Assembly (NCBI GenBank): GCA_018002295.1
Contig: JAGNGI010000006.1
Coordinates: 1 to 56,149, forward strand
Direction of reading: 5' to 3'
Length of the DNA: 56,149 nucleotides
Source: Fidelibacterota bacterium
GTDB taxonomy: Bacteria > Fidelibacterota > UBA2242
The position numbers were made by a program, and so were the translations under genes. Positions 1-56,149 of the stretch are shown here, piece by piece (within the stretch, counting starts at the first letter, position 1; every line of letters starts with the position of its first letter). The notes beneath the pieces were generated by a model. That model had not been told where the DNA came from. It saw nothing but the letters and a program-made list of their open reading frames with translations, and did not search any database.

Positions 1-18
1 GGTAATTTCCACTGACAT
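1..18 (-). CDS. 5' end of a gene running off the left edge
   Basis: On the minus strand an ATG at 18-16 opens a frame reading M-S-V-E-I-T to the window edge. A strong Shine-Dalgarno (AAGGAG, complement of 25-30) lies 6 nt upstream, which is the main support. Only six codons are visible, so no function can be proposed. It lies in the same direction as the DUF4249/TonB genes and could be the next gene of that unit, 65 bp downstream. Confidence 0.45.
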
Positions 19-82
19 CCTTTTCTCCTTTTGTTTTAATTAACATTTACAATCCAAAATTGGAGAAAAAGATGTCTCTTTT

Positions 83-1054
83 TCAAATCATTTCTTTATC
101 TACCCACACTTTTCTGTGATGAACCTCATTTAAGCACTGCTCGATTAGATTTTTACTAAAGGAAATATTTTTACTTCTTGTTTTGCTATATGCGCATATT
201 ACGCCTCGGCCATTTTCTACATTTGAATATAATTCGATTTTTGTGTTGAAACCACTCAATTCATCCTGGCTTTTACTTTCTTCAAAAATATAGATAGCGT
301 TTTCATCCAAGGAGAATATTTTTGCATATAAGGAGACACTTTCATAGTCGGATAATTTTAAGCTGATTTTATTTTCGTCCCAGTAGCGATAACTATTCAC
401 TTTTTGAATGACATTTTTAAGGCAATCAATAATCTCTTCTCTTGATATAATATAGAAACATTTAGTTTGCACATTTGCCAATGGTAATAAGTGATAATAG
501 TCATTGTTTAATTGAATATCGAAATCGTTGGAATCATTGTTGGTTGCAGATAGATATATTTTTACAAAATAAGCCTCGGCCGATGCTACTTCACTCCATG
601 AAAAACTTAAATATTCGGGCATTTCGTAAAACAGGGTATCATTTACTGGAATTGCGCAATGCACCGAATCCGGAATTTCCACCTCCGCCCGTATAGTTTC
701 ATAATCCGGATGAATAACATTGACAGCCACTCGATCGTGAGGTTTTAAAGGTAAGTTCAAATAATAATAAAAGCGTCCGTACCATTCTATAATACTATCG
801 GGCTGGGCAATGTACTCGTTGCCGTTTTTATTGACTATCATTTTTAATGAATCTTCGTTCAAATCCTCCTGAGGTAAGGATTCAAACAGGTCCGTTTTAG
901 AAATGTGAAAAATCTGATTTGGATTACCGGGAGATAGTACCGAACTCACGACCAGCATATTCTTGCTTTTTTCAATATCATAATCAGGCATTGTCGGTTC
1001 ACAACAGTAAAAACCTGCAAAAATCAACATAATACACAGGAATTTCTTTACCAT
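83..1054 (-). CDS. DUF4249-like outer-membrane-associated lipoprotein
   Basis: A 323-residue protein with an N-terminal signal peptide (residues 1-17) ending in a lipobox-like stretch with Cys17/Cys18, so probably a lipoprotein. After the lipidated Cys comes a charged linker and then the 'lvVssvLspg' pattern typical of DUF4249 proteins, which in Bacteroidota are encoded directly after a TonB-dependent receptor. That is the arrangement here: its start overlaps the end of the receptor gene by 7 bp, implying translational coupling. By family analogy it would sit at the outer membrane as a partner of the receptor; the substrate is unknown. The family assignment rests on size, lipobox and context more than on a diagnostic motif. 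Confidence 0.6.
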   Translation of the reverse strand: MVKKFLCIMLIFAGFYCCEPTMPDYDIEKSKNMLVVSSVLSPGNPNQIFHISKTDLFESLPQEDLNEDSLKMIVNKNGNEYIAQPDSIIEWYGRFYYYLNLPLKPHDRVAVNVIHPDYETIRAEVEIPDSVHCAIPVNDTLFYEMPEYLSFSWSEVASAEAYFVKIYLSATNNDSNDFDIQLNNDYYHLLPLANVQTKCFYIISREEIIDCLKNVIQKVNSYRYWDENKISLKLSDYESVSLYAKIFSLDENAIYIFEESKSQDELSGFNTKIELYSNVENGRGVICAYSKTRSKNISFSKNLIEQCLNEVHHRKVWVDKEMI

Positions 1055-3264
1055 AATTTCCCCCGAATTCCGATTGTCGCCATGGGCGGCAACTGGATAT
1101 AAGATTCCGTTTCTCCTTTCTCTTCATTGTCTTGATAATCAAGAACATTTAAACGGCCATATATGTTGATAAAATTAATATACCATTCGAAATCTTTATT
1201 GTACCATTTGATTTTCCTGGAGTAATTAATGTCCATTCTATGATAGGCTGGTAGTCGGAATTCATTACGCCCGGAGTAAATGACACCGTCCGAATAGGCA
1301 TTATTGTTACTAATAAATCCCTCTTCGTAATCCAGGAATCCTGTTGAATATGTGCCGATTTGCCTTGTAAAATTGGCGCCGGAATGATAGATGAACTTTA
1401 ATCCAATCGTCGCCTTTTCGGAATATTTGTAGATGATGTCGGCGGTAAAGTAATGTGGCATGTCATATTTTGGTTTGTAACTTTCACCATTGAACTTTTT
1501 CCTGGTTTTAGAATACATATATGAAATACTGGCGTTGTATTTTTCAGTTTCTTTTTTAAAAAGTAGCTCCAGGCCTATCGAATTTGCCGTACCGCTGAGG
1601 AAATCTGGTTGGATTTCGGAAAATTTGGCTGTGTTATACTCGATCAACTTACTGATATTTTTCTTATATAGATTTAAGACCAGATTTAATTTTCCTGTAT
1701 ATTCAAGTCCAATTACTCCCTGATCGGCTTCCATCATAGGTATATCTTCCGGAATTGCCACCCAGGCATCGAACATTGAAAGCAGTACTTCTTCGGTGCC
1801 AAGTGTTAATAAATTCTGATGAGTCCGACTGAATTGAATATTCGTTGAAATTGAAGGATTGATCGAATAACTAAGACTAATGAATGGGGAGTAACCCGTT
1901 TTATTTTTTTGTGCAACAATATACCTGCTTCCTATAGAAAAGAAGATTTTACTAAGTATCTTTTTGCTGTAATCGAAGAAGTAGGAGATTTCCTCAAATT
2001 CTGTTCGTGGAATGGTCAATTTCTGATAACTAAATCCGCCTGATCTCAACCGGTAAAATATGTTTTGATATTCACCACCAATTCTGATTTTTCCGAAAGA
2101 ATTGCCAGAATAACTAAAGTAGGATTTATATTGAATACTACTCAACTCATTATCGATGTATTCCGTATATGTCGTATCGTCGGGTAGATATTCTGCTTTG
2201 AACGAGCTGTATGAAATCTGGTTTATTAGGTTTATTTTGGGTGAGATAAAGTAGATATGTTTTCCACCGATTGCCGAATTCTGCCAGATATAGCATGGAA
2301 AATCCGATTGATCGGCGGTGCCGACATCGTAATTGTCACGACTAATATAGGATGATAATTCGATGCGATGTCTTTGCCAGGGTTTTATCACGATTTTACC
2401 CGTTCCATCGATGAAATTGTATGGAAACCGCCAATCGGAATTTGCAACTGTCAGAATTGCGTTGGCAAGCAGATCAGCGTAGGTTCTGCGAATACTAAAC
2501 ATATAACTTCCAAATGGCAGTGGACCTTCAAGTCTCATTTTTGAACTGAGCATACTGATATTAATATAGCCGCTATGTACATCACTATTGCCATCGCGAA
2601 TATTAATATTAAGAACACTGCTTAACCGGTTTCCATTGCTTGCGTCACAGATGATTTTCTGCATGTTTGCCTGCTGAATGACATCGGAATCGAATGTGCT
2701 GAAAATTCCCGATAGGTGATAGGGACTATAGATGCACATCCCATCCAGTAAAATCAGGTTTTGGTCGCGATTTCCACCTCTTACATATAGCCCGAGATTC
2801 CAGTCGTTTGCGGTTGTTACTCCCGGATATGATTCAAGCGTCCGGAATAAATCAGGCTCACCGATTACCGGCAGATAATCGATGTCATTTTTGTCGATTC
2901 TGATATGACTTGTCGTATATTGTTGTGCGTATTTATTACCATACACTTCAATTTCAGGGCTTTTTATTTCGGCTTTGTCCATTTCTACTTCTAAAAATTC
3001 AATCCTTTCTCCGAGGTAGATTGATACGATATGTTTTTCATATTGAATATGGGAAAAAGTAATTTCATACTTGCCTGCTTTTAAATCAACTAATGTGAAA
3101 TAGCCGTTTTCATCTGTCGAGCAACCGATGCCCTGTTCCTCTATAAAAACATTTACGCCAATGATTGGTTCATTGGTAGACTTTTCACAGACCAAACCAT
3201 GGATCGAAATAGACTGAGATAATAAAGTATTGATTAATATTATACATAAGATTAAAACTCTCAT
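1048..3264 (-). CDS. TonB-dependent receptor with N-terminal carboxypeptidase-regulatory-like domain
   Basis: A 738-residue outer membrane receptor. Residues 1-16 form a signal peptide. Residues about 20-95 are a CarboxypepD_reg-like beta-sandwich ('HGLVCEKSTNEPIIGVNVFI', then 'TDENGYFTL' and 'GKYEITFSH'). Residues about 115-220 are a plug domain containing 'LYVRGGNRDQNLILLDGMCI', and the remainder alternates aromatic/polar beta-strands of a barrel. The protein ends in an aromatic residue (W), as barrels often do. It is shorter than typical SusC proteins and has no SusD neighbour; its partner is the overlapping DUF4249-like lipoprotein. It probably imports or senses a ligand using TonB energy; the ligand cannot be read from the sequence. 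Confidence 0.82.
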   Translation of the reverse strand: MRVLILCIILINTLLSQSISIHGLVCEKSTNEPIIGVNVFIEEQGIGCSTDENGYFTLVDLKAGKYEITFSHIQYEKHIVSIYLGERIEFLEVEMDKAEIKSPEIEVYGNKYAQQYTTSHIRIDKNDIDYLPVIGEPDLFRTLESYPGVTTANDWNLGLYVRGGNRDQNLILLDGMCIYSPYHLSGIFSTFDSDVIQQANMQKIICDASNGNRLSSVLNINIRDGNSDVHSGYINISMLSSKMRLEGPLPFGSYMFSIRRTYADLLANAILTVANSDWRFPYNFIDGTGKIVIKPWQRHRIELSSYISRDNYDVGTADQSDFPCYIWQNSAIGGKHIYFISPKINLINQISYSSFKAEYLPDDTTYTEYIDNELSSIQYKSYFSYSGNSFGKIRIGGEYQNIFYRLRSGGFSYQKLTIPRTEFEEISYFFDYSKKILSKIFFSIGSRYIVAQKNKTGYSPFISLSYSINPSISTNIQFSRTHQNLLTLGTEEVLLSMFDAWVAIPEDIPMMEADQGVIGLEYTGKLNLVLNLYKKNISKLIEYNTAKFSEIQPDFLSGTANSIGLELLFKKETEKYNASISYMYSKTRKKFNGESYKPKYDMPHYFTADIIYKYSEKATIGLKFIYHSGANFTRQIGTYSTGFLDYEEGFISNNNAYSDGVIYSGRNEFRLPAYHRMDINYSRKIKWYNKDFEWYINFINIYGRLNVLDYQDNEEKGETESYIQLPPMATIGIRGKLW

Positions 3265-3282
3265 TAGACCTCACTAAAAAAG

Positions 3283-3330
3283 AAAGCCGGTGGGTACTAG
3301 TCAATAATACTAATACCCACCTACATTTTT
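3283..3330 (-). terminator. Hairpin between two minus-strand genes, likely terminator
   Basis: Arms 3289-3301 and 3309-3321 pair over 12 of 13 positions with a 7-nt loop. On the minus strand the hairpin follows the stop of the DUF3103-like remnant and leads, after three bases, into a T-rich run (complement of 3275-3285). It would separate that gene from the TonB receptor gene. On the plus strand it is followed by a short T run too, so it may act in both directions. Confidence 0.5.
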
Positions 3331-3988
3331 AGTCACCAATCGAAAACCAAAATGAAGAAAAATCCATTAAAACATTACGACCAACTTTAAGAGTAATTTT
3401 TGCATTAGGACCATTAAGCCATCCTTCATCAGTAATTGATGCAGTCGCCACATTAAGCATTAAATCATCAGATGAGTAATCATCCTCATATATTTTAACA
3501 TAAGGATTACTGACAGGATTAGTACCTTCCCATGCAATTAGGATATTTTTCCCATAATAAGTGCCTTCATCATATGATCCCATGTCTACAGTAGTAGTCC
3601 AGCCATTATAGAGATTCTGTTTGGCAATAACTTCTGCGTCTCCTTTATACCAGGGTTCACAATTATCTTCGATTTGTATATCTTGTACTACGACTTCATC
3701 ATTCGCCACCTGTGGATGTGGTAACGTGAATTGGAATGGGGTTATACCGGTGGTTTTTGCTAATAATCCTTGGCTACCTTGATTATTAATTTCACTTCTT
3801 TCATTAATCCCCACTACCATTACCGGATAATCAGGCTCGGTTTTGGCATCCAGAATGTGTTCTTTCAGATCGGCATCATAGGCATAAATCTCTTCCCATT
3901 CCATATCATCAGTAGTTAGAGGAGTGTAGGCTACCAGAATAGCCGATTCTCCATCTGTGCTCCATTCTCTTTTAATTTCAAAAAAATC
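3329..3988 (-). pseudogene. 5'-truncated DUF3103-like protein remnant
   Basis: The ORF from the first ATG (3904) encodes 191 residues, but the reading frame stays open upstream to 3988 and the extra codons look coding ('STDGESAILVAYTP' leading into 'EWEEIYAYDAD'). There is no start codon or ribosome site in that extension, and a TAA at 3991-3989 closes it. The residues resemble the C-terminal part of DUF3103 proteins (pattern 'ILVAYtP...W..IyAYD', 'PVMVVG', 'EPWYKGDAEV'). I infer that the N-terminal part was lost, with the break near 3988 where repeat-rich DNA begins. The alternative is a short intact protein starting at 3904, but no ribosome site precedes that ATG. The family call is tentative. 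Confidence 0.45.
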
Positions 3989-4012
3989 TTATTAAAATCA
4001 TGCGAAATGAGT

Positions 4013-4032
4013 GTAATCTCTGTTGAGATTAC
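4013..4032. repeat. Short perfect hairpin
   Basis: GTAATCTC (4013-4020) and GAGATTAC (4025-4032) pair perfectly around a TGTT loop. No T-tract follows, so it is not an obvious terminator. It lies 25 bp beyond the break of the DUF3103-like remnant, within the repeat-rich stretch. Confidence 0.5.
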
Positions 4033-4149
4033 GATTGTTAATCCCGGAGAAAATGTGCAATCATTGACTCCGGGCTTCTACTTTCCTGAAGGGCATAGCA
4101 TACTCCTTTCTTCTGATTGTTAGCGAATACAAAGGTCCGAATGCCGGGA

Positions 4150-4285
4150 ATTAAATACCAGGTTTCAAGCACCAAATACCAAATAAATTTCAAATACCAA
4201 TGTCCGCAACGATCCGGAATTGGGAGAGTTTGATATTTGGTTTTTGGTGCTTCTTTGGAATTTGATACTTGAAATTTGGAATTTC
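4150..4285. repeat. Imperfect inverted repeat, MITE-like
   Basis: The left arm core 4169-4185 matches the reverse complement of 4234-4250 at 16 of 17 positions. The flanks repeat degenerate A/T-rich words built on CCAAAT, TTTGG and GGAATTT. The roughly 48-nt loop carries no gene. The overlapping ORFs on both strands (4038-4394 minus; 4220-4515 plus) are low-complexity translations of the repeat and not credible genes. It could be a non-autonomous mobile element or a dispersed intergenic palindrome; target duplications are not obvious. Confidence 0.5.
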
Positions 4286-4579
4286 CTGCAGAAACAGGTT
4301 GTACTTTTCCCTCTGCAAAAATTGAGCTATATAAACAGACATTTTTTCCAGTCAAATCCCGGCTGGGCTCCACTAAGGCTGATTTTCGATTCATTCTATT
4401 CCTCTTGATAGAGATTTATTTTATCAAAACACCGAATAAACCAAAAACTCTGAGAAAAAACCAACTACACTCAGTTGAAGAACCGCTAAACGGGGAGAAT
4501 AACGCTTCTTCTTAAGCCCTATTAGAAATAGCAATTTGATATTAAGAATCGTAATTCAGTATATCAAGTAAAATATTTC

Positions 4580-4714
4580 GTAGGACAGCCTTTCCAGGCT
4601 GTCAGTGATCGACAGGCAGGAATGTCTTTTTGTTGTAGGGCGATTTGTTAAATCGCCCAGTCGAGTTACCAACTCGACTTACGATTTATAGACAGGCAAG
4701 AATGCCTGTCCTAC
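4580..4714. repeat. Mosaic of small hairpins bounded by inverted ends
   Basis: A 135-bp stretch begins with GTAGGACAG and ends with CTGTCCTAC, the exact inverse. Inside are consecutive hairpins with different stems: 4584-4591/4596-4603 (8 bp, loop TTCC), 4611-4614/4621-4624 (weak), 4638-4646/4650-4658 (9 bp, loop GTT), 4659-4667/4671-4679 (9 bp, loop ACC) and 4691-4698/4703-4710 (8 bp, loop AGAA). No ORF crosses it. It looks like an intergenic palindromic repeat of composite structure. The 3989-4822 gap holds no other recognisable gene. Confidence 0.65.
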
Positions 4715-4822
4715 GGCTAATATAATTTTACTTTTAACAATTTTTTATCGCTAAAATTTGTGTTAATTTATAAGGCTATTTTGGATTTAAAATGACGATA
4801 ATTTAACAGGAGTAAAAAATAT

Positions 4823-5893
4823 ATGGCGCGCAAAATCGTGCATATAATTGGTACGGGAACAGTTGGCGCCCCGTTAATCGGCGTGTTACTCGGTCACCTT
4901 GAACAATTGGGTATCGAAGAAATCTCCTTTGAACCCAATTTAAAAGCCATAGAAAATAAAGCGTTCCTGAATGGATTGGTGGCTCGCGGCGCGAAATTAT
5001 GCGTTCGCGAGGAAATTGCCGATGAATTTATAAGCGTCGGATGCAAAATTGATTACACATCGAAAGAGGCAATTGAACGGGCGGGAGTGATTATAGATTG
5101 TTCGCCTGGTGATGAGCCATTGAAAAATAAAGCCGAAATTTATTCGCGCCTCGATGGTGAGCCAAAATTTTTCATCGCTCAATCCAGAGCGGCCGGTTTT
5201 GGTTTAGATTATGCCTACGGCATCAACGATGAGGCTTTGGTATCGAGCGAAGTTCAGTTTGTCCGGGTTGTTTCCTGCAATGCGCATAATATTGCCGCTA
5301 TGATCAAAACTTTGGCTTTCGATGAAAAAGGCGAAAATTACTTAGATTGGGGGCGCTTTGTGTGTATTCGCCGGGCGAGTGACATTAGTGAGAATAAACC
5401 TTTTATTCCTGCACCCCAGATTAGTCTGCCCAGGGATGACAACTATGGAACTTTTCAAGCTTTGGATACGGCTTCTCTGTTTCGCACCATAGGAGTTAAT
5501 CTCGATATTTTTTCATCGGCACTGAAAGTCAATTCTCAATATCTGCATATTGTCAATTTCGATCTAAAGCTGAAACAACCGGTTACTTTGCCTTTAGTGA
5601 TCAACAAACTTGAAAGTAATTCGCTCATCGCTCTGACAAACAAGACCCAGTCCAGTCTGGTATTCGCCTTCGCGCGTGATATGGGATTCCTCGGTCGGAT
5701 TCTCAATCAATCGGTGGTTTCCGTGCCGAGTCTTACCGTTAAAGGGGATCGGGAAATAATAGGATTCTGCTTTTCGCCCCAAGATGGCAATTCTATTCTC
5801 AGTTCGATTGCGGCTACTGTCTGGTACTTTTATCCGCATTCTTACCGGGACAAATTGCAAAATCTGGATGATCTAATTTTTGCCGAAGTCTGA
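4823..5893 (+). CDS. Type II (archaeal-type) glyceraldehyde-3-phosphate dehydrogenase-like protein
   Basis: A 356-residue Rossmann-fold dehydrogenase with the dinucleotide loop GTGTVG at 10-15. The central 'VRVVSCNAHN' (Cys152) matches the catalytic-cysteine segment of type II GAPDH ('RVVSCNTT'), and 'IRRASD' near 187 and 'LHIVNFDLKLKQPVT' near 240 follow the same family order ('IRRAaDp', 'HVH...LkkPvT'). The 'PSHHG' segment that normally supplies active-site residues is replaced here by 'PRDDNYG', so substrate or chemistry may differ from classical GAPDH. It stands alone: a 900-bp repeat-rich gap upstream and 160 bp downstream. The ATG at 4823 has an AGGAG-type site at 4809-4813. It could be a paralogue with another phosphorylated-aldehyde substrate. 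Confidence 0.6.
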   Translation: MARKIVHIIGTGTVGAPLIGVLLGHLEQLGIEEISFEPNLKAIENKAFLNGLVARGAKLCVREEIADEFISVGCKIDYTSKEAIERAGVIIDCSPGDEPLKNKAEIYSRLDGEPKFFIAQSRAAGFGLDYAYGINDEALVSSEVQFVRVVSCNAHNIAAMIKTLAFDEKGENYLDWGRFVCIRRASDISENKPFIPAPQISLPRDDNYGTFQALDTASLFRTIGVNLDIFSSALKVNSQYLHIVNFDLKLKQPVTLPLVINKLESNSLIALTNKTQSSLVFAFARDMGFLGRILNQSVVSVPSLTVKGDREIIGFCFSPQDGNSILSSIAATVWYFYPHSYRDKLQNLDDLIFAEV

Positions 5894-6055
5894 ATTTGTT
5901 AACCGCAGAGGATGCTAAGAACGCCGAGTAATTATTGAACAAACGTAATAATAGTTTTGAAGTAAATAAGGTCAAATTATACACCTTAAGTATTTTCCTT
6001 TACGTATGATTATATGACTCGGGTTTCGTTTTTTTAAATTTTGAATAAACTCAAT

Positions 6056-6688
6056 ATGCTGATAGAACAAATCATTACTCAACAATTTTCAGAAAATGTC
6101 TGGCTGGTAGGTGACCCGCAAACGCGGAAAGGATTGATTATTGATCCTGGTGACCACGCCGATGAAATTATCGGTAAAATTAGCGCGATGAACATTCAAC
6201 CGCTGGCAATTTTGAACACGCATGCGCATCCTGATCATTTAGCCGCCGCGGCTGAAGTGCAAAATCATTACAATATACCGTTTTATCTTCATGCTAAAGA
6301 AAAAGCCGTTTTGAAATCCGCCATTCCTTTTGGATTGGTGCTGGGAATAAGAATTACTCGAGTCCCCAGTCAGGTGATTTATCTACAAGATGAAGAAACA
6401 CTTAAAATCGAACCTTTTGAGATTAGAGTGATTGCAACGCCCGGTCATACTCCCGGCAGTGTTTGTTATCTGATCGCCGATCGGCTATTTTCCGGTGATA
6501 CGTTGTTCCGGAATTCGGTTGGTCGCGTTGATTTCCCGGGCAGTTCCTGGCAGGAATTGAAGCGTAGTCTGGAGAAATTAAAGAATTTGCCGCCGACAAC
6601 CGAAGTCTATCCCGGTCACGGTATGAACACTACTATTGGGCAGGAATTATCTCATAATCCGTATCTAAAAAATGGCGAATGGCGATGA
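6056..6688 (+). CDS. Metallo-beta-lactamase-fold hydrolase, glyoxalase II-like
   Basis: A protein of about 210 residues with the complete zinc-binding set of the MBL fold: 'THAHPDHLAA' (HxHxDH), 'TPGHTPGSVCYL', 'FSGDTLF' and the late 'PGHG'. Size and motif spacing fit small GloB/YcbL-type thioester or phosphoester hydrolases. I place the start at ATG 6056; an in-frame TTG at 6041 would add five residues, and neither has a convincing ribosome site. It overlaps tilS by 10 bp and appears to open the tilS-hpt-ftsH-folP-cdaA run. The exact substrate cannot be told from the sequence. Confidence 0.8.
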   Translation: MLIEQIITQQFSENVWLVGDPQTRKGLIIDPGDHADEIIGKISAMNIQPLAILNTHAHPDHLAAAAEVQNHYNIPFYLHAKEKAVLKSAIPFGLVLGIRITRVPSQVIYLQDEETLKIEPFEIRVIATPGHTPGSVCYLIADRLFSGDTLFRNSVGRVDFPGSSWQELKRSLEKLKNLPPTTEVYPGHGMNTTIGQELSHNPYLKNGEWR

Positions 6689-8079
6689 AACCTACCACTC
6701 TTCAGCGGAAGTTTGTAGAATACGTCGAGCAAAACCATCTTTTAAATGATGTGCGAACCGTAGTCGCCGCCGTTTCGGGTGGAGTGGATTCTATGTGCCT
6801 GCTGGATTTGTTAATGTCAGAGAAAAAGCGCTGGGACATCGAGATTGTCGTTGCTCATTTTAATCATCAGATTCGCGGTCCTGAGGCGGATTCTGACGAA
6901 AACCTTGTCCGGCAATTTTGCGATAATCACTCATTGCCATTCTTTTCCGCAGCGGAAAATGTGCCGAAAATCGCTCGCGCTAAACGGATCTCTCTCGAAA
7001 TGGCTGGACGGGAATTGCGCTATGCTTTTTTTCAGAAAATTGCGGCTGATTTTCCGAACTCAATCATCGCCACGGCGCATACTCTCGATGATCAGGCTGA
7101 GACGATTCTGCTAAGAATGCTAAAAGGCACCGGTTTGCAAGGATTATCCGGAATTACGATGCGGCGCGAGAATATTAGACGGCCGCTATTGTTTGCTACC
7201 AAAGCGGAATTGTATGACTATGCCCGGGCGAGAGAATTGCCATTTGCCGAAGACCACACTAATTTATGTAACGACTACGAACGTAATTTTATTCGTAATC
7301 AGATTCTGCCGACAGTACAACATACTCTAAATCCTAATATTAGAGCGACTTTAGCTAATTTGGCGCAAAATTTAGGCGAAGCGCATCAATTTATTGTCGA
7401 ATTTGCCGAAAAGGCGCTGGAGAGTTTAATTATTAAGGCGAACTCCGAACAAATAGTGCTTGATAAATCTGGTCTTAAAACCTATTTTATCGCAGTTGAA
7501 AAAGAGATAATCTGGCAATCTTTACAAAGGTTAGATGGCACAATTAAACCATTAAATTTTAAGCAGATGAACCAATTGATTAAATTAGTGAATGAAGGTG
7601 AAACCGGACGGCGTATGAATCTTGGCGGTGAAATTACAGTTCTAATCGATCGAGAGCGGCTGATTTTAAAGCGCAATCGGTCGTCGAATTGGTCATCTTC
7701 ACCCATTATCCCCGGTGAGATAATTAAGAATGAGTTTTTCACCTTTTCCAGTGAACTGATGGATGTAAGTAATTTCAAGAAGGGGAAACGGCGCTCAAGG
7801 GTAGAGTTTATTGACTTTGATCTGGTTGGAAATAATCTTGGTTTGCGGCATTGGCAGAGAGGCGATCGCATGATACCACTCGGGATGAACCAATCCAAGA
7901 AAATCAGCGATATTTTGGTGGATTTGAAAGTCCCCCTCACTGATAAAAACCGCATTCCGCTCCTTTATAGTGAAGATAAAATTATTTGTCTATGCGGTCT
8001 GATACTGTCGGATGAGTTTAAAGTCACGTCCAATACTAAGACTGTTTTGAAATTAACCTACAAAGAAAAAGAAATATGA
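6679..8079 (+). CDS. tilS: tRNA(Ile)-lysidine synthase
   Basis: A 466-residue N-type ATP pyrophosphatase. The PP-loop 'SGGVDS' sits at 33-38, followed by 'VVAHFNHQIRG' and 'TAHTLDDQAETILLRMLKGTGLQGLSGI', the TilS signature. The C-terminal part (about 370-460) carries the TilS C-terminal substrate-binding domain ('LRHWQRGDRMIPLGM...KKISDILVDLKVP'). It converts the wobble C34 of tRNA-Ile(CAU) to lysidine so that AUA is read as Ile, and is essential in most bacteria. The gene overlaps its upstream neighbour and shares an ATGA-type 4-bp overlap with hpt, a widely conserved pairing. Confidence 0.95.
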   Translation: MAMKPTTLQRKFVEYVEQNHLLNDVRTVVAAVSGGVDSMCLLDLLMSEKKRWDIEIVVAHFNHQIRGPEADSDENLVRQFCDNHSLPFFSAAENVPKIARAKRISLEMAGRELRYAFFQKIAADFPNSIIATAHTLDDQAETILLRMLKGTGLQGLSGITMRRENIRRPLLFATKAELYDYARARELPFAEDHTNLCNDYERNFIRNQILPTVQHTLNPNIRATLANLAQNLGEAHQFIVEFAEKALESLIIKANSEQIVLDKSGLKTYFIAVEKEIIWQSLQRLDGTIKPLNFKQMNQLIKLVNEGETGRRMNLGGEITVLIDRERLILKRNRSSNWSSSPIIPGEIIKNEFFTFSSELMDVSNFKKGKRRSRVEFIDFDLVGNNLGLRHWQRGDRMIPLGMNQSKKISDILVDLKVPLTDKNRIPLLYSEDKIICLCGLILSDEFKVTSNTKTVLKLTYKEKEI

Positions 8080-8633
8080 AGAAGACGATAACTCTAGATG
8101 CCAGTTATGGTCAATACGCCGGTCAGGTGATCGAGGAACTTCTGACCGTCGAACAAATCAACCGGCGAGTTACGGAATTAGCTGTTGAAATCTCTGCGAT
8201 GTACCAAGGAACCGTACCGATTTTTATCGGGGTATTAAACGGCAGTTTCATCTTTTTTGCCGATCTATTCCGGAAATTAACAATTGACGGTGAAGTAGAT
8301 TTTATCAAAATTTCTTCCTATGCCGATCAGACTCGATCCTCCGGAACGATTTTACTGCGGAAGGATATTAGCTGTGATATAACCGGTCGAGAGGTAATAA
8401 TTGTCGAGGATATAATTGATTCCGGATTATCAATCAAATTTCTAAAACGTCGTATGGAAGAAAGTAATCCGTGCTCGGTTCGCTTCGCGGCGTTGTTGAT
8501 GAAAGAAGACGCGCGGGTGGATTTCCCGATTGATTTTGTAGGATTTAAGATACCAAATAAATTTGTTGTCGGATATGGTCTGGACGTTGCCCAGAGACTA
8601 CGCAACTTACCGTCAGTTTATGCTTTTAAGTAA
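8076..8633 (+). CDS. hpt: Hypoxanthine phosphoribosyltransferase
   Basis: A 185-residue type I phosphoribosyltransferase. The PRPP-binding loop reads 'VIIVEDIIDSGLS' (acidic pair E111-D112), and 'VPIFIGVLNGSFIFFADL' and 'DFIKISSYADQT' match bacterial Hpt. It salvages hypoxanthine/guanine to IMP/GMP. It lies between tilS (4-bp overlap) and ftsH (21-bp gap), the tilS-hpt-ftsH order known from many bacteria. Length is normal for the family. Confidence 0.93.
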   Translation: MKKTITLDASYGQYAGQVIEELLTVEQINRRVTELAVEISAMYQGTVPIFIGVLNGSFIFFADLFRKLTIDGEVDFIKISSYADQTRSSGTILLRKDISCDITGREVIIVEDIIDSGLSIKFLKRRMEESNPCSVRFAALLMKEDARVDFPIDFVGFKIPNKFVVGYGLDVAQRLRNLPSVYAFK

Positions 8634-8654
8634 GAAAAAAAGGAATTTAACTAT

Positions 8655-10730
8655 ATGTCTGAAAATAACTACCCCAAAAACCAAAGTTCAAAAAATTTAA
8701 ATGAACCGAGGAAGCCCCGTCAGCCGAGGGGAAGACCTCCAGAACCGCCTAAACCAAATAAAGACGATTTCCGCTGGAAAAAGGCTTCACGCACTTCCCT
8801 GATGTGGATTATCATAATTCTCAGTTCGATCGTTCTATTACAAATTCTCGGACGAGGCGCCCAAGAAGAAGTGGTCATTACCTATTCGCAATACAAGGAA
8901 TTGCTGGATCAAAAATTGATCAAATCGGCAGTGATTATCGAGAATGAATTTCATGGGACGTTGACTCAAAAAGTTCCCTTAGTAGTTGGTGGCAGGACGA
9001 TTGAAGCCGAAAAAATTTTAGTCAATTTACGTTTTGTTGATAGTGAGATGCTAAAAAGCTGGGATGAAGCCGGGATCGAATACGATTTTAAGGTAAAGAA
9101 TACCAAGTGGACAAATTTTTTCATCAACATTTTCCCTTTACTTTTCATTATTCTAATGACTCTATTTTTTCTGCGTCGAATGCAAGGGCAAAATAACAAG
9201 GGCATTTTCGGTTTTGGGAAAAGTAAAGCTCGCCTCTGGACCAGCGACCGGCCTAAAGTCAGTTTCAACGATGTGGCGGGATGTGCCGAAGCCAAGGAGG
9301 AATTGCAGGAAATAATCGAATTCCTGAAATTGCCGTCGAAATTCTCGCGTCTGGGCGGCAAAATTCCCAAAGGTGCGTTATTACTCGGTCCTCCCGGGAC
9401 GGGAAAAACTCTTCTGGCTAAAGCGGTAGCCGGTGAAGCCGGAGTTCCGTTTTTCAGTATTAGTGGAGCTGATTTTGTGGAAATGTTTGTGGGCGTCGGC
9501 GCCTCCCGAGTGCGCGACCTTTTCGAACAGGGTAAACATAGTGCGCCATGTATAATTTTTATTGATGAAATTGATGCCGTTGGACGACAACGTGGTGCCG
9601 GATTAGGTGGCGGTCACGATGAACGCGAACAGACATTGAACCAATTGCTTGTCGAGATGGATGGTTTCGATGAGAATACCAATGTCATTATTTTAGCGGC
9701 GACTAACCGGCCCGATGTTTTGGATACCGCCTTGTTGCGGCCGGGGCGCTTCGATCGGCAGATTGTCGTGGATATGCCCGACTTAGTTGGACGCGAAGGG
9801 ATTTTGAAAGTGCATACTAAGAAAATTCCCCTAGCGGATGATGTTGATTTGTCGGTTTTGGCGAGGGGAACGCCCGGTCTGGTGGGCGCTGATCTCGCCA
9901 ATCTCGTTAATGAAGCCGCGCTTTTAGCCGCCCGTAAAAATAAAAAAGCCGTTGAGATGATTGACTTCGAAGAGGCTAAAGACAAAGTAATGATGGGCGT
10001 TGAACGGAGAAGTCTACATATTTCAGATCGGGAACGCCGGCTAACCGCCTATCATGAATCCGGGCATGTTTTAGTCGCCGTCAATATTCCAGAAGCCGAC
10101 CCGATCCATAAAGTAACCATTGTGCCGCGTGGTCGGGCGCTGGGAATCACTCACCAATTGCCGATGGACGAGCGGCATAATTATTCACGCTCATATATCA
10201 ATAGCCGACTCAGTATTCTGCTCGGCGGACGCGCCGCAGAGAAAATTATCTTCAATGAATTGACAACTGGAGCCGGAAATGATATTGAAACCGCGACGGA
10301 ACTGGCACGCAAAATGGTTTGTGAATGGGGAATGAGCGACAAACTCGGTCCGCTTACTTTCGGTAAGAAAAATGAAGAAATCTTCCTCGGTCGGGAAATT
10401 GCTACTCATCGCGATTTCAGCGAAGAAACCGCTCGTCTGATTGATCAAGAAATTCGTGAAATAGTCGAAAATGCTGAGAAGCAAGCTTGTGAAATCATCA
10501 AAAAGAATATTGATTTACTACACAAATTAGCCTTAGCTTTACTCGAAAAAGAAGTTTTAGATGGCGCTGAAATTGCTAAAATCCTGGGTAATTCCGAAGT
10601 TAATTCTGCTAATATATTCGTAAATAAAAGTGATGATAATATGACTAAGCCAGCCACTAAAGCAAAGACCGGTTCACGACGAAGAAAAAGCGAAAAAGAA
10701 AAAGGAGCCAATACTGATCAGGCGGCTTAA
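8655..10730 (+). CDS. ftsH: ATP-dependent zinc metalloprotease FtsH
   Basis: A 691-residue membrane AAA+ protease. A Pro/Arg-rich cytosolic tail (1-43) precedes TM1 (about 48-66), an extracytosolic domain (70-150) and TM2 (about 154-174). The AAA domain has Walker A GPPGTGKT (245-252), Walker B IFIDEID (301-307) and the second region of homology 'LLRPGRFDR'. The zinc site HESGH is at 467-471. The C-terminus is a long Lys/Ser/Thr-rich tail. FtsH degrades misassembled membrane proteins and selected regulators. The start at 8655 follows an AAAGGA-like site. The 3' end overlaps a probable ribosome site and non-AUG start for folP. Confidence 0.97.
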
Positions 10731-10761
10731 AAACGACGCGCTCAATCACCTCGTCACTGAA

Positions 10762-11907
10762 ATGGAATCAGTGGATGTCGATCCGGCGGGAATTGCTATT
10801 ATGGTTAGAAAAAGCGAATTCCTTATTCTAAAAACCGATCCGCTCATCGCCCCAGCCGCCAATATTCTAAAACAACAAATATTGTCTGTCGGCGGCGATT
10901 GTGCCGTAGCGCGTGAAGTGCCCACCGGACAAGCACCACCAACGCCGGTAATTTTAATGGCAACTCGTCGTCAATATGAACGCTTGATAATCAATCTCAA
11001 ACAACAGTGCTTCGGACTTGATAAACTCGGTGCCGAAATTGAAGAATTTTTGGTTCGAATTTCCGCACCGAGCAAATTTTATATCGGCCAGCAAGAATAC
11101 CAGACCGGCCAGAAAACCCTAATTATGGGTATTTTAAATGTAACGCCAGATTCGTTTTATGACGGCGGTCGGCATGCGGAAATGTCCGCCGCTATAGAGA
11201 CCGCTCTGGAGATGGAAGCCGACGGCGCCGATCTGATTGATATTGGAGGAGAATCAACCCGTCCAGGTTCCGATCCGATTCCAGCCGAGGTTGAGATTGC
11301 CCGACTAAAGCCGGTTTTGGAGCAGTTGCAGATGCGCCTTAAAATTCCGATTTCGATTGATACTTATAAATCGGCCGTGGCTGAGTGGACTTTGAATAAC
11401 GGCGCGCTGATAATCAATGACATTAGCGGGCTTAATTTTGATTCCCAGATGGCGGGTACAATCGCCAAGCACGACGCCGGGGTTATCCTGATGCACATCA
11501 AAGGAACTCCCAAAAATATGCAAGCTGATCCGCATTATACTAATTTGATTGATGAAATAATGAAATACTTATCGGATTCGGTTCAAAAGGCTCGCACTGC
11601 CGGTATTGACGGCTCGAAAATATTTATAGATCCGGGGATTGGTTTCGGGAAAACAGCCGAGGATAATTACCGGATAATGCGTTATTTGGCAGAATTCCAA
11701 TCACTCGGACTTCCCATTCTGGTCGGGCCATCGCGGAAAGCCTTTATCGGGCAGGTACTCAATTTACCGGCTGATGAGCGATTGGAGGGAACTCTGGCGG
11801 CTGTGACAGCCGCAGTTCTAAATGGCGCTGATTTAGTGCGTGTTCACGATGTAAAAGCCGCCGTTCGCGCTGTAAAAATTGCCGATGCTATAAAGGGAAA
11901 ATCATAA
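10762..11907 (+). CDS. folP: Dihydropteroate synthase
   Basis: Condenses 6-hydroxymethyl-dihydropterin pyrophosphate with p-aminobenzoate in folate synthesis. The DHPS TIM barrel occupies roughly residues 118-381: 'MGILNVTPDSFYDGG', 'ADLIDIGGESTRPGSDPI', 'ISIDTYKSAVAEWTL', 'IINDISG' and 'FIDPGIGFGKT'. About 115 residues precede it, a domain seen in DHPS of several phyla ('DPAGIAIM', 'AANILKQQ', 'ATRRQYERLI'). That domain seems cut at the ATG: the frame is open upstream, and an AAAGGAG at 10701-10707 lies 6 nt before an in-frame CTG (10714), so translation may really start at a non-AUG codon inside the end of ftsH. cdaA follows immediately (TAA then ATG, no gap). Confidence 0.93.
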   Translation: MESVDVDPAGIAIMVRKSEFLILKTDPLIAPAANILKQQILSVGGDCAVAREVPTGQAPPTPVILMATRRQYERLIINLKQQCFGLDKLGAEIEEFLVRISAPSKFYIGQQEYQTGQKTLIMGILNVTPDSFYDGGRHAEMSAAIETALEMEADGADLIDIGGESTRPGSDPIPAEVEIARLKPVLEQLQMRLKIPISIDTYKSAVAEWTLNNGALIINDISGLNFDSQMAGTIAKHDAGVILMHIKGTPKNMQADPHYTNLIDEIMKYLSDSVQKARTAGIDGSKIFIDPGIGFGKTAEDNYRIMRYLAEFQSLGLPILVGPSRKAFIGQVLNLPADERLEGTLAAVTAAVLNGADLVRVHDVKAAVRAVKIADAIKGKS

Positions 11908-12684
11908 ATGACTCTGTTTACCATCAAATTTTTAAGCGTTACCATCTGGGACGTAATAGATATAATCGTCGTTTATATAATAATCCTTAAACTCTATCAA
12001 TTTTTCAAAGGCTCTCGTGCTTCGCAAATGCTAATCGGCCTGGCGATAATTCTTCTAACATCCTTTATTGCCAGAGCGCTGAATTTGCAGAGTCTATCTT
12101 GGATAATGGGTAATCTGCAAACCATCTGGGCGATTGCCTTTGTGATTATTTTTCAGCCGGAACTGCGCCGGATTTTAATTTATTTGGGGCAGAGTCGCTT
12201 TGTCAGACGATTTTTAAGTGAATCGAAGTCTAAAACGATTGAGGCGGTGATTGAAGCATCCCGGGAATTGGTGCGGCGTAAATGGGGTGGTCTATTTGTG
12301 CTGGTTCGGGAAGTGGGTTTGAAGCCGATAAAAGAGCGGGCAACTCCCATCAACGCTGAAGTATCAGCCAGCCTTTTAGTTTCAATCTTCAATCCCGGAT
12401 CACCATTACACGATGGGGCGGTTTTAATTCAGAATGACATTATCGAGGCGGCCGGTTGTATTCTCCCGCTTTCGGATAGCCCTGACCTTGATCCGCAAAT
12501 GGGTACTCGCCACCGCGCGGCGCTGGGTATTAGTGAAGAATCGGATGCGGTGGTAGTAGTTGTATCGGAGGAAACCCAAAAAATTGCCGTTGCCTATCAG
12601 GGTATGTTATATCGTAATGTTGACGAGGATTCCTTAAGAGCATTGTTAAGCCGGCTGTTCTTCAGAGGCAGTAATAATAGCTAG
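11908..12684 (+). CDS. cdaA: Membrane-bound diadenylate cyclase (c-di-AMP synthase)
   Basis: A 258-residue protein with about three N-terminal membrane segments (residues 10-90) followed by a DAC catalytic domain. Both catalytic signatures are intact: DGA at 169-171 ('SPLHDGAVLI') and RHR at 201-203 ('MGTRHRAALGIS'). It makes c-di-AMP from two ATP, a signal controlling osmolyte/K+ balance and envelope stress. In Firmicutes cdaA is followed by cdaR and glmM; here it is last in the ftsH-folP unit and followed by the C25 peptidase, with no CdaR-like gene in sight. Start ATG abuts the folP stop. Confidence 0.93.
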   Translation: MTLFTIKFLSVTIWDVIDIIVVYIIILKLYQFFKGSRASQMLIGLAIILLTSFIARALNLQSLSWIMGNLQTIWAIAFVIIFQPELRRILIYLGQSRFVRRFLSESKSKTIEAVIEASRELVRRKWGGLFVLVREVGLKPIKERATPINAEVSASLLVSIFNPGSPLHDGAVLIQNDIIEAAGCILPLSDSPDLDPQMGTRHRAALGISEESDAVVVVVSEETQKIAVAYQGMLYRNVDEDSLRALLSRLFFRGSNNS

Positions 12685-12705
12685 ATGGGCAACAGGTAAG
12701 TAATT

Positions 12706-15700
12706 ATGTCGATAAAACCTGTCCCATTTTATCCAGTTCATAATATTAAACACTCACTTCGGATTTTGAACTGCGGATTTATTTTACTAATCAGCCAAAA
12801 TTTATTGTGGTCGGCGGTTTCTGATATTGAAATTGTGGAAAAATGGCTGAACGCTACGACCTGGCAATGGCAAGCCGAATTACCAATGCCAAAATTTCCA
12901 GTAGATGAGAAAAATCAAACCTGTGCCATTGAAATTTCGGGTTTGGAAAATTTAGCGCGTGACGGCTATCCGTCAATCCCTGTCTATCAAAAAATTATTA
13001 ATGCTTTACCGGATGAGATTGCTTTTACAGTTCAAACTGGTTTGGAAAAAGTTGTGCCGTTACCGGCAGTGATGAGTATATCGCAGGATATTCCTATTGC
13101 CGGAGAAGGAACGAATCAGGAAAAGATTATTCTCCCCAAGTCTAAAAATTTTAGCGCTTATCCGATGCGTTTAGTAGAAGTTGAATTTCTCGGTTATTTG
13201 AAGGGCATCCCGCTGAGCAGTGTCAAAATTTTTCCCTGTCAATTGATTGAACAGGGTAAGCGCTTAAAATATTTTGGTTCAGTGACGGTTCAGGTGCAAG
13301 TCAAACCAGGGACCCGGCTCCAAAAAAGTGTTGCAACTGACGAACAAGCACTTCTAAAAGCCCTCGATATTGCACCCGGTTCAATCAGAAAAATTGCTAA
13401 ACAGTCGCCGACTTTAGCGAAACCGGCAGTGACTTTTCCGGCTGGTAAAGTTTTAGCTAAATTGATTGTTGATGAGGATGGGATTTATCGCGTTTCTTGT
13501 CGGGCGCTAAGCGACAGCGGCATTGCTTTGAAAAAAGTTGACCCGCGTACTTTCCGCCTATTTAATCAGCACCATGAAGTACCAATTTACGTTTATGGTG
13601 AATCTGACGGAATCTTCCACAATAATGACTATATCGAATTTTTTTGCCAGCGCAATCGCAACAGTGTGGCTGATTACGAATATGATCCATTTACCGATAA
13701 AAATGTTTATTGGCTGACCTGGGGTGAAAATTATGGTCTGCGTTACGCCGAAGAATCGGTTCAGGTGAATTCTCCGATTGATGAGACGGTTGTACCAATT
13801 GACTATTTATATACTGCCCATATCGAAGTCAATGCGGCTTTCGAGCGCCTTGGGCAAGTGGATGTTGATCAGCCGACTCATGTCCGCGACCACTGGTTTT
13901 TCGATTCGGGGATTTTTGGTGGTACAGCAAGGGAATACGTTTTCCATCTGTCTTATCCCAACCCCAATCAAATTAATAACTTCAATGCTCAATTAAGAAT
14001 GCAGGGACTTACCTATGGCGATGCAGGCGATCATCAAGCCGATTATTTTATAAATAATATCAAAGTTGCTAGCGGTGCCTGGAATGGTCAAAAGGCATAT
14101 ACTCTCGAAAACAGTGCTAGCCAGGTTTTGCATAATAATTTTCTAAAACATGGGAAGAATACTCTGCGAGTTAATATTACGGGCGATGATCCGACTGATA
14201 AATATAGCAAAGTAGCCGTTGATTATTTAAAGGTGAAATACTTCCGGCTATACAAAGCCGACGAGGATGAACTCGATTTTACCCGACCGGAGAGCTCGAT
14301 TGACGGACTTTATACTTTTACTCTTTCCAATTTCAGCACCTCGGATATTTCAATTTATAAAGTAGGAAAGAGCAAACTCCGCGATTTTACGACGGAATAC
14401 ATCAAAAGCACTAACTCCTACCGGGTAATGCTTCAGGATTATGTGCGAGATGATACGACCCTCTATTGGGCGGCTTGCGGGGAGGCGCTGAAATTTCCGC
14501 TTTCGGTAAAATTGGATACGATAATCGGTCTAAGTTCGATCCCTTCCGGTGCTGAAGTGGTCGTTATTACCCGTCAGGAATGGGTCAATAATCTTTCCAA
14601 ATTGACTGATTTTTATGCCAGCATCGGCTTGTCATCTCAGGTTGTTGGAATTGAAGACATATATAACGAGTTTAATGCTGGAATTATCAGTCCCTTTGCG
14701 ATCAAAAAATTCCTGCAGTATGTTAGTTATAACTGGAATCCCGTTCCGGAATATATTTTGCTGGTCGGCGATGCCGATATAAAGGAAGAGCGCTCCATCC
14801 CTTCTTATTTTTTTCAATCTTATAGCTACGGAGCCTGTGCCAGCGATTTCTGGTATGCTCTAATAGATGACGATGATGTGCCTGATTACGCTATTGGTCG
14901 CTGGCCATGTTCAACCATTGAAGAATTGGAAGCACTAATTGACAAGCGCCTAAATTATACCAAACACAATCTCATTGGTCCCTGGAACAATGAACTCCTT
15001 TTTATTGCTGGACAGGAAGACGTTTTCAAAAATCAATCGGAAAATATGATCCAGCGTCAGATTAGTAAGGAATTCAATATCAATCGCATTTATGTTAATC
15101 CGGCTTCGGTCGGTTCGCGTTTCTACGGCGGTTCGGATACGCTCCTATATTTATTCAATAACGGGATCACTTTAGGTAATTTTATGGGACATGGCGGCGG
15201 TGCCGTATGGGGTGATCGCTCGCTTTTCAATTCGTCTCATATTCCGGAACTCGAGAATCTGGATCGTCTGCCATTTCTAACCAGTATGACCTGTTTTACC
15301 GGCGATTTTACCAATGTAACCGGATTAGGTGAAATGCTACTTCTAGCTGAAAATGGCGGAGCAATCGGTTTGTGGGGAGCATCCAGTGTTGGCTGGATTA
15401 AAAATGATTATCTCTTGGCGAAACCTTTCTACGATGTCATCTTTGAACCCGGAATGACGGTAGGCAAGGCGATCCAGACCGCGAAAATTCGCTATCAGGC
15501 TGAGGCTTTTGATTATTTAAGACTTTCATTGATATATTCTTATAATTTAATCGGCGATCCGACGGTTAGTCTGCCTTTTCCGGAACAATCTACCCTGCTT
15601 AACCTTAGCCAGACCAATCCGGCACCGGGCGATACGATTATTCTGCGTGGTGACTTGCCTTTTGAAGCGGGGAAAATGTATATTCAACTTTTCGATTCCA

Positions 15701-17616
15701 GCAAATATGCGGTATATGAGAAACCGGCTGAGGTGCCGTTTAGTAGCAGTAATTTACACCATGAAATAATTTTGCCCACTAATATTAATCCCGGTAATAC
15801 CTATGTTAATTATTATATCGAAAGCAAGACTGCCAAACAAGATGCCCACGGAGCAACGCTGTTCGATATTAAAGGCTTGACCTTTTATGGTTTTGATTAT
15901 GCTCCATCCTCACCGGGGAAAAATACGCCTATAACTTTATCTATTTATACCGAACTATCGAATTTCCAATCATTTTTTTGCGAGATTGATACGATCAGCG
16001 CCTATGAATATTTGGACGGAGATGGCATTGAACATATCATCAGTTTTCAGAACGATTCAGTTTTATTATCAATTCGGATGGGTGAGGTTGAATCGGTCGC
16101 TAATAAATGGCAAACCACCCAGGTTTTCCAAGTAGGCACGCCGGGGAAATTAGTAGCCGTCCGCTTTGTTGCAATTGACTCCACTGGTAATCGGACAGTC
16201 AGCCCAGCTTATTCAATTAGGATAAAAAGTTTACCGGATTTACGTCCGATCGGAATTGCCCAAGGCGGCGAGCGTTTTCCGGAATTGATTGCTGAGGTCT
16301 CATATAATGGTAATGACACTCTTAGTGCTGTCGTCAAGGCTGAGCGCAAAGTCAAAGAGAATTTTGAGTTGTTTGGTTCAAAGGAAGTGGTATTTTTACC
16401 GAACCGGACGAATTCGGTAAAATTACCAGGTATATTGGGCAAAGATACAGTCATTTTTAGAATTACAGTTGATCCGGAAAATAAAATTGCCGAATCCAAT
16501 GAAATGAATAATAGTCTGTCCCAATCTATGGTGATTAACACTTTCGCGGTTCTGCCCACCTGCGGAACGACTTATGACGGAAGTAAATCGGATACAATTC
16601 TGGTGGGAGGCGTTTTCAAGGTGGCGATCGCACCTCATAGCGTTGCCGATTCGGCGGTTCTGATTCTGCAGATAGATACCAACTTAACCATTGCAAGTCA
16701 ACCGAAGTTTAGTTTAGTTTCACCTGATTCGGGATTTGAAACTTTAGGATTGAAAGCTACCGGAGGAAACTCCACGAGTACGAGTTTATTAGCTGTCAAT
16801 GTGACCGTTGATTTGAGTAATTGCCCGGCGGCGAGTCAAATTGACGATTTGAACATTGGCAAATGGAATCCTTCCTTGCGTATTTGGTATAATGAAGAAG
16901 GACAAAAGGAAGGTATGAAAATCAAAACAACCTCGACTATTCCGGGTACATTTAGTCTAATTACCAATACTGACACGAAACCGCCTAATCTGGAATTAAA
17001 TCTGGAGGGTCAGCAATTTTTCCAGAATTCGTACGTTTCCGACCGACCGAGTATTTCGATTATCGGCGAAGATGATAATGGCGTACGCTTTGACGCCGAA
17101 GGTATAAAAGTGATAATTGATAATAATGAAGTTGCCCTTGAGAATTTGCACGCACCGGATACGGTTTCGAGCGGGCATTATTTTTCGGTGCAATTCCGTC
17201 CGACGTTTACTCATGGTAATCATTCGATGGAGGTAACCTTGAAGGACGCGGCTGGTAATAGCACAACCGAATCGGTAGGTTTCATCGTTGCTGAGGAATT
17301 AAAATTGATTGATTATGGCAATTACCCCAATCCCTTTAGGAATCGCACGACTTTCATTTATGAACTGACGCAGAGAGTAAATTCCTTGAAGATAAAAATC
17401 TATACCACTTCCGGTCGTCTGGTGCGGGTTCTGGATTCGGAGAATGTATTTGAATCGGGTCTGGATTTAAACGAAGGTGGTTATCATGAAGTTGTGTGGG
17501 ACGGACTCGATGCCGACGGAAATTTCGTTGCCAATGGAATCTATTTCTACAAAATTTCCGCCAAATCCGGTAACAAAACCGTAACTAAAACCGGGAAGTT
17601 AGCCAAAGCGCGATGA
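12706..17616 (+). CDS. C25-family (gingipain/PorU-type) cysteine peptidase with type IX sorting domain
   Basis: A 1636-residue secreted protein. A signal/anchor near 15-35 is followed by a propeptide-like region and beta-rich modules. The C25 catalytic domain spans about 610-965: His829 lies in 'GNFMGHGGGAVWGD' and Cys863 in 'TSMTCFTGDF', a 34-residue spacing like that of gingipains. Later come Ig-like and CARDB-like modules (about 1180-1280), an Ig-like domain ('RPSISIIGEDDNGV') and a C-terminal FlgD-type sorting domain (about 1540-1636, 'NYPNPFRNRTTF', 'GLDADGNFVANGIYFYKI'). PorU, the type IX sortase, is itself a C25 peptidase encoded with PorV. The PorV-like gene follows with a 4-bp overlap, so a PorU role is plausible, although this protein is longer than PorU of Porphyromonas. 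Confidence 0.85.
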   Translation: MSIKPVPFYPVHNIKHSLRILNCGFILLISQNLLWSAVSDIEIVEKWLNATTWQWQAELPMPKFPVDEKNQTCAIEISGLENLARDGYPSIPVYQKIINALPDEIAFTVQTGLEKVVPLPAVMSISQDIPIAGEGTNQEKIILPKSKNFSAYPMRLVEVEFLGYLKGIPLSSVKIFPCQLIEQGKRLKYFGSVTVQVQVKPGTRLQKSVATDEQALLKALDIAPGSIRKIAKQSPTLAKPAVTFPAGKVLAKLIVDEDGIYRVSCRALSDSGIALKKVDPRTFRLFNQHHEVPIYVYGESDGIFHNNDYIEFFCQRNRNSVADYEYDPFTDKNVYWLTWGENYGLRYAEESVQVNSPIDETVVPIDYLYTAHIEVNAAFERLGQVDVDQPTHVRDHWFFDSGIFGGTAREYVFHLSYPNPNQINNFNAQLRMQGLTYGDAGDHQADYFINNIKVASGAWNGQKAYTLENSASQVLHNNFLKHGKNTLRVNITGDDPTDKYSKVAVDYLKVKYFRLYKADEDELDFTRPESSIDGLYTFTLSNFSTSDISIYKVGKSKLRDFTTEYIKSTNSYRVMLQDYVRDDTTLYWAACGEALKFPLSVKLDTIIGLSSIPSGAEVVVITRQEWVNNLSKLTDFYASIGLSSQVVGIEDIYNEFNAGIISPFAIKKFLQYVSYNWNPVPEYILLVGDADIKEERSIPSYFFQSYSYGACASDFWYALIDDDDVPDYAIGRWPCSTIEELEALIDKRLNYTKHNLIGPWNNELLFIAGQEDVFKNQSENMIQRQISKEFNINRIYVNPASVGSRFYGGSDTLLYLFNNGITLGNFMGHGGGAVWGDRSLFNSSHIPELENLDRLPFLTSMTCFTGDFTNVTGLGEMLLLAENGGAIGLWGASSVGWIKNDYLLAKPFYDVIFEPGMTVGKAIQTAKIRYQAEAFDYLRLSLIYSYNLIGDPTVSLPFPEQSTLLNLSQTNPAPGDTIILRGDLPFEAGKMYIQLFDSSKYAVYEKPAEVPFSSSNLHHEIILPTNINPGNTYVNYYIESKTAKQDAHGATLFDIKGLTFYGFDYAPSSPGKNTPITLSIYTELSNFQSFFCEIDTISAYEYLDGDGIEHIISFQNDSVLLSIRMGEVESVANKWQTTQVFQVGTPGKLVAVRFVAIDSTGNRTVSPAYSIRIKSLPDLRPIGIAQGGERFPELIAEVSYNGNDTLSAVVKAERKVKENFELFGSKEVVFLPNRTNSVKLPGILGKDTVIFRITVDPENKIAESNEMNNSLSQSMVINTFAVLPTCGTTYDGSKSDTILVGGVFKVAIAPHSVADSAVLILQIDTNLTIASQPKFSLVSPDSGFETLGLKATGGNSTSTSLLAVNVTVDLSNCPAASQIDDLNIGKWNPSLRIWYNEEGQKEGMKIKTTSTIPGTFSLITNTDTKPPNLELNLEGQQFFQNSYVSDRPSISIIGEDDNGVRFDAEGIKVIIDNNEVALENLHAPDTVSSGHYFSVQFRPTFTHGNHSMEVTLKDAAGNSTTESVGFIVAEELKLIDYGNYPNPFRNRTTFIYELTQRVNSLKIKIYTTSGRLVRVLDSENVFESGLDLNEGGYHEVVWDGLDADGNFVANGIYFYKISAKSGNKTVTKTGKLAKAR

Positions 17617-18623
17617 AACGAATTCTGATAATTGGGATAATACTGATTGGCTTGAGTGGCAGGCTGGTAGCTGGCGAATACGCCGATGCCTTTCTCGAAT
17701 TGGGAGTAAGTGCGCGAGCTTCGGCTATGGCTAATGCCATCGGAGCGCTGGATTTTTCGGAAACGGCTTTTATAACTAATCCGGCAGGGATCAGTTACAT
17801 CCGGCAAGCGCGGCTGGGGCTGATGTACACTTCTCAATTTGGATTGGCTGATCACAACTATATCGGTTTAGCAGTGCCGGCTGGTAACCATTATTCACTG
17901 GCTTTGAGCTGGATTCGCTATGGAGTGGACGATATTCCGATTCGGCCTGATATTTTTACTACAATTACCGATAAGGCTGAACGGCGTGATTCGATTATTA
18001 GTATTTATAACGGCAAATTGCCAACTTTCAATGATGTGGAAAATGCGGTGTTTGTCTCGCTGGGGCGATTTAATTCGACTATAATTGATTTAGGTTGGCG
18101 CTATTCGAAATTCAAGCTGGAGTTTCCAATCGGGATAAATTTAAAATTCATCCATAAAAAATATTACGACCTCGAAGGTTTCGGACTGGGAGTTGATATT
18201 GGCGGACGGTTGCGGGTTGATGGCGAGGAGTTGCTGGATGTAAGTAATTTGGGGATGTTGAGTGTTGGAATGGCTTTGAAAGACGTCACTGGTACAACCA
18301 TTTACTGGAATACTAAGAGTCAGGATCGTATTCGGTTGACCCCGGCGTTGTCATTTGCCTTGGAACAGCCGATTAAGCCATTAAAATTGATCATAAATCT
18401 AGTTTCTGAAAAACAATATCGTTACCATGATAAAACCAATTACGGCGTTGAAATTATTTACGCTAATAGTCTGGCGCTACGAGTTGGCTTAAAAAATTCT
18501 GGCATAAGTCTCGGATTAGGTTTAAATTTTAAAGTTATGAAGAAACTAATTAACTTAGATTATTCATTTTATAGTCATGATCTCGGAGCGAGCCACCGTG
18601 TCGGGCTTGGAATTGGTATTTAG
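17613..18623 (+). CDS. PorV/PorQ-family outer membrane protein
   Basis: A 336-residue barrel protein with a cleavable signal peptide (about 1-20, 'GLSGRLVAG'). It continues with the family opening 'FLELGVSARASAMANAIGAL' and 'AFITNPAGISYI', typical of the UPF0164/PorV group related to FadL. Alternating strands follow to a C-terminal 'HRVGLGIGI'. PorV shuttles type IX cargo from the translocon to the sortase at the cell surface. The start overlaps the upstream C25 gene by 4 bp (ATGA), indicating coupled production of the two proteins. PorQ-like or unrelated barrel function cannot be excluded. Confidence 0.8.
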   Translation: MKRILIIGIILIGLSGRLVAGEYADAFLELGVSARASAMANAIGALDFSETAFITNPAGISYIRQARLGLMYTSQFGLADHNYIGLAVPAGNHYSLALSWIRYGVDDIPIRPDIFTTITDKAERRDSIISIYNGKLPTFNDVENAVFVSLGRFNSTIIDLGWRYSKFKLEFPIGINLKFIHKKYYDLEGFGLGVDIGGRLRVDGEELLDVSNLGMLSVGMALKDVTGTTIYWNTKSQDRIRLTPALSFALEQPIKPLKLIINLVSEKQYRYHDKTNYGVEIIYANSLALRVGLKNSGISLGLGLNFKVMKKLINLDYSFYSHDLGASHRVGLGIGI

Positions 18624-18628
18624 TAAAA

Positions 18629-19384
18629 ATGACGACGTCGAACCAAATTAATTTAATGGTGGCTTTAATTTTACTTCTTAATACCTGTGGAAAAAATCTG
18701 GAAGATCCGGATCCGCCAGCTCAACCGGAATGGGTAGCAAAATCCTTACCGTATGATACGACCGAGACCGGCATTGATGCCGTTCCTAGTGGTGATTTTA
18801 TCCAATTAGAATGGTATACCGGCGATGAGGACGACCTTAGCAGTTACCGGATTTATCGGGCTAGCGGAGATATTGAAAATAAATTTGATCTGATAGAGGA
18901 AATCCAATCTGACTTAATGGCAGATAGTATCAATACCTATCTCGACGAAAATGTTTCTATTAATACCCCATATTTTTATTTTCTGCGCGCCGTAGACCAG
19001 GCTGGAAATCTTAGTCTGCGTTCGGATACGGTAGAGTATAAGCTAGTGGTTAAAGTAAATTTACGTGGACTATTTGATACTACTGATGTGAACCCAACTT
19101 TCAAATGGTCGGATGCTGGGTCGGCCGCTTCTGAATATGTCATCCGAGTAGAACAGTTTAATCCGAATCGGGTGATGTGTTTGTCAGCTACATCTCGACA
19201 AAGTTATACCGATGAAGTTCAGAGTTTAAAATATGGAACCGGGATTATTTTCTATTCAGCTCAAGATACGCTAAGTCGAGGAGTTAATTACCGCTGGCGC
19301 GTTGACGCAGTGGCGACTTTCAATCGTGAAGGCGATGAGGTTGCCGGTTCGGAATCCAATTGGGGATATTTTAAAATTCAATAA
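18629..19384 (+). CDS. Lipoprotein with fibronectin type III-like domain
   Basis: A 251-residue protein. A hydrophobic stretch (9-19) ends in 'LLNTCGK', a good lipobox with Cys20. Residues about 55-140 read like an FN3 domain ('FIQLEWYTGDEDDLSSYRIYRAS', 'YFYFLRAVDQAGNLS'). A second beta domain (about 145-250) resembles a cell-wall/surface-binding module ('NPTFKWSDAGSAASEYVIRV', 'YRWRVDA'). It starts 5 bp after the PorV-like gene and is probably an envelope accessory of the same unit. No enzymatic motif is visible. Confidence 0.65.
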   Translation: MTTSNQINLMVALILLLNTCGKNLEDPDPPAQPEWVAKSLPYDTTETGIDAVPSGDFIQLEWYTGDEDDLSSYRIYRASGDIENKFDLIEEIQSDLMADSINTYLDENVSINTPYFYFLRAVDQAGNLSLRSDTVEYKLVVKVNLRGLFDTTDVNPTFKWSDAGSAASEYVIRVEQFNPNRVMCLSATSRQSYTDEVQSLKYGTGIIFYSAQDTLSRGVNYRWRVDAVATFNREGDEVAGSESNWGYFKIQ

Positions 19385-19399
19385 TAATTAGGAGTAATT

Positions 19400-19918
19400 G
19401 TGAAAAGAGTTTCTTTATTTATGATTTTAACCTTATTAAGCGTCCAACTTTATTCTCAGGAAAGTCAGACGATTACTACTAGATCCGGTCGAACAGCCGA
19501 TCGGTTGTCCGCATCCAAGTATATTCTGTCAACTGGTTCAGACGCTATGTTAATGACTGTCAAAATTTGGGGCGAAGTAACCAGACCAGGCCTTTACGAC
19601 GTACCAATCGGCACCGATTTGATTGATTTAATTTCAGCCGCTGGCGGTCCAACTACTCGGGCAAATTTATCCAAAGTCAAATTAATCCACGGTTCACCGG
19701 ACGAGGAAGAGAATTACGTAACTATTGTTAATATCAAAAAATTTCTGGAAACCGGTAATGTGGATGTGATTCCTGAAATCAAACCGTCCGATACGATTGT
19801 GGTTCCGGTCAAGATTACGCAACATTTTCTGACGTCATTATCGTGGACGCAACAATTATTAAGTTTGTTCTCGATTTATAGTATGATACTTTATTACACA
19901 AGTGTAGCAAATAGGTAA
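19400..19918 (+). CDS. SLBB-domain periplasmic protein
   Basis: A 172-residue protein starting at GTG 19400 with GGAG at 19391-19394, 5 nt upstream. A signal peptide (1-20) precedes an SLBB-type beta-grasp domain (about 50-135): 'VKIWGEVTRPGLYDVPIGTD', 'LIDLISAAGGPTTRANLSKV' and 'PSDTIVVPV'. The C-terminus has a hydrophobic segment (about 140-168). SLBB domains occur in polysaccharide-export outer membrane proteins and bind soluble ligands or glycans. No Wza or tyrosine-kinase partner lies nearby, so its job is unclear; it ends the type IX gene group. Confidence 0.7.
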   Translation: MKRVSLFMILTLLSVQLYSQESQTITTRSGRTADRLSASKYILSTGSDAMLMTVKIWGEVTRPGLYDVPIGTDLIDLISAAGGPTTRANLSKVKLIHGSPDEEENYVTIVNIKKFLETGNVDVIPEIKPSDTIVVPVKITQHFLTSLSWTQQLLSLFSIYSMILYYTSVANR

Positions 19919-19935
19919 AACCATAGGAGTGATAC

Positions 19936-20403
19936 ATGATTGACAGTATTGACGTCCAAATTTTAGATATTTTGCAGAAGGAAGGCCGTATTCAGCGCAA
20001 TAAAATTGCGGAGCAGGTCAACCTGACCATTCCCGCTGTTAGCGAAAGGATGCGGAAATTAGAAAAAAAAGGCATTATCGAAGGCTATCACGCTAAAATT
20101 AATAGCGCGGCCATCGGAAAGGATGTGACGGCTTTTGTTTTTGTAATGACTTCGCCATCGAAGAATTATGATGAATTTGTACGTCGGAGTCGTGAAGAAA
20201 GTGATATAATAGAATGTCATAGTATCACCGGTGAAGGCTCGCATCTCCTGAAAGTACAGACTGATAATACCTCAGCCCTCGAAAAATTGCTCTCAAAAAT
20301 TCAGTCCTGGCCGGGTGTATTACAAACTCGCACCTACATCGTACTTTCGAGTTATAAGGACTTTTCATCGCTGAAGCCGGCAAGCTCGTTAGTTAAGAAG
20401 TAA
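19936..20403 (+). CDS. Lrp/AsnC-family transcriptional regulator
   Basis: A 155-residue protein with an N-terminal winged HTH ('IDVQILDILQKEGRIQRNKIAEQVNLTIPAVSERMRKLEKKGIIEGY') and a C-terminal RAM effector domain (about 65-145, 'FVFVMTSP', 'ECHSITGEGSHLLKVQT'). The layout matches Lrp/AsnC regulators, which bind DNA as multimers and respond to amino acids. The ATG at 19936 follows 'AGGAG' at 19925-19929. Targets are not evident; the flanking gene sets are functionally mixed. Confidence 0.88.
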   Translation: MIDSIDVQILDILQKEGRIQRNKIAEQVNLTIPAVSERMRKLEKKGIIEGYHAKINSAAIGKDVTAFVFVMTSPSKNYDEFVRRSREESDIIECHSITGEGSHLLKVQTDNTSALEKLLSKIQSWPGVLQTRTYIVLSSYKDFSSLKPASSLVKK

Positions 20404-20472
20404 ATTTTCCTCGTGCAATTTGCCGTTTTTATTATTAAGGTTAAAAATACTTAATTAAGGTCGAATATTAAA

Positions 20473-21589
20473 ATGTTGAGTGATATCCAAGTTGAATTAG
20501 ATAATATTGCGCCCCGCATTGATGAATTGCGGAGGTTTCTTTGACGTCGAGTCGAAGAAAAATGAATTGAATACCGAGCGTCAGAAAACGACCGCCTCGG
20601 ATTTTTGGTCTGATCCAGCCCAAGCGCAAACAACTCTTCAAAAAATTCGGGGGCTGGAAAGCGAAATCGATAATTTTGAAAATCTGGTGAAATATCAAAA
20701 AGAAATCACAGACTTCGTGGATTTAGCCGCTGAGGAACAAGATGACTCTGTCTTGGCTGAATTGGAAAAGATGGTAAACGAACTTATTAGTAAAGTCGAA
20801 CAATTAGAATTGGAAACAATGCTCGATGAACCGGACGATGAGAAGAATGCTATTTTGACAATCCATCCGGGCGCCGGCGGAACCGAGTCACAGGATTGGG
20901 CGCATATGCTGATGCGTATGTATTTGCGCTGGATGGAACGCAGTGGGATGGAGGCGGACGTCATTAGTATTCTCGATGGTGAAGAAGCCGGGATTAAGGA
21001 AGTTAGTATCGAAGTCAAAGGCAGATACGCCTACGGTTATCTCAAAGCCGAAGCCGGGATTCATCGCCTGGTGCGCATTTCACCATTCGACGCCAACCAT
21101 CGTCGCCATACTTCCTTCGCTTCGGTTTTTGTCTATCCGGCAATCGAAGACGATATATCGGTCGAAATTAATCAGGATGACCTGCGGATTGACACCTTCC
21201 GCGCCAGCGGTGCCGGCGGCCAACATGTCAATAAAACCAGTTCTGCGGTTCGGATTACTCATATTCCGACCGGTATCGTTGTCCAGTGTCAAAATGAGCG
21301 CTCTCAGTTTAAAAATAAAGATAGCGCAATGAAAATTCTAAGAGCGCGCCTCTATCAATTAAAAAAGGAAGAAAAAAATAAAGAAAAGATGGAGATCGAG
21401 AAGAATAAAAAGGATATTTCCTGGGGTAATCAGATTCGTTCCTACGTCTTTCAGCCATACACTTTAGTCAAGGATCATCGCACGAAGTACGAAACCGGCA
21501 ATATTCAAGCCGTGATGGACGGCGAGATAGATGAATTCCTGCGTCAGTATTTATTATTCAATGTCAAAAATGAAAGAGCTAAAAAGTGA
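20473..21589 (+). CDS. prfB: Peptide chain release factor 2, programmed +1 frameshift
   Basis: RF2 terminates at UGA and UAA. The zero frame starts at ATG 20473, reads 23 codons and meets TGA at 20542-20544; translation continues in the +1 frame from GAC 20543, so the product joins 20473-20541 and 20543-21589 (about 371 residues). The shifted frame carries 'RISPFDANHRRHTS' (with the RF2 SPF tripeptide) and 'GAGGQHVNKTSSAVRITH' (GGQ catalytic loop). A caller that ignores recoding will start too late, at 20507, and give a wrong N-terminus. lysS follows with a 4-bp overlap, the same prfB-lysS order as in Escherichia coli. Confidence 0.95.
20530..20545 (+). promoter_or_regulatory. RF2 autoregulatory +1 frameshift site
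   Basis: The internal Shine-Dalgarno-like GGAGG (20531-20535) is 3 nt upstream of the slippery CTT (20539-20541), followed by TGA (20542-20544) and C. This is the canonical RF2 recoding layout: CTT-TGA-C with a close upstream SD. Low RF2 slows termination at UGA and favours slippage, raising RF2 synthesis. It also shows that UGA is a normal stop codon in this organism. Confidence 0.95.
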
Positions 21590-23085
21590 ATAAAGAAGAA
21601 CAAGCAACCGGAAAGTCATTAAACGAACTACTTGCGATTCGTCGCGAAAAACTGCAGGCAATCCGTGAAATGAATTTCCGGGCGTACGAATATGAATTTC
21701 AAAAAACGCATTCGGCGGCTGAAATAACCCAGAATTTTGATGAATTAACTGAAAAAGTAGTCGTAAAAGTTGCCGGACGGCTTATGGCAATCCGTAAAAT
21801 GGGACGCGCCAGTTTCGGCCATATCCAGGATGAAAGTGGACGAATCCAAATTTATGTTCAAGAAAACAGTGTCGGTCAGCAAGGCTATAAATTATTCAAT
21901 TTACTTGACATCGGCGATATTATCGGGATTACCGGCAGAGTCTTTCGGACTCACACGGGCGAGATTACAATTCTAGTTGAAGAGTTGCAATTGTTGGCTA
22001 AAAACCTCCGCCCAATTCCGATTGTCAAGGAAAAAGACGGACAAATTTTCGATGCTTTTAGCGACAAAGAACAACGCTACCGTCAGCGCTATCTCGATTT
22101 GATGGTAAATCCGGAAGTGCGGGAGGTTTTTAAAACTCGTTCCAAAATTATTCAATGGACGCGAGATTTTCTCAATGAACACGGTTTTCTGGAAGTTGAT
22201 ACACCAATCCTTCAGCCGATATATGGCGGTGCGAATGCCCGCCCCTTCAAGACTTATTATAATGCTCTCGAGCGCGAATTTTACTTGCGAATAGCGGTTG
22301 AACTCTATCTTAAGCGCTTAATCATTGGCGGTTTTGAAAAAGTCTATGAAATCGGTAAAAATTTCCGGAACGAGGGGCTTGACCGCAGTCATAATCCCGA
22401 ATTTACCTTGCTTGAATTTTATCAAACTTATGTTGATTATAATTATATGATGGATTTTGTCGAACAGTATTTCCATTATCTTTGTTCGAAGCTGGGGGAA
22501 TCTAAATTTCCTTTCGGCGAATACGAAATTGACTTCAGTCAACCGTTTAGCCGCCGAAAAATGTTCAATTTAATTCACGAATATGTCGGCGAAGATATTA
22601 CCCAATATTCAGAAGCTGAATTGAAGAGTTTATGCCTGAAGAAAAACCTCGAGTTGAAACCAGGCGACAATTACGGTAAATATATTGAATTACTGTTCTC
22701 TAATTTCGTTGAACCGCATTTGATCCAGCCGACTTATGTAATTGACTATCCGAAAGCCATTTCACCACTGGCTAAAAACAAACGCGACGGTTCACCAAAT
22801 CTCGTCGAACGTTTTGAACTTTATATCGCCGGTCACGAATTTGTCAATGCTTTCAGTGAACTGAATGATCCCATTGATCAGCGTGAACGTCTGGAACAGC
22901 AGAATCGGCTGAGGGAATCCGGCGACGAAGAAGCCCAGACGATGGATGAAGATTTTGTTACGGCGCTGGAATATGGAATGCCGCCGACCGGTGGAGTTGG
23001 GATCGGTATTGACCGAGTCGTAATGCTATTTACTAATCAGGTTTCGATTAAGGACGTTATTCTTTTTCCTCAGATGCGTACCTGA
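21586..23085 (+). CDS. lysS: Lysyl-tRNA synthetase, class II
   Basis: A 499-residue class II aminoacyl-tRNA synthetase. An N-terminal OB fold (about 60-150, 'VAGRLMAIRKMGRASFGHIQ') precedes the catalytic core with motif 2 'FRNEGLDRSHNPEFTLLEFY' and motif 3 'GVGIGIDRVVMLF'. Also visible are 'ANARPFKTYYNAL' and 'GHEFVNAFSELNDPIDQRERL', specific for LysRS. Starts at GTG 21586, overlapping the prfB stop. Length is normal. Confidence 0.97.
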   Translation: MNKEEQATGKSLNELLAIRREKLQAIREMNFRAYEYEFQKTHSAAEITQNFDELTEKVVVKVAGRLMAIRKMGRASFGHIQDESGRIQIYVQENSVGQQGYKLFNLLDIGDIIGITGRVFRTHTGEITILVEELQLLAKNLRPIPIVKEKDGQIFDAFSDKEQRYRQRYLDLMVNPEVREVFKTRSKIIQWTRDFLNEHGFLEVDTPILQPIYGGANARPFKTYYNALEREFYLRIAVELYLKRLIIGGFEKVYEIGKNFRNEGLDRSHNPEFTLLEFYQTYVDYNYMMDFVEQYFHYLCSKLGESKFPFGEYEIDFSQPFSRRKMFNLIHEYVGEDITQYSEAELKSLCLKKNLELKPGDNYGKYIELLFSNFVEPHLIQPTYVIDYPKAISPLAKNKRDGSPNLVERFELYIAGHEFVNAFSELNDPIDQRERLEQQNRLRESGDEEAQTMDEDFVTALEYGMPPTGGVGIGIDRVVMLFTNQVSIKDVILFPQMRT

Positions 23086-23097
23086 GAAAGTAAAGCG

Positions 23098-24318
23098 ATG
23101 AGCGTACCCTTTTTCATCGCCAAGCGCCATCTTTTCAGCCGTCATAAAATCGGCTATATATCTTTCATAAGTATTATCGCTACCATTAGCTTGGCGGTCG
23201 GAGTGGCGGCTTTAATTTTGACGATCTCGATCCTGAACGGTTTCGAACAGGAAATCAAGACCAAATTACTCGGGTTCGATTCCCATATCCGTTTGCGTTT
23301 ACTTTATCAGGATTCAATGGACTCGACGCTGGCGATTCGGTCAGAGCTGGAAAAAATGTCGGAGATCGAGTGTTTCGTGCCCTATATTCACGGAGCCGCA
23401 ATGATCCGCAAAGGGCAGGAAACCGAAGGAATAATCGTCGAGGGAATTGACGAAGTTCACATTCGACAAACTCTGGCGGTTGACCGCTTTATTAAAAAAG
23501 GCGAACTACGTTTTAATTTGCCGGATGGTCGTGATGGTATTGTAATCGGCGCGAAATTAGCCAGGCAACTCGGCGTAGATATTGGTGATAAGGTTTACCT
23601 CTTCGTATTTCAACCGGAAGAGGGTTATATCAAACGGCCGCGCATTGTGACTTTTACGGTAACCGGTCTGTATGATTCTGGGATCGCCGATTACGATGAC
23701 GTTTTCATTTATACCAGTTTGAAAGCGGCGCAGAAGCTCTATGACCTTGGGGGAAAATTTACGGGTTATCAAATCCGGCTAAAAGATCAGTCCAAAGTCG
23801 AAGCCGTGACCGAATATATTAACAAAACTCTTGGCTATCCCTATAATGCGCTTAGTTGGAATGATCTACACTCCAATCTTTTCGAATGGCTGAGGATTCA
23901 GCGCATTCCGATAATGCTGATTTTCAGTTTGATTGCGGTCGTAGCTGTTTTCAATATCGTCAGCTCAATAATGATGATTGTAATCGAAAAAACTCGCGAC
24001 ATCGGCATCCTTAAGAGTGTGGGAATGAATAATCGTCAGGTGAAGCGCATATTTTTATATGAAGGGCTTTTTATCGGAGTTGTAGGAACTTTGGCTGGAT
24101 TTGGGCTGAGTATATTATTAGGTTATCTCCAGAACCGGTTTAATCTAATTTCCATCCCGGCGGATGTTTATTTTATGAGTTCCCTGCCGGTATTGTTAGA
24201 GTTGCGGAATTTTTTAATAATCGGGTTAATTGCGATAGCTTCGGCGCTATTAGCCACGCTTTATCCGTCGTATAAAGCCGTTAAATTGACTCCCAGTGAG
24301 GCGACCCGTTATGAATAA
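23098..24318 (+). CDS. LolC/LolE-type lipoprotein-releasing ABC permease
   Basis: A 406-residue MacB/FtsX-type permease with one N-terminal membrane helix (about 20-45, 'SFISIIATISLAVGVAALIL'). A long periplasmic domain (about 50-265) follows, then three C-terminal helices. The Lol/FtsX signatures 'SILNGFEQEI' after TM1 and 'IEKTRDIGILKSVGMNNRQVKRIFLYEG' (the coupling helix contacting the ATPase) are present. With the next permease and LolD it should extract lipoproteins from the inner membrane, supplying this window's several predicted lipoproteins. Twelve bp separate it from lysS. Confidence 0.88.
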   Translation: MSVPFFIAKRHLFSRHKIGYISFISIIATISLAVGVAALILTISILNGFEQEIKTKLLGFDSHIRLRLLYQDSMDSTLAIRSELEKMSEIECFVPYIHGAAMIRKGQETEGIIVEGIDEVHIRQTLAVDRFIKKGELRFNLPDGRDGIVIGAKLARQLGVDIGDKVYLFVFQPEEGYIKRPRIVTFTVTGLYDSGIADYDDVFIYTSLKAAQKLYDLGGKFTGYQIRLKDQSKVEAVTEYINKTLGYPYNALSWNDLHSNLFEWLRIQRIPIMLIFSLIAVVAVFNIVSSIMMIVIEKTRDIGILKSVGMNNRQVKRIFLYEGLFIGVVGTLAGFGLSILLGYLQNRFNLISIPADVYFMSSLPVLLELRNFLIIGLIAIASALLATLYPSYKAVKLTPSEATRYE

Positions 24319-25534
24319 GAATTTTCTGAACTGGATCGCTTTACGTTATTTCCGGTCTAAAAAGAAGACCGGTTTGATTTCTTTCACGTCTTATATCTCC
24401 ATTATCGGCATCGCACTGGGAGCGTTTGCGATGCTGGTGGCTTTGAGTGTGTTAAACGGTTTTGAGGCGGAAATCACCAATAGAGTCATTGACATCGAAT
24501 CACATCTAAGGATTAGCGGACGCAATCTCCAATCAGCTCAAATTGAACGGGTTAAAGAAGCGCTAACCGGCGTGCCAGTGCGCGAGATTTATCCATTTGT
24601 AATGAAAAAGAGCATATTGTCTTCGGAACAAATGGAAGCCGTGGTGCGGATTAAAGCCATCGAGTCTGCTACACTGGAACAACAACTTTCCGGTCCGCGG
24701 ACTATGATGCGCGGCGGGGCGAATTTCTTATCGGCAACTTCGAATCTACCCGGCATTGTGGTTGGTTATCAATTAGCCGATAAACTCGGTGTCTATCCGG
24801 GCGATACTTTAAATGTGATTAATCCAACCAGCCTGGGAAGCGGCTTGAATATCCCAATTATCGGTCAATTTGCCGTCACTGGAGTTTTTCAACTGGACTT
24901 ATTCGATTACGATGAGAATATAGCTTTTATCGAATTAAAAGTCGGCCAGGAAATATTCGAAATGGGAGATAATTACAGCGGAATTGACATTCGTTTGGAA
25001 AATTATCGCTACGTCGAGAAAGCCAAGCAACAATTGGTTGCTCAACTCGGTAACGGATATGATGTGGCTTCTTGGGAAGATTTGCATCGTACCTTGTTTG
25101 GAGCGATGAAATTAGAAAAATACGGCAGTTTTCTGGCACTTAGTTTTATTATTCTGGTGGCGATCCTGAACTTGACCAGTGCATTAGTGATGCTGATCAT
25201 GGAAAAAATCCAGGAAATCGGTATGCTCCAGGCACTGGGTATGAACCAGACTCAAGTTCGCCAGATTTTTCTTAGGCTGGGATTTTTAATCGGGAGCATC
25301 GGTTTGACGGTTGGAATAGGGCTGGCATTAATCCTTTGTCTGGCGCAACAGCATTTTCAATTTATACCGCTTCCGTCGGTATATTATATTCCTTATCTGC
25401 CAGTACAGGTACAATGGAGCGACGTTTTGATGATCATCGGCGCCGGCTTGATCTTCATCTATTGCGGAACGCTTTATCCCAGCTGGCGAGTTGGTAAACT
25501 TATGCCTTTGGAGGCTATTCAATATGAAAAATGA
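24311..25534 (+). CDS. LolC/LolE-type lipoprotein-releasing ABC permease (second subunit)
   Basis: About 407 residues, with the same architecture as the upstream permease: TM1 about 20-45 ('FTSYISIIGIALGAFAMLVAL'), 'SVLNGFEAEI', periplasmic domain, three C-terminal TMs and 'MEKIQEIGMLQALGMNQTQVRQIFLRLG'. I take ATG 24311 as the start, 9 nt after a GAGG, overlapping the stop of the first permease by 8 bp; an in-frame GTG at 24296 is possible. Two different subunits suggest a LolCDE-type heterodimer rather than the LolF homodimer. Confidence 0.88.
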   Translation: MNKNFLNWIALRYFRSKKKTGLISFTSYISIIGIALGAFAMLVALSVLNGFEAEITNRVIDIESHLRISGRNLQSAQIERVKEALTGVPVREIYPFVMKKSILSSEQMEAVVRIKAIESATLEQQLSGPRTMMRGGANFLSATSNLPGIVVGYQLADKLGVYPGDTLNVINPTSLGSGLNIPIIGQFAVTGVFQLDLFDYDENIAFIELKVGQEIFEMGDNYSGIDIRLENYRYVEKAKQQLVAQLGNGYDVASWEDLHRTLFGAMKLEKYGSFLALSFIILVAILNLTSALVMLIMEKIQEIGMLQALGMNQTQVRQIFLRLGFLIGSIGLTVGIGLALILCLAQQHFQFIPLPSVYYIPYLPVQVQWSDVLMIIGAGLIFIYCGTLYPSWRVGKLMPLEAIQYEK

Positions 25535-26225
25535 GAATGACAAAACCTTATTGACCGTAAAGAATCTATCGAAATCATACTGGAACGACGGCTTGGAAAT
25601 TGCCGTGCTCCGCGATATTGATTTAACGGTTAAGGAAGGTGAAGTTGTGGCAATCGTTGGGCCATCCGGCATTGGGAAATCAACTCTGCTGAATCTATTA
25701 GGGACTCTCGACCGACCGGATTCCGGCGTCATAGAATATGAGGGGCTTAATCCGTTTGATTTATCAGATACGGAAATTGCGCGCTTCCGCAATACTCACA
25801 TTGGATTTGTTTTTCAATTTCATCACCTTTTGCCGGAATTTACGGCTCTCGAAAATGTTATGATTCCGGCTATGATTTATAACCGAGATGTCCGAAAAGC
25901 GGAAGAAATGGCACGTGAAATGCTTGCACGAGTCGGACTCGCTGAACGGGCTACCCATCGGCCGGCGGCATTGTCAGGTGGTGAACGCCAGCGAGTAGCC
26001 GTCGCCCGGGCGCTAATCAATAATCCTTTGATTATTTTAGCAGATGAACCGACTGGCAATCTCGATGCGATGAACAGTGAGCTATTGATTGAATTAATGT
26101 TAGAATTGAATCGGATATATCGGCGGACTTTTATCATTGCTACTCATAATCAGACAATTGCCGAAAAATCCCACCGCATTTTGAAATTCACCAAGGATTC
26201 TCTGCTTATCGAGGCCAGCATTTAA
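25524..26225 (+). CDS. lolD: LolD-type ABC transporter ATPase
   Basis: About 233 residues. Walker A 'GPSGIGKSTLLNLL', Q-loop 'GFVFQFHHLLPEFTALENV', signature 'LSGGERQRVAVARAL' and Walker B 'LILADEPTGNLD' are all intact, with the MacB/LolD-type 'HHLLPEFTALENV'. The ATG at 25524 has GGAGG at 25510-25514 and overlaps the end of the permease gene by 11 bp; an upstream in-frame start at 25491 is less likely. It powers the two preceding permeases. Confidence 0.92.
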   Translation: MKNENDKTLLTVKNLSKSYWNDGLEIAVLRDIDLTVKEGEVVAIVGPSGIGKSTLLNLLGTLDRPDSGVIEYEGLNPFDLSDTEIARFRNTHIGFVFQFHHLLPEFTALENVMIPAMIYNRDVRKAEEMAREMLARVGLAERATHRPAALSGGERQRVAVARALINNPLIILADEPTGNLDAMNSELLIELMLELNRIYRRTFIIATHNQTIAEKSHRILKFTKDSLLIEASI

Positions 26226-26273
26226 CTACCCAAATAAGTTAGGTGGTTAATTACTGAAAAGTGCTACGCCAAA

Positions 26274-26291
26274 GTGGCAAAGATTTTGCAC
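26274..26291 (+). promoter_or_regulatory. Sigma-54 type -24/-12 promoter upstream of clpC
   Basis: TGGCAAA (26275-26281), four bases, then TTGCA (26286-26290): the GG and GC dinucleotides have exactly the spacing of the sigma-54 consensus TGGCACG-N4-TTGCW. The predicted start is near 26300, giving a leader of about 70 nt to clpC. The 147-bp gap also holds a 9-bp hairpin (26222-26230/26242-26250) without a T-tract. No HrcA/CIRCE repeat is seen. Confidence 0.65.
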
Positions 26292-26372
26292 AACATAAAA
26301 AAGGAAAGAAAAGATTGACTTAGCAGTCAGAGAGTTTTAACTTCTGATGTTATTTGAGAAAGAATTGAAATA

Positions 26373-28841
26373 ATGAAAGAGAATTTTTCCAAGATAATTC
26401 AAATTATTGTCAAAGCCGCCCGCTATGAAGCAGGCCGGATGAATCATAGTTATATTGGTTCTGAGCATTTACTTTGGGCGATTATCAATATGGAGCGAAG
26501 CGTTACTCTTGAGATATTGATGGCGCTCGATGTTGATATCAAAGCCTTACAAACTATGCTGACTGATTCATTAAAAGCAATCGGTGGAACGGCGACAATC
26601 GGACAGATTCCGTTTACTAAACAGGTGGAGCGGATTCTTCGTAATACTTATAACGAAGCCAAGGAACTGGGCGCCGAAGTCGTTGGTGATGAACATATTA
26701 CTCTATCAATTTTGAAAGAAAAGGAGGGAATTTCCTACGAAATTCTCAATAGTTTTGGCGTTGATTATTATAATTTTCGGGCTGAAATTTCAGGAAATAT
26801 GGATGAGCCACTTCCCGTTACAAAAAGTGAGAAAAAGAGTTCACGAACGCCGGCACTTGACCACTTCTCTCGGGATATAACGGAAAAAGCCCGGACTAAC
26901 CAACTTGATCCAGTGATTGGTCGCGATCAAGAAATTGAACGAGTAGCTCAGATTTTGTCACGTCGCAAGAAAAACAATCCAGTACTAATCGGCGAGCCAG
27001 GTGTTGGCAAAACTGCAATTGCGGAGGGATTAGCTCTGCGAATTGTGGCTAAAAAAGTTCCGCATCTACTTGCGAACAAGCGGATCATTGATTTGGATTT
27101 GGCCGCGATCGTCGCCGGTACCAAATATCGTGGTCAATTCGAAGAACGTATGAAAACCATTATGCAGGAACTCGAGCAGGCGCGCGATGTGATTCTCTTT
27201 ATAGATGAACTGCATACCATAGTTGGAGCAGGGGGAGCGTCCGGTTCGCTGGATGCCTCTAATATGTTCAAACCGGCTTTAGCGCGAGGTGAGTTACAGT
27301 GTATTGGTGCGACTACGCTCGACGAATATCGCAAATTTATTGAAAAAGATGGCGCGTTAGAAAGACGTTTCCAAAAAGTCATAATTAATCCTCCAAGTAA
27401 AGAAGAATCGCTGGAAATCCTAAAAGGATTACGGGAGCGCTATGAAGCCCATCATCACGTCAAATATACCGATGAAGCTTTATGGACGGCGGTCGAACTC
27501 AGTGACCGTTATATTACCGATAAATTTTTACCTGATAAAGCCATTGATGTTATGGACGAAGCCGGCTCGCGGGTTCATCTACGAGATGTTATTATGCCGG
27601 AGGAAATACTTGAGGCTGAAAAGAAACTGGAAGAAGTCCGCAATCAGAAAGATAATGCCGTTAGAGAACAGCAGTTTGAAAAAGCCGCTGACCTGCGGGA
27701 CAGCGAACGGCGGGTTAAAAAACAATTAGCCGATTTACAGCAAGCCTGGGAAAAAAGTGGCGAAAAACAAACCTTATTAGTTACTGCCGAGGATATTGCT
27801 GATGTAGTAGCGATGATGACCGGGATTCCGGTTAACAGAATTGCCGAATCGGAAAATCAAAAATTACTGACGATGGAAGATGAACTCCGCAAGTCAATTA
27901 TCGGCCAGGACGATGCAATTCGAGTCGTAAGTAGTGCGATTCGCCGTGCCCGTGCCGGCTTGAAAGATCCGCGGCGCCCAATCGGATCTTTCTTATTTTT
28001 AGGTCCAACAGGCGTTGGAAAGACCGAATTTGCCAGAGTACTGGCTCGCTTCTTATTTCCCGGCACAGATGCTCTGATTAAAATTGATATGTCGGAGTAT
28101 ATGGAAAAATTTGCAGTTTCGCGACTAATTGGGGCGCCTCCGGGATATGTCGGTTATGAAGAGGGTGGTGAATTGACTGAACGGGTTCGGCGTCAACCTT
28201 ATTCACTGGTGCTTTTCGATGAGATTGAAAAAGCCCACCGCGACGTTTTTAATATTTTACTGCAGATTTTCGATGAAGGCGTTTTGACTGATAGTTTTGG
28301 TCGTCGGGTTGATTTTAAAAATACGATCATAATTATGACTTCCAACGCTGGTTCGCGCACTCTCCAGAGCTCGGCGTTTGGTTTTTCCAAAGCCGATCCG
28401 CTTAGCGAATATGAGGCTATGAAAAAACGCTTGCTGGAAGAAATTCAACATGTATTCAATCCGGAATTCTTAAACCGGATTGATGATCCGATCGTCTTTA
28501 AACCCTTAACTCGTGAAGACGTTTTAGCGATTATTGATTTGCAATTGGAGGATACTCGCCGCAATCTAGGAGCTTCAGGGACGACCTTAGAAATCACTCA
28601 GGAAGCCAAAGAACTAATTCTTACGCAGGGATTTAAGCCCGAATTTGGAGCGCGTCCACTACGTCGGGCAATTCAAAATATGATCGAGGATCCGATTTCA
28701 GAATTGATTCTGGCTGGCACTTTAAGACGCGGGAGTAAAATCGTGGTTAGTGTTACTGATAACAAGATCGTCTTTACTCAACCTGAAATAGAATTTAAAA
28801 TTTCTTCCACGAAAATTACGAGCGAACCGGTCAGCAATTAA
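26373..28841 (+). CDS. clpC: ClpC-type AAA+ chaperone/unfoldase
   Basis: An 822-residue Clp/Hsp100 protein. Residues 1-145 are the Clp N-domain repeats ('[12 protein letters not shown]', '[12 protein letters not shown]'). NBD1 carries '[15 protein letters not shown]' and '[14 protein letters not shown]'. A UVR-type linker near 440 ('[16 protein letters not shown]') distinguishes ClpC from ClpA/ClpB. NBD2 has '[15 protein letters not shown]' and '[10 protein letters not shown]', then the D2-small domain. It unfolds substrates for ClpP and regulates stress proteins. No mcsA/mcsB/ctsR genes lie beside it. The ATG is at 26373 with only a weak ribosome site. Transcription probably starts at the sigma-54-like promoter upstream. 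Confidence 0.93.
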
Positions 28842-28914
28842 GTCATAATTTCAGTCTTTTCAAACCAAATATAGTATTTAGTAAGATAGTCTGACGTTGT
28901 GTCCTAATAACTAT

Positions 28915-28931
28915 TTGGCACGAGGTTTGTC
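28915..28931 (+). promoter_or_regulatory. Sigma-54 type -24/-12 promoter upstream of dnaK
   Basis: TGGCACG (28916-28922), AGGT, TTGT (28927-28930). The -24 heptamer is identical to the sigma-54 consensus and the -12 element differs only by T for C. The predicted start is near 28941, a 41-nt leader ending in AGGAG (28971-28975) before the dnaK ATG. The rest of the 140-bp gap shows no CIRCE inverted repeat and no clear sigma-32 type promoter. Confidence 0.7.
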
Positions 28932-28951
28932 AATCTTTTAGTGAAATTTGA

Positions 28952-30904
<1,953 letters not shown>

Positions 30905-30921
30905 ATGAATTCGTAAATGGT

Positions 30922-30948
30922 AAAAAGGGCGGCTTTCCGCCCTTTTTT
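30922..30948 (+). terminator. Intrinsic terminator after dnaK
   Basis: GGGCGG (30927-30932) and CCGCCC (30937-30942) pair around a CTTT loop, flanked by an A run upstream and six Ts (30943-30948) downstream. It starts about 20 bp after the dnaK stop and separates it from the tRNA pair. Confidence 0.92.
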
Positions 30949-31024
30949 ATTATCAGCCCTTGAAACTGGAAAAGGTTTTGTTTTTTTGAGTAATAAAATC
31001 TAATTTTCACCGCTTTTTTTAATT

Positions 31025-31097
31025 GGCGACGTACCCAAGTGGCTAAGGGAGCGGTCTGCAAAACCGTTATGCACCGGTTCAAGTCCGGTCGTCGCCT
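31025..31097 (+). tRNA. tRNA-Cys (GCA)
   Basis: Acceptor arms GGCGACG (31025-31031) and CGTCGCC (31090-31096) pair fully with discriminator T at 31097. The anticodon stem encloses CTGCAAA with GCA at 31058-31060, and the T arm contains GGTTCAAGTCC. No CCA is encoded. Reads UGC/UGU. Confidence 0.95.
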
Positions 31098-31131
31098 CTG
31101 ATTTGAGCAGTTTTTTCATATAGTTCATTTT

Positions 31132-31216
31132 GCCGAAGTGGCGGAAATGGTAGACGCAAGGGACTTAAAATCCCTCGATCCTTTGGATCGTGCCGGTTCG
31201 ATTCCGGCCTTCGGCA
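31132..31216 (+). tRNA. tRNA-Leu (TAA)
   Basis: Acceptor arms GCCGAAG (31132-31138) and CTTCGGC (31209-31215), discriminator A. The anticodon loop CTTAAAA contains TAA at 31166-31168. A long variable arm ('CGATCCTTTGGATCG') marks the class II tRNA expected for leucine; the T loop is GGTTCGATTCC. CCA is not encoded. It lies 34 bp after tRNA-Cys and is probably co-transcribed with it. Confidence 0.96.
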
Positions 31217-31394
31217 CAACTTTCATAATAAGAGACTAAGAGTCTCCTTTTATTTTAAAAGTTAGAATAGAATGATATCTCAAACACTACCATTTGTATC
31301 TACGATTAATCATCCTGAATTTGAATTTGAATTTAATTATTGATTTTACACATAAAGTAAAGTAAAATACATATTATTTGAAATTTAAGAGAAT

Positions 31395-31497
31395 GAGGAT
31401 CAAGCGATCAACTATCTATTAGGTTGATAGAGCTGGGCAATATTGCAGCAGGTATAGGCCTGTGGGACCGCTAACACGATCTCGCAGGCCTTTTTTT
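31395..31497 (+). ncRNA. NiCo (Co2+/Ni2+)-type riboswitch with intrinsic terminator
   Basis: A four-way-junction fold can be drawn: P1 31403-31406/31469-31472, extendable by 31395-31401/31478-31483; P2 31412-31416/31426-31430; P3 31437-31439/31444-31446; P4 31449-31452/31459-31462. Between stems lie AGCTGGGCA, GCAGCAGG and CCTGTGGGAC, which match from memory the conserved segments of the NiCo (czcD) aptamer. The P4 3' strand and P1 strand are shared with a terminator hairpin (31457-31464/31483-31490, seven Ts). Metal binding would therefore hold P1/P4 and block termination, an ON switch. The downstream gene is a P-type cation ATPase, a usual target. The first junction segment fits the consensus less well. 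Confidence 0.7.
31457..31497 (+). terminator. Riboswitch-controlled terminator
   Basis: GGCCTGTG (31457-31464) pairs with CGCAGGCC (31483-31490) over 8 bp with one G-U pair, followed by seven Ts (31491-31497). It sits 46 bp before the ATPase start, inside the leader, and its 5' arm overlaps the aptamer P4 3' strand, as expected for an expression platform. Confidence 0.85.
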
Positions 31498-31542
31498 ATG
31501 TTTACTGCTGGATCATAACCACAGCTCAGAAGGAGTTAAAAA

Positions 31543-34023
31543 ATGGAATCATCTAAAAAACAATCGGTAATCAACGAAAAACCCACTCCTATCAAAGGAC
31601 TAACGACAGAGGAAGCGCTTTCTCGGCTAAAAAAATATGGTCCTAATACGTTCCCAAGAAGTAAACCACCCTCAGCTTGGTCAATCCTAATTTCTCAATT
31701 TAAAAGCCCCCTTATTTATATAATCCTGGTAGCCGCTGTGATTTCACTCATTATGGGCGAACTGACTGATTTCATTATAATTATAGCCGTCGTTATTGTT
31801 GATGTCATTCTCGGATTTTTCCAGGAATTTCAGGCTCAGCGTACTTATACGGCATTGAATAAATTGCTAAAACCGACCACTACTGTTATCCGCGATGGAG
31901 AACGCCAGGAGATTGATGTAACGAAAGTAGTACCGGGTGATATCGTTATACTAAATGCAGGAGAGCGTATTCCCGGTGACGGTGAAATTATTGAGGGCGC
32001 CAGGCTCAGTGTAGACGAGGCAATCCTGACCGGCGAGAGTGAGCCGATTAAAAAGTCAGTCGAAGCCGGCTCTAACCAGGTTTTCATGGGTACAACACTC
32101 CTTACTGGTAGAGGAGTAATGCGAGTCACCCAAACCGGTGTTCGAACCGAGTTAGGCAAAATTGCCAAAAGCCTTCAGGAACATAAAGAAGAAGAGACTC
32201 CGTTACAGGTACGACTTAAATCTTTCAGCAGGACGTTGACAATTATTGTCGTTTCGTTCACTACTATTATATTTCTCGTCGGACTTTTACTGAAGCGTGA
32301 TTTTCTGGATATGCTACGGACTTCGGTTATTTTGGCTATTTCGGCAATACCGGAGGGCTTGTTGATTGCCGTTACTGTTATTTTGGTACTGGGGATGCGT
32401 AAGATCCTTAAGCGCCAAGGCTTAGTTAAGAAACTGTTAGCCGTTGAAACTTTAGGTTCTGTCAATGTCATCTGTACCGATAAGACGGGTACTCTTACCG
32501 AAGGCCGAATGCGTGTGACTCGTACCGATTTTGTGGATAACGAGCGAGCCATCCAGATTATGGTTCTGTGTAATAACCTTGAGGGACCGGTTGAAATGGC
32601 TTTGTGGGAATATGCCAAATCTCGACTGCCGAATGATCCCCAGACTTTAGTTGAAGAGAGCCAACGTCTGGACGAAGAAATGTTCACCAGTGAAACCAAA
32701 TTTATGATTACCGGTCACCACTTACCTGATGGCGATTATCATTTCCTGAAGGGTGCGCCCGAAATTGTCCTGAAGATGTGTCAAATCAACGATGATGAAC
32801 GTCAGCGAATTTTGGCTCAAATTGATCAATGGGCTGGTGAAGGATTGCGTCTTCTCGGTCTGGCTTACCGTGACTATGGAATCCTGGAAGATCACACCGG
32901 TTATAGCTGGGTAGGCTTGATCGGTATGGAAGACCCGATTCGCGAGGGAGTGCACGAGGCGGTTCTGCTCGCTAAACATGCAGGTATTCAGGTTAAAATG
33001 ATAACCGGCGATTATCGCCGCACTGCCGAACGTATTGCCAGTAATATCGGTCTATTGCAAAACGGTGAGGAAACACTGGAAGGCGAAGAACTTGCTCAAT
33101 TAAATGACGAGGAACTTGCTAAACGTATATACCCTACCGCCGTTTTTGCCCGGATTAGGCCTCATGATAAATTACGGATAGTTAACGCTTTGCAGAAACA
33201 CGGCGATATTACGGCTATGATCGGGGATGGCGTCAATGACGCGCCAGCACTTAAACAGGCTAATATCGGCGTGGTGGTCGGCACAGCCAGCGATGTGGCT
33301 AAGGAGACTGCCGATTTGATTCTTCTCGATAACAATTTTCGCACCATCGTTGCCGCAATTGAGGAAGGGCGCGTAATCTTTGAGAACATCCGCAAAGTCG
33401 TAGCCTATGTCCTCTCCAATTCTTTCGCCGAGGTATTGACTATTTTTATATCTATGATTTTGGGCTGGCCGGCACCATTACTGGTTGCGCAGATACTCTG
33501 GATTCACTTGATCTGTGATGGTCCGGCTGATATCGTGCTCGGTTTTGAGCCGAAGGAGAATGGCATTATGGACGAAAAGCCAAAATCTCTTAAAGAACCA
33601 ATTTTGCCTCCTTTAGGCTTGTTTTTAATTGGTGTGATTAGTATCGGCAGTGCGCTAGCGGCTCTCCTGATTTTTGGCCACTATTTTAAAATACACGGTG
33701 ATGCTGACGAAGGCCGTAGTTTAGTCTTCGCTAGCCTGGCGATAAATTCACTAATTTATATTTTCGCTTACCGAAGTATGCGCAAGTCACTTTTTAAAAT
33801 GAACTCGATCCTGAAAAACAAACCGTTAATCTTTGCCGTAATTTTTGGAATGGTGCTGGTTTTTCTGCCTTTTGTAATACCCAGTTTAAGCCAAGCTTTG
33901 GGCGTCGTACCCCTGGACCTGAAACAATGGTTATTAATCTTCACGATAGCATTAATGCTTCTTATTGCGGTGGAAATTGGCAAGGCAGTCAGCAACTGGT
34001 GGCACAATAAAAAAATACTCTGA
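31543..34023 (+). CDS. P-type metal cation-transporting ATPase (probable Co/Ni efflux)
   Basis: An 826-residue P-type ATPase: cation ATPase N-domain (1-75), TM1-2 (about 55-105), actuator with 'LTGESEPI', TM4 'AISAIPEGLLIAV', phosphorylation site 'CTDKTGTLTEG' (Asp313), nucleotide domain with 'KGAPE', and hinge 'MITGD...MIGDGVNDAPALKQANIGV'. Four C-terminal helices follow. TM6 reads 'HLICDGPADIVLGF', close to P2A Ca2+ pumps but not identical. The riboswitch in the leader points to cobalt/nickel rather than calcium export. The N-terminus lacks CxxC metal-binding domains. AGGAG at 31531-31535 precedes the ATG. It stands as a single-gene unit. Confidence 0.88.
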   Translation: MESSKKQSVINEKPTPIKGLTTEEALSRLKKYGPNTFPRSKPPSAWSILISQFKSPLIYIILVAAVISLIMGELTDFIIIIAVVIVDVILGFFQEFQAQRTYTALNKLLKPTTTVIRDGERQEIDVTKVVPGDIVILNAGERIPGDGEIIEGARLSVDEAILTGESEPIKKSVEAGSNQVFMGTTLLTGRGVMRVTQTGVRTELGKIAKSLQEHKEEETPLQVRLKSFSRTLTIIVVSFTTIIFLVGLLLKRDFLDMLRTSVILAISAIPEGLLIAVTVILVLGMRKILKRQGLVKKLLAVETLGSVNVICTDKTGTLTEGRMRVTRTDFVDNERAIQIMVLCNNLEGPVEMALWEYAKSRLPNDPQTLVEESQRLDEEMFTSETKFMITGHHLPDGDYHFLKGAPEIVLKMCQINDDERQRILAQIDQWAGEGLRLLGLAYRDYGILEDHTGYSWVGLIGMEDPIREGVHEAVLLAKHAGIQVKMITGDYRRTAERIASNIGLLQNGEETLEGEELAQLNDEELAKRIYPTAVFARIRPHDKLRIVNALQKHGDITAMIGDGVNDAPALKQANIGVVVGTASDVAKETADLILLDNNFRTIVAAIEEGRVIFENIRKVVAYVLSNSFAEVLTIFISMILGWPAPLLVAQILWIHLICDGPADIVLGFEPKENGIMDEKPKSLKEPILPPLGLFLIGVISIGSALAALLIFGHYFKIHGDADEGRSLVFASLAINSLIYIFAYRSMRKSLFKMNSILKNKPLIFAVIFGMVLVFLPFVIPSLSQALGVVPLDLKQWLLIFTIALMLLIAVEIGKAVSNWWHNKKIL

Positions 34024-34178
34024 CTAAAGGATAAAAATGTTTATCCTAATAGAAAATGCAACTAAAACTCGTTTTTGGGTCTAATCTCAGCAATATTGTT
34101 TATATTTGCTTACTTAATTTGATATTTTAAATTACTTTGTTTATTTTGGAATTAGTTAATTGATTGTTGAAAGCAACT

Positions 34179-35624
34179 ATGGCCAAAATTGATCCAAACT
34201 CCGATTACTATTCTGAACTCTCCCAGTTTACGATCGAGAGTGATGTGGATGCTATTCTTTGGATCGATGCTGAGAGTACGATTTACCGAGTCAATCAAGC
34301 CGCTTGCCAATTACTGCAATACTCGCCAGAAGAATTGGTCGGCAAAAATATAGATGATCTGATAGACATTCAGAGTGATTGGAATAAAACCGACCCGTAC
34401 CGCTTTTTAGACCAAATTGATATCATAAAACAAAATGGTGTCGCAGTTATCGAACGCAATTTCCGTACGAAAGAAGGTCGGATTTTGACTTTGGAAATCT
34501 CGGCGCATTTATTTGTTTTTAAAAATAATGAATATATCTGCGTGTTTGCCCGGGATATAACTGAACGGAAGAAAGCCCAGGAAGAGCTGCAAAAGACACT
34601 GAAGGAATTGGAATTTTTAAAAAATAAATTATATGAAGAAAATATTTACCTTCAGAATGAAATTAAACTAACTCACAACTTTGAAGAAATTGTCGGCAAA
34701 AGTCTGAGTCTCAGAAAAGTTCTGGAAAAAGTGGAACAGGTAGCCGCAACCGACGCTACCGTTTTAATACAAGGCGAGACAGGAACCGGGAAAGAACTTA
34801 TTGCCCGCACTATTCATCATATTAGTTCTCGTAGTTCCAGTCCATTAGTCAAGGTAAATTGTGCTACTTTACCAGCCGCCTTAATCGAAAGCGAATTATT
34901 CGGACATGAGAAAGGAGCTTTTACCGGGGCACTTTATCGTAAAATGGGACGTTTTGAACTGGCGAACGGCGGTACAATTTTTCTGGATGAAATTGGTGAT
35001 TTACCACTGGAAATTCAATCTAAACTTTTACGAGTAATTCAGGAAGGTGAATTTGAACGGATTGGAAGTAACAAGACCCTCAAAACCGACGTACGTATAA
35101 TAGCAGCCACTAATCGTAATCTTGAAGCCGCTGTCCAAAAAGGTGAATTTCGTAAAGACCTTTATTATCGGTTGAATGTTTTTCCCATTCATGTGCCGCC
35201 TCTGCGCGAAAGGCCAGAAGATATTCCTCTCTTAATACATCATTTTGTCCAAAAATATTCGAAGAAAATCGGTCGCAAAATAGATATTATACCAGCTAAA
35301 ATAATGCGTACTTTAACAAGCTATAGTTGGCCAGGAAATATCCGGGAACTAGAAAATATTATCGAAAGAGCCGTTATCATTACCAACGGGCGAACTCTTC
35401 AGATTGGTAATTGGTTTACAACTGATGCGCCAGTGATGAATAAGGAGAAAATTCAATCCTTACGAGAAGCCGAAAGGGACTATATCTTGAAAGTACTATC
35501 TTTGACAAACTGGCGTGTCAGCGGACCTCACGGTGCGGCTCAACTCCTGGATATCAATCCCCAAACGTTAGTCTCCAAGATGAAGAAATTGGGCATTCAT
35601 CGCACTAAACCAATTAATGAATAA
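34179..35624 (+). CDS. Sigma-54-dependent activator with PAS sensor domain
   Basis: About 481 residues. An N-terminal PAS domain (about 10-130, '[21 protein letters not shown]', '[15 protein letters not shown]') is followed by a short coiled coil. The AAA+ domain has Walker A '[15 protein letters not shown]', the sigma-54 contact loop 'GAFTGA', '[13 protein letters not shown]' and '[17 protein letters not shown]'. A Fis-type HTH ends the protein ('[22 protein letters not shown]'). It has no receiver domain, so it senses a signal directly through PAS. I place the start at ATG 34179; a TTG at 34164 would add five residues. It could act on the sigma-54-type promoters at 35739, 26275 and 28916; that link is inference. 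Confidence 0.93.
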
Positions 35625-35737
35625 TAATAAATATTATGATATATCATAAAATAATCAATTGCTAAACCCAGCAATTTTTGATCGAATTATTACATTATTC
35701 TTTAATTAATAGACTGTTATCAAACAAAGTCAAGGAT

Positions 35738-35754
35738 TTGGTATAGATTTTGTC
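35738..35754 (+). promoter_or_regulatory. Weaker sigma-54-like promoter upstream of the thioredoxin-fold gene
   Basis: TGGTATA (35739-35745), GATT, TTGT (35750-35753) keeps the GG/TG spacing of -24/-12 promoters but departs from the consensus at several positions. The predicted start is near 35764, only 5 nt before the annotated ATG, so the true start may be ATG 35826. It lies directly downstream of a sigma-54 activator gene, which raises its plausibility. Confidence 0.4.
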
Positions 35755-35768
35755 CTTAATAAAATTGT

Positions 35769-36122
35769 ATGAAGGTGAAAAAAGAAAATAAGAGTATTAA
35801 AAAAGAAGATCCGAAAATCATCGATATGTCAACTTTTGATGAGTTGATTCATAGCAACAAACCGGTGGTGGTCGAATTTTACGATGAAAAAATTAGCACG
35901 AGTTATATAGTTGATTCGATATTGTCCCGGCTCGCCAACTATTTTCAGAACCAGATTGAATTTTTGAGGCTTCATATAAATCAACATCGAGCAATTGCCG
36001 ATAAATATCATATTTTTTCATCACCAGCCACTTTAATCTTTTTAAACGGTAAACTAATCGAGGTTATCCTCGGGACTTTTTCGCAGAACCAGATAATCGA
36101 GATTCTCAACCGTCTTCTTTAG
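35769..36122 (+). CDS. Thioredoxin-fold protein lacking the redox cysteines
   Basis: A protein of 117 residues (98 if it starts at ATG 35826, 'MSTFDELIHSNKPVVVEFYD', the usual thioredoxin opening). The thioredoxin strand-helix order is clear: 'KPVVVEFYDEKISTSYIVDS', 'IEFLRLHINQHRAIADKYHI', cis-Pro segment 'FSSPATLIFLNGKLIEVILG'. The WCxxC active site is replaced by 'DEKISTSY', with no cysteine anywhere. It cannot do dithiol exchange and may be a structural or chaperone-like partner. It precedes a radical SAM gene by 21 bp and is probably co-expressed with it. Confidence 0.72.
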   Translation: MKVKKENKSIKKEDPKIIDMSTFDELIHSNKPVVVEFYDEKISTSYIVDSILSRLANYFQNQIEFLRLHINQHRAIADKYHIFSSPATLIFLNGKLIEVILGTFSQNQIIEILNRLL

Positions 36123-36143
36123 TAAAAAAAGGAGGTTAATAAT

Positions 36144-37556
36144 ATGACGACTTTTAAGAAATATGTCAATAAAATTGCACTCGACAAATTAGTAACCTAC
36201 TGTATCAAAGACCCGCAGAAGCATATTCCTAAACTCATTGATTTTGTTGATAAAAGTGCCTGGCTTCCAATTCATAAAAGCTATGTACAAGGAGCAAAAA
36301 GCATTGTCAATAATCCCGATTCCAACTGGTATCAACTAGCTATGCGAGCAATTAGGGATATAGACCCGGATATTATCCATAAAATAGTGAGAAATCTGTT
36401 TATTAATTCTGGCTTCGAGGGACAGGGTAAGTTAGTTGAAGAGAGGGAGAGGCTCGGTTTTGGTATTCCCTGGGCGGTGCTAATGGACCCAACCAGTGCT
36501 TGTAACTTGAAGTGTAAAGGTTGCTGGGCTAGTGAGTATGACAAGAGTCTCAATCTTGATACTGATCTAATGGATCGAATAATTCGGGAAGGTAAAGAAC
36601 TTGGTATTTACTTCTATATCTACAGTGGTGGTGAACCGCTGATACGTAAAAACGATTTGATTAATCTAGCTGAAAAGCACTCGGATTGCGTCTTTCTATC
36701 TTTTACGAATGGCACATTAGTGGACGAACACTTTGCGGATGAATTGCGAAGAGTAGGAAATTTTTCGCTGGCATTAAGCATTGAAGGTGATGAAAAAGCA
36801 ACCGATTTCCGAAGAGGCAAAGGCAGTTACCAGAAGCTGATTTCTGCAATGAAAATTTTGAAATCGAGAGGAATTCCTTTTGGCTTTTCGACCTGCTATC
36901 ATAGCCAGAACTGGAATATCGTGGGGGAACCGGAATATCTTGATCAGATGATTGAAGCTGGATGTTATTTTGGCTGGTACTTTACTTATATTCCACTTGG
37001 GAAACACGCTGATCTTAGTTTGCTTGCCCGTCCGGAACATCGGGAACATATGTACTACCGGGTGCGTGAGGCGCGCCAGACCAAACCAATTTTCCTGATA
37101 GATTTCTGGAATGACGGGGAATATGTCAACGGTTGTATTGCCGGTGGGCGTCGTTATTTGCATATTAACGCCAATGGTGATGTCGAACCTTGTGCCTTTA
37201 TTCATTATTCGGATACCAACATTAAGAACATATCTTTATTAGAGGCTTTACAATCTCCATTGTTTCTCCAATATCAGAGGAATCAACCGTTTAATCAAAA
37301 TCACCTGAGACCATGTCCATTGCTGGATAATCCTGACGCTTTAAAATCAATTGTACTGGAGACTGGGGCATATTCGACTCAACATATGGATCGTGAGGAT
37401 GTGGTAGAATTAACTGCTAAATGTCAGGATATAGCGCAAGCCTGGAAACTTACAGCCGATAGATTATGGGAAGAGACTCTAAAAAATCGAGTCCAAAAGG
37501 GGTCCGGAGTGAAACAATATGAGCGGGAACTCGTTGATGCAGAAATCCATAATTGA
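36144..37556 (+). CDS. Radical SAM protein with SPASM-like C-terminus
   Basis: A 470-residue enzyme. About 110 helical residues precede the radical SAM core, whose cluster motif is 'CNLKCKGC' (CX3CX2C, near residues 119-126). 'YIYSGGEPLI' is the SAM-binding GGE motif. The core is followed by cysteines in 'NGCIAGG', 'DVEPCAFIHYSD' and 'RPCPLLDN', compatible with an auxiliary iron-sulfur cluster of the SPASM/twitch kind. An AGGAGG site lies at 36130-36135. Substrate is unknown: no precursor peptide is obvious nearby. It pairs with the cysteine-less thioredoxin-fold gene upstream. Confidence 0.83.
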   Translation: MTTFKKYVNKIALDKLVTYCIKDPQKHIPKLIDFVDKSAWLPIHKSYVQGAKSIVNNPDSNWYQLAMRAIRDIDPDIIHKIVRNLFINSGFEGQGKLVEERERLGFGIPWAVLMDPTSACNLKCKGCWASEYDKSLNLDTDLMDRIIREGKELGIYFYIYSGGEPLIRKNDLINLAEKHSDCVFLSFTNGTLVDEHFADELRRVGNFSLALSIEGDEKATDFRRGKGSYQKLISAMKILKSRGIPFGFSTCYHSQNWNIVGEPEYLDQMIEAGCYFGWYFTYIPLGKHADLSLLARPEHREHMYYRVREARQTKPIFLIDFWNDGEYVNGCIAGGRRYLHINANGDVEPCAFIHYSDTNIKNISLLEALQSPLFLQYQRNQPFNQNHLRPCPLLDNPDALKSIVLETGAYSTQHMDREDVVELTAKCQDIAQAWKLTADRLWEETLKNRVQKGSGVKQYERELVDAEIHN

Positions 37557-37707
37557 TATAAATGAAAAGAGACATTCTGTGGCAAGCGATTTAGGCATAC
37601 TGGGAATATGGCTTTTCATCAGTGAACTAATCGGTGGTACTTTAGTAAATAGATTAATTTTAATAATTGGCGGAATTGATTGTTATTTCACAACTATATA
37701 CTCATAA
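37519..37707 (+). CDS. Possible small membrane protein
   Basis: A 62-residue ORF that starts inside the end of the radical SAM gene (38-bp overlap, +1 frame) and ends before a terminator. Residues about 25-55 are strongly hydrophobic ('LGILGIWLFISELIGG', 'LILIIGGID') and could form one or two membrane helices. The position between gene end and terminator is suggestive, but there is no convincing ribosome site and no recognisable family. It may be chance. Confidence 0.25.
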   Translation: MSGNSLMQKSIIDINEKRHSVASDLGILGIWLFISELIGGTLVNRLILIIGGIDCYFTTIYS

Positions 37708-37760
37708 ATAGAAAGTAAGAATTTTTTCCTCCCGAGACTCAATAGTCTCTCTTCCTCCCA

Positions 37761-37795
37761 AAAAGCGGTCGGTTATCTCTCCGGCCGCTTTTTTT
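37761..37795 (+). terminator. Intrinsic terminator after the radical SAM unit
   Basis: GCGGTCGG (37765-37772) pairs with CCGGCCGC (37781-37788) with one G-U pair and an 8-nt loop, followed by seven Ts. It closes the activator/thioredoxin-fold/radical SAM region. The rest of the gap to 38293 (about 500 bp) is A/T-rich; only a TTGACA at about 37949 hints at a promoter for the glycan cluster, and the 95-codon minus-strand ORF there is not convincing. Confidence 0.9.
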
Positions 37796-38293
37796 ATAAC
37801 GACTAATTAAGAAAAACCAGAATGAGATGAAGGATTTAATATTTTCTTCCGTCTTCATTATTCTTTCTAAAAGGTATTAAACCTACTGTTATGATATTGA
37901 TTATTCAACAATTTAGAAATTACGGCGAATGTCTTCTTAGAAAAAAGGTTGACATTATTCTCTATCCTCTTTATCCGATGAGTAGAAGAGAATTTAGTTT
38001 GAGTACGCCAGTAAGAATTTGAACTGAAAATACAATCAGAAATTGAGATGTAACCACGGCTAAAATTTTTATTGGTAAATTAAAAAGTGTTAAATATATT
38101 TGAAACGGTTCAATGAATAATTCAAATTTCATATTCAACGTTAACATTATGCTCGAAAAATTAGAATTATTAAAAGATTGCATAGTTAAAAATTCCTCTC
38201 TGTTAATGATAACATTATGAGAGTATTTCCGGTTATTTCTGAACGTAATCATCAGCAATATTTCCGAATATCCAATTCTAAGGAATAGGACTT

Positions 38294-39400
38294 ATGACAG
38301 CTAATAGCCAAGCGGAAAACCTCAGCCATTTAACCTTAAAAGAAGCTTTTAAAGATGATTTCAAAATCGGGGCGGCTCTTGATTTGAATCAAATTTCCGG
38401 TCGTGATGAGCAAGGGCTTGCCATTGTCGAAAAGCATTTTAATAGCATTACGCCTGAAAATATATTAAAGTGGGAAGAAGTCCATCCGGAACCGGACCGA
38501 TATAATTTCGATGCGGCGGATCAATTCGTTGCCTATGGTGAGAAGCATAATATGCAAATCATTGGTCACTGTTTAGTTTGGTTTTTCCAGACGCCGGATT
38601 GGGTTTTTGAGGATGGGGCGGGCAAGCCGTTAAGCCGTGCAGCATTATTAGCGCGTATGAAAGAACATATTTTTACGGTAATGGGGCGTTATAAAGGCCG
38701 CATTCACGGCTGGGATGTGGTCAATGAAGCGCTTATGATAGATGGGACTTTGCGAAAGTGTAAATGGCTCGATATTATTGGTGAAGACTATATTCTCAAG
38801 GCATTTGAATATGCCAATGAAGCTGATCCTAATGCTGAGCTTTATTACAATGAATACGATACTGAACATAAATCCAAACGTGAGGCACTCGTTCGACTAA
38901 TTCAGGATTTGCAGGCGAAAGGCGCCCGCGTGGATGGAATTGGTACTCAGGGTCATTGGTTTCTGGATTATCCTTCTCGAGAGGAAATCGAGAAGGCGAT
39001 CTTAGAGATCTCCACAACTAATGTCAAACAAATGATAACGGAGCTGGATGTCGGCGTGCTTCCTTTTTATCCGGTTGATTCCCAGATGGTGGATATCAGT
39101 TCGTTCGACCCGGAAATGCAGAAAAAGTATAATCCTTATCCGGACAGATTGCCTGATTCTGTTCAAAAAGAATTAGCAAGGCGTTATGCGGAACTCTTTA
39201 CCATTTTTCTTAAGCATAGTGATAAAATTGACCGGGTGACGTTTTGGGCGGTTCATGACAAACAATCGTGGCGTAGTTACTTGCCGATTAGAGGAAGGGT
39301 GGAATATCCGATGTTGTTTGACCGACAATATCAACCTAAACCAGCTCTGGAAGCAATTTTAAAAGTTGCTCAGAATCGAGCTAAATTAGTGGAGAATTAA
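38294..39400 (+). CDS. GH10 endo-beta-1,4-xylanase, intracellular
   Basis: A 368-residue TIM-barrel glycosidase. 'GWDVVNEAL' holds the acid/base Glu145 and 'MITELDVGVLP' the nucleophile Glu250, both GH10 hallmarks, along with 'NSITPENILKWE', 'GHCLVW' and 'TFWAVHDKQSW'. There is no signal peptide and no carbohydrate-binding module, so it should act in the cytosol on imported xylo-oligosaccharides rather than on polymeric xylan. It is the first gene of a five-gene glycan cluster that includes a GPH symporter for uptake. Confidence 0.93.
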   Translation: MTANSQAENLSHLTLKEAFKDDFKIGAALDLNQISGRDEQGLAIVEKHFNSITPENILKWEEVHPEPDRYNFDAADQFVAYGEKHNMQIIGHCLVWFFQTPDWVFEDGAGKPLSRAALLARMKEHIFTVMGRYKGRIHGWDVVNEALMIDGTLRKCKWLDIIGEDYILKAFEYANEADPNAELYYNEYDTEHKSKREALVRLIQDLQAKGARVDGIGTQGHWFLDYPSREEIEKAILEISTTNVKQMITELDVGVLPFYPVDSQMVDISSFDPEMQKKYNPYPDRLPDSVQKELARRYAELFTIFLKHSDKIDRVTFWAVHDKQSWRSYLPIRGRVEYPMLFDRQYQPKPALEAILKVAQNRAKLVEN

Positions 39401-39496
39401 TTGTTGAAAGATAAGAGCGAAATGGAGAATCGGTTATTCTGTAATCAGGATGCGATCCGTCGCTATAACGTTTAATTATTTCAGGAAGAATTACAA

Positions 39497-40714
39497 ATGG
39501 AAAAGAAAAAAGATCTTGAAATTGTCGCCGCTGGGCATACTTGCCTTGATTTGATCCCAGCCTTTACAATTGAGGGAGAAGTTGAAAAGATGACAGATGT
39601 CCTTGTCCCCGGCAAAATGATCAATATGGGTGAATGTGTGATTGCCGGTGGCGGGCCGGTTACTAATGCCGGGGTATCAATCCGGCGTCTGGGAGTGAAA
39701 ACCGAACTAATTGGAAAAGTTGGAAATGACGATTTCGGCCGTCTTGTTTTAGATTGGTACGAGAAAAATGAAGGTCATTTTAAAGGTATTAAAATGGTTG
39801 ATGGCGAATCAACTTCCTATACCATCGCAATCTGCATTCCCGGCATTGACCGTTTTTATTTGCATCATTGCGGGGCTAATGATACCTTTGGTTATGACGA
39901 TATGGATTTTAATTTGGTGGGACGTGCCAAATTAATGCTTTTCGGCTATCCACCGTGGATGCGTAAAATATACGAAAACACCGGCGCTGAGCTAACTAAA
40001 ATCCTTAAAAAAACCAAAGAGTTGGGAACTACAACGGCTCTCGACCTTTCTCTGCCAGATGTTGACAGTTATGCCGGACAGGTTGACTGGAAAGCTATTT
40101 TAACTGATTGGGTACCGTTATCGGATATTATGGTGCCGAGTGCGGAGGAATTGTTCTATTTTCTATATAAAGATAAATTCTTGGAAAAAAGGGACAAACT
40201 TAGACATAAGGAAACCGTTCTCGACCAAATGACCGTTAAGGAAATTTCTACGATGGGCAGGGACCTGATAAGAATGGGAGCGGCGATCGCAATGATAAAG
40301 TGCGGTAGTCGCGGCCTTTATATTTACACTGCCGGCCAAGAACGCTTGAAGAAGATGGGCGCGGCGGGATGTGCCGACCTTGAGAATTGGGCTAATCGCG
40401 AACTCTGGTTTCCGGTTTATCAGGAAGAAAAGTTCGTTGGTGCGCTGGGCTCCGGTGATTCGGCTATCGCCGGATTTCTCTCAGCCTTTGTCTGGGGGCA
40501 TAGCATCGAATCTTGTTTGCGCTATGCTAATGCCGCCGGTAGTATGAATGTTACGGTGCCTGACGGTTTAAGCTGGAATAAGGGGTTTGATGATTTGACC
40601 AGACGCATCAAAGCCGGATGGAAAACCAAAGAGATGAAAATAAACGAACCGGGCTGGAAAAAAGAACGCGAGTTCTGGGTTGGTCCGGATAATCGTGGTA
40701 AATGGGAATCATAA
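39497..40714 (+). CDS. PfkB-family carbohydrate kinase
   Basis: A 405-residue ribokinase-like protein: 'IVAAGHTCLDLIP' at the N-terminus, 'GGGPVTNAGVSIRRLGVKTELIGKVGNDDFG' (PfkB signature 1) and the C-terminal 'GALGSGDSAIAGFLSAFVWG', where Asp of 'GSGDS' is the catalytic base. It is longer than ribokinase (about 310) because of inserts near 215-245 and 285-305. Lying between two glycosidase genes, it probably phosphorylates a sugar released by them; the sugar is unknown. Ribosome site AGGA at 39482-39485. Confidence 0.85.
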   Translation: MEKKKDLEIVAAGHTCLDLIPAFTIEGEVEKMTDVLVPGKMINMGECVIAGGGPVTNAGVSIRRLGVKTELIGKVGNDDFGRLVLDWYEKNEGHFKGIKMVDGESTSYTIAICIPGIDRFYLHHCGANDTFGYDDMDFNLVGRAKLMLFGYPPWMRKIYENTGAELTKILKKTKELGTTTALDLSLPDVDSYAGQVDWKAILTDWVPLSDIMVPSAEELFYFLYKDKFLEKRDKLRHKETVLDQMTVKEISTMGRDLIRMGAAIAMIKCGSRGLYIYTAGQERLKKMGAAGCADLENWANRELWFPVYQEEKFVGALGSGDSAIAGFLSAFVWGHSIESCLRYANAAGSMNVTVPDGLSWNKGFDDLTRRIKAGWKTKEMKINEPGWKKEREFWVGPDNRGKWES

Positions 40715-40731
40715 AATAATAGGAGAATAAA

Positions 40732-42549
40732 ATGTCGAAAGAGAGAGATGTATTTATTCAGAAAAAAATAGCCGGAATGACTTTAATGGAAAAAATCGGG
40801 CAGTTGCTGACTTTCACGCGCAGAGGAACGCTTCTGACCCCGAGTGGAATCGAGCAGATTACTCGTTTGCATTGCGGCGGTCTGTGTCTCGAACCGTATG
40901 CAGTCGAGACTTGCAAAAACCTGTATTGGGGCAATTCCCAGATAGATAAGAACTTCAAACCACCAAAAGATTATTTTACCATCGCTAATAATTATTTTGA
41001 TGGAAAAACCTTCGGTATCAGCATTACGCCGGAAGAATATACCAAAGACTTAAACCGCTTGCAGAAAATTGCTATGAGCCGGCCTTCGGGTATTCCTCTC
41101 CATATGACCATTGATTTCGAAGGTGATTTTAAAAATGATTATATGTCCGGCGGTATTCGTCAGTTTCCCGGTCCGATGGGAATGGCGGCTATCGGTGATG
41201 AGAAATTGACTTATGAAATCGGAAAAACCATTGCCAGAATGTTAACAGCAATTGGCGTAACCCAGATGTACTCGCCGGTCTGTGATGTCAATACAAATCC
41301 AAGAAATCCAGAGATTGGCGTGCGCTCTTTTAGTGATGATCCTGAAGTTTGCGCCAGACATGCCGTCGCGTTAATAAAAGGATTGCAAGATTATGGTATT
41401 GCGGCAACCGCCAAACATTTTCCTGGCCGAGGTGATTCAGGTTCGGATGCTCATGATGTGCTGGAAGTGCTAAATCTCGACAAGAAAAGAATGCACGAAG
41501 TTGAGTTAGTGCCTTTCAAAGCGGCTATTGATGCCGGAGTCAAGGCGATAATGACCGGCCATTCCGTCTACCCGGCTTTTGACGACAAATATCCTACGAC
41601 CTTGTCAGAAAAAATCCTGACTGGTCTCCTGCGGGAAGAGCTGGGATTCGAAGGCGTGATTGTATCCGATGCTATCGGTATGGCGGCAATTTTAAAGCAA
41701 TGGCCTTTACCACAAGCCTGCGCAATGGCGATCAAAGCCGGCTGTGATACTATTCTCTTAAAAGCCGATGATGAGTCTCGCTCACAATGTTTCTTCGGGA
41801 TTAAGATGGCCGTCGAGCGAGGCGAACTGAGTGAAGAGAGAATTGATCAGTCAGTCGCGCGTCTCCTGAAAATGAAATATGATCAAGGATTGTTTGAATC
41901 CGCCGGAGAAAAAGACCCTGAGATAACTCGGGAAATTACCACCGCTAAAGAAGTAATTGATTTCTCTTGGGATGTGGCTAAAAAAGCCTTAATCGTAATG
42001 CGCGATGAGCAACACCTTTTGCCATTGGACCCCCAGCAGAGAATTTTAGTCATTGAGCAACGCATTCCGTATGAGTTTCTTGGCAAAGACCCTTATTGCC
42101 ATACGCATATGTTTTGCGAAGCAATGGTCAACCACAGTCAGAATTTGATTTTGGCGGATACAGCCTTTTCGGCTTATGAAGATGAGATTAAGGAGTGCCT
42201 CGAATTAGCCAAACAGGCTGACCTAGTCGTTATGACTAATTACTATGCCCGCATTGTAAAATCTGGTAATAATCGGCTTTTAGTCAAGAAATTGAAGGAA
42301 GCCGGACATAAAGTCATTGTCGTTACTAATAATCCTTACATCGAAGGTACTACAGTGGATGCCGATGCCGTCGTCTGCAATTTCAGCGGAACGCCAGATT
42401 CGATTCGAGTTTCGACTTACCTGCTGTACGGCAAAGTCATACCCTGTCCGACTACTAAATTGCCCATAAAGCCTGATGTCGGGGAGAAAACCCCAGTTAA
42501 GGATCTCAAGGCACCTAAAAAACATCCGCTGAATCTTTCTTATTGTTAG
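40732..42549 (+). CDS. GH3 family beta-glycosidase (NagZ-like architecture)
   Basis: A 605-residue GH3 enzyme. The N-terminal barrel contains 'AATAKHFPGRGDSGSDAHD' (His229 region, resembling the His/Asp acid-base loop of NagZ-type GH3) and the nucleophile Asp313 in 'GVIVSDAIGM'. A second alpha/beta domain follows (about 420-590, 'QQRILVIEQRIPYEF', 'DLVVMTNYYARI'). There is no signal peptide. NagZ-type enzymes act on beta-GlcNAc and some are phosphorylases, but the neighbours suggest beta-xyloside or beta-glucoside substrates. AGGAG at 40720-40724 precedes the ATG. Confidence 0.87.
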   Translation: MSKERDVFIQKKIAGMTLMEKIGQLLTFTRRGTLLTPSGIEQITRLHCGGLCLEPYAVETCKNLYWGNSQIDKNFKPPKDYFTIANNYFDGKTFGISITPEEYTKDLNRLQKIAMSRPSGIPLHMTIDFEGDFKNDYMSGGIRQFPGPMGMAAIGDEKLTYEIGKTIARMLTAIGVTQMYSPVCDVNTNPRNPEIGVRSFSDDPEVCARHAVALIKGLQDYGIAATAKHFPGRGDSGSDAHDVLEVLNLDKKRMHEVELVPFKAAIDAGVKAIMTGHSVYPAFDDKYPTTLSEKILTGLLREELGFEGVIVSDAIGMAAILKQWPLPQACAMAIKAGCDTILLKADDESRSQCFFGIKMAVERGELSEERIDQSVARLLKMKYDQGLFESAGEKDPEITREITTAKEVIDFSWDVAKKALIVMRDEQHLLPLDPQQRILVIEQRIPYEFLGKDPYCHTHMFCEAMVNHSQNLILADTAFSAYEDEIKECLELAKQADLVVMTNYYARIVKSGNNRLLVKKLKEAGHKVIVVTNNPYIEGTTVDADAVVCNFSGTPDSIRVSTYLLYGKVIPCPTTKLPIKPDVGEKTPVKDLKAPKKHPLNLSYC

Positions 42550-42688
42550 ATGAAGAGATCTGCAAGGGGATGGACTCTATGAAGTATGGCAAATTATTGG
42601 AATTTTTTATATGGTATTGAATAAGAAATTACTAATGCCACAGACAGGTAATTATTGTATCTTTTAATTATAAATCGGGAAGAATAGC

Positions 42689-45241
42689 ATGGAAAAAATT
42701 AAGATTAGCGACGTCTTCACTATTTCCGGAAGACAAATATCTAAGATTTACAAAGATAACAAAATGACAGTACACTTTCAGGGAATGTCCAAGACTCTGC
42801 AATTTCCGCAGACCATTGCTTTGGAAGGTGCTCCGACTTGTTCAATAGGTATTTCTCCGGAGGGTTTATATAACCGCCTTAATGATGCTGGGCGATTAAT
42901 TTTGCTAAATCAAAATGCCATCCAATTTGGTTCAGCCCCGTTTATTAAAATCACGGCTGACCCAAATGCTGAAGACGAACGCGACGAATATTTCATGCTA
43001 ACTACCAGAGATCCTAATATCGTAGAAGGCCCCGATGATGTACCGGCATTAAAAAATTACTATCATCCGCCAGTTCCCGAAGCAAAAGTAACCATTTCAC
43101 TGGCTACTCCCTTGGCAGAGATTATTTATGATTTGGCGAAAATAAGTGTAACTCGCCTTATTACCTCGCCTTTATTTTCCGGAAATGACCAGACCCTTAT
43201 TCCTATTAGCGTAGAAGAATTTGTGGTCGAGAATACTTCCGATAAAACTCAAGAAGTGACCCTAGTAATACCGCGTCCCTCACTGGTAAATCTTCAGGAA
43301 AAAGAACTAAAGCCAACCGATCAAGATACGGTATATATTTGCTCGGCTTCAGTCAAAGGGCAGGTGCATGAAGCCTTTAATTCAGCCGGAATCAAAGGTG
43401 TCGTCATGGGCAATCAAGAGTGCCAGGAAAAAATGGCGATCGCTGTTCCTGAAATAGAGGGTGTTGATATTGATACTCACCCGCATTTCTGCCTTAATCA
43501 TTTGAAACAGGATCTGTTGCTTAACGACGATGGCAGTTTTTATGAAAAACGTAATGTAATTCCGCATCAGGATTATGGCGCGGCGATTAGTTTACATTTT
43601 ACTCTGGGACCTAAAGCCAGTCTAAAAATTCCCTTTGCAATTGCTCTGGATTTTCCCCAACAGCGTTTTATCGATGGGGTAGAATTTGAGCGGAAGTATG
43701 TCAAATTGTTCAAGAATCAAGCCAGTCGGACAATAGAGATGATAAAAGTTGCTCTGGAAAACTACCCTGAGTGGCTGAATCGAACATTGACCATCCAAAA
43801 CCGGATTTACGAGCTAATTCGAAAAAATCCAGCCTATCGAGATGACGAAGAAGGTGCTTTGCGATTAGCCCGCCTGATTTTTAATGAATTTAGTTGCCCG
43901 ATATCGAACGCCTGTGTTTGGGTTAAAGATAATGAAGGCAAAGAGAGAGCCCGATTCCTCGAATGCTTTGATTATGCTTATATCAATCCTTCGGACGTAG
44001 ACTGGTATTCGATGGTGTTGCTATTTCTCTTTCCTAAGATTGAGGAAGAAATTTGTCAAGGCTTCATCAACTCAATCCTGGCGGAAGATCCGACCCCGCG
44101 ATTTTACCATTTGCACGCTTCTTTTGTTGAAGCACGTCAGCATTTTGAAAAATACCCAGAAGAGTACGAAGACATTTCACTAACTCAGATTTGGGACGCC
44201 ACCAAAGTAAAAGGTAGTGTAGCGCACGATCTGGGTGCTTTGCCGAAAGGGCACGCGCTCCGCAATGTTAGCGATTACACCTGGTATAATAATAATTACT
44301 GGATAGATCTTTTCCCTAAACTGGCAACGCGCGTCCTGCGCAATGTCAAATTCACCGGCAATACTGCTTTTGTAAAGGAGAATTGGGAAACTCTTAAATT
44401 CGGTTTTGATCATTTGCAAGAGCTTGATTTCGATGGAGACGGTATCCCGGAAGGGTATCCCGGCGAAGTCAAAAATACTTTTGATAATTTGACGTTATTT
44501 GGTGTAGATGCCTACGATGCGACCATTTTTATGGCAGGTTGTTATGCAATGATCAAAATGGCTGAGATTGTAAAAGATACCGCGGCAAAAAAGCAGTATG
44601 AAGAGATTTTTGATAAAGTTTCTAAAGAATTTGAAAAATTATGGAGAGACACGAAAAACAGCCAAGGCAAAAGACTTCAATACTATGTCACCTGTTTTGA
44701 TCCCAAGACGGGAGAAACCAATACTGATGTCTGGATGAATCAATTGGATGCCATCTGGGCATTGATTGCTATGGGGGAAGAGTCTTTTATACCCGAAGAG
44801 CGCATTAAGCAAATTCTTAAAACAGTCTACGATAATAATCGTGCCTATATGGGCTGGGCAATGTGTCGAACAGAAGACGGCGGAAAAGTTGAATCGGAAC
44901 AGGGACAGGATGTCTATACTACTTCCAATTATGTATTTGCACAACTGCTAGATTATTATGGTATGACGGAGGAAGGTAAGGAAGTATATAAGGCGATGGA
45001 CAAGGTGATCTTTGGACATGGAAATACCCTAATATCACCTGATAATTTGCGCGCAGAGCTGGAGCAAGAAGCAGGCGAATCAGCACCTGGTCCGCATTAT
45101 ATCGTTGCCGCTTATCCGCGTCCTGGGGCAATTCTGACTCAAATAGTGCTCCAGTACATTAAAGAGACGCAGAAGCAAACGAAAAATATGCTTGTGGATT
45201 CTGATGAATTAAAGAGTTTTGCGATTTCCTTAATGAAATAA
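42689..45241 (+). CDS. GH116-like glycoside hydrolase
   Basis: An 850-residue, probably cytosolic protein without signal peptide. The N-terminal half is beta-rich; the C-terminal half is an (alpha/alpha)6-type barrel. The latter contains 'VAHDLGALPKGH', 'WYNNNYWIDLFPKLATRVLR', 'HLQELDFDGDGIPEG', 'NTFDNLTLFGVDAYDATIFMAG' and 'WMNQLDAIWALIAMG', in the same order as GH116 beta-glucosidases/xylosidases ('HDLG', 'FDrDGDGlpe', 'tyDtw...G.saY'). I did not pin the catalytic pair with certainty. In context it would cleave beta-linked glucose or xylose from imported oligosaccharides. GH52 is a less likely alternative. AGAA-type weak ribosome site. Confidence 0.65.
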   Translation: MEKIKISDVFTISGRQISKIYKDNKMTVHFQGMSKTLQFPQTIALEGAPTCSIGISPEGLYNRLNDAGRLILLNQNAIQFGSAPFIKITADPNAEDERDEYFMLTTRDPNIVEGPDDVPALKNYYHPPVPEAKVTISLATPLAEIIYDLAKISVTRLITSPLFSGNDQTLIPISVEEFVVENTSDKTQEVTLVIPRPSLVNLQEKELKPTDQDTVYICSASVKGQVHEAFNSAGIKGVVMGNQECQEKMAIAVPEIEGVDIDTHPHFCLNHLKQDLLLNDDGSFYEKRNVIPHQDYGAAISLHFTLGPKASLKIPFAIALDFPQQRFIDGVEFERKYVKLFKNQASRTIEMIKVALENYPEWLNRTLTIQNRIYELIRKNPAYRDDEEGALRLARLIFNEFSCPISNACVWVKDNEGKERARFLECFDYAYINPSDVDWYSMVLLFLFPKIEEEICQGFINSILAEDPTPRFYHLHASFVEARQHFEKYPEEYEDISLTQIWDATKVKGSVAHDLGALPKGHALRNVSDYTWYNNNYWIDLFPKLATRVLRNVKFTGNTAFVKENWETLKFGFDHLQELDFDGDGIPEGYPGEVKNTFDNLTLFGVDAYDATIFMAGCYAMIKMAEIVKDTAAKKQYEEIFDKVSKEFEKLWRDTKNSQGKRLQYYVTCFDPKTGETNTDVWMNQLDAIWALIAMGEESFIPEERIKQILKTVYDNNRAYMGWAMCRTEDGGKVESEQGQDVYTTSNYVFAQLLDYYGMTEEGKEVYKAMDKVIFGHGNTLISPDNLRAELEQEAGESAPGPHYIVAAYPRPGAILTQIVLQYIKETQKQTKNMLVDSDELKSFAISLMK

Positions 45242-45304
45242 AAGCTTTGATTAAAGCGGAAAAATCACGAACGTTATTAAAATTCTAAAAACAGAGGGTG
45301 CATT

Positions 45305-46708
45305 ATGAAAGAAAAAACCGGAGTGCTTTCACTGAAAGAAAAAATCGGCTACAGTTTAGGTGATACGGCTTCAAATCTTTTTTTCCAGACTTTTATCTTC
45401 TTTTTACTTTACTTTTATACTGATGTATTTGGTATTCCCGCCTCATCCGTCGCGACAATCTTTTTAATTGGTCGAATTTGGGATGCGGTCAATGATCCAC
45501 TAATGGGGGCGATTGCTGATCGAACTAATACCAAAATGGGTAAATTCCGACCGTATTTGCTTTATACCGCCTTGCCCTTTGGTATTTTTGGCTTCATAAT
45601 GTTCATTACCCCGGATTTAAGCGTTCAGGGGAAAGTGATTTACGCTTTTATTACCTATAATTTGATGATGATGACCTATACAGTGATCAATGTACCTTAT
45701 TCGGCTTTAATGGGTGTAATATCACCCCATTCAGAGGAACGGACCGTGGTCTCGACTTTCCGTTTTGTTGCCGCCTTTGTAGGCCAGTTCATCGTCCAGT
45801 TTGCCGTCCTAAGATTAGTGTCTGTTTTTGGAAAAGGAAATGAACAAATCGGTTGGCAATGGACTATGGCGGTGATGGCTGGCTTGTCGGTTGTTCTCTG
45901 GTTAGTGACCTTCGCCACGACCAAAGAGCGTGTCAAACCGGTCAAGGGGCAAAAGAACCCGTTGAAGCAGGATTTGGCTGATCTTTCGAAAAATGTGCCA
46001 TGGCTTCTGATTGGCTCAGCGACTATTTTTCAACTACTGTTCAACGTGATTCGCGGCGGCAGTATTATGTATTATTTCAAGTACTTCGTCCAGGATCAGC
46101 AGTTATTTTTATTTGGTAAACCACATAGCTACTCCTACCAGACTTTGACCTCAACTTTTATGCTTACTGGTACCTTAATCACAATTGTTGGGTCCTTATT
46201 GACCAGTTTTTTCAGTAAAAGGATTGGAAAATCGAGAAGTTATTGGGGCTTTCTTGGAATTTCGGCTATCTGCTCAGCTCTTTTCTTTTTCCTTAAGCCG
46301 CAGGATGTGGTCTGGATGTTTTTATTGCAAATAATTGCTTCATTTTGTATGGGTCCGGTTTCAGTTCTACAATGGGCGATTTATACCGATACGGCAGATT
46401 ATTCGGAATGGAGAACGGGGCGTCGCGCTACGGCGCTCATTATGGCGGTTTCACTATTTGCTCTGAAACTTGGCATAGCCCTCGGTGGCTCCATTTTAGC
46501 CTGGATTCTGGATATTTACGGGTTTGAAGCTAATGTGGCTCAAACTGCCCGAAGCCTAACCGGAATTCGGATGGTAATGAGCATTTATCCGGCTATCGCG
46601 GGAATGATCGGAGTCATCCTGATGACTTTTTATCCACTCAATAATACGAAGATGCTGCAAATTGAGAAAGATTTAAGTGCCAGACGGCAAGAGACAGCCA
46701 CCGAGTAA
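45305..46708 (+). CDS. GPH-family glycoside:cation symporter
   Basis: A 467-residue transporter with about 12 hydrophobic segments. The opening 'KEKIGYSLGDTASNLFFQTF' and 'GRIWDAVNDPLMGAIADRT' are hallmarks of the melibiose/xyloside (MelB, XynP) group, and 'KMGKFRPYLLY' is the cytosolic loop 2-3 motif. 'AIYTDTADYSEWRTGRRATAL' lies in the second half. It imports oligosaccharides with H+ or Na+ and supplies the preceding cytosolic glycosidases. AGAGGG at 45293-45298 precedes the ATG. It closes the cluster. Confidence 0.92.
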   Translation: MKEKTGVLSLKEKIGYSLGDTASNLFFQTFIFFLLYFYTDVFGIPASSVATIFLIGRIWDAVNDPLMGAIADRTNTKMGKFRPYLLYTALPFGIFGFIMFITPDLSVQGKVIYAFITYNLMMMTYTVINVPYSALMGVISPHSEERTVVSTFRFVAAFVGQFIVQFAVLRLVSVFGKGNEQIGWQWTMAVMAGLSVVLWLVTFATTKERVKPVKGQKNPLKQDLADLSKNVPWLLIGSATIFQLLFNVIRGGSIMYYFKYFVQDQQLFLFGKPHSYSYQTLTSTFMLTGTLITIVGSLLTSFFSKRIGKSRSYWGFLGISAICSALFFFLKPQDVVWMFLLQIIASFCMGPVSVLQWAIYTDTADYSEWRTGRRATALIMAVSLFALKLGIALGGSILAWILDIYGFEANVAQTARSLTGIRMVMSIYPAIAGMIGVILMTFYPLNNTKMLQIEKDLSARRQETATE

Positions 46709-46948
46709 TAAATTAGTATTCATTTCCGTAAGCGCCTAATTAAGTAGGATTTTATTCAGAGTAATTAAGACTGATTTTACTTGGTTTTAAACAGGGCAAA
46801 ATAACTTTTATTCCATAATTTTTTTCTTTCCGAAGATTAATTGGGTTTCTCTATTAACGGGGAAAATTCAATGGGCATTCTCGGAAGTCTTAAAAATTCA
46901 AGCAAAAATCCTTAAATTCGACTGTTTGAAGTTATGATTGGAGTTACG

Positions 46949-47995
46949 ATGAAGAAAATTGGTTTGATTATGAGCCTGTTAATCGGGTTTAGCTTATGCG
47001 GTCGTCAAGCCGGAATTCACTTTGAAAAGATGGATTTTGATACCGCCCGGCAGAAGGCTCAGAACGAACAAAAATTACTTTTGACTTATTTCTATACGGA
47101 TTGGTGAGGCGCCTGCAGGCAGTTGAACCAGTTGGTTTACACGAATAAAGAAGTCGGCGAATATATCAATGCCCATTACGTCAGTATTAAAATAAACGGC
47201 GATAGTTTGGAAGGCAAGCAACTACGCGAGAAATACAAATACCCAGGCTATCCCACGACCATTATTATGACCTCGGATGGAGAGGAAATCGATCGGATTG
47301 TCGGCTTTAACGGCCAGAAAGATGAATATTTCCAATTGCTGAAGGATTACACCGAAGGACGGGGAACTCTGGGCGATTATCTGAAGAAATTAGACGAAGA
47401 ACCAGATAATTTCGAATTGAATTATGCGGTCCTGAATAAATATTACGATCGCAACGATACTCCGATGATTCGGAAGTATGCGCAGATTGTTCTGGAACTT
47501 GACCCAGAAAACACCAAAGGTAAAAAGACGGAAATGCTTTATCACCTTGCTTTTTCCGAATATAAAACTTCCGGTGAAATTAACCCTCTGATGGACTTTA
47601 TTAATAGCTGTAATGATGAACAATGGCTGGAAATGGCTTATAACGAGGTCGTCCGCTATTATCAGAAAAAGTCAGATCAATCTCAAGTTTTAGCAACTTA
47701 TGAATCCGCAATACAGCGCCTTCCGCAATCAACTTCGGTGATGAATTCTTATGCCTGGTATATTTTCCAGAATAAAATTGCCGAACGATATTCTCGTGGC
47801 ATCCAGATTGCCCGGCAGGCAGTAGAGCTGGAGCCATCTGCCGATCACATCTGGGACACACTTGGCCAATTGTTATTTGCGGCTGGGCAGGTTGATGAAG
47901 CTATCCAGGCTATGCAAAAAGCCAGCGAACTCAATCCGCAGGAAAAGTCATATCAGGAACTATTGATAAAGTACAAAAAGGCGCTGAATAGTTGA
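46949..47995 (+). CDS. Probable selenoprotein: thioredoxin-like (Sec-x-x-Cys) domain with TPR tail
   Basis: The reading frame from ATG 46949 (GGAG at 46940-46943) to TGA 47993 is interrupted only by TGA 47105-47107, codon 53. Residues 1-17 form a signal/lipobox-like segment ('LIGFSLCG'). The thioredoxin-like domain (about 25-155) reads 'LLLTYFYTDW', then the TGA, then 'GACRQLNQLVY', with the cis-Pro segment 'GYPTTIIM'. Relatives have WCxxC here, so TGA replaces exactly the first redox Cys, giving W-U-G-A-C. TPR-like helices follow (about 160-348). A hairpin 17-32 nt after the TGA fits a bacterial SECIS. A gene caller reports only the downstream part from TTG 47123. A nonsense mutation is the main alternative, but coding quality is intact on both sides. 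Confidence 0.75.
47105..47107 (+). other. In-frame TGA, predicted selenocysteine codon
   Basis: TGA replaces the first cysteine of the thioredoxin CxxC motif (W52-TGA53-G54-A55-C56). Reassignment of TGA to Trp or Gly is unlikely: TGG encodes the preceding conserved Trp, TGA terminates many genes in this window, and prfB is present with a TGA-dependent frameshift. Cys codons are used normally elsewhere. Confidence 0.72.
47124..47139 (+). promoter_or_regulatory. Candidate bacterial SECIS hairpin
   Basis: TGAACC (47124-47129) pairs with GGTTTA (47134-47139) over 6 bp with one G-U, closing an AGTT loop. The loop begins 22 nt after the TGA and has G as its second base. Both fit the general bacterial SECIS description (short stem, small apical loop with an early G, roughly 16-37 nt after UGA). 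A GC-rich palindrome (47111-47120) lies between the TGA and the hairpin and could compete or stack below it. Confidence 0.55.
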
Positions 47996-48148
47996 TTGGT
48001 CTATATTTTGGATTTTGACAATTATTGAAGACAACAAAATACTTTGCGCATTATAATTTAAAAAATAAGTCTGTTTTAGAAATTTTGTCGCCGATTCTTT
48101 TGGGTAATTTTAGTTTATCAGCAACGTTAACTGAGTTTTAAAAAGTCT

Positions 48149-49264
48149 ATGCCATATAAAACTGTTTTCGATGCCTACCATTTATATCATCTCCCGCAAT
48201 TCGATCCGGTTATTGACCTCTTGTTAAATGATAATCGCTTTGAGGTTTTTCTGACGACCTCAAGTGCTAATTTGCCAGATGAACAGAACCTGACGAAACA
48301 TATATTTCAGCGGCGCAATGTGCATTGCATTTTCGCTAATAATGAAGAAGAACGCGCCGCTAAGATTCGATCTCTTAATCCGGATGTATTCATCTGTGGT
48401 TGGTCGCGTTATCCAATCGAGAAATTCGTCACAGAAAAAACTCTGGTCGGTATGATCTATCACGGTATTGGAGTTAAACCATCCTATTGGCGAGATAACC
48501 ATCCACGATTGAATATCCGCTTTGTCGAGGGGCCTTTTCGTATGCGACAACTGCGTGAAAAAGGAATACAGACTGATTTGGAACTGACAGGCTTTCCCAA
48601 AATTGATCCGCTGTTCAATGGCCAGATTGCCAGCCGGGAGGAAATTTTACGTAATCTTGGGCTGGACTTTAATAAGAAGACTCTATTATATGCTCCGACC
48701 TTTTATCCCAGTAGTTTTGAATCATTTGGGATGAAATTACCAGAAATGGCTAAAGATTTGAACTTGATAATCAAATTGCATCAATGGTCTTATTTTATGG
48801 AAAAGTTTAGCGGGGTCAATCTGCGTCGCCATATTAAACTCACCAATAAAATCAGGAAGAAATACCCACAAGTAGTTATCATCGAACCGGAGCACTATAA
48901 TATTATTGACCTTTACCAAGTAGCTGATGTTTTATTGACGGAAGCCTCTTCGACTATTTATGAGTTTATGGCTTTACGCAAACATATAATCATTTGTGAT
49001 TTTTTCAAGAAAAAGATTGAACACTATCTCTTACCAAAACGAATTTATTTGCATCGTCTTGATCCCGAAATGCACGGAATTCTGACCGAATTTTGCTATC
49101 ACATCAAAAAACCGCAAGATTTACCTGTAGCTCTTGATAAATGTTTCCAACAACCTGACCCGTTTGTCGAATTACGTGAAAAATACATCGCAGATATGCT
49201 TTATAAATTAGATGGTAGAGCCTCTGAAAGAATTCGGAATTCAATATTAAGTAAAGTAAATTAA
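48149..49264 (+). CDS. CDP-glycerol glycerophosphotransferase-family protein (module 1)
   Basis: A 371-residue GT-B-like transferase of the TagB/TagF type (Glyphos_transf). Diagnostic stretches: 'GMIYHGIGVKPSYW', 'LELTGFPKIDPL', 'LLYAPTFYPSSFESF', 'LIIKLHQWSYF', and near the C-terminus 'VADVLLTEASSTIYEFMALRK'. Such enzymes transfer a phospho-alcohol from a CDP donor to a glycan or lipid acceptor. It is a clear paralogue of the gene at 51755, sharing all these blocks. Here it probably decorates LPS or another surface glycan, since the neighbours include LicD and LPS-kinase-like genes. No signal peptide; cytosolic face. Confidence 0.83.
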   Translation: MPYKTVFDAYHLYHLPQFDPVIDLLLNDNRFEVFLTTSSANLPDEQNLTKHIFQRRNVHCIFANNEEERAAKIRSLNPDVFICGWSRYPIEKFVTEKTLVGMIYHGIGVKPSYWRDNHPRLNIRFVEGPFRMRQLREKGIQTDLELTGFPKIDPLFNGQIASREEILRNLGLDFNKKTLLYAPTFYPSSFESFGMKLPEMAKDLNLIIKLHQWSYFMEKFSGVNLRRHIKLTNKIRKKYPQVVIIEPEHYNIIDLYQVADVLLTEASSTIYEFMALRKHIIICDFFKKKIEHYLLPKRIYLHRLDPEMHGILTEFCYHIKKPQDLPVALDKCFQQPDPFVELREKYIADMLYKLDGRASERIRNSILSKVN

Positions 49265-49295
49265 ATTTAATTAATAATATGAATCAGGAATATTT

Positions 49296-50024
49296 ATGAA
49301 AGTGATAATATTAGCGGCGGGAAATGCCATTCGGTTAGCTTCTCTCGCTAATGGAAGTCCTAAGTGTCTTTTGCCGCTTGGTAATACGACAATTTTAGGT
49401 AAACAATTACACAATCTGGAAAAAGTCGGGTTAACAGATGTGATTCTCTCGGTTGGTTATAAAGTCGAAAAAGTCGAAGAGTATCTGAAAAACTTTCGGA
49501 CTAATTTGAAAATCCATCTCGAATTCAATCCGTTTTATGACATTTCCAATAATATCGTTTCACTCTGGAACGTCCGTCACTTGGTATGGAATCAGCCAAT
49601 TATTATCATTAATGGCGATAATGTATTTGATTATCAAATACTTTCGCTTTTACTGGAATCACCTTTTGAAAATGTTCTGATGATCCAAGAAAAAGATGAA
49701 TATGACGGTGATGATATGAAGGTCAAAACCGAAAATGATCGGCTTCTGGCTATTAATAAAACTATGAAAAGTTCAGAAGCCAACGGTGAATCTATCGGAA
49801 TAATGAAATTTTCGGCCGAAGGTTGTGCACAACTGATGCAAAAAATAGTGGAAATGACTCGCAATAAGGAAAATTTGCAGGTTTGGTATTTACGATCAAT
49901 CCAGGAATTGATAAATGATGGCTTACCGGTTCACGTTTGCCGAATAAACGGATTGAAATGGGAAGAAGTGGATTTCCCGGAAGATTATTTACGCGTAAAA
50001 AATATGAATTGGGAAGGTAATTGA
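49296..50024 (+). CDS. Nucleotidyltransferase, LicC/phosphocholine-cytidylyltransferase-like
   Basis: A 242-residue NTP transferase. It opens with 'MKVIILAAGNAIRLASLANG', the NTP-binding loop variant AAGxxxRL, followed by 'SPKCLLPLGNTTILGKQLHNL'. The metal/substrate residues lie in 'IIIINGDNVFD', and 'WEEVDFPEDYLRVKNMNW' closes the fold as in LicC-like enzymes. It would activate a phosphorylated alcohol (choline phosphate, glycerol phosphate or similar) with CTP. It lies 31 bp after a CDP-alcohol-using transferase and 12 bp before licD, and is a paralogue of the gene at 50948. Confidence 0.8.
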   Translation: MKVIILAAGNAIRLASLANGSPKCLLPLGNTTILGKQLHNLEKVGLTDVILSVGYKVEKVEEYLKNFRTNLKIHLEFNPFYDISNNIVSLWNVRHLVWNQPIIIINGDNVFDYQILSLLLESPFENVLMIQEKDEYDGDDMKVKTENDRLLAINKTMKSSEANGESIGIMKFSAEGCAQLMQKIVEMTRNKENLQVWYLRSIQELINDGLPVHVCRINGLKWEEVDFPEDYLRVKNMNWEGN

Positions 50025-50036
50025 TCGGGAAAAAAT

Positions 50037-50663
50037 ATGTCAGGTAAAATAAAATTGGATGACAAATATCTGGAAAAATCGCTAAGACTTCTTGAGCGCG
50101 CCACAACATTTCTGGAGAAATATAATATTCCATACTGGCTGGAAGGTGGGACTCTTTTAGGAATTATCAGAGAAAATAGACTGCTTCCCTGGGATAACGA
50201 CCTGGATATTTCCATCCGTTCCGAAGATTTTGATCGTTTGCGGCGTATTCTGCCTAAGTTCTTCTACCGGGGAATGATTGCTAAAGTCAGAGAGCACAAA
50301 ATCGATGATCCCCCGTTCCAAAAAGGAGAGGTCCGGCTAATAAAGGTTTATGCCACCAAATATCTATTTTTCAAGTCTCCGCTCGTTTTGGACATCTTCG
50401 TTAAGAAAAAATTAGATGATCAATACTATTGGGTGGTTGGAGTAAAGCGGAGGGCAAAGAAAGCGGTTCCGGCTCGTTTTTATGATGAACTGACGACCGT
50501 TCAGTTTAACAATAAAACTTATTCGATTCCGAAATTGACTGATGAATATCTGACTTATCGTTATGGTGATTGGCGCACTCCGGTCAAAACCTGGAATTAT
50601 ATAAAGGATGATCAATCAATCGTATCAGTTAGTGAAAGAACAACCCAAAGAACGACTGATTAA
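50037..50663 (+). CDS. LicD-family phospho-alcohol transferase
   Basis: A 208-residue protein with the LicD nucleotidyltransferase-fold signature 'PYWLEGGTLLGIIRENRLL' then 'PWDNDLDISI', where the Asp pair binds metal. Residues about 130-200 include 'VKRRAKKAVPARFYDEL' and 'YLTYRYGDWRTPVKTWNY', also LicD-like. LicD proteins transfer phosphocholine or related groups to surface sugars. It is somewhat shorter than pneumococcal LicD (about 270). The ATG at 50037 is preceded by GGGAAA. A 284-bp gap follows with no gene that I can see. Confidence 0.85.
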   Translation: MSGKIKLDDKYLEKSLRLLERATTFLEKYNIPYWLEGGTLLGIIRENRLLPWDNDLDISIRSEDFDRLRRILPKFFYRGMIAKVREHKIDDPPFQKGEVRLIKVYATKYLFFKSPLVLDIFVKKKLDDQYYWVVGVKRRAKKAVPARFYDELTTVQFNNKTYSIPKLTDEYLTYRYGDWRTPVKTWNYIKDDQSIVSVSERTTQRTTD

Positions 50664-50947
50664 TTTTATTTTCAGTACATTTCTGAAGAAAGAAGAGAGT
50701 CTTTATTAGGATTTGCTGATAATTGAAGAAATTTAGACGAGATTGAACCTACGATCGCGGAAGCACATTCTAAATTGTTATATTTTCTTTATAATCATAC
50801 TAATTAGTGAGCAACCGATTTCATTCAAAAAGTTCGGAATAATACAAGAACCATCGACTGATTTTGGCAATTTTAGTCTTTATCGCCTAAATTAAGCGGA
50901 TTTTTGTATATAGAAATAGGATAATAACTAAATAGGAAAATAAGTTA

Positions 50948-51685
50948 ATGAAAGCCGTAATACTTGCCGCCGGAGCCGCGCGTCGCTTAGCGCCTATGAT
51001 TAATTCGATTCCGAAATGTCTGATTAAAATTGGAGATAAGTCAATACTTGAAAACCAGCTGGATGCCTTGCAATTCTATGGAATCGAAGATGTCTTGATA
51101 GTCGTCGGTTATCTCAAAGAGCAGATCATCGAGAAAATCGGCAACCAGTATAAAACAATGAATATTTCCTACATCGAAAACCCGCTTTTTTCTTCGACGA
51201 ATACGGTTTACTCGCTCTGGCTGGCGCGCGAATATTTTGCCGATCAGGATTTTTTCTATTTTAACGCCGATGTGCTTTTTCATCACTGTTTAATCAGAAA
51301 ACTTTTAGAAGCGCCTTACGAATCTGCTATGGGTGTGGAAGTCAAGCAATGCGGTGAAGAAGAAGTAAAAGTCATCGTTGACGATAAACTGCGTATTCGG
51401 CGGATCGGTAAGAAACTCAATCCAGCCGATTGTCTCGGTGAATTTGTGGGCGTTGCCAAATTCGGTTCGTCTTTGACAGCCGACTTTATCAATGCTTTGA
51501 AGGCGGTAATTGATGAAGGTTTGCAGATGTCATTTTTCGAAGCCGCCGTCGATCGGATTCTTGATCAGCACGCTTTGTATTCGGTTGATATAAGCAAAAT
51601 ACCGGTCATCGAAATTGATTTCCCGGAAGACCTCGAACGTGCTCGCCAGCAAATCTATCCGAAAATCATCAGTTTTATTGATTAA
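50948..51685 (+). CDS. Nucleotidyltransferase, phosphocholine-cytidylyltransferase-like (module 2)
   Basis: A 245-residue protein: 'MKAVILAAGAARRLAPMINS', 'PKCLIKIGDKSILENQLDAL', 'YIENPLFSSTNTVYSLWLAR', 'DFFYFNADVLFHHCLIRKLL' and 'EIDFPEDLERARQQIYP'. The 'ENPlfsSTNtvYSLWlAr' stretch is typical of phosphocholine cytidylyltransferase-like enzymes. It shares the plan of the gene at 49296 but diverges in mid-sequence, so the two may activate different alcohols. It precedes the paralogous transferase at 51755 by 69 bp. Confidence 0.82.
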   Translation: MKAVILAAGAARRLAPMINSIPKCLIKIGDKSILENQLDALQFYGIEDVLIVVGYLKEQIIEKIGNQYKTMNISYIENPLFSSTNTVYSLWLAREYFADQDFFYFNADVLFHHCLIRKLLEAPYESAMGVEVKQCGEEEVKVIVDDKLRIRRIGKKLNPADCLGEFVGVAKFGSSLTADFINALKAVIDEGLQMSFFEAAVDRILDQHALYSVDISKIPVIEIDFPEDLERARQQIYPKIISFID

Positions 51686-51754
51686 CCGTAAAACTCGTTT
51701 ATCATATTTAGTGTTTCAAATGGAAGGTATTATAATGGTGAGAGGTAATTAGTA

Positions 51755-52843
51755 ATGACGTTGGTCCTCTTTCACCTTCATCATCTTTATTATCTGCCAC
51801 AGTTTTTACCGGTGGCGCAGGCGATGGAGCGTGATGGTGCTTTTGAAGTGTTTTACTCAACGGTAATAGATAAAAGTCGTAATGATTATGAATGGTCGCG
51901 AAAAATTATCGGTGATTTGGGCGGAAATTTTATTACAGCTGATAATGAAAAAGAGCGTGTCGAAAAGATAATTAAGCAAAATTTCGATGTTGTGGTTTTC
52001 GGCAAAAGCCGCGGTGCGGAAAAGTTTTGCCGGCCTTCATCCCTGGCAGTTTTGCTATATCACGGAATAGGGGTAAAAGCCTGTTATTATACTGACTACA
52101 ATCCACGGATAGATGTGCGCTATGTCGAGAGTCAATATCGCCTGGAAGAATTGCGGCGACGGAATATCAAGACTGAGTTGGTCATAACCGGTTTCCCCAA
52201 ATTGGACCCACTGATAGACAGTTCTGTTAGAGATTATTATTCCGACAAGTATCATTTGGCGAAAAGCAAACCGACGATCTTATATGCCCCGACCTTTTAT
52301 CCGAGTTCGATTGAAGTTTTTGGCGAATCGCTGGCAGAGCAGACGAAGGATTTTAACCTCATCGTCAAATTGCATCATTTTTCCTGGTTAATGAAAAAAT
52401 ATCAACATCAGCGCGACCTCTGGCAAACCCTAATGCAAAAGTATGAACATGTCCGTTTGGCTCCGGTCGAGGAATACAATATAGTGCCGCTTTTTTCGTG
52501 CAGTGATATTTTAGTAACAGAAGCGTCGTCAACGGCTTTTGAATATCTCGCTACCAGCCGCCCGATAATCATCGCTGATTTTGTTAAATTGCGCTGGAAG
52601 CACCGCCTTTTTCGAAAAAATTTCGAGCGGCAACGTCTTGACTCGGCGATAATTGACGAACTCGATTTTGCCTATAACCTCGAACAGAAGCAAGATTTGC
52701 ACGATGTACTGAATCGTGCAATGCATGACGTTGAGGGGAAGAGACACTTGCTGACCCGGAAACGGGATCAGTTTCTGGGAAATGTTGATGGCAAGGCATC
52801 CGAGCGAGTAGTCGCTGATTTGAAAAATCGTCTGAATAAGTAA
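51755..52843 (+). CDS. CDP-glycerol glycerophosphotransferase-family protein (module 2)
   Basis: A 362-residue paralogue of the gene at 48149. Shared blocks: 'LFHLHHLYYLPQFLPV' (compare 'FDAYHLYHLPQFDPV'), 'VLLYHGIGVKACYY', 'LVITGFPKLDPLI', 'ILYAPTFYPSSIEVFG', 'LIVKLHHFSWLM' and 'CSDILVTEASSTAFEYLATSR'. It should transfer a CDP-linked phospho-alcohol to an envelope glycan. The next transferase starts 2 bp after its stop, so the two are translated together. Confidence 0.83.
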   Translation: MTLVLFHLHHLYYLPQFLPVAQAMERDGAFEVFYSTVIDKSRNDYEWSRKIIGDLGGNFITADNEKERVEKIIKQNFDVVVFGKSRGAEKFCRPSSLAVLLYHGIGVKACYYTDYNPRIDVRYVESQYRLEELRRRNIKTELVITGFPKLDPLIDSSVRDYYSDKYHLAKSKPTILYAPTFYPSSIEVFGESLAEQTKDFNLIVKLHHFSWLMKKYQHQRDLWQTLMQKYEHVRLAPVEEYNIVPLFSCSDILVTEASSTAFEYLATSRPIIIADFVKLRWKHRLFRKNFERQRLDSAIIDELDFAYNLEQKQDLHDVLNRAMHDVEGKRHLLTRKRDQFLGNVDGKASERVVADLKNRLNK

Positions 52844-52845
52844 AA

Positions 52846-53880
52846 ATGCGCTATTTATTTTTTATCACCAAGCCGTATTCAATTAGCGTTATCCGGCCGT
52901 TGTATGAGGAAATTTTACGCGGAGCGTGGGGGGAGGCTTTAATATTTGCTACACCGCCAGTCAAAGCCCTGATTGATTTTGCGGCGCCTTCAACTGATTC
53001 GATTCAAGCGGCGATAGATTTCCAGCCGGAAATTGTTTTCGTGCCGGGCAATTTCGTTCACGATAAAATTCCCGGTTTAAAGGTGCAAATTTTTCACGGA
53101 CTATGTGAGGAGAAGGGCGGACATTATAAAATTACTGGTTTCTTCGATCTCTACTGTACCAGCGGTCCCTTAATTACCGAAAAATTTTTGCAATTGTCAA
53201 AAAAGTATGGTTTTTTTAAAGTAAAGGAAACTGGCTGGCCGAAAGTTGACAATCTACTGAAGCCACATAATCGAAATGAAATTTGTCATAGTCTACAGAT
53301 TGACCCGCAGAGCAAAATAATTCTATACGCTCCGACTTTTAGCCCGAAATTCAAATCCTCAAACGAAATACTAAAAGTTTTCAATGATATACCCCGTTCT
53401 GGTGAACAGTGGATCATTAAGTTTCACGATCTAATGGCTTCCGAAGACCGCCGGTGTTTTGAAAAATTGCCCCGGGATAAATTCCGGATCTATACTGGCT
53501 ACGATAATACTCCATTATTACAAGTTGCCGATGTTTTGATATCGGATACTTCGTCAATAGTGTATGAATTTATGCTGTTGGATAAACCGGTGGTAACAAT
53601 CGGCGCGAAAGTCAGGCAAGAAAAAGCACTTAACATTGAATCGGCGTCAGATTTGCGGATGGCGGTCGAGCGTTCACTGGAAAATCCGCAGGAATTCGCT
53701 GAAAATCGGCGCCGAACGCTGGCACAGATTCATCCTTACATTGATACATTAAATAGTCAACGCGTTCTACAAGCGGTAGAAGAATTTTTGAGGGGCATGG
53801 CTCCCGGACAATTGAAGAAAAAACCATTAAATCTTTATCGTAAATATAAAGTGCGCAAACAATTAGGTGTCTGGTTTTGA
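52846..53880 (+). CDS. CDP-glycerol glycerophosphotransferase-like protein (third, divergent)
   Basis: A 344-residue member of the same superfamily but more distant: 'KVQIFHGLCEEKGGHYKITG', 'KETGWPKVDNLL', 'IILYAPTFSPKFKSSNEIL', 'QWIIKFHDLM' and 'VADVLISDTSSIVYEFMLLDKPVVTIG'. The central FHG and DTSS(I/V)xYEF motifs are preserved. It opens with 'MRYLFFITKPYSISVIRPLY'. Probably acts on the product of, or in parallel with, the preceding transferase. Overlaps the downstream kinase gene by 14 bp. Confidence 0.8.
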   Translation: MRYLFFITKPYSISVIRPLYEEILRGAWGEALIFATPPVKALIDFAAPSTDSIQAAIDFQPEIVFVPGNFVHDKIPGLKVQIFHGLCEEKGGHYKITGFFDLYCTSGPLITEKFLQLSKKYGFFKVKETGWPKVDNLLKPHNRNEICHSLQIDPQSKIILYAPTFSPKFKSSNEILKVFNDIPRSGEQWIIKFHDLMASEDRRCFEKLPRDKFRIYTGYDNTPLLQVADVLISDTSSIVYEFMLLDKPVVTIGAKVRQEKALNIESASDLRMAVERSLENPQEFAENRRRTLAQIHPYIDTLNSQRVLQAVEEFLRGMAPGQLKKKPLNLYRKYKVRKQLGVWF

Positions 53881-54685
53881 AATGTGTTGTCGAGCGTTAC
53901 ATGGCGAAGAGCTTACTCCAGAACAGCTGAAGCATTTGTGCGACCGCGATTGGATTCGCAACAACGCTCGTCATATTTACAAAGATAAGGTCAATATCCT
54001 AGCGGAAATCGAAGTGGAAATAAACGGAGTCCCGCAGGCAGTCGTGATTAAATTATTTGGCTGGCGCAACCGGATTTCCTACTGGTTAAGTCCCTTTATG
54101 CGTTCACGTGCCAAGAAATCCTGGGACGCTTCATTTAGTTTGCTGAAATGCGGGGTCAAAGTTCCCAAGCCGCTTACGGTTTATACTCAGCGTCGTTTTG
54201 GATTTATCAAATGCAATTTTTTATTAACCGAGAAAATAGAAAATTTTACCCTGGCGCGTAATTGGTTAAGAGACCCACACGCTAAGCCGTCCGATAAAAG
54301 AATTATCGTTGAAACTCTTGCTGAAATGGTCAGGAAAATGCACCAAGCCGGTATGGTGCATTCAGATTTGACGCCAGGGAATTTTCTCATCAATATCAAT
54401 AATCCGTCTGAAATTTATCTAATTGATCTTAACCGTCTAAAACATAAAATATTTCTGACTCGGTCGTTAAAAATAGATGATGTCGCCAAATTGAATTTGT
54501 GTCAATGTGGCTTTGCTGAGGAACATTCCGATTGCTTATGGATAATATTTCTTGAAAAATATGATAAAGAAGAGTTTGAGAAAAATAAATTAGCCCTGCG
54601 TTTGGCGATGCGTCGTCTTAAAAATCGTCGAGCTATGAAATCTTTACGGAAATCATCAAAACCGAAAAATTTGCCGACACCGTGA
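53867..54685 (+). CDS. WaaP/KdkA-like lipopolysaccharide sugar kinase
   Basis: A 272-residue protein-kinase-fold enzyme. The catalytic loop 'MHQAGMVHSDLTPGNFLI' (HxDLxxxN) and the metal-binding 'IYLIDLNRLKHK' are typical of LPS core or Kdo kinases. The N-lobe Lys is in 'QAVVIKLFGW'. These kinases phosphorylate heptose or Kdo in the inner core, supporting an LPS target for the cluster. Start GTG 53867 overlaps the preceding gene; ATG 53882 is an alternative. It overlaps the next gene by 4 bp. Confidence 0.8.
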   Translation: MSGFEMCCRALHGEELTPEQLKHLCDRDWIRNNARHIYKDKVNILAEIEVEINGVPQAVVIKLFGWRNRISYWLSPFMRSRAKKSWDASFSLLKCGVKVPKPLTVYTQRRFGFIKCNFLLTEKIENFTLARNWLRDPHAKPSDKRIIVETLAEMVRKMHQAGMVHSDLTPGNFLININNPSEIYLIDLNRLKHKIFLTRSLKIDDVAKLNLCQCGFAEEHSDCLWIIFLEKYDKEEFEKNKLALRLAMRRLKNRRAMKSLRKSSKPKNLPTP

Positions 54686-55425
54686 AAATAAGGTTTTCTA
54701 AAAAATTAATTTTTATCGGGTGGATTGGATTAACTAACCTACTATTTGCCCAAAATCGTATTATCAGTCGCTTTCCGATTGGTGAGGAATTGACTTACTC
54801 CGCCTGGTTCAACTTTATGAAAGTCGGTTACTCGACTATAACTATCAAAGCCATCGAATCGGTAGATGGATTTCCGGTGTATCACGTTGAATCAATAACC
54901 AAAACAAGTCCCTTCTACGGTAAAATTTATCGGGTGAACGATCGGTTTAATTCTTGGATTGATCTGGATGGTCTCTTTTCGCGGCGTTATGAAAAAAGTT
55001 TGCAGGAAGGAAAATATAAAAAGGATTACCAGACTTATTTTGATTATAACGAGAAAAAAGCCTATACCTCGCGTGATACGTTGGATATTGACGGTCGAAT
55101 GCATGATGCTCTATCGGTAATATTTTGGGTGCGGGCGGAATATTTATTTCCTGGTCGGATTATTCGACTTAATAATTTCGACAATAATAAATTGCGACTT
55201 TTTAATGTAATCGTTAGTGGTGTCGAAACATTGAAAGTTCCGGCTGGCGAATTCCAGTGTTTTGTGTTAGAGCCATATTCCGATGATGGGAAATTATTCA
55301 AAAATCAGAATAAAATGACAATTTATCTTAGTAATGACTCCTTGCGTTTACCGGTGATGATTGATAACGAAGCCAATTTTGGGCGAATGATTTTTAAACT
55401 CGAGAACCGGACAGTTCACCAATAG
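54682..55425 (+). CDS. DUF3108-domain exported protein
   Basis: A 247-residue protein starting at GTG 54682, overlapping the kinase stop. A signal peptide (about 1-24, 'LIFIGWIGLTNLLFAQ') is followed by 'RFPIGEELTYSAWFNFMKVG', 'YHVESITKTSPFYGKIYRVN', 'DRFNSWIDLDGLFSRRYEKS' and 'VPAGEFQCFVLEPY', the usual DUF3108 order. DUF3108 proteins are predicted periplasmic/outer-membrane-facing beta proteins of unknown biochemistry, often near envelope genes. Last gene of the decoration cluster. Confidence 0.8.
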   Translation: MKIRFSKKLIFIGWIGLTNLLFAQNRIISRFPIGEELTYSAWFNFMKVGYSTITIKAIESVDGFPVYHVESITKTSPFYGKIYRVNDRFNSWIDLDGLFSRRYEKSLQEGKYKKDYQTYFDYNEKKAYTSRDTLDIDGRMHDALSVIFWVRAEYLFPGRIIRLNNFDNNKLRLFNVIVSGVETLKVPAGEFQCFVLEPYSDDGKLFKNQNKMTIYLSNDSLRLPVMIDNEANFGRMIFKLENRTVHQ

Positions 55426-55665
55426 CAGGTTCGCGGAAAACCGCAATCATTTTCAAGGTCATGATTTTTAATGAAATTAGAATAAAATTTTCGACCACTT
55501 ACTTTAACCTATTTTCTTTTTTTCTCTATCCTAAAACTCAAACTTAATCAATTGATATCGGTAGATGAAAAATGATGCTCGGTTTCTGAAATTTACTCAA
55601 GAATTTATGGTTAGATTGGTTATCATACACAACCTACACAAGGTTTTTAATTTTACATTAGACAT

Positions 55666-56149
55666 ACGGCTTATGATCCCGCCAGGCGGGACTTACCACT
55701 GAGCTGGTGTTGGGTTATTCATAAAATTAAATAATCGGAGAAAAGTTTTTCACTATTTAAATATAGCCTTAACTGCTTCCTTAGTAGCGGTGGTGGGATT
55801 TCCTGCCTGACCGATTGAGACATCAGCCAGTTGGGCAGGCCCGCCTAATCATTCAGTCGGGCAGGCCCGCCTAATCAGTCAGTCGGGCAGGGAACCTACG
55901 ACACACGGCTTATGATCCCGCTAGGCGGGACTTACCACTGAGCTGGTGTTGTGTTATTCATAGAACTAAATAATCGGAGAAAAACTTAATACCATTGAAA
56001 TTTAGCCTTAGCGGCTTCCTTTGTAGCGGTGGTGGGATTTCCTGCCTGACCGATTGAGACATCAGCCAGTTGGGCAGGCCCGCCTAATCATTCAGTCGGG
56101 CAGGCCCGCCTAATCAGTCAGTCGGGCAGGGAACCTACGACACACGGCT
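55666..56149. repeat. 239-bp tandem repeat, cut by the window edge
   Basis: The unit starting at ACGGCTTATGATCCCG (55666) recurs at 55905 and begins a third time at 56144, a constant 239-bp period. The two full copies differ by scattered substitutions. Each contains a GC-rich hairpin (TCCCGCC/GGCGGGA), the word ACCACTGAGCTGGTGT and two-plus copies of a 26-bp subrepeat (GGGCAGGCCCGCC core, at 55833, 55859 and 55885 in copy 1). No ORF is supported. The rest of the 55426-55665 gap shows nothing recognisable. Confidence 0.85.

Follow-up and report, generated by a model that had tools for sequence, protein, structure and literature searches.

Results

A thioredoxin-TPR gene with an in-frame UGA

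The window, by which the whole stretch of 56,149 nucleotides analysed here is meant, carries a gene predicted to encode a selenoprotein composed of a thioredoxin (Trx) domain and a tetratricopeptide repeat (TPR) solenoid. Its features are collected in Table 1. The frame opened by ATG 46949 holds two TGA codons, one internal (residue 53) and one terminal (47993–47995), and is otherwise clean, as the initial annotation had stated. The internal codon lies in the context FYTDW-TGA-GAC, giving W-U-G-A-C where a thioredoxin CxxC has its first cysteine. Ordinary gene calling had been said to lose the N-terminal 58 residues, which was reproduced here: these residues are missing because standard ORF finding starts at TTG 47123. 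UGA is a normal stop elsewhere in the window, with 13 of the 37 genes ending on TGA and a CTT-TGA-C frameshift site in prfB near position 20540, in agreement with the earlier reading. A scan for promoters and terminators gave results near chance level.

Table 1. Features of the candidate Trx-TPR selenoprotein gene in the window.
Feature	Position	Strand	Basis
Predicted selenoprotein gene, 348 residues with Sec53, own terminal TGA	46949..47995	+	Frame and full-length homologues
Putative signal peptide, lipoprotein-type in most relatives	46949..47005	+	Alignment read by eye
Predicted thioredoxin domain, residues 23-135, DsbD-gamma/disulfide-isomerase-like, cis-Pro102	47015..47353	+	Pfam, predicted fold, structure and profile comparison
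UGA codon, predicted selenocysteine at first position of UxxC	47105..47107	+	TGA or Cys codon across relatives
Putative resolving cysteine 56 (TGC), invariant column	47114..47116	+	Homologue alignment
Shortened ORF from ordinary gene calling, TTG start	47123..47995	+	ORF caller
Candidate SECIS hairpin, stem 47124-47129/47134-47139, loop AGUU 47130-47133	47124..47139	+	Position, clade covariation, codon bias
Predicted TPR solenoid, residues 141-347	47369..47989	+	Pfam, predicted fold, structure comparison

Two further observations were made in the window. A NiCo riboswitch (45 bits) was found at 31386–31472, upstream of a putative P-type cation ATPase gene (31543–34023), and a small thioredoxin-like ORF without CxxC (35769–36122) directly precedes a putative radical-SAM gene (36144–37556).

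Predicted structure, localisation and role

Pfam assigned Thioredoxin_7 and Thioredoxin_2 to the N-terminal part of the protein, followed by TPRs. The PF13098 match of the window protein scored 38.9 bits (cut-off 27), and all 18 family members scanned matched this model. An AlphaFold2 prediction based on 27 family members, with Sec modelled as Cys, showed a Trx domain and an all-helical solenoid at a pLDDT of 94.7. The Trx domain matched 2kuc, a putative disulfide isomerase of Bacteroides (TM 0.85 by target length), and DsbD-gamma domains (4ip1, 2fwe and 1uc7), which were the nearest solved domains by profile after 2kuc; the solenoid matched consensus TPR proteins. Among the invariant residues are the two positions of the active site and, in the cis-Pro motif, Pro102.

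Judging from the N-terminal alignment, export of the product is probable, and most members would be lipoproteins. A lipobox was canonical by eye in many relatives; the window copy itself reads FSL-C, with Cys18 placed by alignment, and its lipobox is non-canonical.

As to function, we lean towards an envelope thiol-disulfide oxidoreductase with client binding by the TPR part. The selenocysteine of W-U-x-x-C would attack a disulfide of the substrate, in whichever redox direction the enzyme may work, and the second cysteine would resolve the selenenylsulfide. The TPR solenoid may select the partner protein, and a DsbD-like membrane protein is a plausible electron donor. No partner gene was conserved across the family in the gene neighbourhoods; the neighbours found in single lineages are small housekeeping clusters or ActF/PntAB-type genes, named from their sequences. 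At three loci (L182 in G054, L183 in G057 and L190 in G205) a putative FKBP-type prolyl isomerase lipoprotein gene adjoins the Trx-TPR gene.

An alternative role, resembling that of the chaperedoxin CnoX/YbbN, is possible and was judged rather unlikely: here the TPR arm would hold unfolded envelope proteins and the selenocysteine centre would protect or repair their cysteines. The domain order is the same as in CnoX/YbbN, YbbN structures were among the Foldseek matches, and the Caulobacter CnoX has oxidoreductase activity with a CxxC site (PMC8129009). However, the whole chains superpose poorly (TM 0.26/0.32, rmsd 23.4), the Trx domain is nearer to DsbD-gamma and 2kuc, and CnoX is cytoplasmic.

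Relatives carry a UGA or a cysteine codon at the same column

A search of 61 genomes, namely the host genome and 60 relatives, yielded full-length homologues, most of which contain exactly one in-frame TGA. Against the genome contigs, a search with the protein alone found nothing, and an alignment-based one detected relatives. A phylum-wide search of 245 genomes placed the TGA form in 61 genomes and an uninterrupted Cys form in 13 (counted from the listing). Outside the phylum, Sec forms were found in Zixibacteria (L067, L073, L076 and L079), Calditrichota (L078), Acidobacteria (L072) and Aminicenantes (L068, where the gene is cut at the contig end), and Cys forms in Calditrichota (L054), Zixibacteria (L063 and L074), Ignavibacteriae (L057) and Bacteroidetes (L056).

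At the Sec column, 115 loci, some of which share a genome, showed TGA 92 times, TGT 16 times, TGC seven times and no other codon. Among non-identical 42-nt segments the count was 62 TGA to 19 TGT/TGC. The alignment of homologues, proposed as a check on the claim that the TGA replaces the first redox cysteine, gave a column of Sec or Cys only. The same comparison answers the concern that TGC or TGT had been miscalled at 47105: with TGA present at this codon in independent genomes, a sequencing error is rejected.

Purifying selection acts on both sides of the TGA; upstream of it, changes in close pairs fall mainly at third positions, as is expected if the protein is read through the TGA. The upstream dN/dS was 0.04–0.17 in seven close pairs and 0.34–0.45 in four; dS was saturated in three. 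On a tree of 79 proteins the Sec/Cys label required 10 changes, of which at least nine are forced by well-supported branches (quick method).

A SECIS-type hairpin follows the UGA

Shortly after the UGA of the window gene comes the hairpin UGAACC-AGUU-GGUUUA, with a 6-bp stem and a spacing of 22 nt between the UGA and the loop. It agrees with the constraints given for bacterial SECIS elements, which are a loop of 3–9 nt, a stem of 4–16 bp, a G in the first two loop positions and a spacing of 16–37 nt (PMC13188914). The folding energy of this hairpin alone was not significant (z −0.1 for 46 nt and −1.7 for 24 nt), so the assignment of a SECIS to the window gene relies on comparison and covariation. 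Of the hairpin announced in the initial annotation, the position and the base pairing among relatives stood up, and the folding energy in the window sequence by itself did not.

In most Sec forms the hairpin is of a main type with a stem of 4–5 bp, a UGGAN loop and 16 nt between UGA and loop. Across 40 sequences 92% of the cells of this stem were paired against 79% in shuffles, and both sides had changed in 20 cells against 3.2±1.6, shuffles of a kind that does not keep relatedness. Compensatory changes occurred at all five stem pairs, and the covariation signal was abolished when the partner strand was slid by 1–3 bases, a control in which relatedness is kept. In the clade of the window, with loop AGUU at 22 nt, 100% of the cells were paired and two pairs showed double changes (eight sequences).

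Of the 54 Sec forms of the main type, 47 have the whole stem, as do two of the 19 Cys forms. These two Cys-form genes, L075 (3001–4041) and L150, retain the CGGCTGGATGCCG hairpin and adjoin Sec forms in the tree; they look like relics of a recent change from Sec to Cys. Synonymous codon choice within the hairpin was biased in the Sec forms (Arg CGG 34/45 against a background of 20%, Leu CTG 47/53 against 23%) and in the window clade (Leu TTG 8/8 against 18%), and weakly so in the Cys forms; the binomial tests treat the sequences as independent, by which their significance is overstated. The hairpin core CCAGTTGG was useless as a genome-wide SECIS marker, with 37+37 matches against 32+45 in the reversed control.

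Selenocysteine machinery of the host

The host genome (G000) is a metagenome-assembled genome of 2.2 Mb in 120 contigs, 94% complete, whose named relatives place it in the phylum Candidatus Neomarinimicrobiota. A search for selA, selB, selC and selD, which had been proposed as a check, found the full set: tRNA-Sec (60.5 bits, cut-off 47; anticodon TCA by ARAGORN), selA (509 bits) adjoining selB (375 bits) on contig C109, and selD (396 bits) on contig C17. Within the phylum, selA was more common in genomes with a Sec form (55/61) than in the others (122/184; Fisher p = 2e-4, genomes treated as independent), and the six Sec-form genomes without selA are 55–87% complete. Outside the phylum a selA match was obtained in six of seven Sec-form genomes, one of these being partial and below cut-off; the Acidobacteria genome gave no match.

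The selD of the host (L212:559–2757) occupies the C-terminal half of one 732-aa ORF whose N-terminus reads as a NifS-like cysteine desulfurase. ORFs of similar length contain selD in most genomes of the host's family; in other families of the phylum SelD stands alone and carries an in-frame TGA of its own.

No second selenoprotein was found in the host genome among the candidates searched, a non-exhaustive set of formate dehydrogenase, which had no match, AhpC-TSA and Thioredoxin_2. Among the AhpC-TSA and Thioredoxin_2 proteins, an in-frame TGA was present in the Trx-TPR gene only.

Discussion

Decoding of the in-frame UGA

We consider it very probable (about 94%) that the gene at 46949–47995 encodes a selenoprotein and that UGA 47105–47107 is decoded as selenocysteine. 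SelB and tRNA-Sec would decode this codon, aided by the hairpin directly behind it, and the final UGA would terminate translation. It is very improbable that a suppressor or a reassigned genetic code places Trp, Cys or Gly there instead. This read-through hypothesis draws on the fact that the case for selenocysteine in the protein is made entirely from sequence, but it is at odds with the use of UGA as a stop in the window genes and in the prfB frameshift site, with the complete Sec machinery of the host, with Cys as the sole replacement of UGA in relatives and with the covarying SECIS-type hairpin. A further reading is a gene broken by a nonsense mutation, or a Cys codon (TGC/TGT) miscalled as TGA, with at most the part from TTG 47123 expressed. 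It would suit the shorter ORF returned by exactly that start and the single base by which TGA differs from a Cys codon, but has next to no likelihood: 61 genomes of the phylum and members of four further phyla share the TGA, neither TAA nor TAG occurs at this codon, and there is purifying selection upstream and a covarying hairpin downstream. For the family as a whole it is already refuted.

Selenocysteine may have been gained more than once in the family, given two SECIS registers and a Cys relative, L054, near the clade of the window. The strongest form of this idea, which we regard as unlikely, is that selenocysteine replaced one and the same catalytic cysteine on more than one occasion, with a separate SECIS for each (UGGAN at 16 nt in most members; AGUU at 22 nt in the order of the window, whose Calditrichota relative L054 has Cys), and that the proteins are 'seleno-chaperedoxins' of the envelope, in which a TPR arm for client binding is combined with a selenocysteine redox centre.

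Novelty and significance

The Trx-TPR selenoproteins appear to be a genuine and widely conserved family of a well-known kind that had apparently gone undescribed. A 2026 review catalogues 119 prokaryotic selenoprotein families and subfamilies, among which a tetratricopeptide protein is absent (PMC13188914). A 2016 survey lists three SAR406 single cells with only an 'orphan' SelD (PMC5029168), and a full-text search of open-licence papers returned no description of Marinimicrobia selenoproteins apart from these cells. Selenoproteins with selenocysteine in the first CxxC position of a thioredoxin are common, so what is new is the Trx-TPR family, not its chemistry.

Roughly one in four of the Neomarinimicrobiota (SAR406) genomes sampled has a member of the family, and ordinary annotation is likely to truncate these genes, by which the redox site is lost. 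With at least nine switches between Sec and Cys and two SECIS registers, the family offers a good natural experiment on when and why bacteria replace cysteine with selenocysteine, and suggests a use of selenium in the redox chemistry of the envelope.

Comparison with known systems

The catalogue lists broad UxxC thioredoxin classes, namely Trx (PF00085) and a thiol:disulfide interchange protein (PF13098; PMC13188914), and the GOS survey counted reads of Trx-like 1–3 and GOS_C (PMC2398784). The selenocysteine-containing thiol:disulfide interchange protein or Trx-like 2 (cd02953, PMC2398784; PF13098, PMC13188914) shares the DsbD-gamma-like Trx fold and the selenocysteine in first position of UxxC. 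Its entry (representative WP_011366075.1) names no TPR, the Trx domain being its sole definition, and it is by this description that it is set apart. Some of the short marine reads in the cd02953/Trx-like and GOS_C entries may come from the present family.

None of the NCBIfam models, all of which were compared with the window protein, matched at cut-off, and 18 family members gave partial matches only. The best match for the Trx domain was TsoB, a rhodanese/DsbD fusion-like selenoprotein (NF045694), which differs in architecture and motif and for which the window protein scored 47.5 bits against a cut-off of 805. The Trx7/PDZ selenoprotein (NF041199; 17.2 bits against a cut-off of 300) likewise fuses a Thioredoxin_7 domain to a second domain and contains selenocysteine, but in second position (CxxU) and with PDZ instead of TPR.

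The C-terminal (gamma) domain of DsbD, second only to 2kuc by profile, belongs to a three-domain membrane protein that lacks TPR and has Cys instead of Sec. CnoX/YbbN (PDB 3qou) has an N-terminal thioredoxin followed by a C-terminal TPR part, as does the Trx-TPR selenoprotein, but is cytoplasmic, carries SxxC or CxxC and no selenocysteine, and superposes poorly over the whole chain.
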